Under the pieces are notes generated by a model. The model saw nothing but the letters and a program-made list of their open reading frames with translations. It had not been told where the DNA came from and made no database searches. DNA of 31,876 bases from a virus. The stretch covers positions 1 through 31,876 of IMG/VR virus record IMGVR_UViG_3300030328_001273; one strand, given 5' to 3'. Made by a program: the position numbers and the translations under genes. Of this stretch, positions 1 through 31,876 are shown piece by piece. How positions within the stretch are numbered: the first letter of the stretch is position 1; every line of letters begins with the position of its first letter.

Positions 1-1
1 A

Positions 2-535
2 GACTTCGGCTATCGTATGCCTGCCGTAATCTTTCTTCAAACCTATTGGGATGGAGATATTGAACACATTAGAATCTTTGATACAATTTTACATAAGGCA
101 AATATTAAAACTGAAGATTTAATTAAAATGATTAAAACTAAAGGTTATCCTATTATGTCTTTTTATGGCGACCCAGCTGGTTCTAATGTTCAGGGACAGA
201 CTGGTCGTGGAGATATGGAAATTTTTAGACGTAGTGGCATTAATATTTTATCTACTAGAGATAGAATTAGTAGAAATATTGTAAATAGCGTTGCCTACAC
301 TAGAGGTTTTTTTGAAAGTGCCGATGGAGTTAGGCGAATCCATGTAGATAGTAAATGCGTAGATATGATAGAAGACTTTGAAGAATATAGATACCCCGAA
401 GCAGAAGATGGAAAACCAATTAAGGAAGAACCATTAAAAGATGGATACCATGACCATGGCAATGATGCTTTTCGGTATTTCATATTAAATAGATTCCCAA
501 TGAGAAACCAAGAAATGAAGAGGATTCAGAGATGA
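2..535 (+). CDS. terL: Terminase large subunit, C-terminal nuclease part (cut by window edge)
   Basis: The reading frame is open from base 2, so the gene begins outside the window. It opens with D-F-G-Y, which fits the first metal-binding Asp of the RNase H-like nuclease domain. An internal Y-G-D-P-A-G supplies a second acidic residue, and H-G-N-D-A-F-R-Y near the C-terminus matches the last catalytic Asp region of large terminases. The protein cuts concatemeric DNA during head filling; the ATPase half must lie upstream of base 1. The stop overlaps the portal start (ATGA), as is usual for a packaging operon. Confidence 0.9.
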   Translation, partial: DFGYRMPAVIFLQTYWDGDIEHIRIFDTILHKANIKTEDLIKMIKTKGYPIMSFYGDPAGSNVQGQTGRGDMEIFRRSGINILSTRDRISRNIVNSVAYTRGFFESADGVRRIHVDSKCVDMIEDFEEYRYPEAEDGKPIKEEPLKDGYHDHGNDAFRYFILNRFPMRNQEMKRIQR

Positions 536-1839
536 TTCAAAAAGTATTAAAAGATAAGTTACTAGAGACAAAATTAATGATGTCTCATTCAAGACGTAAT
601 GAAATAAGAAAACAGTTAGATTATTATTCTGGCGTATCAACCGAACATTACATTACAAAGTATTTTAATGGTGATGCTTTTTCTGAGATACCACCTAGTG
701 TGACTAATTTTACAAGAAAATTTATCAATAAAATAAGTAGAATATATAGCCTTGGTGCAAAAAGAAATATAGGCAATGATTCTACTAGGTATGAGCAATT
801 AACTCCCACAAAAGACGTTAGAATGAAACACGCAGAAAGGATGACTAGGCTTATAGGGACAGTAGCCAATAGAGTGCATTGGAGAGATGGGTACTTTGAT
901 TACAGACCTATTTATTACTTTGAGGCTTATTTTGATGAAAACCCATTTGAGCCAACTGCAATTATTTACCCGTTATTAAACAATACAGCTGATTTATCTA
1001 ATGCTGAAAATCTTCAATGGGAATACTGGGATAATGAAAAATATGGGATTATTAATGAAGAAGGTAATATGGTAGATGAGATTGAGAACCCGTATGGTAT
1101 GCTACCATTTGTTTTTACCCACAGAGAAGACCAACTAGATTCATTCTTTGTAGAAGGGGCATCTGATGTCGTAAGCTGTAATGAACAAGTAAATATTGCC
1201 CTCACTGAAATGAATTTAGGTATGAGATTTAATATGTTTGGTCAGCCTTGGGTAACTGGCTTAAGAGCAGACCAAAGTATGTTAAGAGCTGGTTCAAATA
1301 CTATTTTAGATATGGGGGAGGATGGAGCATTTAACATTAGTAGTCCAAGTGGAAATATTCAAGAGGCTATTGACAATATTAAATTCCAAATAGAATTAGT
1401 AGCGTCTAATAACCATCTTTGGATTCAGTGGGCTGAGTCTGGTGGGGAAGTACCAAGTGGTATATCATTAATGATAAAAGATATGGAGCGTAAAGAAGAT
1501 TATTACGATGATATAGCACTATGGAGAATGTATGAACAAGACTTTTATAATGTTGAAAGGGCAATTGCTGAATATAATGGGATTGCCTTGCCAGAAGAAT
1601 TTGGAGTAGACTTTGAAGAAGTAGAATATCCAAAGACTGTTCAAGACCAGATACTGAAAGACAACTTTGATATTCAAAATAATCTTACTACCAGAGCAAA
1701 AATCATGGTAAGGGAAAATAAAGACTTAACAGTAAAACAAGCACAAAAGCTGATAGATGAAAATAGAGGGGTCAATGAAAAAGAAAGCAATCAATCAATA
1801 TTTGACAGATTCCGTCAAGAAACTGGACAAAATCAATAA
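532..1839 (+). CDS. Portal protein
   Basis: At 435 residues this has the usual length for SPP1/HK97-size portals. It directly follows the terminase with a 4-base overlap. The composition is typical: an N-terminal region with many aromatic and charged residues, a central stretch with PFVF and repeated amphipathic helices, and a C-terminal helical region ending in a Gln-rich tail. It would form the dodecameric ring through which DNA enters and to which the neck attaches. Identity rests on position, length and general resemblance; there is no single diagnostic catalytic motif in portals. Confidence 0.8.
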   Translation: MIQKVLKDKLLETKLMMSHSRRNEIRKQLDYYSGVSTEHYITKYFNGDAFSEIPPSVTNFTRKFINKISRIYSLGAKRNIGNDSTRYEQLTPTKDVRMKHAERMTRLIGTVANRVHWRDGYFDYRPIYYFEAYFDENPFEPTAIIYPLLNNTADLSNAENLQWEYWDNEKYGIINEEGNMVDEIENPYGMLPFVFTHREDQLDSFFVEGASDVVSCNEQVNIALTEMNLGMRFNMFGQPWVTGLRADQSMLRAGSNTILDMGEDGAFNISSPSGNIQEAIDNIKFQIELVASNNHLWIQWAESGGEVPSGISLMIKDMERKEDYYDDIALWRMYEQDFYNVERAIAEYNGIALPEEFGVDFEEVEYPKTVQDQILKDNFDIQNNLTTRAKIMVRENKDLTVKQAQKLIDENRGVNEKESNQSIFDRFRQETGQNQ

Positions 1840-2002
1840 TATAGAAGTAAGCCTTGAGGGTGATTTAAAAAAAATTATTGATGACCCTATTAAATGGGCA
1901 GAGGAGCAATCTGATAAAGCCCTTGATGATAATATTGACAGATACCTAGAAGCAAAAGAACTAGGTGAGGAGTTTTGGGATGAAATTGAAAGTATCAGTT
2001 AA
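1775..2002 (+). CDS. Small charged protein of the head operon, unknown function
   Basis: This 75-residue gene starts inside the portal gene. The chosen start begins MKKKAINQYL because GAGGGG lies just upstream; the in-frame ATG at 1757 has no comparable site. The first 20 residues are basic, the rest is acidic and predicted helical (WAEEQSDKALDDNIDRYLEA). It overlaps the next gene by 23 bases. No family is recognised. Its place between portal and neck genes suggests a head-assembly accessory role, which is inference only. Confidence 0.6.
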   Translation: MKKKAINQYLTDSVKKLDKINNIEVSLEGDLKKIIDDPIKWAEEQSDKALDDNIDRYLEAKELGEEFWDEIESIS

Positions 2003-2429
2003 TTTTGATTTTGGTGAATTATCAAGTGATATGAATAGCCTTATAGATAAATATATTTCAGGGTATGCTAATAACGTTGCTAATACTGCTAGAAGTAAAA
2101 TCAACAATGGATTAAGCCCAGATATTAAAAAAAGCACAAAAAGCATTAGAGAATGGCACGGATTTCCAACATCACCTCCACTGAAAGCATCTGGGCATTT
2201 ATATAAAAATATTAAGAAAAAAAATAATATCATTACTATGCCTGAGTATGGACTATTGCAAAATAATGGTTTTGTAACTGCTCCCAATTCTCTTATTCCA
2301 AATAAAAAAGTGCCTGCTCGTTCTTTTATAGAAGTGAATGATGAGCAGAGAGAGAAATTAGAAAAAACATTTGTAGATAATGTTAATAAAGCACTTAGTT
2401 CTAAGAAAGTCGTTGTATCACTATCCTAA
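1980..2429 (+). CDS. Neck/virion morphogenesis protein (HK97 gp10 / Mu gpG-like)
   Basis: The protein has 149 residues from an ATG preceded by GGTGAGGAG; the upstream ATG at 1965 lacks a site at the right distance. Family-like features are an N-terminal helix-rich part, a central segment with PPLKASGHLYKNI, and the K-V-P-A-R-S-F-I motif near residue 115. That motif matches the conserved (I/V)PARPF of HK97 gp10 and Mu gpG-type completion proteins. These act at the head-tail joint. The gene lies between portal and MuF-like genes. The assignment is by motif and context, so the exact subfamily is uncertain. Confidence 0.6.
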   Translation: MKLKVSVNFDFGELSSDMNSLIDKYISGYANNVANTARSKINNGLSPDIKKSTKSIREWHGFPTSPPLKASGHLYKNIKKKNNIITMPEYGLLQNNGFVTAPNSLIPNKKVPARSFIEVNDEQREKLEKTFVDNVNKALSSKKVVVSLS

Positions 2430-2442
2430 GTAGGAGTATATT

Positions 2443-2913
2443 ATGGCAAATGATGATAGGAGTAAATTAGATGGAAAAGATAGAAGATTATTTTCTAAGA
2501 TTGCTGATGGATTGTCTTACGACATCAGAATCTTCTCTGAAAGACTTAGACAAGAAATTAGACGGCTTAGAGAAAGTGGCGTTGATGAACAATCAATTAT
2601 TAGGGTTCTTGCTCAAGACTTTGATACCAATGGAAGAATATTTGGGGAACTCAGAAACTCAATTAAACGAGGAGTTATCGGAGGCATTAACCAAGTATTC
2701 CGTAGAACTGGAGAAATGGGGGAAAGCTTAAAATGGATTGCTATTTCTAAAAACATCTGCGATGACTGTCGTTCTAGGGCAGGAGAAGTTGATACATGGG
2801 AAAATTGGGAATCTAGGGGAATGCCCGGTAGTGGATGGAGCGTGTGTAAGGAATACTGTTATTGCCAACTACTTCCTGTAACTTTAGATGTAAGTGACTC
2901 TTTTAAGTTGTGA
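2443..2913 (+). CDS. MuF-like (SPP1 gp7-type) head morphogenesis protein
   Basis: The protein has 156 residues and TAGGAG upstream of its ATG. The C-terminal half carries the signature of the Mu gpF/SPP1 gp7 C-terminal domain: a C-D-D-C-R-S-R pair, then GMPGSGWSVCK and finally C-Y-C-Q-L, forming a Cys-rich zinc-binding motif. The N-terminal half is a long charged helix region. Such proteins are minor head components packaged near the portal. Full-length members usually have 250 or more residues, so this is a short version holding mainly the conserved C-terminal domain. The stop overlaps the next gene's GTG. Confidence 0.75.
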   Translation: MANDDRSKLDGKDRRLFSKIADGLSYDIRIFSERLRQEIRRLRESGVDEQSIIRVLAQDFDTNGRIFGELRNSIKRGVIGGINQVFRRTGEMGESLKWIAISKNICDDCRSRAGEVDTWENWESRGMPGSGWSVCKEYCYCQLLPVTLDVSDSFKL

Positions 2914-3059
2914 GAAAATATCAATTAATTAATTGTTTTTGTATGAATTGTCATTGGATATGGGAAGTATTGGGGGTAAAAGTAGATAGTGAACAAGAAT
3001 GCCCCGAATGTAAATCCTTCGATGTAAAAACTTTTACCAAAAAACTATCTAATATTTAA
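2910..3059 (+). CDS. 49-residue zinc-ribbon protein (GTG start)
   Basis: The gene starts with GTG overlapping the previous stop (GTGA), consistent with translational coupling. The peptide has C-F-C-M-N-C near the N-terminus and E-C-P-E-C near residue 33, giving two Cys pairs about 20 residues apart, a standard zinc ribbon. Its last 15 bases overlap the 3' end of the convergent HTH gene. Similar mini zinc ribbons occur in many phage operons without known function. There is no strong ribosome binding site of its own, so coupling is needed for the model. Confidence 0.6.
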   Translation: MRKYQLINCFCMNCHWIWEVLGVKVDSEQECPECKSFDVKTFTKKLSNI

Positions 3060-3692
3060 AGCTTTTTCTTTTTTTTCTATCATCTCTTGCCATTGTATTC
3101 TTTGAGCTGGAGTCTGTCTTCCTCTTTTTTCTCTTTTTAACCCTACCGCATCTGCTCTCTCTCTCCATCTTCTAGCCTCTCTTCTTTTTTTCTTCTTCTT
3201 TTCTTTTACATTCAACTCCCTCAATGACTGTTGTTGTGTTTGTTTTTTTATCTTAGGCTCTACGATAGGTCTTTTAGGTAGTATTTCAATAGGTTGCTCT
3301 TCAAAATCAGCATCTAGGACTTCAACTTCTTGCATATCTGAGGCTGATGAGTGAAGAAATTTTTCAAATGGGCTTTTATGATTTGCTACTTCTACTCGCT
3401 TTATTAATTTACCTGAATGTTCCAGCACTAAACGACCAGCTTGAACATTTCCTGCTTCAGCTTCCCTAATCATACTATTAAGTATGTTGGGCAGTTTTGC
3501 TCCAAAAGTAACCATGTATTTTTGATAAAATACCTCTACAAATTCGGGGTCTTTTAACCAATTATGCACTGTGGCTTTAGTAACCCCAGCTTTATCTGCA
3601 ACGTCTTGTATTCTAGCTTCTGGGTTAGTCACTAAAACATCTATTGCGAGAGCCTTTTCAGGCTTTAAATTAGCTGGTAAATTGATACTCAT
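3045..3692 (-). CDS. HTH DNA-binding protein, probable small terminase subunit
   Basis: The protein has 215 residues. Residues 15-50 form a helix-turn-helix: PEARIQDVADKAGVTKATVHNWL, followed by DPEF. A helical stretch with A-G-R-L-V-L-E-H-S-G-K-L follows, as in phBC6A51-type small terminases that bind packaging sites. The C-terminal 100 residues are highly basic (runs of K and R), which would suit DNA binding. It is read opposite to the terminase large subunit, which is unusual. An alternative is a transcriptional regulator, since three AAGTCC-like elements lie in its own upstream region. Confidence 0.6.
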   Translation of the reverse strand: MSINLPANLKPEKALAIDVLVTNPEARIQDVADKAGVTKATVHNWLKDPEFVEVFYQKYMVTFGAKLPNILNSMIREAEAGNVQAGRLVLEHSGKLIKRVEVANHKSPFEKFLHSSASDMQEVEVLDADFEEQPIEILPKRPIVEPKIKKQTQQQSLRELNVKEKKKKKRREARRWRERADAVGLKREKRGRQTPAQRIQWQEMIEKKEKALNIR

Positions 3693-3718
3693 AATATAAA
3701 GTCCTTTGTTTATAGTCT

Positions 3719-3748
3719 ATTATAATGGACTTTAATGGTATTATACAA
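3719..3748 (-). promoter_or_regulatory. Candidate promoter for the HTH gene
   Basis: Read on the minus strand, TTGTAT (3748-3743) and a perfect TATAAT (3724-3719) are 18 bases apart, about 30 bases before the HTH start at 3692. The -35 is weak. AAGTCC-type half-sites flank and overlap it and could be an operator. Confidence 0.4.
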
Positions 3749-3916
3749 GGGACTTTTTACCTGAATCCTAATAAGGCACTATACACAGTATACTAGACAC
3801 CATATAAAAGCTTTAGCTTTTTATAGACTTTCTTTTGATTTTTTTTTTCAAAAGACAGCTCTAAACTTTCTTATTGTTGATTTTGAGGGGAATGCGTGTT
3901 GCGGTTATAGAATCTA

Positions 3917-3947
3917 ACACCATACGCCCCATGGTGTCAAGTTTTTT
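3917..3947 (+). terminator. Possible rho-independent terminator
   Basis: ACACCAT and ATGGTGT form a 7-bp stem around a GC-rich 7-base loop, followed after CAAG by six T. On the plus strand it could stop read-through from the head operon into the accessory operon. The 4-base gap before the T run weakens the call. Confidence 0.35.
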
Positions 3948-4294
3948 CTTAATAAATTTTAAATATTTTTGTAATATAACCCGTTTAAGTTAAGATGCAA
4001 GGAAAAAGAAAATAAAAAAAGATTTTACTTGCTTTTGTGGGTGGGGTGGTTGTATGGACAAATTAAAATCCATTGCCCAAAACTATTGAGAGTAAAATCC
4101 ATAGGATACCGCTTAAACGCATTAAAAGATAATTTTAATGTAAATGTATGAATGCTTAAAATAATGCCATATTGAATAGGTTTAAAGCCTTATTGCCCTA
4201 TTGTAGATAATTACTATTCATTTAATTTGGATTCAGCGCAAATTAAATAAAAATCAATAGATTTTTTTAGTCGCATATAGTATTGAGTAAAAAA

Positions 4295-4310
4295 AGTTAA
4301 ACGTTTAACT
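4295..4310. promoter_or_regulatory. 16-bp palindrome, copy 1 (perfect)
   Basis: AGTTAAACGTTTAACT is a perfect inverted repeat with CG centre. It ends 10 bases before the -35-like element of the promoter candidate at 4321, the copy best placed to act on transcription initiation. Confidence 0.7.
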
Positions 4311-4320
4311 ATTAATTTTC

Positions 4321-4349
4321 TTGCTTTTCTCATTTGATACCCCTAGAAT
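4321..4349 (+). promoter_or_regulatory. Candidate promoter of the accessory operon
   Basis: TTGCTT (4321-4326) and TAGAAT (4344-4349) are separated by 17 bases. The -10 matches five of six consensus bases and the -35 is weak. Transcription would begin near 4356, giving a leader of about 60 bases to the preferred start at 4416, or a leaderless message if the ATG at 4356 is used. Palindrome copy 1 lies just upstream. Confidence 0.45.
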
Positions 4350-4415
4350 TACACTATGACACACTTAAACAAACAAACAACTGAGAGCGTAAGCCCTCAA
4401 AAGGACAGTAAAACA

Positions 4416-5051
4416 ATGAAAAAAACACAGACTAAAACAACACCAGTGAAGCTAAATCCAGTAACTAAAGAAACTGGAAGACCTGCTAAAAAAGATAACC
4501 CGGTCACAGTAGAAATGGCTAAGCCAAATCAAAAGGACGTTAAGCAGTTTATTGATATGGGCGTAAAACTAACTAAGGTATCCGAGGCTATGACCCAGTT
4601 AATTAAGGCTGATTTTTTCCACAGAAACAAAGAAACTAACCAAACCCAAATCACAAAGGCCTTAGATGAAGTGTTACAAAGTGAAGACCCTCGAAGCCGT
4701 GAACGGGTTGCCAAGGTTAAGAAGTTTGTAAAAAGACAATTGCAAACACTGATTAAAGCTAAGCCAACACAGCAAGCCATCCTAGGTAAGAAAGTTGATA
4801 CTCACACAGTGACAATGAAAAAAGTAACTCAGCCTATGGTAGATAATGTAGAGGGTAGATTTGAGGGCAATTTTAACGAAACTGACAAAGGCTCTTTTAG
4901 GGTAGTTATCGAAAAGAAAAAACAAAAAGAGCAGGATGATTTACTAACCGCTCTAATTAAGTTTATCGATAGTCATGAAACTGATACAACTGAAGTGAGG
5001 GAAATACTCGACGAAATCGACGCAGGTGCAATGGCTCGTAAGGTTGCCTAA
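4416..5051 (+). CDS. Basic protein of unknown function, first gene of the accessory operon
   Basis: The protein has 211 residues from ATG 4416, preceded by AAAGGA about 11 bases upstream. A longer 231-residue form from ATG 4356 has no ribosome site but would coincide with the predicted transcript start. The N-terminal 45 residues are rich in K, T and P and look disordered. The centre is helical and basic (RSRERVAKVKKFVKRQLQTLIKA), and the C-terminus is acidic and helical. No family is recognised. It follows the promoter-proximal palindrome, so it is one candidate for the palindrome-binding protein, but no HTH is visible. It ends at a strong terminator hairpin. Confidence 0.7.
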   Translation: MKKTQTKTTPVKLNPVTKETGRPAKKDNPVTVEMAKPNQKDVKQFIDMGVKLTKVSEAMTQLIKADFFHRNKETNQTQITKALDEVLQSEDPRSRERVAKVKKFVKRQLQTLIKAKPTQQAILGKKVDTHTVTMKKVTQPMVDNVEGRFEGNFNETDKGSFRVVIEKKKQKEQDDLLTALIKFIDSHETDTTEVREILDEIDAGAMARKVA

Positions 5052-5070
5052 CAACTAACCTCTAATGCTG

Positions 5071-5100
5071 AAAAGCCCGGCTCATATAGCTGGGCTTTTT
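5071..5100 (+). terminator. Intergenic stem-loop H1 (strong terminator)
   Basis: An 11-bp stem, AAAAGCCCGGC with GCTGGGCTTTT, encloses loop TCATATA. It is followed by TGGGTAGAAAC and then the ribosome site of the next gene. It has the same loop start and tail as H2, H3 and H4, so it belongs to a repeated module. Confidence 0.75.
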
Positions 5101-5136
5101 GGGTAGAAACACAAACAAAAAAAAAGGAATAACAAA

Positions 5137-5412
5137 ATGAAAAAAAATAAAAAATACGCTACCAGCTTTATTAAAAAAGGTTCTTATAGATATATACGAG
5201 TTTTAGACCCGGTAAGCAACGAGCCAGTTCACTGGATATACACTAGCTACAGCAAGGATGGGCATTTAGATATTCAGGTCTTATCTGGAAAAGATGAACT
5301 AAAACCGCCCGGGTCTACCAGAACATGGAAAAGAGTTTTTGGCAGGTTTATTGAAATACTAAAACCAGCGGATGGGTCATCAAAAACGCATAGAACTAGT
5401 TATGCTCAATAG
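5137..5412 (+). CDS. Hypothetical protein, 91 residues
   Basis: The gene starts after AAAGGAATAAC. It is a small basic protein with aromatic-rich beta-like strands (YRYIRVLDP, PVHWIYTSY, HLDIQVL) and a basic C-terminus. There are no Cys pairs, membrane segment or catalytic motif, and no family is recognised. It sits alone between two H-type hairpins, so it looks like a self-contained cassette. The stop codon TAG overlaps palindrome copy 2. Confidence 0.7.
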   Translation: MKKNKKYATSFIKKGSYRYIRVLDPVSNEPVHWIYTSYSKDGHLDIQVLSGKDELKPPGSTRTWKRVFGRFIEILKPADGSSKTHRTSYAQ

Positions 5413-5426
5413 TTAAACGTTTAACT
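5411..5426. promoter_or_regulatory. 16-bp palindrome, copy 2 (perfect)
   Basis: AGTTAAACGTTTAACT starts within the stop codon of the 5137 gene and is followed 14 bases later by hairpin H2. Confidence 0.7.
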
Positions 5427-5440
5427 TTTCAGCCCTCTGG

Positions 5441-5463
5441 CCCGGCTCATACAGCCGGGTTTT
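5441..5463 (+). terminator. Intergenic stem-loop H2
   Basis: CCCGGC and GCCGGG pair perfectly around loop TCATACA, followed by TTTT and GGGGTGCAAAC. It shares the loop pattern and tail with H1, H3 and H4. Confidence 0.7.
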
Positions 5464-5499
5464 GGGGTGCAAACACTAATTAAAAAAAGGAATAATACA

Positions 5500-5721
5500 A
5501 TGAAAATTACTTATGAAGAAAATAGCATAGAAAAAACAATAGAAATAAATCCAGACTATGAGAGCGTAGATATTTACCCTTCAGATGATTTTGCTCAGGT
5601 TTGGGTAAATAATAAGGTTTCTGGAACTGCTAAACTTACATCCAGCTTTCACTCCGCTACAACGACGGGCTGGATGCAGAACGGCGCAAAATTAAAAAAA
5701 GAAACGTATAGAATTGATTAA
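5500..5721 (+). CDS. Hypothetical protein, 73 residues
   Basis: The start at MKITYEENS is preceded by AAAAAAAGGAATAATACA; the upstream GTG at 5467 falls in the hairpin tail and is rejected. The first half alternates strands (KITYEE, KTIEINPD, VDIYPS, AQVWVNN), so a small beta-rich fold is likely. TTGWMQNGAKLKK precedes the end. No family is recognised. It is another single-gene cassette between H2 and H3. Confidence 0.65.
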   Translation: MKITYEENSIEKTIEINPDYESVDIYPSDDFAQVWVNNKVSGTAKLTSSFHSATTTGWMQNGAKLKKETYRID

Positions 5722-5745
5722 GATAATATAAAAATAAACCTTTTG

Positions 5746-5770
5746 AGCCGGTTCATTTAACCGGCTTTTG
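5746..5770 (+). terminator. Intergenic stem-loop H3
   Basis: AGCCGGTT and AACCGGCT form an 8-bp perfect stem with loop CATTT, followed by TTTGAGGTACAAAAAGGA. That tail runs straight into the next gene's ribosome site. Confidence 0.7.
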
Positions 5771-5793
5771 AGGTACAAAAAGGAATTTAATTA

Positions 5794-6219
5794 ATGAAAG
5801 ACAGAATAGAAACTTTTAGAGAAATACAGAATAGTAAAAACGAGAAAAACTGTTGCACTGTGGTTGCCTCCGCACTGGCTTTTAATGTACCTTTTAAAGA
5901 GGTTCAAAAAATTTACAGTAGGAATGGGCGTAAAAAAAATAAGGGACTAACCCCGCCGGATACTGACAGAATGATTCTAAAGATGGGTAGCTTATGCAAT
6001 ACGCCCGTAAATAGGGTCGAGGCTTACCAAGGTATGACTATTAACAATTTCAGCGACTACTACCCTTACGGGAGCTTTATTGTAGGCATTCGAGGTCATG
6101 TAGCTTGTATTATTGACGGGGTAACAGAAGACTGGACAGAAGACAGAAAACATAGAATAAATAGAGTTTGGCAGATTGGAGAAGTTAAACGTTTAACTTT
6201 TGATGATTTAGATTTTTGA
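5794..6219 (+). CDS. Predicted papain-like (cysteine peptidase-fold) phage protein
   Basis: The protein has 141 residues. Residues 19-27 read NCCTVVASA, residues 101-109 read GHVACIIDG, and a GRKKNKG loop lies between. The order Cys (20/21), His 102, Asp 109 matches small phage proteins of C39/transglutaminase-like fold that carry (D/N)C-x-V-x-A and a late GH-x-x-x-x-x-D-G. It might be a protease, amidase or inactive relative; the substrate is unknown. A pause site or coding constraint may exist at 6183-6198, where palindrome copy 3 encodes V-K-R-L-T. The ribosome site is AAAGGAATT. Confidence 0.55.
   Translation: MKDRIETFREIQNSKNEKNCCTVVASALAFNVPFKEVQKIYSRNGRKKNKGLTPPDTDRMILKMGSLCNTPVNRVEAYQGMTINNFSDYYPYGSFIVGIRGHVACIIDGVTEDWTEDRKHRINRVWQIGEVKRLTFDDLDF
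6183..6198. promoter_or_regulatory. 16-bp palindrome, copy 3 (perfect, inside coding sequence)
   Basis: AGTTAAACGTTTAACT lies within the 3' end of the 5794 gene, encoding V-K-R-L-T, 21 bases before the stop codon. It is a perfect copy despite the coding load. Confidence 0.65.
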
Positions 6220-6244
6220 AGTAAAAATTATAATAAAAAAAATA

Positions 6245-6412
6245 GTGCCGGTACAAGGTGAAAAGTAAATCTATGGAAATGTGTAAAAGGCTTCAAATTT
6301 GGAGCGTACCAATAAAGATTGGTCACAGTGTCAGGAATAGAGCCTTGTCGCCCCTCTTTATAATGGGTATGCTGGATGGTAAAAATCGAAGGTTCGATTC
6401 CTTCCCGGCGCA
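6245..6412 (+). ncRNA. tRNA-like RNA locus with canonical T-arm and acceptor ends but an oversized interior
   Basis: Bases 6388-6404 form a textbook T-arm: GAAGG, loop TTCGATT, CCTTC. It is followed by CCGGCGC and an A. GTGCCGG at 6245-6251 pairs with CCGGCGC over 7 bp (one G-U). The interior between them is about 136 bases instead of roughly 37-55, and no proper D- or anticodon arm is seen. ACAAGG (6253-6258) can pair with CCTTGT (6343-6348), and ACCAAT/ATTGGT (6308-6323) forms a hairpin. No CCA is encoded. It could be a tRNA-like regulatory RNA, a decayed or interrupted tRNA, or a tRNA 3' end acquired as an attachment site. Confidence 0.35.
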
Positions 6413-6444
6413 CAAAAATTAATAAAAAAAAAGGAAAGGATAAA

Positions 6445-7047
6445 ATGAATAAGAGCGTAGTAAAAATATCGAAAATGTCAGGAAAATTAAAAGACATTCC
6501 TGCAATCAATACTAACACTTTATCAAATACGTTTTGTCAAAAAATGTCAAAATCTGATAATGATAATGTTATTTGCACAAAATGCTATTCTGTCGAAATG
6601 TTAGAAACATTTAGGAAAAATTGCGTTCCTGCTTTTGAACATAATAGCGAAGTATTATCTGAGGCAATAATACCAGAATTATATTTGCCTTTTATAAATA
6701 GCGCAGTTTTTAGATTTTCGGGGCATGGTGAGTTAATTAATTATAATCATATTGTTAATTTAATGAATATTGCCATAAAAAATAAAATGACTACCTTTAC
6801 CTTATGGACAAAGCGCACAAACCTAGTAAAAAAATATATTGCCGAACATGGCAAACCCTCAAACGTTTTACTGGTTTATTCTAACCCAATTGTAAATAGT
6901 ATAGCCAAAAAGCCTGAAAATTTTGATAAAACATTTAACAACGTAACAGATGACAGCCCCAAAATAAACTGCTTTCAAGATTGCAGGGACTGCCTGCTCT
7001 GTTATACTAAGAATGATACTGAAATAATTATAGAAAAAGTAAAATAA
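6445..7047 (+). CDS. GP88-like Cys-rich phage protein
   Basis: The protein has 200 residues from ATG 6445 with AAGGAAAGGA upstream; an earlier in-frame start at 6376 falls inside the tRNA-like element and is rejected. The pattern SGKL...P.INTNTL...FC, then I-C-T-K-C-Y-S, ETFRKNCVPAFE, FRFSGHGEL and a late C-x3-C-x2-C-x2-C-Y-T resembles the family named after mycobacteriophage gene product 88. The four late Cys plus the early Cys pair suggest a metal or iron-sulfur cluster. The biochemical role of the family is not established. Recognition is from memory of the motif pattern. Confidence 0.6.
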   Translation: MNKSVVKISKMSGKLKDIPAINTNTLSNTFCQKMSKSDNDNVICTKCYSVEMLETFRKNCVPAFEHNSEVLSEAIIPELYLPFINSAVFRFSGHGELINYNHIVNLMNIAIKNKMTTFTLWTKRTNLVKKYIAEHGKPSNVLLVYSNPIVNSIAKKPENFDKTFNNVTDDSPKINCFQDCRDCLLCYTKNDTEIIIEKVK

Positions 7048-7070
7048 ACCCTAACACATACCAACCTGTT

Positions 7071-7094
7071 AAGCTGGCTCATTTAGCCGGCTTT
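7071..7094 (+). terminator. Intergenic stem-loop H4
   Basis: AAGCTGGC and GCCGGCTT form an 8-bp stem (one G-U) around loop TCATTTA, followed by TCTGGGTGCAAAAAGGA. It closely matches H1-H3 in loop and tail. Confidence 0.7.
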
Positions 7095-7118
7095 CTGGGT
7101 GCAAAAAGGAATTAAAAA

Positions 7119-7134
7119 AGTTAAATGTTTAACT
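7119..7134. promoter_or_regulatory. 16-bp palindrome, copy 4 (TG centre)
   Basis: AGTTAAATGTTTAACT has one mismatch in the dyad. It lies between hairpin H4 and the ribosome site of the 7167 gene. Confidence 0.7.
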
Positions 7135-7166
7135 TTTTAACAATAAAAAAAGGAAATAAAAATAGT

Positions 7167-7268
7167 ATGAATTTATTTGAAAAAATATTACTTGCGTCAA
7201 TAATGGCATTTTTTACAACTGCTTTAATTATAGGTAGTGCCTTATTAATATTTATAATCTTAATATAA
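7167..7268 (+). CDS. 33-residue membrane peptide
   Basis: ATG follows AAAAAAAGGAAATAAAAATAGT, giving a purine-rich ribosome site. After MNLFEK the peptide is almost entirely hydrophobic, with a single membrane helix over residues 8-33. No family is recognised. Tiny membrane peptides in phage accessory regions often affect host membrane or superinfection, but nothing here proves that. It lies directly after palindrome copy 4 and 17 bases before the next start. Confidence 0.5.
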   Translation: MNLFEKILLASIMAFFTTALIIGSALLIFIILI

Positions 7269-7285
7269 TAAAAGGAAAAGTAACA

Positions 7286-7453
7286 ATGAATGTAACAATA
7301 AAAGAAGTTTATCAGGATTTTGCCAAGACTTACGGCTCTGAAAAGGCTTGTAAAATGGTTTTAGATGTTATTACTATGGGATTTTGGGCTAGTTGGGATG
7401 ATGAAAAACAAAAAAAGGCAATGCAGGATATTAAAAATAAATATGAAGTATAA
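7286..7453 (+). CDS. Hypothetical protein, 55 residues
   Basis: ATG is preceded by AAAAGGAAAAGTAACA, a good ribosome site. The peptide reads MNVTIKEVYQDFAKTY and ends with a charged helix (DDEKQKKAMQDIKNKYEV). It is probably a small soluble helical protein. No family is recognised. It overlaps the following lipoprotein gene by 11 bases, so the two are likely co-translated. Confidence 0.55.
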   Translation: MNVTIKEVYQDFAKTYGSEKACKMVLDVITMGFWASWDDEKQKKAMQDIKNKYEV

Positions 7454-7679
7454 ATATTTACTTTTAATAAGCCTTATTATTTCGGGGTGTGCATTTAATC
7501 TTGAATCATACCCCATTATATGTAGGGATAAAAAAACACATATTTATAATAAAGAAATTATATTTGAATCTATGAAAAATGATTTTATATTATACTGTCA
7601 AAAGCATTATAAATGGGAGCAGGTCAAAAGAATTTATACTAATGATGGTATAAAATACATAATAAAAGGAAATAAGTAA
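7443..7679 (+). CDS. Small predicted lipoprotein
   Basis: The 78-residue start MKYKYLLLISLIISGC has a basic n-region, a hydrophobic core and a lipobox I-S-G-C, so lipidation at Cys16 is likely. The mature part is about 60 residues with C31 and C52 available for a disulfide. The longer in-frame start at 7365 would bury this signal and is rejected. It is far from the lysis genes, so an o-spanin role is less likely than a surface or exclusion lipoprotein; this is inference. It overlaps the previous gene and its stop overlaps the next ATG (TAATG). Confidence 0.65.
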   Translation: MKYKYLLLISLIISGCAFNLESYPIICRDKKTHIYNKEIIFESMKNDFILYCQKHYKWEQVKRIYTNDGIKYIIKGNK

Positions 7680-7936
7680 TGAAAAAAATACAAATTGATG
7701 AAGATTGTCAATTCTTAAAAGACATTGAATCTCAGCAGGAAAATTATAATCGTGTAAATTTAGGTATTTATAATTTAATAACTGCCAAAGGAAATTTAAA
7801 ACTCTGGACAAAGGGTATTAAAAAACGAGGTTTTAAATTAAAAGATGTAAAAAGATACTTTGGTATATCAGGCGATGCTGAAAAGTTACTTTATAAATTA
7901 GATGTTATATTTAAAATAGTTTCAGGTAAAATTTAG
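7679..7936 (+). CDS. Hypothetical protein, 85 residues
   Basis: The start overlaps the lipoprotein stop by one base, with AAAAGGAAATAAG as the ribosome site. The N-terminus is acidic (IDEDCQFLKDIESQQE). The C-terminal two thirds is basic and helical, with KLKDVKRYFGISGDAEKLLYKL, which vaguely resembles a DNA-binding helical hairpin, but no firm HTH can be claimed. No family is recognised. Confidence 0.6.
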   Translation: MKKIQIDEDCQFLKDIESQQENYNRVNLGIYNLITAKGNLKLWTKGIKKRGFKLKDVKRYFGISGDAEKLLYKLDVIFKIVSGKI

Positions 7937-7951
7937 GTCAAAAGAAATTGC

Positions 7952-7980
7952 TTGACTATTTCAAATATTTGTCATAACTT
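7952..7980 (+). promoter_or_regulatory. Weak promoter candidate before the 8007 gene
   Basis: TTGACT and TAACTT are 17 bases apart in the 70-base gap between genes. The -35 is good (five of six), the -10 poor (three of six). Confidence 0.25.
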
Positions 7981-8006
7981 CAAACACAGAAAAGGAGAAC
8001 TTAACA

Positions 8007-8183
8007 ATGATAACATTTTTTCAATCAATATTTCTTGGGCTTATATTTTGCCTCCCATTAATGTGGGCAGTGAAATTAAAAACAGATTTATTAATAATGG
8101 AGCGTAAATTAAATTTATGGAGAAATTCAGCTTTGCAATTAAACCACTTTAATATAAAGCTGAAGGAGTTAAATGATGCGTAA
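8007..8183 (+). CDS. 58-residue single-span membrane protein
   Basis: ATG follows AAAAGGAGAACTTAACA, a strong ribosome site. Residues 4-22 are hydrophobic (FFQSIFLGLIFCLPLMWAV), followed by a charged helix containing ERKLNLW. No family is recognised. Its last 8-11 bases overlap the start of the zinc-finger gene, whose ribosome site AAGGAG lies within this gene. Confidence 0.55.
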   Translation: MITFFQSIFLGLIFCLPLMWAVKLKTDLLIMERKLNLWRNSALQLNHFNIKLKELNDA

Positions 8184-8436
8184 AATTAAAGCCAGTAATA
8201 CTAGAGAAGGTATAGTAGCAGATGAGACTATATATTATTGCGAATCGTGTTCCAAGTGTTGGGAAAAAATAAAAGTAGGACATACCCGAAGTAAGAAACA
8301 TGGATATTTATTTTATGAAGATTTCCCATCTTATAAAAAGAAACGTAAAACTTGTATAGGTTGTGAAGGTAATACGCTAGTTTATAAAATTAGTAAGCGT
8401 GGCGGTATTGATTTTTATGACGTTGTAAAAAGTTAA
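8176..8436 (+). CDS. Zinc-ribbon-like protein
   Basis: The protein has 86 residues from the second of two adjacent ATG codons (8173 and 8176); the second sits 7 bases from AAGGAG. YYCESCSKCWE near residue 21 and TCIGCEG near residue 60 give CxxC pairs about 36 residues apart, a zinc-ribbon arrangement with a basic, aromatic loop between. It may bind nucleic acid; this is inference. The stop codon TAA is part of palindrome copy 5. Confidence 0.65.
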   Translation: MRKIKASNTREGIVADETIYYCESCSKCWEKIKVGHTRSKKHGYLFYEDFPSYKKKRKTCIGCEGNTLVYKISKRGGIDFYDVVKS

Positions 8437-8446
8437 ACGTTTAACT
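8431..8446. promoter_or_regulatory. 16-bp palindrome, copy 5 (perfect)
   Basis: AGTTAAACGTTTAACT includes the stop codon of the zinc-ribbon gene and is followed 15 bases later by a hairpin, the same order as copy 2 and H2. Confidence 0.7.
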
Positions 8447-8461
8447 ATTTGCACTCTGTTT

Positions 8462-8489
8462 GCTGGTTAAGAGTCTAAACTAAACCAGC
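8462..8489 (+). terminator. Intergenic stem-loop, divergent relative of H1-H4
   Basis: GCTGGTT and AACCAGC form a 7-bp stem around a 14-base loop, followed by TACTTTTAAT. It holds the same place as H2 (palindrome, hairpin, ribosome site) but lacks the shared loop and tail, so termination would be weak. Confidence 0.4.
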
Positions 8490-8522
8490 TACTTTTAATA
8501 TTAACGTAAGGAGAACTACATA

Positions 8523-8831
8523 ATGAAAAAGCAAAACAAAAAAGAGCAGAAATATCAAAACGACTGCCATGAACTACATAGTGCATTAATAGATACTTTG
8601 GACAAATTCACACAGCCCCGTCTTGATGAGGTTGCAAGAGAGGATGTTATACCAGTTGTATTAGTTAGTATCATGGCAAGTCATTTTGCTTATTTTAAAT
8701 ATCACCAACCAAAGGATATATTGACCTTTTTGAATTATATCAAATCAGAGCTTGTAACTGAGTGTACGAAAGATACAGAGGAATTAGGCATGGTTAATGA
8801 TATAGATTATTTAAGTCAATTTAGCGCATAG
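8523..8831 (+). CDS. Hypothetical protein, 102 residues
   Basis: ATG follows TAAGGAGAACTACATA. It is a soluble, mostly helical protein with a basic N-terminus (KKQNKKEQKYQ), a central VIPVVLVSIMASHFAYF helix and an acidic C-terminus. No catalytic or metal motif is seen and no family is recognised. The single hydrophobic central helix could be a core helix rather than a membrane span. Confidence 0.65.
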   Translation: MKKQNKKEQKYQNDCHELHSALIDTLDKFTQPRLDEVAREDVIPVVLVSIMASHFAYFKYHQPKDILTFLNYIKSELVTECTKDTEELGMVNDIDYLSQFSA

Positions 8832-8839
8832 AGAATAAT

Positions 8840-8986
8840 ATGCCTTTTCCAATGAAAAAAGACAATCAATTTAGCCACTATAAAACCTATAAGTTGAAAG
8901 ATGGTACTATATTCAAGGCAATGAATTATAGTGATGCATATAAGTATAGTATAATAACGGGGGTTTCACTTGCTACGAATGAATAG
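8840..8986 (+). CDS. 48-residue hypothetical protein
   Basis: The frame MPFPMKKDNQFSHYKTYK runs from ATG 8840, preceded by GAGAATAAT, to TAG at 8984-8986. It is short, basic at the start and aromatic-rich, with no recognisable motif. It fills the gap between the 8523 gene and the Cys-rich gene and overlaps the latter by 17 bases if the TTG start is used. Support is position, ribosome site and tight packing only. Confidence 0.4.
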   Translation: MPFPMKKDNQFSHYKTYKLKDGTIFKAMNYSDAYKYSIITGVSLATNE

Positions 8987-9185
8987 ACAGATTAACAATA
9001 GCACAAAAGGTGTAGTGAGGAATAACTGTGCAAACTATCAAACTGGGTTTATATGCAGTGGTTGTATGATTGGGAATAAACTAGAACAATGGATTGATAC
9101 AGACAAAGCTGGTAAAAAATGCTTAATTATTAATGGAAATAAATGTGATTATTATGATAAATGTATTAAGCCAATTATTGATTAA
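8970..9185 (+). CDS. Small Cys-rich protein
   Basis: The protein has 71 residues from TTG 8970 (GGGGG seven bases upstream) or 68 from ATG 8979. RNNCANYQTGFICSGC, then KKCLIIN, K-C-D-Y-Y-D-K-C-I-K-P give six or more Cys in a pattern common to small phage proteins with C-A-N-Y and a late C-x-Y-x-x-C. These probably bind zinc or an iron-sulfur cluster. The function is not known. It is the last gene before two hairpins and the replication block. Confidence 0.6.
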   Translation: MLRMNRQINNSTKGVVRNNCANYQTGFICSGCMIGNKLEQWIDTDKAGKKCLIINGNKCDYYDKCIKPIID

Positions 9186-9216
9186 AATAGGTGGTTTTCT
9201 TATTCCCCACCTATTT
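9185..9216 (+). terminator. Hairpin after the Cys-rich gene
   Basis: AAATAGGTGG and CCACCTATTT form a 10-bp perfect stem with a 12-base pyrimidine-rich loop, directly after the stop codon. It probably ends the accessory operon. No long T run follows. Confidence 0.5.
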
Positions 9217-9221
9217 ATAAA

Positions 9222-9251
9222 AGGGGGTAGTTTTCCTTTTGGCTACCCCCT
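9222..9251 (+). terminator. Second hairpin before the replication initiator
   Basis: AGGGGGTAG and CTACCCCCT form a 9-bp GC-rich stem with loop TTTTCCTTTTGG. It lies in the initiator gene's leader, 21 bases before the ATG, so it could be a second terminator or an attenuator. Its sequence (GGGGTAG/CTACCCC) resembles the iteron-like cores inside the initiator gene. Confidence 0.5.
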
Positions 9252-9272
9252 AGAAACAAAAGGAGTTTTATA

Positions 9273-10058
9273 ATGCAAACTGGATTTTATGGATTACTAC
9301 CATCTTATGTTAGACACAATACTAATTTAAAACCAAGCAGTAAAGTTTTATATTCAGAGATAACAGCTTGTTTAGAGTCCGATGGTATATGTATAAAAAA
9401 GAATATTTATTTTTCAAAAGCACTTGGAATTAATAAATCAACTATCTCTAACTGCTTAACAGAATTAAGGAAAGAAGGGTTTATTCATGTAGTCCTAGAA
9501 CTAGAAGAAGGGACTAATAAATTCTTAAAAAGGTATATTACCCCTATTAATATTCAAGGTGGGGTAATGAACCAGTCCGAATTAACCCCTACTGATAATT
9601 TAGGTGGGGATAGTAATAATGCCTCTCTTAATATAAGCGATACCCCATCTAAATTAGGGCAAACATTATTATTACATAATAATATAGTTAATAAAGTATA
9701 TACCAATGCCCAAAAAAGAGATACCCTTTTGAACAAGGGCATTAATCAAAAACAATATTCAATTTTAAATCTACTCGTTGAGTTATTTTATGAAACACAA
9801 AGAGAGAGGTTTCCATCTATGATAAATGCAGGATGGAAGAATGATAAGTCTATTATTAATGGCAGTATAAATACTTTATACGACATAATAAAAATAGATA
9901 ACTTTAAATATGAAGATGTAAGGGATGTCTTGAAGTGGGCATTAGATGACAAATTTTGGGGAAAAAATCTTCTAAGTCTTAGAACCTTGCGTAATAAATC
10001 TGATAATGGATTTACTAAATTTCAAAATTTATATCACAGATATACTAATCAAAGTTAA
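9273..10058 (+). CDS. Winged-helix phage replication initiator / helicase-loader type protein
   Basis: The protein has 261 residues and AAAAGGAG upstream. The N-terminus has FYGLLPSYVRHN, then SSKVLYSEITACL, then a winged HTH (IYFSKALGINKSTISNCLTELRKEGFIHV, residues 46-74), typical of phage replisome organisers. The middle (residues 90-150) is variable and its DNA holds iteron-like repeats. The C-terminal 100 residues are helical, like DnaD-type C-terminal domains. It would bind the origin and recruit the helicase encoded at 10410. Read as first gene of the replication operon. Confidence 0.7.
   Translation: MQTGFYGLLPSYVRHNTNLKPSSKVLYSEITACLESDGICIKKNIYFSKALGINKSTISNCLTELRKEGFIHVVLELEEGTNKFLKRYITPINIQGGVMNQSELTPTDNLGGDSNNASLNISDTPSKLGQTLLLHNNIVNKVYTNAQKRDTLLNKGINQKQYSILNLLVELFYETQRERFPSMINAGWKNDKSIINGSINTLYDIIKIDNFKYEDVRDVLKWALDDKFWGKNLLSLRTLRNKSDNGFTKFQNLYHRYTNQS
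9537..9702. repeat. Iteron-like repeats and AT-rich stretch: candidate replication origin
   Basis: Five related C-rich elements occur in 120 bp with alternating orientation: ATTACCCCTATTAA (9537), AAGGTGGGGTAATG (9556, reverse), ATTAACCCCTACTGA (9581), AATTTAGGTGGGGATAG (9597, reverse), GATACCCCATCTAAATT (9639). The last two form an inverted pair matching over 13 of 15 positions. A nearly GC-free stretch follows at 9661-9702. This mirrors lambda, where the origin lies within the O gene. Function is inferred. Confidence 0.45.
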
Positions 10059-10081
10059 TTATAATAAAAAAGGAGAATAAT

Positions 10082-10273
10082 ATGAAACGATTTTATTGGA
10101 AAATAGAAACAGATGGCTTTCTTGATGCTGAAAGTTTGGATGAGGCAAGAAATTATATTGCACTAAATGGAAGTGGGTTAGTCCTAGATGATGAGCCATA
10201 CTGGACAGTAGAACTTGAGGATGTAAGTTTAGATAGTGACCAAATGTTTATTGAAAATGATGAAGAGGAATGA
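10082..10273 (+). CDS. Small acidic protein
   Basis: The protein has 63 residues and AAAAGGAGAATA upstream of ATG. It is strongly acidic, especially at the C-terminus (IENDEEE), with strands KRFYWKIETDG and WTVELEDV. The LDAESLDEARNYIA segment resembles a helix seen in many small phage proteins with a W-x-V-E-x-D pattern. No family is firmly recognised. Its stop overlaps the next ATG (TGATG). Confidence 0.65.
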   Translation: MKRFYWKIETDGFLDAESLDEARNYIALNGSGLVLDDEPYWTVELEDVSLDSDQMFIENDEEE

Positions 10274-10413
10274 TGGAGTCATTAATACATTTTCTAAAGC
10301 ATATCACTGGTTTATGTGGAGAGCCACACCCTAATATTTTATGGGGAAGTTTATTAAGTTGTTGCTCGTATTGTTTATACTACATTAAAAATAAGATAAG
10401 GAGAACTAAATGA
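10273..10413 (+). CDS. 46-residue membrane protein with G-L-C-G-E-P-H-P-N motif
   Basis: ATG overlaps the preceding stop and its own stop overlaps the primase-helicase ATG (ATGA), so it is tightly coupled on both sides. The ribosome site is GAGGAA. The peptide MESLIHFLKHITGLCGEPHPN is followed by a hydrophobic span (ILWGSLLSCCSYCLYYI) and a basic tail. Small proteins with GLCGE-x-HPN then a membrane helix recur in phages; the role is unknown. Confidence 0.6.
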   Translation: MESLIHFLKHITGLCGEPHPNILWGSLLSCCSYCLYYIKNKIRRTK

Positions 10414-12080
10414 CTTTCGAGGAGAACGGAATTTATTTACAAGATACATCAGGGCAGGAAAAGACAACTTGCCCAGAATGTTCCAGAGGCAGGAGAAAAT
10501 CAACAGATAAATGTTTGTCTGTAAATATAGATGAAGGCGTTTGGCATTGCCATCATTGCGGATGGAAGGGTTCATTAAAAAAAGTTAAACATTTAACTAT
10601 TTCAAAACCAATCGTTAAACCTGACCCACCTAAAACAAATTTACCTGAGAAGATTTACCAATGGTTTGAGGATAGAGGAATTACAAGAAGAATTGTAGAT
10701 GATGCAGAAATAGGGTATGAGAATAGATGGATACAATTTCCATTTATTAAAGGCGGAGAAGTAGTTAATATTAAATCAAGAACTGCTGATAAAAAATTCA
10801 GGCAATCCAAGAATGCAGAAAAATGCTTTTATAGATTTGACCATATGAAGGGTATGGAAACAATTATAATTACAGAAGGGGAGATGGATGCACTTTCATT
10901 AGTTCAAGCAGGTTTCACTAATGTAGTTTCTGTTCCAGATGGTGCTACTGCTCCGGGTAGCAAACCTAGTGATGTAAAATTTAGTTATTTATTATCCGCT
11001 GAAGAAGACTTAATGAATGCTGAAAAAGTTATATTATGTACTGATTCTGATGGGGCAGGAAACCACCTAAGAGAAGAGTTATCTAGGAGAATTGGTCGTG
11101 AAAAATGCTGTAGAGTCACATATCCAGAAGATTGCAAAGATATGAATGAAGTCTTGGTTAAGCATGGGGAAGAGAGTATATTAGACATAGTAAGTAGTGC
11201 TTACCCCTATCCTATAGATGGTGTAGTGGTTATAGAAGATATTGAAGAAGAGGCTATAGAATTATTTAATAAACCAGAGCATAGAGGTTTATCTACTGGT
11301 TGGATTGATTTGGATAATGCGTACAGAATAAGTTCTTCGGAATTATCAGTTATAACTGGTGTGCCAAATATGGGTAAATCTGAATGGATGGATGCTTTAA
11401 TGATTAATATGGTGCAACTTTACGGGTGGAAATTTGGGATATTCTCAGCAGAAAATTTTCCAGTAAAACACCATCTATTAAAATTAGTAAGTAAATTTGC
11501 CAAGCAACCATTCTGGGGAGATGCAAAGATGGATGAAAAAACAGCTAGGGCATCTATGAAGGTATTAAATGACCACATAAAATTTATAGGGACACAAGAG
11601 GATTCAGTTACTATTGAGTCTATATTAGAACAAGCAAAGATATTAAATTATAGGTATGGACTAAATGGTTTAATTATAGACCCTTGGAATACTCTTGAGC
11701 ATAAATTTGGGGATGGAGAGAATGAAACAAATTATGTTTCAAGAGTGTTGTCTCAACTAAGTGCATTTTCAAAACTAAATGAACTACATATATGGGTTGT
11801 AGCTCATCCTAGGAAAATGGAAAATGGGGCTAATAGAAAACCTTTAGTGCCTACACCTTACGATATTTCAGGTTCAGCGAATTGGTTTAATCGATGTGAT
11901 AATGCCATTACAATTCATAGGCACAAATCTGAAGATGATGATTATGTAGGGGTTCATGTACATAAAATTCGCTTTCAGTATAAAAATGGAAAGCCAGATG
12001 ATTGTAAGTTGAGTTATAATATAGGCAGTGGAAATTATGAAACATACATCGAAAGACCTAAAGAAAATCTTTTTAACTAA
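10410..12080 (+). CDS. Primase-helicase, T7 gp4-like
   Basis: The protein has 556 residues. A zinc-binding domain (C21, C24, C47, C50) is followed by a Toprim domain with TEGEMD (E157) and TDSDGAG (D212, D214). Next comes a RecA-type helicase with Walker A GVPNMGKS (317-324), Walker B LIIDPWN (D424) and WVVAHPRKM (462-470). The length matches T7 gp4 (566). It unwinds the fork and makes RNA primers. Ribosome site AAGGAG. Palindrome copy 6 lies between the zinc and Toprim coding parts. The second helicase half is complete through a late N-A-I-T-I-H-R segment. Confidence 0.93.
   Translation: MTFEENGIYLQDTSGQEKTTCPECSRGRRKSTDKCLSVNIDEGVWHCHHCGWKGSLKKVKHLTISKPIVKPDPPKTNLPEKIYQWFEDRGITRRIVDDAEIGYENRWIQFPFIKGGEVVNIKSRTADKKFRQSKNAEKCFYRFDHMKGMETIIITEGEMDALSLVQAGFTNVVSVPDGATAPGSKPSDVKFSYLLSAEEDLMNAEKVILCTDSDGAGNHLREELSRRIGREKCCRVTYPEDCKDMNEVLVKHGEESILDIVSSAYPYPIDGVVVIEDIEEEAIELFNKPEHRGLSTGWIDLDNAYRISSSELSVITGVPNMGKSEWMDALMINMVQLYGWKFGIFSAENFPVKHHLLKLVSKFAKQPFWGDAKMDEKTARASMKVLNDHIKFIGTQEDSVTIESILEQAKILNYRYGLNGLIIDPWNTLEHKFGDGENETNYVSRVLSQLSAFSKLNELHIWVVAHPRKMENGANRKPLVPTPYDISGSANWFNRCDNAITIHRHKSEDDDYVGVHVHKIRFQYKNGKPDDCKLSYNIGSGNYETYIERPKENLFN
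10583..10598. promoter_or_regulatory. 16-bp palindrome, copy 6 (CA centre, inside the primase-helicase gene)
   Basis: AGTTAAACATTTAACT encodes V-K-H-L-T at residues 59-63, between the zinc domain and Toprim. It is read in the same codon phase as copy 3. Confidence 0.6.
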
Positions 12081-12249
12081 ATTAAATGCTATTGATTATA
12101 ATAGTAGAAAAGTTAGAGGGATGAGGCATATGGCTGAAAGATTACATGAGGAATTTGATAAAGTTTGGGTTAATTACAATAACAATAAAGCTACTTTTAA
12201 AGAATGGGAAAAAGCTTTAGATAAGTGGTTAAATGCGGAGCAAATATGA
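12037..12249 (+). CDS. Hypothetical helical protein, 70 residues
   Basis: The start at MKHTSKDLKKIF lies inside the 3' end of the primase-helicase gene; the GTG at 12028 is a weaker option. It is basic and helical (RHMAERLHEEFDKVWVNYNNN, then WEKALDKWLNAEQI). No family is recognised. Its stop overlaps the phosphoesterase ATG (ATGA), placing it firmly in the replication operon. Confidence 0.6.
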   Translation: MKHTSKDLKKIFLTKLNAIDYNSRKVRGMRHMAERLHEEFDKVWVNYNNNKATFKEWEKALDKWLNAEQI

Positions 12250-13010
12250 AAGTAAAAAGATACATAGTAACACCAGATAAACACTTCCCTATTGCTGATA
12301 TGAAAGCAATAAGTGTTGTCTGTCAAGCTATAGAAATTATAAAGCCAGATGGATATATAGATTTAGGAGATACTGGGGAATGGAGTTCTGTTAGCCATTG
12401 GCAGTGGAAAAAGAAAAAAAGACCACCATTGGAATACCAGTTGCCATTTGTAAAAAAAGAAATAGAAGAAGTAAATAAAGGGATGGACATTATAGATGAG
12501 TCCCTAGATAAAGCTAATGTAAAAGAACGACATTTTGTGGAGGGGAACCATGAGGACTGGCTTAATAGATTTGTTGAAGAAAACCCGTACCTTGCTGACG
12601 ATTTTTTGGTTAAAAATGCTCTTAAACTGGGATTGCGTGGTTATAAATACCACCCGTTGGGTAAGATGCTCAAGATTGGTAAACTTAACTTTTACCATGG
12701 ACACCATTTTGCAGGGATTAATCATACTCGCAATCATCTTCTTCGCTTGGGTGGTAATATTATGTATGGGCATCATCACGATATACAACAATCTTCTGTA
12801 ACCCATATAGATGGAGTTAAATCCGCTTGGTCTATAGGTTGCTTAAAAGATATGAGTGCAGATGCAAATGAATGGCTAGGGAATAGGAATCACAACTGGC
12901 AACACGCTTTTGCGATTGTAGATTTTTATCACTCAGGGTTTTTTACTGTTCACTTAGTTCAAATTGTAAATGGTAAAACATCTCTATGGGGTGAACTTAT
13001 TAAAGGATAA
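12246..13010 (+). CDS. Calcineurin-like metallophosphoesterase
   Basis: The protein has 254 residues from ATG 12246 (GGAG five bases upstream); an earlier ATG at 12225 is rejected. All metal-ligand motifs are visible in order: D11-x-H13, G-D42, G-N-H-E-D (N101, H102), H151-G-H-H, and G-H-H-H (175-178). It is a dinuclear metal phosphoesterase. Phage relatives include DNA-repair nuclease-like and nucleotide phosphodiesterases; the substrate cannot be told from sequence. Its place after the helicase suggests a DNA or nucleotide substrate. Confidence 0.85.
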   Translation: MKVKRYIVTPDKHFPIADMKAISVVCQAIEIIKPDGYIDLGDTGEWSSVSHWQWKKKKRPPLEYQLPFVKKEIEEVNKGMDIIDESLDKANVKERHFVEGNHEDWLNRFVEENPYLADDFLVKNALKLGLRGYKYHPLGKMLKIGKLNFYHGHHFAGINHTRNHLLRLGGNIMYGHHHDIQQSSVTHIDGVKSAWSIGCLKDMSADANEWLGNRNHNWQHAFAIVDFYHSGFFTVHLVQIVNGKTSLWGELIKG

Positions 13011-13088
13011 ATAAATATAATCTATAGTGTGAACAAGACTTGGATATATGCTTTATAATTCATAAATTAAACACATGAGGATAATAAT

Positions 13089-13274
13089 ATGAAGATAACA
13101 AATGCTCCAGACAAAAGACCTGCAATTGCTTTTGATAGTAAAATTGAGGTGTTGTCAATTATAAATGCTTTGCGTTTATATAGGGAAGAAATGAATGATG
13201 GACACACCCATAAACTTCAAATGCTAATAGATGAGTGTGAGGAAGTTTTGGAGATGTTTAAAGATGATAAGTAA
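13089..13274 (+). CDS. Hypothetical protein, 61 residues
   Basis: ATG follows ATGAGGATAATA. The protein has an N-terminal basic stretch (PDKRPAIAF) and a helical acidic C-terminal half (LRLYREEMNDG, LIDECEEVLEMF). It is small, soluble and unrecognised. It follows a 78-base gap with no clear promoter and overlaps the next gene by 11 bases. Confidence 0.55.
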   Translation: MKITNAPDKRPAIAFDSKIEVLSIINALRLYREEMNDGHTHKLQMLIDECEEVLEMFKDDK

Positions 13275-13551
13275 AACAAAAGACTCAGATATTCAATATT
13301 GGGCAACTATTGCTTGGGATGCTTACATGGATAAGGATGGGAAAGTATGGGAGCATAGTGAGGGGGAGTATATTTTTTCTCGATATAAGTTAAGTCACCT
13401 CATTGAAAGCATTGAAGATTATCTTGAGAAGTGGGCAGGTAGGGGAGCATATCTTAGTCTAGCCTCTAGTCAATCACATAATACCCAAGAAGATTTAACA
13501 GATTTGATTAACTCAAAACTTCAAAAACAAAAAAACAAGGAGGACAAATGA
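13264..13551 (+). CDS. Hypothetical protein, 95 residues
   Basis: The start MISKTKDSDIQ at 13264 overlaps the previous gene. A longer frame from 13231 would overlap more and has no better site. The sequence has aromatic clusters (YWATIAWDAYMDKDG, WEHSEGEYIFSRY) and a Gln/Lys-rich basic tail. No motif is recognised. Its stop overlaps the SSB ATG (ATGA), and it might be translated together with it. Confidence 0.6.
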   Translation: MISKTKDSDIQYWATIAWDAYMDKDGKVWEHSEGEYIFSRYKLSHLIESIEDYLEKWAGRGAYLSLASSQSHNTQEDLTDLINSKLQKQKNKEDK

Positions 13552-14033
13552 GTCAAAATGAAACATTAAAAATTGCAGCAAACACAGATACGCTTGTTGA
13601 ATTTTTATATGATGAACCAAAGACTGGTACAAATAACTACGGGCAGTGGTTTTTGTATGGAGTTAAAAATGAAGGTCAGGAGAAAGGCATTTTTGCCACT
13701 GAGGCTTTACATAAGAAAATACAGTTCTACCGAAAAGGGGATAAGGTCAATATTCGCAAAGAAGAATATGAGCCGGGTAAGTTTGGATGGAATGTTATAC
13801 CAGAAGAAGGAACAAGTCCTAAGAGCGAAACTAACTCTACATCAAAGTTAGACGATAGAACTCACGATATACATAAGCAAGTATGTTTAAAGTTAGCAGT
13901 TTCTATGATGCAGGTTACTGACACCATACTAACTGAGGCACAGATTGTAACTATAGATGCTAATATGAGACATTTAATGTGTGTGCTAGAAGGAAGTCCT
14001 CCTGAAGAAACTGAATCGGATATGCCGTTTTAG
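13548..14033 (+). CDS. ssb: Single-stranded DNA-binding protein
   Basis: The protein has 161 residues and AAGGAGG before ATG. The N-terminal 90 residues look like an OB-fold (YGQWFLYGV, GIFATEAL, KIQFYRKGDKVNIRKEEYEPG, GWNVIPE). A linker and a helical part with HKQVCLKLAVSMM follow. The C-terminus is an acidic tip ending D-M-P-F, as in the D-x-P-F tip with which bacterial SSBs bind partners. It would coat ssDNA at the fork and recruit replication proteins. Position between the phosphoesterase and nuclease genes fits. Confidence 0.75.
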   Translation: MSQNETLKIAANTDTLVEFLYDEPKTGTNNYGQWFLYGVKNEGQEKGIFATEALHKKIQFYRKGDKVNIRKEEYEPGKFGWNVIPEEGTSPKSETNSTSKLDDRTHDIHKQVCLKLAVSMMQVTDTILTEAQIVTIDANMRHLMCVLEGSPPEETESDMPF

Positions 14034-14396
14034 TTGAAGAAATCATTGTCTAATAAACTCGACAAAGCATGGGCTGGTAAGGTCAAAGAATACGGAATGT
14101 GTGAAGTCTGCCATAAAACTAAGCCACTAAATGCCCATCATTTTTATTCTCGGTCTATAAGGGTTGTCCGTTGGGATATTGACAATGGTTTCTGTCTGTG
14201 CGTTGGATGTCATGTTTTTTCAAGCAAGTTCTCAGCCCATAAAACCCCTGCGGAATTTGTTGAATGGGCTATTGAAAAGCGTGGCATCCAATGGTATGAA
14301 AAATTGAAGGAAAAAAAGAATAGTTTAATTAAATACAGAGATTCAGATTGTGAATCTTTATTAGAAATTATTAAAAATACTAATTTTGAAATTTAA
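14034..14396 (+). CDS. HNH-type / Cys-His zinc nuclease-like protein (TTG start)
   Basis: The protein has 120 residues and starts at TTG directly after the SSB stop; no ATG occurs before the core domain. C-E-V-C-H, then A-H-H-F-Y-S-R-S, then D-N-G-F-C-L-C-V-G-C-H match an HNH-like bb-alpha zinc fold as in phage NinG/Rap-type and HNH proteins. A helical C-terminus follows. It may nick or process recombination intermediates. Possible coupling to SSB translation explains the TTG. Confidence 0.65.
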   Translation: MKKSLSNKLDKAWAGKVKEYGMCEVCHKTKPLNAHHFYSRSIRVVRWDIDNGFCLCVGCHVFSSKFSAHKTPAEFVEWAIEKRGIQWYEKLKEKKNSLIKYRDSDCESLLEIIKNTNFEI

Positions 14397-14427
14397 AACA
14401 TTAACACCAATACATAAAGAGGTAGCC

Positions 14428-14694
14428 ATGCAAAGTGTAGATGATATAACAAAAAACTCAATTACTGAGATTCAAAATAAATTAACAAATATCTGGAACT
14501 ATACAGAACTAGAAATGAGTGATTATTCAACTACTGGACTTAAAAAACATTTAGCTAAAATTAGTGAGATAGTCAATGATGTTATTGTAGACTTGGAAGA
14601 ATTTAAAACCTGTTCTATGTGTCAATATAACTTATGTGAAGAATGCATGGATGACATAGCAGAGGAACTTGATGATATTGCCCCACATAATTAA
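14428..14694 (+). CDS. Small Cys-motif protein
   Basis: The protein has 88 residues from ATG 14428 with AGAGGTAGCC upstream; the longer TTG frame from 14386 is less likely. The body is helical with an acidic end. A C-S-M-C-Q-Y-N-L-C-E-E-C motif lies near residues 62-73, giving C-x2-C-x4-C-x2-C, a likely metal-binding knuckle. No family is recognised. Confidence 0.6.
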   Translation: MQSVDDITKNSITEIQNKLTNIWNYTELEMSDYSTTGLKKHLAKISEIVNDVIVDLEEFKTCSMCQYNLCEECMDDIAEELDDIAPHN

Positions 14695-14803
14695 AAACTC
14701 TAACAAAAATAGGGTGACGCAAATATCCAAAGACCCAGAAATGGTAAGGAGTTTGTTTGAAATTATAGGTTGGCTACCCGTGGGGCATAAAAATTATGAG
14801 TGA
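14672..14803 (+). CDS. 43-residue hypothetical protein
   Basis: ATG 14672 lies in the end of the previous gene, preceded by GAGGAACTT. The frame reads MILPHIIKNSNKNRVTQ and ends WLPVGHKNYE, with the stop TGA overlapping the next gene's start region by 8 bases. It is basic and soluble. It fills an otherwise empty 100-base gap, which supports it, but there is no family match. Confidence 0.4.
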   Translation: MILPHIIKNSNKNRVTQISKDPEMVRSLFEIIGWLPVGHKNYE

Positions 14804-15203
14804 TTATAATAAATTTTACGACTTAGACCTACCATTTGGTCAAATGCAAGAAGAAAAGCTAAGAGCTATGCTAGAGTCAAAAGGTAAAATAGAAGTAAAA
14901 GCAGAAAGAGATATATGGAAAACTACTGGTAACATTGCTATAGAAATTAGATGCAGGGGTAAAGAATCCGGTCTTTCTATTACAAAAGCAGATTGGTGGT
15001 GGCATCAATTAACTGTTAATGATGGAGATATTGAAGCTATGATTTGTATACCAGTTACAAAGCTTAAAGAAATATGTAAAGAAATTTACAAAAAACGTAA
15101 AACTGAAGGGAAGAAACCCACTGTCATGGGGGGCGATGATAATATGGCTGAAATGATTTTAGTGCCATTAGATAAAATCTTACCCCATGTTCAGAATAGT
15201 TAA
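14796..15203 (+). CDS. PD-(D/E)XK-type nuclease / Holliday-junction resolvase-like protein
   Basis: The protein has 135 residues. FGQMQEEKL near residue 14 offers an early Glu. GKIEVKAERDIWKTTGNIAIEI (30-51) contains the (D/E)-x-K motif as I-E-V-K, followed by the T-G-N-x-x-I-E strand seen in small phage nucleases of this type. RGKESGL and a TKADWWW segment also recur in that family. Such enzymes resolve branched DNA before packaging. The active-site Asp of the classic motif is not obvious, so activity is uncertain. Its stop codon is inside palindrome copy 7. Confidence 0.5.
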   Translation: MSDYNKFYDLDLPFGQMQEEKLRAMLESKGKIEVKAERDIWKTTGNIAIEIRCRGKESGLSITKADWWWHQLTVNDGDIEAMICIPVTKLKEICKEIYKKRKTEGKKPTVMGGDDNMAEMILVPLDKILPHVQNS

Positions 15204-15213
15204 ACATTTAACT
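15198..15213. promoter_or_regulatory. 16-bp palindrome, copy 7 (CA centre)
   Basis: AGTTAAACATTTAACT includes the stop codon TAA of the nuclease gene and precedes two small membrane-protein genes. Confidence 0.7.
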
Positions 15214-15237
15214 TTTAAACCATAGGAGAAACAACAT

Positions 15238-15366
15238 ATGTGGCATTATATACTAACCATAATACAGACACAAGCATTTGATGTCCTAATTAATACATTT
15301 TTTTGGGTATTATTATGGGCATTGATGACTGTAAGGTTAAATAGAATAGAGAGTAAACTACCATGA
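15238..15366 (+). CDS. 42-residue membrane protein
   Basis: ATG follows ATAGGAGAAACAACAT. The peptide has a hydrophobic span over residues 17-32 (VLINTFFWVLLWALMT) and a short basic tail. It overlaps the next membrane-protein gene by 4 bases (ATGA), so the pair is co-translated. No family is recognised. Such pairs suggest membrane partners. Confidence 0.55.
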   Translation: MWHYILTIIQTQAFDVLINTFFWVLLWALMTVRLNRIESKLP

Positions 15367-15500
15367 TAATGTTTACTATAGCAGAATGGATAGCTAATGT
15401 TTTAATACTAGGACTAGGGGTGTTTTTTTGGGTAGTTTCATTAGGAATACTAGCCATTATAGTCATGTATTGCACAGAAAAAGTTACCCATGAAAGTTAA
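15363..15500 (+). CDS. 45-residue membrane protein
   Basis: The gene starts within the previous stop. A single hydrophobic span of about 25 residues (ANVLILGLGVFFWVVSLGI onward) follows MIMFTIAEWI. It may insert in the membrane as partner of the 15238 product. Its end overlaps the 15490 gene by 11 bases. No family is recognised. Confidence 0.55.
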   Translation: MIMFTIAEWIANVLILGLGVFFWVVSLGILAIIVMYCTEKVTHES

Positions 15501-15807
15501 GGATTTTTTTAAATGGTCTAAGTCTATGCAGGAAGAAGAGAATAGACTTATGAAAGTTAAAGGCGAAGAATATACTGTTTCTGATGTAGATAAGTTTAAA
15601 AACTTTAAAAGCATTGGAGACAGAATGAGCCTACCGCCAGAACAAGTATGCCTTATATATTTATTAAAGCATATGGACTCAATACGGAATTATGTACTTA
15701 CAGGTAGTGAAGTATCGGAAGAACCGATTACAGGCAGAATACAGGATGCACGGAATTATTTATTATTATTAGGTGGTATAATTGAAGAACAAAGGAAGAA
15801 AGTTTGA
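15490..15807 (+). CDS. MazG-like / Nmad1 (DUF1599)-type protein
   Basis: The protein has 105 residues. A helical pattern with DKFKNFKSIGDRM, LPPEQVCLIYLLKHMDSIRNYV, then GRIQDARNYLLLLGGIIEE resembles the all-alpha nucleotide pyrophosphohydrolase-like families often linked to nucleotide modification or dNTP pool cleaning. The R-x-x-D-x-x-N-Y-L segment is the clearest family feature. Substrate is unknown. Ribosome site is poor because it starts in the upstream gene; coupling is likely. Confidence 0.5.
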   Translation: MKVKDFFKWSKSMQEEENRLMKVKGEEYTVSDVDKFKNFKSIGDRMSLPPEQVCLIYLLKHMDSIRNYVLTGSEVSEEPITGRIQDARNYLLLLGGIIEEQRKKV

Positions 15808-16027
15808 TTCTATACAATGGGTTATTGATGCTCTTGATAATCCTATTATAGAAAAGAAATTTAGAGAAAATCATAAAACAGATGAGATAAGGGCTGACGA
15901 AGACTTATCTTGGTGTCCATACTGTCAAAAAAAATGGAATATCTTTGAGGGGCAGTTATGGAGTTCGCTAGATATTAAGCTATGGAAGGAGCAGGTATGC
16001 CCAGATTGCGATTCCCCTGTAAAATAG
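15782..16027 (+). CDS. Zinc-ribbon protein (TTG start)
   Basis: The protein has 81 residues from TTG 15782, with AGGTGG about 6 bases upstream and no ATG before the domain. WCPYCQKKW and VCPDCDSP form two CxxC pairs about 28 residues apart, a zinc ribbon at the C-terminus. The N-terminus is helical and charged. Probably nucleic-acid binding, but no target is known. It overlaps the MazG-like gene by 26 bases. Confidence 0.6.
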   Translation: MKNKGRKFDSIQWVIDALDNPIIEKKFRENHKTDEIRADEDLSWCPYCQKKWNIFEGQLWSSLDIKLWKEQVCPDCDSPVK

Positions 16028-16038
16028 AAAAAGGTAAA

Positions 16039-16338
16039 ATGACCCTATTAGATAAGTCTCAATTTGACAATGCTATATCTAAGTTACAGGGTGAGTTTTA
16101 TATTGAGCTTAAAGAAACTGGAGTTCGTTCATCACAACAAAACAATTATTACTGGAATATAGTTAGAATATTGGCTGATGAACTTGGCTACACTGAAAAA
16201 GAAATGCACAATACTATAAAAAATCATTTTGAAATAGAAAGCACTAAAACTTTATCCCCTAAAGAATTTGCTACCTTTATTGAGCGTTTAGTTCGCTGGT
16301 CTGCAATTGAGTTAAATATTGTTATACCCGACCCTTAA
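16039..16338 (+). CDS. NinB-like recombination protein (tentative)
   Basis: The protein has 99 residues from ATG 16039 with AAAAAGGT upstream; the upstream frame from 15982 is rejected. R-S-S-Q-Q-N-N-Y-Y-W-N-I-V, EKEMHNTIKNHF, S-T-K-T-L-S-P-K-E-F and a late RWSAIELNI resemble small NinB-like phage recombination proteins that bind ssDNA. It is the last gene of the replication operon, and its stop overlaps the stop of the convergent tail gene by 3 bases. Confidence 0.5.
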   Translation: MTLLDKSQFDNAISKLQGEFYIELKETGVRSSQQNNYYWNIVRILADELGYTEKEMHNTIKNHFEIESTKTLSPKEFATFIERLVRWSAIELNIVIPDP

Positions 16339-17579
16339 AATTCTTCTATAAGACTCATCTTTGTACTCCATACCCTATTAGCCACTTGAGCAAACTTAGG
16401 GTCATTAGCCAGTCTACACCATAAAAAAGAATCAATATCTGTCGCAGTGTCTTTATCATATTGAAATAACATAGGGTGCATACCATTGTGAGTTTTAGAA
16501 ATTATATTAGCATACATTTTATTATTAGTGGTAACATTAGTGCCTCCATATAAATTTTCATTAAATATATCACTGTCGTCTAAATAGCTAAAAGACATAT
16601 CTAAAGACATTCTACCAGACTTGCCCATTACAACTGGTGCTGTTACAGTTGCTGAATTATAAAATGGCTCTAAAAACCAATTTGCTCCTTTTAAATAAGT
16701 AGCATTAGCATATGTCTGTCCACCAATAGACGTTTGCCTTTTTACCCCATCAAATGAAAATTGTTTATTAATTTTTAAATCTGGAACTTGTGGAAATTCA
16801 TATACTTCGCCTATTAATATTGCTCCAATTTTTACATCTGCACTAAATGTATCTACTCCATTTCCATCAGGTTCAATAATTAAGCGTATGTATTGATTAT
16901 CGGTTGGTGTAGTCGCATAGGTGGCTAAACTCCATCCATTTTTTGTTGGGGCAGAATATTTAGTAAAAAAGACTTCATCGCCAATACTATGAGTTCCAAG
17001 GCTAGTGCTATGCTGTCTTCTATCTACAGTTAATGCGCCACTAGCAACAGAATCAACATACATAATCTCAGAGTTAATCTTTATCATATCTCCCTCTGTA
17101 AATTTAGCAGAATTAGCACTGGACATAGTTACTGTAACAGTCCCTGCGTCACTGTCCATATTCCCACTAATTGCTACCCCCGTGTTGGTATCACTTTGAA
17201 GTGGGCAATTTACAACTTCTGTTAATTCTCTTGCTCCTCCATAAGGAGATGCAAAACCACTACTAGAGTCTTCTTGTACCATAATCCTTGCCCCTGCTTC
17301 TTTTAGATTATGTCCTAAGATTGCAATAAAGTTTGCATCTTGACCTGTACCAGAGGTAATGTTTGTATTTATCCTTATTTTAGCCCCTGCTGTATTTCCA
17401 TTAGTAGATATGGTTTGTAGATTGGATGGCTTCATATCAAACAACTCTGCTACGCTTGAACCCGTAGCCATAGATGATACAGTTAAAGCAAAATCACTAG
17501 CAGACATTTGTCCACTAGACATTAGCCAGTTAATATTATCAATGTACACTTTAGGTGTCGCTATTCTTTGATAGCTCAT
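16335..17579 (-). CDS. Tail protein downstream of the hub, probably distal tail component
   Basis: The protein has 414 residues and GGAGAAAAATT before ATG. It is beta-rich and repetitive (IRINTN, VTVTMSS, LTVDRRQHSTSLG, WSLATYATTPTDNQYIRLII), with IGEVYEFPQVPDLKINKQFSFDGVKRQT resembling the hinge of distal tail or baseplate proteins. It follows the hub gene, as the last gene of the tail operon. Function by context; no enzyme motif. Palindrome copy 8 sits in its leader. Confidence 0.55.
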   Translation of the reverse strand: MSYQRIATPKVYIDNINWLMSSGQMSASDFALTVSSMATGSSVAELFDMKPSNLQTISTNGNTAGAKIRINTNITSGTGQDANFIAILGHNLKEAGARIMVQEDSSSGFASPYGGARELTEVVNCPLQSDTNTGVAISGNMDSDAGTVTVTMSSANSAKFTEGDMIKINSEIMYVDSVASGALTVDRRQHSTSLGTHSIGDEVFFTKYSAPTKNGWSLATYATTPTDNQYIRLIIEPDGNGVDTFSADVKIGAILIGEVYEFPQVPDLKINKQFSFDGVKRQTSIGGQTYANATYLKGANWFLEPFYNSATVTAPVVMGKSGRMSLDMSFSYLDDSDIFNENLYGGTNVTTNNKMYANIISKTHNGMHPMLFQYDKDTATDIDSFLWCRLANDPKFAQVANRVWSTKMSLIEEF

Positions 17580-17595
17580 AATTTTTCTCCAAAAT

Positions 17596-17611
17596 AGTTA
17601 AACATTTAACT
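17596..17611. promoter_or_regulatory. 16-bp palindrome, copy 8 (CA centre on plus strand)
   Basis: AGTTAAACATTTAACT lies in the 32-base gap between two tail genes, directly next to the stop of the hub gene and 17 bases before the next start on the minus strand. Confidence 0.7.
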
Positions 17612-20533
17612 TTATTTAATTTCACGACAGCTAATAACTGTCGAACCAATTCTTCTTGTTGTGCTAGTTACCATATAATAATTACTCCAATCTCCACCAA
17701 ATGGTTGAACTGGCATTTCCCCAGCAGTATTACTAAACTGAATTACATCTCCAGTTTCAATTGTGTAAGCTTTACTAGGGTTAATAACTTCACATTTTAT
17801 AATTTTTTTAATATCTCCAAAAAGATTCATATAGTAATCTGCATATCCATCATTAGGGTCTGACCCCCCTGCCCCAACGTCAGTATTACCGGGTTTATTT
17901 ATATTCATTTCTAAAGAAATCTTATTGATATTTTCTTTTGTGCCTATATTATATTTTGACCTTACATCATTAGTGGTATCTTCAGATGTAATTGAATTAA
18001 AATACCTATCTACAGCTGGATGTTTTTCATATTCAATTTCATATTTAGTCATTAATTCAGAATAAGGAGTATGTGAAATATCTAAACTTTTAATGTCTGA
18101 TGAATTTAGAGTTACCGCAACATCACTTGATGAATACGAGTCTTTTATTGCCCAGTAAGAACCGCTACCATCTGCTCTCCATTTAAAAATAAATGCAAAT
18201 TCTTTTTGCATTTGTTGTAGTATTTTTTCTAATTCTTCAGGTTCTAAAAGCCACCATCTTAAGTTCCATGCTGAACGTAATGAATTTACATTTAGATTAT
18301 TGCTCCAATTGTATATACTACTATCTGGCTCATCATACCCTGTAAACCTTGCTAATAAATCACGATGTGCGTGTAATCCCTTAGTAATTGTGCTACTACC
18401 CATCGTAGTTGTATCAGCACATGAGTTGAGTAACCCATCGTTACCGCAGTATAAAAATTCTAAATCCTCTAAGATTTTATAACTAGTTTTAGAATGGGCA
18501 GATTGCTCACCATCTTCATAACCACTTCCAAAGTCTAGTTCTACAACATAGTGGAAAAGCATATCGTAATAAAAGGCAGTCCCAGCATAGTTTCCTGTAC
18601 TCCAAGACTGAGTAGTCTTAATCCTCATTGCTGGTAAGTAGTAATTACTTTCGTAGTAACCTTTAAAATCAAAATTAATATAGTCGGTGTATCCAGTAAA
18701 ACTACCACTTGTAGTAAATGGTATATTGGGAGAATTAGTATTTCCGCTTGTTCCTGCTAACCCATCTAGTGAGTCACCAAGTATCTCTCTTTCATTATCG
18801 CCATAATATACTCTGTTGATAATAGAAATATTTGAAGTCCCACCCCCTGTTGTGTTGATAGTAATGTGTTGGGCTGCTTTTATTAATAGGTCTAATTCTG
18901 TAATCTTTCCATTGATAGCCGGAAAATTAAAATAAGTTTCTGCAACATTTGTACCACTGCCCTCTCCAGCTACACTATGCATCATACTACCAGCAGATGA
19001 CGTTAATAATAATCTATGACTATTTGAATGACCATCGCTACCAGTTGTAGAAACAGCATGGGTCTTAAATGACCTTTTTAATGTATAACTTAATTCACCA
19101 ATATTTGCATTAGAATCAAATGTTGTAGAATTATCATAAGTAGCCGCAGTCCTGCTATTTGTATCAATTGGGACAAAGGCATCCATAGTAGATTCATAAT
19201 AGTGAGGTCGTGTATCTGATATAGAACGAGGAAGAATATATAACAAGTTAGGGTCAGCAATTCGCAATATAGGTACAGGAAATAATGCCTTACTCATATC
19301 CCTAACTACTCCTCCATATGTATTGACAGTGTAATCTCCATAAACTATAGGCACATATTGACTTGTTGTTGCTGTTTTTGTCTGTGGAATTACAATAGTA
19401 TCCCATGGTTTTTTAGACTCAAGCCCCATTGTTAATTCACCATTTTCATCCATATCAAAATTAGTCAATCTTCCGTGATATATTTGTAAACAATTACTAG
19501 AATCTGAATTGTTAGATGGCTGTGAAAAAATACGAACATCTTTGTTTATAAAATTATTGTCCCCGTAAATTACTTTTTTATATAATTCTTCACCATTTAA
19601 AGTAACATTGGCAATGGTAAGACTAACTCCAGATGTCTTAGCTGATGAATCTTTGAGGTTTATTGAATCTCGAATACTTGGTTTATTTAAAATAGCACCA
19701 TGATAAAATTTATTATCTAAGGTAGTATCTTTAAATGCTATGCCAATATCAGTTATAAATTCATTAAATGCTGTTTGCTCCCAAGTAGCCCCAGATATAG
19801 TACCATTGTTATTACTAGATGTTAAATCATCTACTGTTGAGCCACTGCCTTCATTTAGTTTCCAATATCCCTGTAAGCCTGAAGAGTCAGGGGGTACAGA
19901 ATTATTCATACCTCTTTTAATTTCAGCTTGTGACCTAGCTACATTCCATATTCTTGGATGTGCAATTTTACCTTCAAAAAAATAATCTGAATCAAACTCA
20001 GAACTACCTAAATATAATTCTCCGTTTCCACCGCCAGTGGGGGCGTCAGTTACAGTAGTTGCTGTTGAATTTAACTCTCCATTTACATATCTTTTAATTG
20101 TATTGTCTGAATCATCACGAACTACTGCAATATGAAACCATTTATTTGCTTCTACAAGATTAGTAGCAACTCTAACATTTGAATTTGAACCGCTACCATA
20201 TTGATAATGATGACCTAACTGAAAATATGTATCCCCCGAACTATTCCTTTTTAAATACATAGCAAAGTTTATATTGTTAGCTTCATCACCAGTGTCGTCA
20301 TCATTTATTCCTCGATATATAACATATTGCCTTGTATTATCGCTTGTTGCAGACGTAGGATAAACCCATGCCTCCAATGTAAAGCTAGTATATAAACCGC
20401 CTGCGTCTCCAAAACTAACCTTATCATTTGTGCCGTCAAGATTAAGACACTTATTATTATCATGCGTAAGTTGGACAACCCAATTCTCATTGATATTGCC
20501 TGTTTTATATGTGTCTGGGACTGTAAGGCTCAT
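17612..20533 (-). CDS. Tail hub/tip protein carrying an N-terminal LamG-like domain
   Basis: The protein has 973 residues with AAGAGGAGAAAT before ATG. Residues about 30-240 are LamG/concanavalin-like: LNLDGTNDKVSFGD, FTLEAWVYPT, WFHIAVVRD, RYVNGELN, GKIAHPRIWNVARSQAEI and GLQGYWKLNEGSG. The rest resembles a siphophage tail tip protein with a C-terminal segment (ELEKILQQMQKEFAF, SLDISHTPYSELMTKYEIEYE, YTIETGDVIQF) like the gp27-type hub. The LamG part probably binds a host glycan. It overlaps the tape measure stop by 4 bases. Confidence 0.7.
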   Translation of the reverse strand: MSLTVPDTYKTGNINENWVVQLTHDNNKCLNLDGTNDKVSFGDAGGLYTSFTLEAWVYPTSATSDNTRQYVIYRGINDDDTGDEANNINFAMYLKRNSSGDTYFQLGHHYQYGSGSNSNVRVATNLVEANKWFHIAVVRDDSDNTIKRYVNGELNSTATTVTDAPTGGGNGELYLGSSEFDSDYFFEGKIAHPRIWNVARSQAEIKRGMNNSVPPDSSGLQGYWKLNEGSGSTVDDLTSSNNNGTISGATWEQTAFNEFITDIGIAFKDTTLDNKFYHGAILNKPSIRDSINLKDSSAKTSGVSLTIANVTLNGEELYKKVIYGDNNFINKDVRIFSQPSNNSDSSNCLQIYHGRLTNFDMDENGELTMGLESKKPWDTIVIPQTKTATTSQYVPIVYGDYTVNTYGGVVRDMSKALFPVPILRIADPNLLYILPRSISDTRPHYYESTMDAFVPIDTNSRTAATYDNSTTFDSNANIGELSYTLKRSFKTHAVSTTGSDGHSNSHRLLLTSSAGSMMHSVAGEGSGTNVAETYFNFPAINGKITELDLLIKAAQHITINTTGGGTSNISIINRVYYGDNEREILGDSLDGLAGTSGNTNSPNIPFTTSGSFTGYTDYINFDFKGYYESNYYLPAMRIKTTQSWSTGNYAGTAFYYDMLFHYVVELDFGSGYEDGEQSAHSKTSYKILEDLEFLYCGNDGLLNSCADTTTMGSSTITKGLHAHRDLLARFTGYDEPDSSIYNWSNNLNVNSLRSAWNLRWWLLEPEELEKILQQMQKEFAFIFKWRADGSGSYWAIKDSYSSSDVAVTLNSSDIKSLDISHTPYSELMTKYEIEYEKHPAVDRYFNSITSEDTTNDVRSKYNIGTKENINKISLEMNINKPGNTDVGAGGSDPNDGYADYYMNLFGDIKKIIKCEVINPSKAYTIETGDVIQFSNTAGEMPVQPFGGDWSNYYMVTSTTRRIGSTVISCREIK

Positions 20534-22737
20534 ATTTCTCCTCTTGTAGAATGATAAGCACCAATTCCTTGACGTTTAGATGCGGTAGCCACCATAGTAG
20601 CTTGCCCACTTGCCACTGCTTTATTTATGGCAGGAATTAGCGTATCTATTACAGTATCATCTACTAATGGAGCATTAACTGAAACATTGACTGTTGTAGT
20701 CCCACCTCCTTGATTCATTTGGTTTAATGTTTCTTCACCTATTGCACTCACCGCATTTCTTGACATAACAAATTCACCTTGCTCTGCTTCAATCATTGTG
20801 CCACCTTGAGCGTGTCTATTACCGCCTACTAATCCCCCTTTTTCAAAAGTGGGTGGTTTAGTAGATGCTGCCATTGCAAGCTGTACTGCCCCCAGACCAG
20901 CTATAATACCAGATAGGGGCATACCACCCGTTGCAGGTAGCATTGCTACTGCTTTCATATAAGCCGTTGCTGTATTCATAATAATACTTGCTATACTGGA
21001 TGTTTTTTCCATTTTCCAGAGATTCATTTTATCTTCTGCAAATTTCTTAGTAACTCCTACTTCCATCTTTTTTCTAGCTTCTGCACTTGCATATCTATAT
21101 TTATCGCTAGATTTTAATGATTTTAATTCAGCACTTTCTCTTGCCTCTATTTGAGTTTTCCACTGACTGGTAATATTATTAAATGAACTTATAATTGAAC
21201 TAGCAGAATTCATATATGCTTGCACTCTTTCATCTTGCATTGCCTTTTCTAAATCAAGGTGTTCTGCATATAGAGTTAAGTATTGTTCATATGCAGCGTC
21301 ATTGCCCTCTAATGCTTCACGAAATTGTGCTTCAGTTAAGCCCTCACCATCTCCTAGAGCCGCTCTTACCTGCTTAAGTTTTTCAGTAACTATTGCGCTT
21401 CTCCTCATAGAGCTTGAAGATTGCTCAGTTGCTGATGCCAATCCAATTTCTGCTAATTTTAATTTATCAAAAGAAATAGCGGTTTGTGAGCCTGTGGAGT
21501 TAAGGTTTCCAAGTTCACCTTCTAATTTTTTTAATTCATCAGTTAATTCACCAGTGGAATCACCAAAAATATTAAATTCATCTATTAATTTCCCTACTGC
21601 TACCATACCTAAAAATATAGCTAAATTCTTTTTTGATGCTTTAGTTAATAGCTTGACGGCTTTTGTTGCTATTACTGCTCCATTAGTAAATGCTATATAA
21701 GCAACACTAACACCTACAACAGCAGTTCCATAAGCTTTAATCTTTTCAGAGTTCATTGTTTCGGCAAATGCTTTAATACCTCTAGCTGTTAAAAGAACAG
21801 CAGGCGCTAATACTTCTCCAAAATTTTCCCCAACATCCCCAACGGCATTTTTCATTTGTTGCATAGAACCTAAAAAGGTTTCTACTTCCGCTTGTGCTTG
21901 TCCACCATATAAGTTAGTTAAAGAATTTGTTGCACTTTCCAATCTATCTACTGAACCAGTTGTTCCTTCTACTGCTACCCCATATCTTCCAAGTGCATTT
22001 GTACTACTAAAAATACTCTTTGAAACTAAATCAACAGCAGAGTTTAAATCCATTCCTTTAGCTTTTGCTAAATCCATAGATGCTGTTGTTATTCTAGCAA
22101 TAGCCTTTTCATTGTCTGTATAAGCCCCAACAAGAGACATGGCATTTATGATTTCCTCATCACCAAATGTTGTTGCTTGTTGCTGAGCAGATGCAAATGC
22201 TAGTAGTGCTTGTGAATGTTTGCCTATAGCAGTTTCAAGCTTTTTTTCTGCTTTTTCTTGTTCGCCAAATAAATTTGTTAATTTTAAAACAGTAGCACCA
22301 AAAATACTTCCTGCAAAGCTAGCTAATAGCATCTTAGAACGTAACACTGCAAATGAACCACCCAGTATTCTTGTTCCATGTTCAGTATCCAGTAATCCTT
22401 TCTTTACTACTCCATTAGCCATTGCTAGTTTTTGCATTTCAGCACGAACTTTTCTTATTGCTACTTTATTACCTTGAAATGCCCTTGTTAAAACACCGGT
22501 TTCTAGCTTTAACTCTTTAAAGCTTTTAATACCATGATTTTTTATATCTGTATATAACTTTCTATTAGCCTCTTTTATTTTATTGGTGTTGGTGACTTGT
22601 TTTTTGCTTTCTTTTGCTAGACTAGCCTGAGTTTTAATTAGTTTTTTTGTAGAGGCATCTAACTTATTGATGGCGGAAATAACATCCTTATCGCCTTTTG
22701 CCCCAAACTGTATCTCAACTATATTTTTTGTTGCCAT
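20530..22737 (-). CDS. Tail tape measure protein
   Basis: The protein has 735 residues. It has a long helical N-terminus, a central membrane-like region (YGTAVVGVSVAYIAFTNGAVIATKAVKLL) and FGDEEIINAMSLVGAYTDNEKAI, as in tape measures. The C-terminus carries GGNRHAQGGTMIEAEQGEFV with M-S-R-N-A-V, a very common tape-measure ending. At 1.5 angstrom per residue the tail would be about 110 nm. It sits after the chaperone pair and before the hub, the standard order. Confidence 0.9.
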   Translation of the reverse strand: MATKNIVEIQFGAKGDKDVISAINKLDASTKKLIKTQASLAKESKKQVTNTNKIKEANRKLYTDIKNHGIKSFKELKLETGVLTRAFQGNKVAIRKVRAEMQKLAMANGVVKKGLLDTEHGTRILGGSFAVLRSKMLLASFAGSIFGATVLKLTNLFGEQEKAEKKLETAIGKHSQALLAFASAQQQATTFGDEEIINAMSLVGAYTDNEKAIARITTASMDLAKAKGMDLNSAVDLVSKSIFSSTNALGRYGVAVEGTTGSVDRLESATNSLTNLYGGQAQAEVETFLGSMQQMKNAVGDVGENFGEVLAPAVLLTARGIKAFAETMNSEKIKAYGTAVVGVSVAYIAFTNGAVIATKAVKLLTKASKKNLAIFLGMVAVGKLIDEFNIFGDSTGELTDELKKLEGELGNLNSTGSQTAISFDKLKLAEIGLASATEQSSSSMRRSAIVTEKLKQVRAALGDGEGLTEAQFREALEGNDAAYEQYLTLYAEHLDLEKAMQDERVQAYMNSASSIISSFNNITSQWKTQIEARESAELKSLKSSDKYRYASAEARKKMEVGVTKKFAEDKMNLWKMEKTSSIASIIMNTATAYMKAVAMLPATGGMPLSGIIAGLGAVQLAMAASTKPPTFEKGGLVGGNRHAQGGTMIEAEQGEFVMSRNAVSAIGEETLNQMNQGGGTTTVNVSVNAPLVDDTVIDTLIPAINKAVASGQATMVATASKRQGIGAYHSTRGEI

Positions 22738-23110
22738 CTTTTATTACCTTTGCTTTCTGTCTTTCTAATAAATAATTTATTAAAAAACTTTTTTCAACCC
22801 ATTTTTTGGGTTGCTCTCCATAAGAACCTTTATATGGAGATATGTTAAATTGTTTAGAGTACATAAATCTTGATATATCTTTTTGAGCTTCTTCACTTAA
22901 TATAATGTTTGGGCAAGAAAAAAAGGGCAGTTGAGCCATCACCGATTCAGCGATATGCAAATTACTGCCCTTTTCTATTTGATTTTTAGTTTCATCTATT
23001 AAAAGATGAATTACTTTCCAAACATCATCGTTAGATAAAAAGTTTCTTGTCTCGTATTTCCCATTTATTGCTATAGGTATTTGAGCCTTGTAAGGGTACT
23101 TATGATACAT
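22715..23110 (-). CDS. Tail assembly chaperone second part (GT-type frameshift product)
   Basis: The frame has 131 residues from an ATG at 23110, but it is open upstream without a stop as far as the run of G at 23173-23169, in the -1 frame of the preceding gene. The fusion adds about 20 residues including K-K-C-E-G-C. An own start is possible (GAGGGG 3 bases from ATG, too close). The product is basic. It overlaps the tape measure start by 23 bases. In lambda, G and GT proteins bind the tape measure before tail assembly. Confidence 0.6.
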   Translation of the reverse strand: MYHKYPYKAQIPIAINGKYETRNFLSNDDVWKVIHLLIDETKNQIEKGSNLHIAESVMAQLPFFSCPNIILSEEAQKDISRFMYSKQFNISPYKGSYGEQPKKWVEKSFLINYLLERQKAKVIKDGNKKYS

Positions 23111-23163
23111 ACACCCCTCACACTTTTTACTTAATAATAAGTTTGCCTCAAGCGTAAGGGAGT

Positions 23164-23175
23164 CTATTCCCCCAA
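23164..23175 (-). other. Candidate programmed -1 ribosomal frameshift site
   Basis: The end of the first chaperone reads TTG GGG GAA TAG on the minus strand. Five G in a row let the GGG-decoding tRNA re-pair after a -1 step, and the -1 frame then stays open into the 22715 gene. The second codon does not re-pair perfectly, so this is weaker than lambda's GGGAAAG. Confidence 0.5.
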
Positions 23176-23418
23176 GCGTTGGTGTTCCTGTACTGCTAAT
23201 GATAATTCATTTTTTTCATCATCCGTTAAGGACTTAAGAAATTTATCATCAGAACCTTCAACACCTTTTCTAATCCATGCAGTTCTTGCTTTAGCTAAAT
23301 TGGCTATGCCTACTATTTCATTTCCCTCATATCTCATTTGAGGAATATCATTGCAATAATCCATATCATCAATAGACATCTCTTTTAATTTGACTTCTTT
23401 TCCTGTAGATAACTTCAT
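23164..23418 (-). CDS. Tail assembly chaperone first part (G-type)
   Basis: The protein has 84 residues, begins MKLSTGKEVKLKEMSIDD and is charged and helical, with SLTDDEKNELSLAVQEHQRLGE at the end. Small size, position between tail tube and tape measure, and the frameshift arrangement support a lambda G-like tail chaperone. There is no direct family motif visible. It starts 3 bases after the tail-tube stop. Confidence 0.6.
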   Translation of the reverse strand: MKLSTGKEVKLKEMSIDDMDYCNDIPQMRYEGNEIVGIANLAKARTAWIRKGVEGSDDKFLKSLTDDEKNELSLAVQEHQRLGE

Positions 23419-23420
23419 TA

Positions 23421-24440
23421 TTATGCTAAGTCAATGTTAAAAAGATTAGCGCCAGTTTCGTCATTTACGCCTTTCATAGATACGTCTAACATCATCATAT
23501 CCCCTTCATTGAATGCCACATCTGTAAATACTGCATCAGGTAAATAAATTGATGTATCAGTTGCTGTACTTTGCGTTAATGCAAGCATATTACCTTCCGT
23601 AGCCGCACTTTGAGTATTGAAGTCATCATACAGCCCTCTAGTAACTGAATCATATTTTACTGTAGCTTCAGCAGTAGCGGAAAACTCCTCACCTCTTCCA
23701 AAGCATTTATAGCCTCTGGTTTGAAATCCAGTGTATATTGCTGGATGCTCTAAAGTAAAATTAAATGAATTAAGAATTGCATCAGTTGCCCCAACCTTAA
23801 CTGTAGTAAGATTGGACATCGCTAATGATGATGTTCCAAATACAGTTCCAGCAGGGGTTTGTGTATTATTTGTAATCGGTTGTAAACCAGTAGATATAGT
23901 TGCACTAAATTTATACTGACCACCATCTGTCCCAGCATCTGCTGATATAGAAAAGCTAGTTACTAAGCAACCTCTTAGTATTGTATTATATCCATCAGAA
24001 GTATCTGGAGGTGCTAAAACAAGAGTAAATGTTTTATTTGAACCAGATTCGCCATATTTACCACTTGTACCAGTGTGTGTCGAACTTGCAACAACTACAT
24101 CTGCATAGCTCGTATCTAAGTTTTGACCAGCGACACTTTGCATTAACATTAATGTACCAACATCTTTGTGATATACCCCTGAAAGTGTTACTTCTGTAGC
24201 CTTCATAGCATTATCTTGAAAGAAATCATTTTTACTTAAAGTCCTCCCACTTCTTGTTCGAACATTTAATACTTGGTTTGGTGAAATACTTGGGAACGCT
24301 ACAGAGTCTACGTCTAGTTGATATAAAGAACCTGTAATTGCAGGAGCATTGGGGCTTCCGCTATTATAAGCATTACCTAATGTAGTCTCTTCAATTATCC
24401 ATGCTTTAAAATCTTTTGGTGAAAATACTGCGTCAGCCAT
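23421..24440 (-). CDS. Major tail (tube) protein
   Basis: The protein has 339 residues and AAAGGAGATGAATA before ATG. It is beta-rich, with many S, T and G residues (TEVTLSGVYHKDVGTL, SFSISADAGTDGGQYKFSATI, FNFTLEHPAIYTGFQTRG), as in siphovirus tube proteins. Its position (terminator, small gene, tube, chaperones, tape measure) fits exactly. It would stack as hexameric rings around the tape measure. A capsid protein is less likely because tape measure and chaperones follow directly. Confidence 0.7.
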   Translation of the reverse strand: MADAVFSPKDFKAWIIEETTLGNAYNSGSPNAPAITGSLYQLDVDSVAFPSISPNQVLNVRTRSGRTLSKNDFFQDNAMKATEVTLSGVYHKDVGTLMLMQSVAGQNLDTSYADVVVASSTHTGTSGKYGESGSNKTFTLVLAPPDTSDGYNTILRGCLVTSFSISADAGTDGGQYKFSATISTGLQPITNNTQTPAGTVFGTSSLAMSNLTTVKVGATDAILNSFNFTLEHPAIYTGFQTRGYKCFGRGEEFSATAEATVKYDSVTRGLYDDFNTQSAATEGNMLALTQSTATDTSIYLPDAVFTDVAFNEGDMMMLDVSMKGVNDETGANLFNIDLA

Positions 24441-24619
24441 TATTCATCTCCTTTTTTTGAAGTAGATTTTACTTCTTCATATTTGCCATGCATCTCTGCT
24501 GGAACTTTATCCATCTCTACTGCTTGTCCTTGATTAAGGGCAATCCAGTTATCATATTGTAATCCACAATGGTTATTACCTGATGATAATTGCTCACCCT
24601 TCTTTAGTTTTATTTTCAT
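24440..24619 (-). CDS. 59-residue tail-operon protein
   Basis: ATG at 24619 follows GGAGTAGGGT on the minus strand, and the stop overlaps the tail-tube ATG (TAATG). The sequence MKIKLKKGEQLSSGNNHCG is followed by an acidic-basic mix ending KSTSKKGDE. No family is recognised. Tight coupling to the tube gene on one side and short spacing to the terminator gene support a real gene. Confidence 0.6.
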   Translation of the reverse strand: MKIKLKKGEQLSSGNNHCGLQYDNWIALNQGQAVEMDKVPAEMHGKYEEVKSTSKKGDE

Positions 24620-24637
24620 ACCCTACTCCTTATTACT

Positions 24638-25072
24638 TTAAGATATGTTGCCTAAATACATCCCTCTCCATTCCCATCTTATAACATTTAAACCATCAAT
24701 AGCCTCTTCAGCTGTTTCTTTTTGATTGATTCTGTTTGTTTCTAGCCTTCCATTAAAGAATGTATTAGATTGATTTTGAAAAAATAATGCTTCGATGTGT
24801 GATACTTGGCGAAGTATATGCTCCCAAGTATCCTTTTTTACTTGATGTTCTTTAAAAGTATAGGATACATCAACGATATACTCTCGTAATTCCGCTGTTG
24901 TCATCCTTTCAATTAAATCTGTACCTACGGGGTTTAACCTTATAGATTGATTACCCATGTCTTTAAAATCTCCAGTATATACTGGAATGCTACCAGAAAA
25001 TTCATTATTTAAAAAAGTCCTGATAGTATCTAAAATTTTTGTTTCCCAGATATTTGTAAAACTAATTGGCAT
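24638..25072 (-). CDS. Tail terminator / tail completion protein
   Basis: The protein has 144 residues. A helical start (MPISFTNIWETKILDTIRTFLN) leads to strands around S-I-R-L-N-P-V-G-T-D-L-I-E and R-E-Y-I-V-D-V-S-Y-T-F, then a helix VSHIEALFFQN, the order seen in lambda gpU-type terminators. It would cap the tail tube and join it to the head. It overlaps the adaptor stop by one base. Assignment by fold pattern and context. Confidence 0.6.
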   Translation of the reverse strand: MPISFTNIWETKILDTIRTFLNNEFSGSIPVYTGDFKDMGNQSIRLNPVGTDLIERMTTAELREYIVDVSYTFKEHQVKKDTWEHILRQVSHIEALFFQNQSNTFFNGRLETNRINQKETAEEAIDGLNVIRWEWRGMYLGNIS

Positions 25073-26022
25073 TATCTTCTAGTCATGTTAATTGAATAAG
25101 GCATACCTGCATCTTCCAATGATTCATTTTTACCAAAAAATTCTATTTCCCATTTATCATTTATGGTTGCTGTATCTGCTGTATCTCCAGCAAATCGTAA
25201 CTGTACTCCTCCAGCTAATGTTTGATATTGTCCATTGATAATATCAATATAATCTGCTGTAGTGCCATTATTCATTCTTTCAGCTCCTAAGTTATCGCCA
25301 TCTTTTAACCATACTGAATATTTAGCAGTTCCTAAAGCACCTGCTGTTGTAATTTTTACACCAATTCTATCGTATATATCGTGGTAAGAACCCCTTGTGT
25401 CTACAATCCTTAAGCTACCACTGACTGAGACTTCTCTTATTACTCCATGGGTTGAGTCTCCAGTAACTTGCCATGAGAGCTTTGTAGTTCCATCATTTAA
25501 GGCAAGTATATTACTCTCAGCCTCTTCAAATAATGTATTACCAATCTCTGAAGTGGGATTGTTTGCTCTAATTAAAAAATAACACGCTAATAATGCTGTA
25601 GTCCTAACTAAGATATAATCGTAATTACCATCTTTGTCTTTGAATTGTTTTCTGGGTAGCCTGCCGTCAAGCCTAGAATCAAGGTACTTTTCAGCGTTTG
25701 ATATATAGCGTGTTTTCAACGTTGCCCAATCATCCCCAGACTCCATTAACATATCATTTGGGTTTACTGAGCTATTATAGTAGTAGGTAGCATCTAAGGT
25801 TGATTCATAGAACCATTCCCCATTAGAATTAACTTCCCCACTATTAGCTTGAGCTGAACCTAGGTCTTGACCATTAGCAAAAAGCTGAGTCACTAGACCG
25901 CAATTATCGGCTCTATATAAGTTAGTGCTATGGACTACCCAGCCATAAATATTTGTTTTTGTATCAAAATCATCTATTGATGGGAATACATCCTTTAAAT
26001 CTCTATCTGTGCAATATGCCAT
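25072..26022 (-). CDS. Head-tail adaptor, Mu gp36 (DUF1320)-like with large insertion
   Basis: The protein has 316 residues against about 140-150 in the usual family. The start MAYCTDRDLKDVFPS and the later RYISNAEKYLDSRLDGRLP, with a late YFLIRANNPTSEIGNTLFEEAE, are family-like. Residues 22-95 between them are an aromatic-rich insertion, and a beta-rich extension of about 120 residues follows. Adaptors sit between portal and tail. AGG precedes ATG. Why it lies in the tail operon and not beside the portal is not clear. Confidence 0.6.
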   Translation of the reverse strand: MAYCTDRDLKDVFPSIDDFDTKTNIYGWVVHSTNLYRADNCGLVTQLFANGQDLGSAQANSGEVNSNGEWFYESTLDATYYYNSSVNPNDMLMESGDDWATLKTRYISNAEKYLDSRLDGRLPRKQFKDKDGNYDYILVRTTALLACYFLIRANNPTSEIGNTLFEEAESNILALNDGTTKLSWQVTGDSTHGVIREVSVSGSLRIVDTRGSYHDIYDRIGVKITTAGALGTAKYSVWLKDGDNLGAERMNNGTTADYIDIINGQYQTLAGGVQLRFAGDTADTATINDKWEIEFFGKNESLEDAGMPYSINMTRR

Positions 26023-26069
26023 ATTAAACCTAATTTAGTCTTCTGTTATTTCTTATACAAGGGTAATAA

Positions 26070-26085
26070 AGTTAAATGTTTAACT
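26070..26085. promoter_or_regulatory. 16-bp palindrome, copy 9 (TG centre)
   Basis: AGTTAAATGTTTAACT lies 2 bases after the endolysin stop codon and 47 bases before the adaptor start on the minus strand, in the gap dividing the lysis cassette from the tail genes. Confidence 0.7.
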
Positions 26086-26087
26086 TT

Positions 26088-26468
26088 TTAATCTCTAATT
26101 TCAATATGAACTAAATCATCAAAATTATTATCCTTTGTTTCTCCATCAGAGTCCCAATCACCTCCAAACCTTACATTTAAGTTAAGCTGTTTAGCAATTC
26201 CTCTGACCATTCCACCCATGTAGTAAAACCTATCTCTATCTTCCCAGTCTATTGGGTATGGGGCAATATCTACAGCTTTACCTTCCATATGCCTAGAGTA
26301 TTTTACTTTTGTTGCCCCTTTCTTTAAGAGTTCTTCTTGTCTTTCAGCAGAACGGAGTCCTTCTATCACAGTAATATCCATCAACTTTATTAATTCATTT
26401 AACACATTAACCAATCTAGTATCTACGCCTTTTAATCTAGCCAGACTCCGTTTGCCGAATTTATACAT
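26088..26468 (-). CDS. Endolysin, M15-type L-alanyl-D-glutamate peptidase
   Basis: The protein has 126 residues with AGAGGAAATA before ATG. The active-site motif S-R-H-M-E-G-K-A-V-D (H60, D67) and D-L-V-H-I-E (H121) gives the three zinc ligands of the VanY/M15 family. GLRSAERQEELLKKG is the usual preceding helix. It would cleave the L-Ala-D-Glu peptide bond in peptidoglycan, as the T5-type endolysin does. No signal peptide is seen, so a holin is needed. It ends the lysis cassette. Confidence 0.88.
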   Translation of the reverse strand: MYKFGKRSLARLKGVDTRLVNVLNELIKLMDITVIEGLRSAERQEELLKKGATKVKYSRHMEGKAVDIAPYPIDWEDRDRFYYMGGMVRGIAKQLNLNVRFGGDWDSDGETKDNNFDDLVHIEIRD

Positions 26469-26548
26469 TATTTCCTCTTTTTCTTCTTGAGCTTTCTTTT
26501 TTTTGTTGGCTTTGCTTTGGTAAAACCATACCCCTTACCTTTAGGCAT
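26468..26548 (-). CDS. 26-residue polybasic peptide
   Basis: ATG overlaps the stop of the upstream gene (TAATG) and its stop overlaps the endolysin ATG in the same way. The peptide MPKGKGYGFTKAKPTKKRKL ends in KKKKRK, with 13 Lys or Arg in 26 residues. Short MPKGKG-type peptides recur in phages. It may be a cationic membrane-active peptide or bind nucleic acid; both are inference. The strict double overlap supports translation. Confidence 0.5.
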   Translation of the reverse strand: MPKGKGYGFTKAKPTKKRKLKKKKRK

Positions 26549-26736
26549 TATTTCGCCCCAAAAACTTTGGAGAAGAAACCTTTCTTTTTCTTCTTACCTT
26601 TTTGAGAAACTTTCTTTCCCTTTTTTTTCTTTTTCTTTACTTCAGAGCTAGCTACAATATATTCATCTACTTGAAGTGTATCTACTTGCTCTGCGTATAA
26701 AGAACCGCTAAGTAATACAATTGCAACTAAATTCAT
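26548..26736 (-). CDS. Secreted polybasic peptide of the lysis cassette
   Basis: The protein has 62 residues. A signal peptide-like start MNLVAIVLLSGSLYAEQ (A-x-A-like end at L-Y-A) precedes an acidic middle (VDTLQVDEYIVAS) and a tail with two runs of Lys and KGFFSKVFGAK at the end. Exported cationic peptides can disrupt the outer membrane, so a disruptin-like or spanin-replacing role is plausible. Its ATG overlaps the previous stop (TGATG). No family is recognised with certainty. Confidence 0.55.
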   Translation of the reverse strand: MNLVAIVLLSGSLYAEQVDTLQVDEYIVASSEVKKKKKKGKKVSQKGKKKKKGFFSKVFGAK

Positions 26737-26966
26737 CAGTCAGCCTCCATATCCATTGACACAGCTAAGAAATCAGTCATAGCATCTACACAAACAACTA
26801 AGATTTCTTTTTGCTTTGCATCGTCATACTCTTTCCAATCTGGCAACTTTTTTGCTATTGCTTCAGCTATCTTCTCTTCCGTTTTAGGGTCTTGAAGATT
26901 CTTTACTTGCTCTTTCATTAAATCTTTTGCAAGATTTTTAGCAAACTTGATAATGAGTTTCTTCAT
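26736..26966 (-). CDS. Helical protein of the lysis cassette, unknown
   Basis: The protein has 76 residues. A basic amphipathic start MKKLIIKFAKNLAKDLMKEQ is followed by a helical acidic part, KLPDWKEYDDAKQKEILVVC, ending in DFLAVSMDMEAD. No membrane span is clear. Its stop overlaps the next gene's start and its own start overlaps the 26963 gene (ATGA). The amphipathic N-terminus could associate with membrane. No family is recognised. Confidence 0.6.
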   Translation of the reverse strand: MKKLIIKFAKNLAKDLMKEQVKNLQDPKTEEKIAEAIAKKLPDWKEYDDAKQKEILVVCVDAMTDFLAVSMDMEAD

Positions 26967-27100
26967 ATTTTATCCTTTATTTTTATTGTTAAATACACTA
27001 TTGACATCAATGCAACTACGCATTGAAGTAGTAAATTCATTTCAGCTAAGTATGCTCCATAATTTGCAAAACTAATTGATGCTACTTTTAAACTATCCAT
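26963..27100 (-). CDS. 45-residue membrane protein, holin candidate
   Basis: ATG at 27100 overlaps the stop of the upstream gene (TAATG), and its stop overlaps the next ATG. The peptide starts MDSLKVASISFANYGAYLAE. A hydrophobic span follows (NLLLQCVVALMSIVYLTI) and a short basic tail KIKDKI. It resembles small single-span lysis-type proteins. It is too short for an annotated holin family but is in the right neighbourhood. Confidence 0.55.
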   Translation of the reverse strand: MDSLKVASISFANYGAYLAEMNLLLQCVVALMSIVYLTIKIKDKI

Positions 27101-27417
27101 TAATGTTTCCCATTTATACGGCTCATAGAGCCTTTTATTTCAGATACTTGTTTGTCTAAATCATTGATTTCTTTCGTTATTGCATCAAACTTTCTATCTA
27201 GTTTATCATCAGATGTGTTCCATCTACCAATAAGTTTGATAATCATACCTTCTATGTTTTCTATGCTTTCAGACTGACCCCTATTTTCTATCTTTAAATC
27301 TTCTAAAGTTGATTGTTGCTGTGCTGACTTATTAGATAGCGACACTACGAGATAGACAAACATAGCTCCCACTATGCCTATCATACCTGCCTCCCCGTAT
27401 ATTGCCATAAAATCCAC
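27100..27417 (-). CDS. Membrane-anchored coiled-coil protein (holin or spanin-like)
   Basis: The protein has 105 residues. One N-terminal membrane span (AIYGEAGMIGIVGAMFVYLV, residues 5-24) is followed by an about 80-residue charged, Gln- and Glu-rich coiled coil with repeated I and L heptads. It could be an inner-membrane spanin or a BhlA/XhlA-like holin. It overlaps the following membrane gene, and starts one base from the 27417 gene stop. Confidence 0.55.
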   Translation of the reverse strand: MDFMAIYGEAGMIGIVGAMFVYLVVSLSNKSAQQQSTLEDLKIENRGQSESIENIEGMIIKLIGRWNTSDDKLDRKFDAITKEINDLDKQVSEIKGSMSRINGKH

Positions 27418-27641
27418 TATTTAACCTCCACATTTTCATATTCTTCATGCTTATAACACCAATTTTCACCCTCTATGATATTCCGATACCAATGTACCTC
27501 ATCCTGATGGTCTTTAATATGGTGGAAAATTGTGCTATCTGAATCTGTTAATTGATAGCCTCCAACTGACCATTGACCATTACACGAGCAAGTAATGGCA
27601 CTAAGGAGCATAGCAAAAGTAAATACATAATAATAATACAT
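27417..27641 (-). CDS. Small secreted or membrane-anchored protein, 74 residues
   Basis: The preferred start MYYYYVFTFAMLLSAITCSC has AGG upstream; a 7-residue longer form from 27662 lacks a site. The N-terminus looks like a signal sequence with a Cys at its end (A-I-T-C, not an ideal lipobox). The mature part is acidic and His/Trp-rich with HHIKDHQDEVHWYRNII. If lipidated it could be an outer-membrane spanin pairing with the 27100 product, but this is inference. Confidence 0.5.
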   Translation of the reverse strand: MYYYYVFTFAMLLSAITCSCNGQWSVGGYQLTDSDSTIFHHIKDHQDEVHWYRNIIEGENWCYKHEEYENVEVK

Positions 27642-27710
27642 ACGCCTATCGTCTTTAAGCATATATAAAAGTATAAAATACTTTAATATCGTAACTAGTT
27701 GATTGATTTT

Positions 27711-28001
27711 TCATAATATTTTTGCTATCCCATTTTCTAATTTATGTTTGCCTATTACCAATCTTCCATGCCCATCTTTGTGTTTTTTGGCACATTCTGC
27801 TACATAATATTCTTCAATAGTTTTAAAACTGTTACTTTTTTTCACAACTTCTCCATCTACGTCAATAAAATATGCATGAGATGAAGGGTAAGTCAAAGTC
27901 TCTTTAGTTCCATCTGAGTAAGTCTTAGTGCGAGTTGCACTTGGAGTTGTGTTTTTATGGATTCTAATTCTATGACCTTGACTGCACCTTCTAATAATCA
28001 T
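27711..28001 (-). CDS. Hypothetical protein, 96 residues
   Basis: The protein begins MIIRRCSQGHRIRIHKN, with basic strands, a Y-S-D-G-T-K-E segment, then SSHAYFIDVDGEVVKKS and a basic C-terminus with H-K-D-G-H-G-R. Two Cys (C6, C70) and several His could bind a metal. No family is recognised. It lies between fibre-side genes and the lysis cassette, with a 48-base gap that holds nothing recognisable before the next gene. Confidence 0.6.
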   Translation of the reverse strand: MIIRRCSQGHRIRIHKNTTPSATRTKTYSDGTKETLTYPSSHAYFIDVDGEVVKKSNSFKTIEEYYVAECAKKHKDGHGRLVIGKHKLENGIAKIL

Positions 28002-28002
28002 T

Positions 28003-28227
28003 TTATGCTTTAACCTCTGGTTCAGCGTTTAATGATTCACGAAGCATATTTATAAATGCCTCTTTACCAACAGCTAATTGGTCAGCCATAAACTGATTTG
28101 TGCTTTGTTTATTTTGTAAATCATTAATGTGATTTAGCATTGATTTTTGTTCATCAGTCATATCCTCAATCACATAGTCTTTATCATCAAGGTTTAAGAC
28201 TGGCTTTTCTTTTTCTTTTTTAGCCAT
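28003..28227 (-). CDS. Small acidic phage protein (DUF6447-like)
   Basis: The protein has 74 residues. MAKKEKEKPVLNLDDKDYVI is followed by TDEQKSMLNHINDLQNKQ and FMADQLAVGKEAFINML, a helical pattern with D-E-Q-K..H-I-x-D-L-Q that recalls small marine-phage proteins grouped as DUF6447. The function is not known. It lies 22 bases after the 28250 gene, with AAGGAGTCAATA as the ribosome site. Confidence 0.5.
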   Translation of the reverse strand: MAKKEKEKPVLNLDDKDYVIEDMTDEQKSMLNHINDLQNKQSTNQFMADQLAVGKEAFINMLRESLNAEPEVKA

Positions 28228-28249
28228 TATTGACTCCTTTGTTTGTTGT

Positions 28250-28534
28250 TTAAAGTGCTTTAAAATCTGTAATCATCTTAGCTAATTCATTACTTTCTGC
28301 TTTTGCTTTAGCAACTTCTGCGTCATACCTAGCTTTTTCTTGTTCTAAGTAGGATAACGACATTTCTCTTACTAAATCACTAAGGGCTTCACCAGTATTT
28401 GCATCAAATCTTTTTTGAACTAGATTGACATAAGCCTCAGATGTTACGTTACCATTGCTATCTTTAACTTCATCTACCTTAGTAAGTGAAACTTTACCAG
28501 ATGTTTTTAAGGTGCTATAATTAGACCATTCCAT
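28250..28534 (-). CDS. Hypothetical protein next to the tail fibre
   Basis: The protein has 94 residues: strands at the N-terminus (NYSTLKTSGKVSLTKVDEV, then TSEAYVNLVQKRFD) and a long charged helix in the second half (MSLSYLEQEKARYDAEVAKA). It starts 2 bases after the fibre stop. It could be a fibre-associated or fibre-assembly protein by position; no family is recognised. Confidence 0.6.
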   Translation of the reverse strand: MEWSNYSTLKTSGKVSLTKVDEVKDSNGNVTSEAYVNLVQKRFDANTGEALSDLVREMSLSYLEQEKARYDAEVAKAKAESNELAKMITDFKAL

Positions 28535-28536
28535 AT

Positions 28537-31500
28537 TTATTTATCCTTTAGTTGTTTTTGTAAATCTTCTACTTTTGCAGATAATTCTTGTACAGCTTTT
28601 ACAAGTATTGGGACAAGGTTTCCATCAGCAACAGTCTGAGTTCCATCATCTTTTAATTTCCACATTTTAAACCCATCAGCAAGTTCTTTGTGATTATCTA
28701 TTGCTTGTTTTACTTCTTGAGCAATAAATCCATGTAGAGTTTCACCATATTCTTTGCCTAATACTGGATTATCAGAATCTTCATATTGTGGTAAACTTTT
28801 ATCAACATCTTTTGCTTTTTTCCAATTATATGTAACTGGTCGTAAATCATTAATAAATCCAAGACCAGCAGATGATGTTTCTATATTTTCTTTTAATCTT
28901 TCGTCAGATGACGCCGCCGCCCAAGAGGTATCAGAACCATCTAAACCAAGTGAGGCAGTATTAGAACCAATTCCTAATGTAGCCGTGTTATCGGCAGTAC
29001 AATTAACAGCCTGACCTATTGCTATTTGACCAACAGCTCCACCAGCGCTTACATTTGCTTGTGAACCTAAACAAGTATTACTATGTCCATTGGTAATTGA
29101 ATCTCCAGACCCATATCCTACAGCTGTATTTTCATGGGTTGTATCGTTATTACCAGCTCCTAAAGAATGCATACCAATACCTGTGTTTTTATCAGAACCA
29201 GCAACGAGAACGTCACCTGCTTGATAACCCATTAAAGTATTATGTTGCCCCGTGGTAGAAGTTTTTAATGCTTCAAATCCAATAGCAGTGTTACCAGCTC
29301 CATTCGTAATATTTGCACCAGCTTCTTTTCCAATAGCAACAGTTCCATCTGTGGTAGTTTGACCAGCCGATATATCTTTACCAGCGTCTTTACCAATTAA
29401 AATATTGCTTCCAGAAGTCGTAAGAGTTGCTCCAGCACTATATCCAATAATTACATTTTGATTAGCTGTTGTTTGAGCTACACCAGCATTTGAACCTGCC
29501 ATAACATTATTATCACCATCCGTAAGGTTATACCCAGCTCTGTATCCGATAGCTGTGTTATCAGCCGAATCATTGTCAGCTGCCGTACCAGAACTTCTCA
29601 TAGATTCACAACCTATTGATACATTTCTACCTCCACCATTCAATAAATATCCTGCTTGATAACCTATGTAGGTATTATCATGTTGAGTAGTAACTGAATA
29701 ACCTGCTGAATAACCGACGTAAACCGAACCCCTTGCAGTTGTAGCTGCTTGACCAGCAACCCCTCCAATAAATACGTTTGGCATACCACTAGCGGTGTCT
29801 GTCATACTTTGACCACAACTGTGACCTATTAGAACTGCAAATTGCGAATTAGTTCCATTAATAGCAGTCCCAGCAGAAGTTCCTATTGCAATTGTACCTT
29901 GCTGAGCTACTGAAGCTGTGCTATTTAAAGTATCTGTTCCTATCGCTACACATTCTTTCATAGCTGCACCACCACCAGTACCAGCTTGAAATCCTATTAA
30001 AACATTTTTATCAGCAGTGTCAGAATCAATGCTAGAACCAGCGTAATACCCTATTGCAACATTTCCATTTTCATCATTATCTGCTGCTGCTAAAGCATTT
30101 TTTCCTATCGCAACATTATGGGAATTAGCAGTAAAATTTTCTCCCGCAGAGTCACCGATAATAACATTATTTGCACCAGTCGTAATATCCATGCCTGATT
30201 TACTTCCCACAGCTGTATTATAAGTACCTGTTGTTACTGCATATAATGATTTACTTCCTATTCCCGTATTATGGTAATGAGTATTTCCAGAGGCTCCCCT
30301 TCCTGCTTGGTAACCAACAAAGGTGCTATCACCATTTGTTTCATTAAACATTTCTGCTTCATATCCAATGGCAACTGACCGAGCTCCAGTTGTTTTACTG
30401 GTCATCGCTTTATATCCGAGAGCAGTATTTTCTGTACCACTTGTGAGAGTTGCTAGGGCATAACCACCAACAGCTACACCACCAGTAATATCGTTACTAC
30501 CAGTTGAATCAAGAGAATATGCTCCTATTGCAACACATAAATCAAGTTCTCCAGTTCCACCTCTTAAAGAATTATATCCTATCCCAACATTATTATCAGC
30601 ACCATCATGGTCAACACTGCCCATAGCTAATTCGCCTATGGCAATATTATATGATTCTGTTCCATCAGCGACACCAAGAGCGTCATATCCTAGTACAGTA
30701 TTAAAACCTCCCGTGGTAAGTTCGTCCGCTGCTTGATAACCGACTAGAGTGTTGTGTTCACCATCGGTAATTGCATAACCCGATTTATAACCTACTGCAA
30801 CTGTTCCATTTGCATCAGCAGAATTAATAGTAGAACCAGCTTGATGACCAACTAATACTGAATTAGCCGTTGTAGTCATAGCATCACCAGCCTGAGCACC
30901 TATACAAATATTTTTATTTCCACTTGTAATCCCATAACCAGCTTCTTCACCGATTCCAATATTCTGAGCAGATGATGTAATTGATGCTAAAGCAAAATGT
31001 CCAACTGCTACTTGACCATTTGCATCATTTAACACACCTTGCATTGTGTTATTACCTATGCATACATTCTTATCACTATCTGCATCTGCCCACGCTCCAC
31101 CACCAGAAGTATATCCTATAAATATATTGTTATCTGAGTCTTTACTGTTAGAACCCGCATCGGTATCGTGCATCGCTTCATACCCGATTGCGATGTTTCT
31201 ATCACCAGTAGAATTTCCAAATAAAGCATCAAGTCCAATAGCAATATTATGAGTACCTGTTGTTTGTCCATAACCAGCCCTATGTCCGATTGCCACCATT
31301 CCATTAGCACCAGTTGTTGTTATAGTAGCTCCAGCTTGGTCGCCTATAAGAGTAAGATAATTAGCTGTTGTAATATTTTTACCAGTTTCTCCTCCAATGA
31401 CTGTATTATAAGAACCAGAAGTCATATCAATACCAGCGTTATAACCGACTAATGTATTGACATCTCCACCATCCAAAAGTAAACCTGCTGAATCACCAAC

Positions 31501-31876
31501 AATAACATTGTAATTAGTACCGCTTGTTATTGCATTTCCAGCACTTTTTCCAAAAACTGTATTACCAGTACCAGCATCTCTATTAGATAGAGATACTCTA
31601 CTATTTGCATCAATAATCATCAGACTATCAGTTCCATCTGTTACATCAAGAAATCCAGATGGGCTATCTGTTCCAATACCTAAGCTACCTTCTCCTGTTC
31701 CGTTGGTTAATAGGGTCATCTTGTGAGCACCATCTTTATCGCCAAATTTTGCTTTAGTAATTCCGCCACTTTCTATACAAGCAATAGTTAATCCATGAAC
31801 CGAGTCAGCTCCATGCGAAATTCTAATAGCATTAATAGGATTTCGACCAGTACCAAATATATTTAATCCCCATCCA
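28537..31876 (-). CDS. Very long tail fibre: YadA-like head repeats plus S74 chaperone domain (cut by window edge)
   Basis: The frame is open to the window edge, 52 codons above the first internal ATG at 31719, so at least 1112 residues are seen. About forty imperfect repeats of 22-24 residues (N-x-x-I-G-x-x-A-G with T-T-G) fill the protein, like beta-roll heads of trimeric adhesins. The last 123 residues form a Peptidase_S74 self-cleaving chaperone, starting at SDERLKEN near 28908 and with GFIAQEV and LVPILVKAVQEL. It would trimerise and then release the chaperone. Likely receptor binding. Confidence 0.88.
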   Translation of the reverse strand, partial: GWGLNIFGTGRNPINAIRISHGADSVHGLTIACIESGGITKAKFGDKDGAHKMTLLTNGTGEGSLGIGTDSPSGFLDVTDGTDSLMIIDANSRVSLSNRDAGTGNTVFGKSAGNAITSGTNYNVIVGDSAGLLLDGGDVNTLVGYNAGIDMTSGSYNTVIGGETGKNITTANYLTLIGDQAGATITTTGANGMVAIGHRAGYGQTTGTHNIAIGLDALFGNSTGDRNIAIGYEAMHDTDAGSNSKDSDNNIFIGYTSGGGAWADADSDKNVCIGNNTMQGVLNDANGQVAVGHFALASITSSAQNIGIGEEAGYGITSGNKNICIGAQAGDAMTTTANSVLVGHQAGSTINSADANGTVAVGYKSGYAITDGEHNTLVGYQAADELTTGGFNTVLGYDALGVADGTESYNIAIGELAMGSVDHDGADNNVGIGYNSLRGGTGELDLCVAIGAYSLDSTGSNDITGGVAVGGYALATLTSGTENTALGYKAMTSKTTGARSVAIGYEAEMFNETNGDSTFVGYQAGRGASGNTHYHNTGIGSKSLYAVTTGTYNTAVGSKSGMDITTGANNVIIGDSAGENFTANSHNVAIGKNALAAADNDENGNVAIGYYAGSSIDSDTADKNVLIGFQAGTGGGAAMKECVAIGTDTLNSTASVAQQGTIAIGTSAGTAINGTNSQFAVLIGHSCGQSMTDTASGMPNVFIGGVAGQAATTARGSVYVGYSAGYSVTTQHDNTYIGYQAGYLLNGGGRNVSIGCESMRSSGTAADNDSADNTAIGYRAGYNLTDGDNNVMAGSNAGVAQTTANQNVIIGYSAGATLTTSGSNILIGKDAGKDISAGQTTTDGTVAIGKEAGANITNGAGNTAIGFEALKTSTTGQHNTLMGYQAGDVLVAGSDKNTGIGMHSLGAGNNDTTHENTAVGYGSGDSITNGHSNTCLGSQANVSAGGAVGQIAIGQAVNCTADNTATLGIGSNTASLGLDGSDTSWAAASSDERLKENIETSSAGLGFINDLRPVTYNWKKAKDVDKSLPQYEDSDNPVLGKEYGETLHGFIAQEVKQAIDNHKELADGFKMWKLKDDGTQTVADGNLVPILVKAVQELSAKVEDLQKQLKDK

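Follow-up and report, generated by a model that had tools for sequence, protein, structure and literature searches.

A conserved GGGGGAR slip site and evidence for programmed −1 ribosomal frameshifting in the tail assembly chaperone genes of an uncharacterised marine tailed phage family

Background

In phages lambda (G/GT), N15 and HK97, the tail genes are arranged in the order tube, G, T and tape measure, and a −1 shift takes place near the end of G at a GGGAAAG or GGAAAAG heptamer. T lies in the −1 frame and runs into the start of the tape measure gene in lambda and N15, whereas a small gene is located between the two in HK97. For another heptamer, GGGGGAA, about a thousand sites in annotated phage frameshifts were described with PRFect; the SEA-PHAGES sites of the "fivetwo" class described there are mostly found in the same gene pair, and the authors argued that G:U pairing enables the second tRNA to re-pair with GGA (PMC10885494). 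In the gp14/gp14A pair of Corynebacterium phage phi16, GGGGGAA is followed by GAC TAA, and a 3′ RNA structure was proposed by the authors (PMC5506516).

The DNA analysed here (the window) is an IMG/VR virus record of 31,876 bp with 34% GC, and all features described below are on its minus strand. Its gene order is that of lambda, N15 and HK97: a probable tail tube gene of 339 aa (23421..24440), assigned by position; a G-like gene of 84 aa (23164..23418), an ORF whose zero-frame product is a predicted tail assembly chaperone; a T-like extension in the −1 frame (22715..23173), which comprises 152 codons, counted from the slip site, and a terminal TGA and is probably reached only by frameshifting; and the tail tape measure gene (20530..22737), which matched PHROG tape-measure families (E 2.9e-9 and 5.7e-7). 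As in lambda and N15, T runs into the tape measure gene, whose ATG is inside the 3′ end of T (overlap 23 nt), and such an overlap was found in 125 of the 135 sequences for which a start was found, the most upstream ATG being taken. The length of T was 145–161 codons in 138 distinct complete sequences. The window thus has the two overlapping ORFs between tube and tape measure that are typical of a lambda-type G/GT module, as an earlier note on this DNA had stated, with the tape measure identified by PHROG and the tube by its position. The −1 frameshift which that note proposed between two tail chaperone genes is supported by the relatives.

We consider it very likely that the G/T pair is expressed by programmed −1 ribosomal frameshifting and represents the tail assembly chaperone genes of an uncharacterised marine tailed phage family. 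Direct support is given by the conservation of the heptamer, the coding constraint in the −1 frame, the lack of a conserved own start for T and an RNA structure under selection. A known mechanism would thereby be extended to a large uncultured family whose chaperones are unrecognised by the Pfam and PHROG libraries, and a firm annotation could be given to over a hundred distinct sequences.

Sequence sets

The first set comprised the window and 74 loci (75 sequences), one of which (L077) ends before the slip site. The wider set had 288 sequences including the window, 285 of which matched T and 283 of which span the slip site. Because many loci repeat the same contig, junction counts were based on the 117 distinct junctions, together with 138 distinct T regions and, for the stem, hairpin and start-codon counts, 83 clusters. 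Smaller samples were used for the coding test (41 representatives), the Gln codon (44), the Gly codons (79) and the significance of the stem (51 loci).

Results and discussion

The slip site at the G/T junction

The G ORF of the window ends with CAA CGC TTG GGG GAA TAG, exactly as the earlier note had read its last codons. The slippery heptamer G_GGG_GAA (23167..23173), identified from the sequence and its conservation in relatives, is followed immediately by the zero-frame stop TAG (23164..23166). The G run is kept in the relatives: GGGGGAR was found in the register of the T frame in all 283 site-spanning sequences including the window, and in 74 of the 75 sequences of the first set, the exception being L077. 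Among the 117 distinct junctions, 77 (window included) have GGGGGAA and 40 have GGGGGAG, while the dinucleotide before the heptamer varies (TT 86, CT 9, AT 9, GT 8, AC 3, AA 2) and the zero-frame stop is 0, 1, 5 or 7 codons past the heptamer (82, 1, 21 and 13 junctions, respectively). The minus strand of the window contains GGGGGAR once, exactly at the junction; the plus strand contains it three times. The glycine codon of the slip site is always GGG, a codon that accounts for only 134 of the 944 other glycines encoded by the G and T genes in 79 cluster representatives. CAA CGC TTG GGG is nearly invariant at the end of G, and the third base of GAR is free. The slippery site is therefore both kept in relatives and selected beyond coding, as expected of a lambda-type G/GT module, and GGGGGAR, including the form with GAG as second codon, is supported as a site maintained through deep divergence. 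To our knowledge, no earlier case of the GGGGGAG variant has been described.

The earlier note had called GGGGGAA different from the classic heptamer. This is correct insofar as G_GGG_GAR does not have the canonical X_XXY_YYZ form, the second −1 codon being GGA instead of YYY. It is nevertheless a recognised and frequent site of phage tail chaperones and is not unusual for a G/T pair: 77 of the 117 junctions have GGGGGAA in a tail chaperone overlap, the arrangement of the PRFect "fivetwo" class. Compared with the SEA-PHAGES sites of this class described in PMC10885494, the present ones additionally include GGGGGAG (40/117) and belong to an AT-rich marine family. The sequence GGGGGAA GAC TAA of phi16 also occurs in one relative (L258). 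The reliance on P-site slippage suggested earlier is not required, since the second tRNA can re-pair with GGA via G:U, and tandem slippage is at least as plausible as P-site-only slippage. The free seventh base of GGGGGAR fits the prediction of tandem re-pairing.

For the fusion protein, its amount, the tRNAs that move and the role in assembly, we infer the following course. Most ribosomes would translate G and terminate at TAG. In a minority, with tRNA-Gly on GGG and tRNA-Glu on GAR, both tRNAs would slip back by one base (G_GGG_GAR to GGG_GGA), the Glu tRNA re-pairing via G:U at its middle position, and the ribosomes would continue in the T frame to make a G-T fusion. The predicted junction peptide is LGEIDSLTLEANLLLSK for a tandem slip and LGGIDSLTLEANLLLSK for a P-site slip. 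G and GT may, by analogy with lambda, act as chaperones for the tape measure protein and recruit the subunits of the tube.

Some other features around the junction were considered and rejected. A conserved Shine-Dalgarno stimulator was rejected on the variation of the Gln codon that would form AGGA (of 44 representatives, 20 have CAG and 21 have CAA). Stop-codon readthrough was rejected as well; the zero frame past TAG reaches TAA after ten sense codons. RNAalifold paired the heptamer with a downstream UACCCC, which was not accepted because the slip site would be hidden and UACCCC represents conserved Y-P-Y codons. Shine-Dalgarno-like sites were seen in 22 of the 35 window genes checked.

Coding in the −1 frame and start codons of T

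The −1 frame from the G run, which the earlier note had described as open for about 20 codons, contains 152 codons before it closes with the TGA at 22717-22715. Its first ATG, GTG or TTG, at 23110, is codon 21 when GGG is taken as codon 0, in agreement with the figure of the earlier note. Between the TAG and a conserved Cys pair (CxxC), the −1 frame of 41 representatives has no stop in 574 codons, whereas the other frames have 72 and 38, and its pN/pS is 0.47 compared with 0.82 and 1.58. Stops in the −1 frame between the two genes were absent from all 74 first-set sequences, and no conserved separate start was found in the relatives examined. The earlier note had named such stops, or a clear separate start, as evidence that would speak against its proposal; in these relatives neither check refuted it.

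If T were a separate gene with its own start, a frameshift would be unnecessary, and the ATG at 23110 with GAGG 5 nt upstream would be the obvious candidate in the window. The earlier note had judged the spacing of a possible own start too short, but such a start is not excluded by spacing alone, and an ATG is the first start codon at the equivalent place in 45 of 74 first-set sequences. The internal start is disfavoured because it is not conserved: only 19 of the 83 clusters, among them that of the window, have an ATG after the second Cys, and the others have codons for Q, R, N, K and other residues. Moreover, this ATG sits directly behind the CxxC and would cut it off, GAGGGG doubles as the 3′ arm of the stem described below, and the part of the −1 frame that precedes the ATG is coding-constrained and free of stops in the 41 representatives. 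Ahead of the first conserved Cys, a start codon occurs in 15 of 138 distinct T regions (14/83 clusters), at scattered codons, and no ATG, GTG or TTG occurs in the other 123 (69/83 clusters). We therefore regard a separate T gene as highly improbable for the family; with the later ATG in 19 clusters and the early start in 14, some lineages could make a T-only product. That the frame break reflects an error of sequencing or assembly, or marks a degraded gene, can for practical purposes be dismissed: G runs are error-prone in some sequencing technologies, but the same frame relation recurs at 117 distinct junctions from many metagenome records and both ORFs are constrained.

The stem-loop after the heptamer

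A stem-loop with the core CCCUUAC / GUGAGGG (23113..23160) begins 6 nt past the heptamer and has a folding energy of −20.7 kcal/mol (z −4.4) in the window. In 68 of 83 clusters at most 15 of 300 synonymous shuffles reached the native stem, and the mean z against such shuffles was −2.87 over the 83 clusters. Nine of ten control windows in T gave values between −0.76 and +0.38; the tenth (−2.60) is a second hairpin, described below. Covariation in the stem was weak, with two pairs changed on both sides, a number reached by 103 of 500 shuffles, and a significant stem was absent in 6 of 51 loci (L036, L041, L046, L060, L066 and L076). The stem-loop is under selection beyond protein coding in most clusters. 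It is probably a frameshift stimulator, which from its place a few nucleotides 3′ of the heptamer would promote the slip. Both this stem-loop and the hairpin inside T are absent from the earlier note.

Identity of the G and T proteins

The AlphaFold2 model of G had a mean pLDDT of 91.3. When compared with 24 aligned chains by VIA-align, its best row was the HK97 tail assembly chaperone 2ob9, with a Z of 5.2 that is below the level of a safe match (rmsd 3.8, 76 aligned residues; next row Z 2.3). In BFVD, named tail assembly chaperones matched G at E 0.05 and weaker, beneath three unnamed best matches, and Mu FS-gp41 matched at E 0.31. The model of T reached a best Z of 3.4 in VIA-align, with one weak profile match to a sulfhydryl oxidase (E 0.027), and T was therefore left without a fold assignment. 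A Foldseek search of the PDB with both models gave nothing at E <= 0.001. No informative Pfam or PHROG family was found for G or T and no Pfam or PHROG match for the probable tube gene; 2 of 33 G members matched phrog_8271, of unknown function, and a match of 2 of 33 T members to RE_HpaII (best E 0.0073) was taken as chance. With hhalign, neither protein showed homology to the G and T proteins of lambda or to gp14 of phi16. Tail chaperone proteins of this kind diverge fast. A tblastn search of 50,697 phage records gave no match at E 0.01 for G, T or the tube, and weak matches for the tape measure in three, namely two of Cellulophaga phi46:1 and EBPR siphovirus 6. Scanning GTDB genome contigs with the T alignment gave 10 pattern matches, none of them a relative.

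The hairpin inside T

Frameshifting in T7 gene 10 is followed about 200 nt later by the terminator Tphi, which influences shifting (PMC5009743); gene 10 is a capsid gene, and Tphi is after the fusion ORF, not within it. In the HK97 tail region, putative terminators are annotated around the chaperone genes, one just ahead of the tape gene, and these are intergenic. Phi16 resembles the window in having a terminator-like hairpin in the stretch from the chaperones to the tape gene, but the phi16 hairpin is located at the end of gp15 and in the gap that precedes the tape gene, whereas the hairpin of the window is intragenic, deep within the −1 frame.

This hairpin, AAAGGGCAGT ... ACTGCCCTTT (22922..22973), was obtained from a hairpin-plus-U-run scan and supported by covariation. 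It ends in a U7 run (22918..22924) in P-F-F codons, and with −24.4 kcal/mol it ranked first among the 111 such sites scored on the window's two strands; it was not listed by a separate terminator scan with a loop limit of 8. It lies 200-250 nt past the slip site and about 180 nt ahead of the tape measure start. The alignment has 81 two-sided compensatory cells, compared with a mean of 34.0 and a maximum of 47 in 1000 shuffles, and 64 of 83 clusters have a hairpin with a folding energy of −10 kcal/mol or lower that is followed by U5 or a longer run. Having a stable stem followed directly by a U-run, and being conserved as a structure, it looks like a transcription terminator, and it is probably crossed only by frameshifted ribosomes. 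A U-run of 5 or more follows the hairpin in 120 of 138 distinct T regions (U6-U8 in 110), and an A-run of 5 or more is on its other side in only 32. The U-run was dropped as separate evidence, since similar runs arise from synonymous shuffles. The bias of such runs to the coding side is largely explained by codon usage.

We tentatively propose, as a possibility that is still doubtful, that the frameshift gates transcription through a terminator embedded in a frame read only by shifted ribosomes, so that transcription of the tape measure gene could depend on frameshifting. Ribosomes terminating at the G stop would leave 190 nt of naked RNA in front of the hairpin, which would then form, and the polymerase would dissociate ahead of the tape measure gene. 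A shifted ribosome would trail the polymerase, hold the hairpin open and bring ribosomes to the tape start inside T. The amounts of both the GT chaperone and the tape measure, relative to the abundant tube protein, would then follow from a single slippage rate. If the hairpin is a terminator, a simple phage circuit would tie the tape measure dose to the frameshift rate, and the balance of tube, chaperone and tape amounts would become directly testable. We know of no frameshift-controlled attenuator in any phage, and no such title was among the matches listed in literature searches.

Other roles of the hairpin were weighed against this proposal. A long-range frameshift stimulator like that of T7 gene 10, as stated in PMC5009743, would agree with the similar distance (200-249 nt) and the CCC in the 3′ arm; it is nonetheless unlikely, as the hairpin is local, conserved with compensatory changes and directly followed by the U-run, and the 12 of 83 clusters without the hairpin retain the heptamer and the T frame. 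There is likewise only a small chance, in our judgement, that it is an element of RNA processing or decay, or a DNA-level structure. Covariation does not reveal whether the structure is one of RNA or of DNA, or which mechanism it serves, but the tail operon carries the long run on its coding side (120/138 versus 32/138), as for a directional terminator. Stem-loop-mediated transcriptional slippage reportedly has features in common with terminators, and the U6-U8 runs would be suited to it; frame-altered T proteins made in this way are however very unlikely, because both other frames close early after P-F-F (medians of 3 and 6 codons, with 38 and 58 at most) and would yield no conserved product.

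In 11 of the 12 hairpin-less clusters, no alternative terminator-like site reaching −12 kcal/mol was detected from tube to tape, and the remaining one (L204) has such a site at +381. An Rfam search of 22600-23500 gave three hits, all of them sub-threshold. Lambda T also has a hairpin with U5 at +170 to +198 (z −3.8), which is retained in ev017, PhiR12_2_star and 204576 without two-sided stem changes. It is absent from N15, HK225 and mEp237, and because N15-type relatives lack it, it was not taken to prove a general rule. In five other lambdoid T genes, its place is taken by a fold that ends at a U4-U7 run at +134 to +137.

Gene layout and the probable frameshift junction

In the window, which is 31,876 bp long with a GC content of 34%, a 339-aa ORF on the minus strand (24440-23421), probably the tail tube gene from its position, is followed on the same strand by the 84-aa G-like ORF (23418-23164), a second ORF of 131 aa (23110-22715) and the tape measure gene (22737-20530), the last assigned by PHROG tape-measure families. 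The earlier note had described the 84-aa gene as ending in TTG GGG GAA TAG and the -1 frame as open into the next gene. Both were found in the window sequence, where the open -1 frame extends upstream of the ATG of the second ORF, through the G run, as far as 23206. Translation in this frame from the heptamer GGGGGAA (23173-23167) gave GGIDSLTLEANLLLSKKCEGCMYHKYPYKAQIP..., a product of 152 residues (T).

The frameshift itself is of a known kind, and the lambda model was taken as in PMC5009743. The 'fivetwo' motif is GGGGGAA in all of the roughly one thousand SEA-PHAGES cases, for which G:U re-pairing of the second tRNA was proposed (PMC10885494), and GGGGGAA was also proposed as the phi16 site (PMC5506516). 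For other phages GGGAAAC and AAAAAAG are listed (PMC3483164). The GGGGGAA strings in PMC3091744 are ribosome-binding sites and were discarded as irrelevant. New, as far as we found, are the GGGGGAG variant, the protein family, and the hairpin within T with its covariation.

Conservation of the heptamer and of the -1 frame

Relatives were collected by a G scan (74 viral contigs), a T scan (12) and T-alignment scans, which added many more; in two of these, 80 loci were listed out of 230 and 151 relatives, so the family exceeds the sequences examined here. The resulting set comprised 288 sequences including the window, with T matched in 285 and the slip site spanned in 283. Conservation of the G run, proposed earlier as a check, proved complete: GGGGGAR in the T frame was present in 283/283 site-spanning sequences, window included. 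Since the loci often repeat one contig, counts were made on distinct sequences. Among 117 distinct junctions, the heptamer was GGGGGAA in 77 and GGGGGAG in 40, the preceding bases were variable, and the zero-frame stop lay 0, 1, 5 or 7 codons past GAR in 82, 1, 21 and 13 cases, respectively. Because both the preceding bases and the stop distance vary, the conserved unit is the heptamer rather than its surroundings or the adjacent stop.

The codons at the end of G were also constrained. In 44 G representatives, synonymous identity was 0.95 for CAA, 0.90 for CGC, 0.95 for TTG and 1.00 for GGG, against an upstream mean of 0.57, while the third position of GAR was free (0.50). Two upstream columns likewise reached 1.0, so it is the CAA-CGC-TTG-GGG block that stands out and not each single column. 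Elsewhere in G and T, GGG makes up 14% of Gly codons. Downstream of TAG (14 codons, 41 representatives), the openness of the -1 frame extended to the relatives, with 0 stops in 574 codons compared with 72 and 38 in the other frames, and pN/pS was 0.47 compared with 0.82 and 1.58.

A separate start for T was sought in the stretch from the heptamer to the first Cys codon. Of 138 distinct T regions that are complete, 123 have no ATG, GTG or TTG there, and the same holds for 69 of 83 clusters (90% identity). The ATG of the window sits immediately 3' of the Cys pair, a codon that is ATG in 19 of the 83 clusters and another codon in most. Judged from these alignments, T has no conserved start of its own.

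A stem-loop following the heptamer

The 62 nt 3' of the heptamer in the window fold at -20.7 kcal/mol (z -4.4). This stem-loop was more stable than synonymous codon shuffles in 45 of 51 loci (≤10/200), with six exceptions, and its mean z was -2.87 over 83 clusters, 68 of which lay at ≤15/300 shuffles. Nine of ten control windows in T fell between -0.76 and +0.38; the tenth, at -2.60, was the second hairpin described below. Paired cells amounted to 91.7%, compared with at most 73.8% when slid, and the covariation score was 0.150 versus 0.130 in shuffles (0/500), with two-sided changes at only two pairs. The core starts 6 nt past the heptamer in the alignment, and the first pair lies 2-6 nt past it in single-sequence folds, where 2 is the smallest value that the folded stretch allows. 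The stem-loop is a probable frameshift stimulator.

A terminator-like hairpin inside T

A second hairpin (22973-22922, minus strand), AAAGGGCAGT ... ACTGCCCTTT, starts 200 nt past the heptamer, and a U7 run begins at +249 (22924-22918). The stretch 22918-22973 (minus strand) was the top scorer among 111 hairpin-plus-U-run sites on both strands of the window, and it is missed by a standard terminator scan with a loop limit of 8. In 54 aligned sequences 93.4% of cells were paired, compared with at most 71.2% when slid, both sides changed in 5 of 9 pairs, and two-sided compensatory cells numbered 43 versus 13.4 in shuffles (0/500 reached 43); the inner helix covaries too. A codon-based alignment of the 83 clusters gave 81 two-sided compensatory cells, whereas 1000 shuffles averaged 34.0 and never exceeded 47. 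At least 7 of 9 pairs were kept in 63 clusters and at most 5 in 14. By stability, 96 of 138 distinct T regions lay at ≤2/200 synonymous shuffles and 114 at ≤10/200. Three facts count against the hairpin: a comparable one is absent in 12 of the 83 clusters, the U-run is interrupted by a Phe TTC codon in several further clusters that keep the hairpin, and the U-run is largely explained by Pro-Phe-Phe codons and codon usage. In the relative L204, which lacks the usual hairpin, a different one (-22.7 kcal/mol, U6) occurs later in T at +381 and is perhaps a replacement.

The second hairpin is located 3' of the G stop and 5' of the tape start, in the T frame, which at this point is read by shifted ribosomes only. 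With the most upstream ATG taken as the tape start, that start and the 3' end of T overlap in 125 of the 135 sequences in which one was found. Because a translating ribosome blocks formation of a terminator hairpin (PMC5021804) and this hairpin precedes the tape gene in a frame reached only by frameshifting, frameshifting could conceivably control transcription into the tape measure gene, although we consider this rather unlikely. Putative terminators are annotated in the stretch ahead of the tape gene in HK97, and phi16 has a terminator-like hairpin there; these cases support the view that attenuation at this operon step is an existing theme. The arrangement here differs in that the hairpin is embedded deep in the frameshift-only frame.

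Lambda T carries one comparable hairpin with U5 in frame (L289:1780-1812), 170-198 nt past the slip site (z -3.8), which was more stable than every one of 1000 synonymous shuffles and was kept in three relatives. It was not found in three N15-type phages, and another structure, with a short U-run at its end (+134 to +137), is seen in five further lambdoid T genes; the lambda hairpin was therefore not adopted as a general rule. In the phi80 record (L301:641-681), an inverted repeat, IR2, is annotated within the T-like gene just 5' of the tape start. Among the 60-nt folds sampled on the minus strand of the window, the most stable one (-29.1 kcal/mol) lies within the tape measure gene, at 20887-20946.

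Predicted proteins

AlphaFold2 gave confident models for G and T (mean pLDDT 91.3 and 86.5). For the G model the best alignment was to 2ob9, the HK97 chaperone (Z 5.2, rmsd 3.8, 76 residues), and no assignable fold was found for T in the structure searches made. Of the 138 distinct T proteins (23173-22715 in the window), 134 keep two Cys and a His, as CxxCxxH or a two-residue-longer form. Together with a further Cys that follows Pro-Phe-Phe, this motif may represent a metal site in a tail chaperone. Also on the minus strand, a 973-aa protein behind the tape gene (17615-20533) has a concanavalin A-like lectin domain (Laminin_G_3, E 1.7e-25), and a 1060-aa tail spike-like protein (28540-31719) ends in a C-terminal Peptidase_S74 (intramolecular chaperone) domain.
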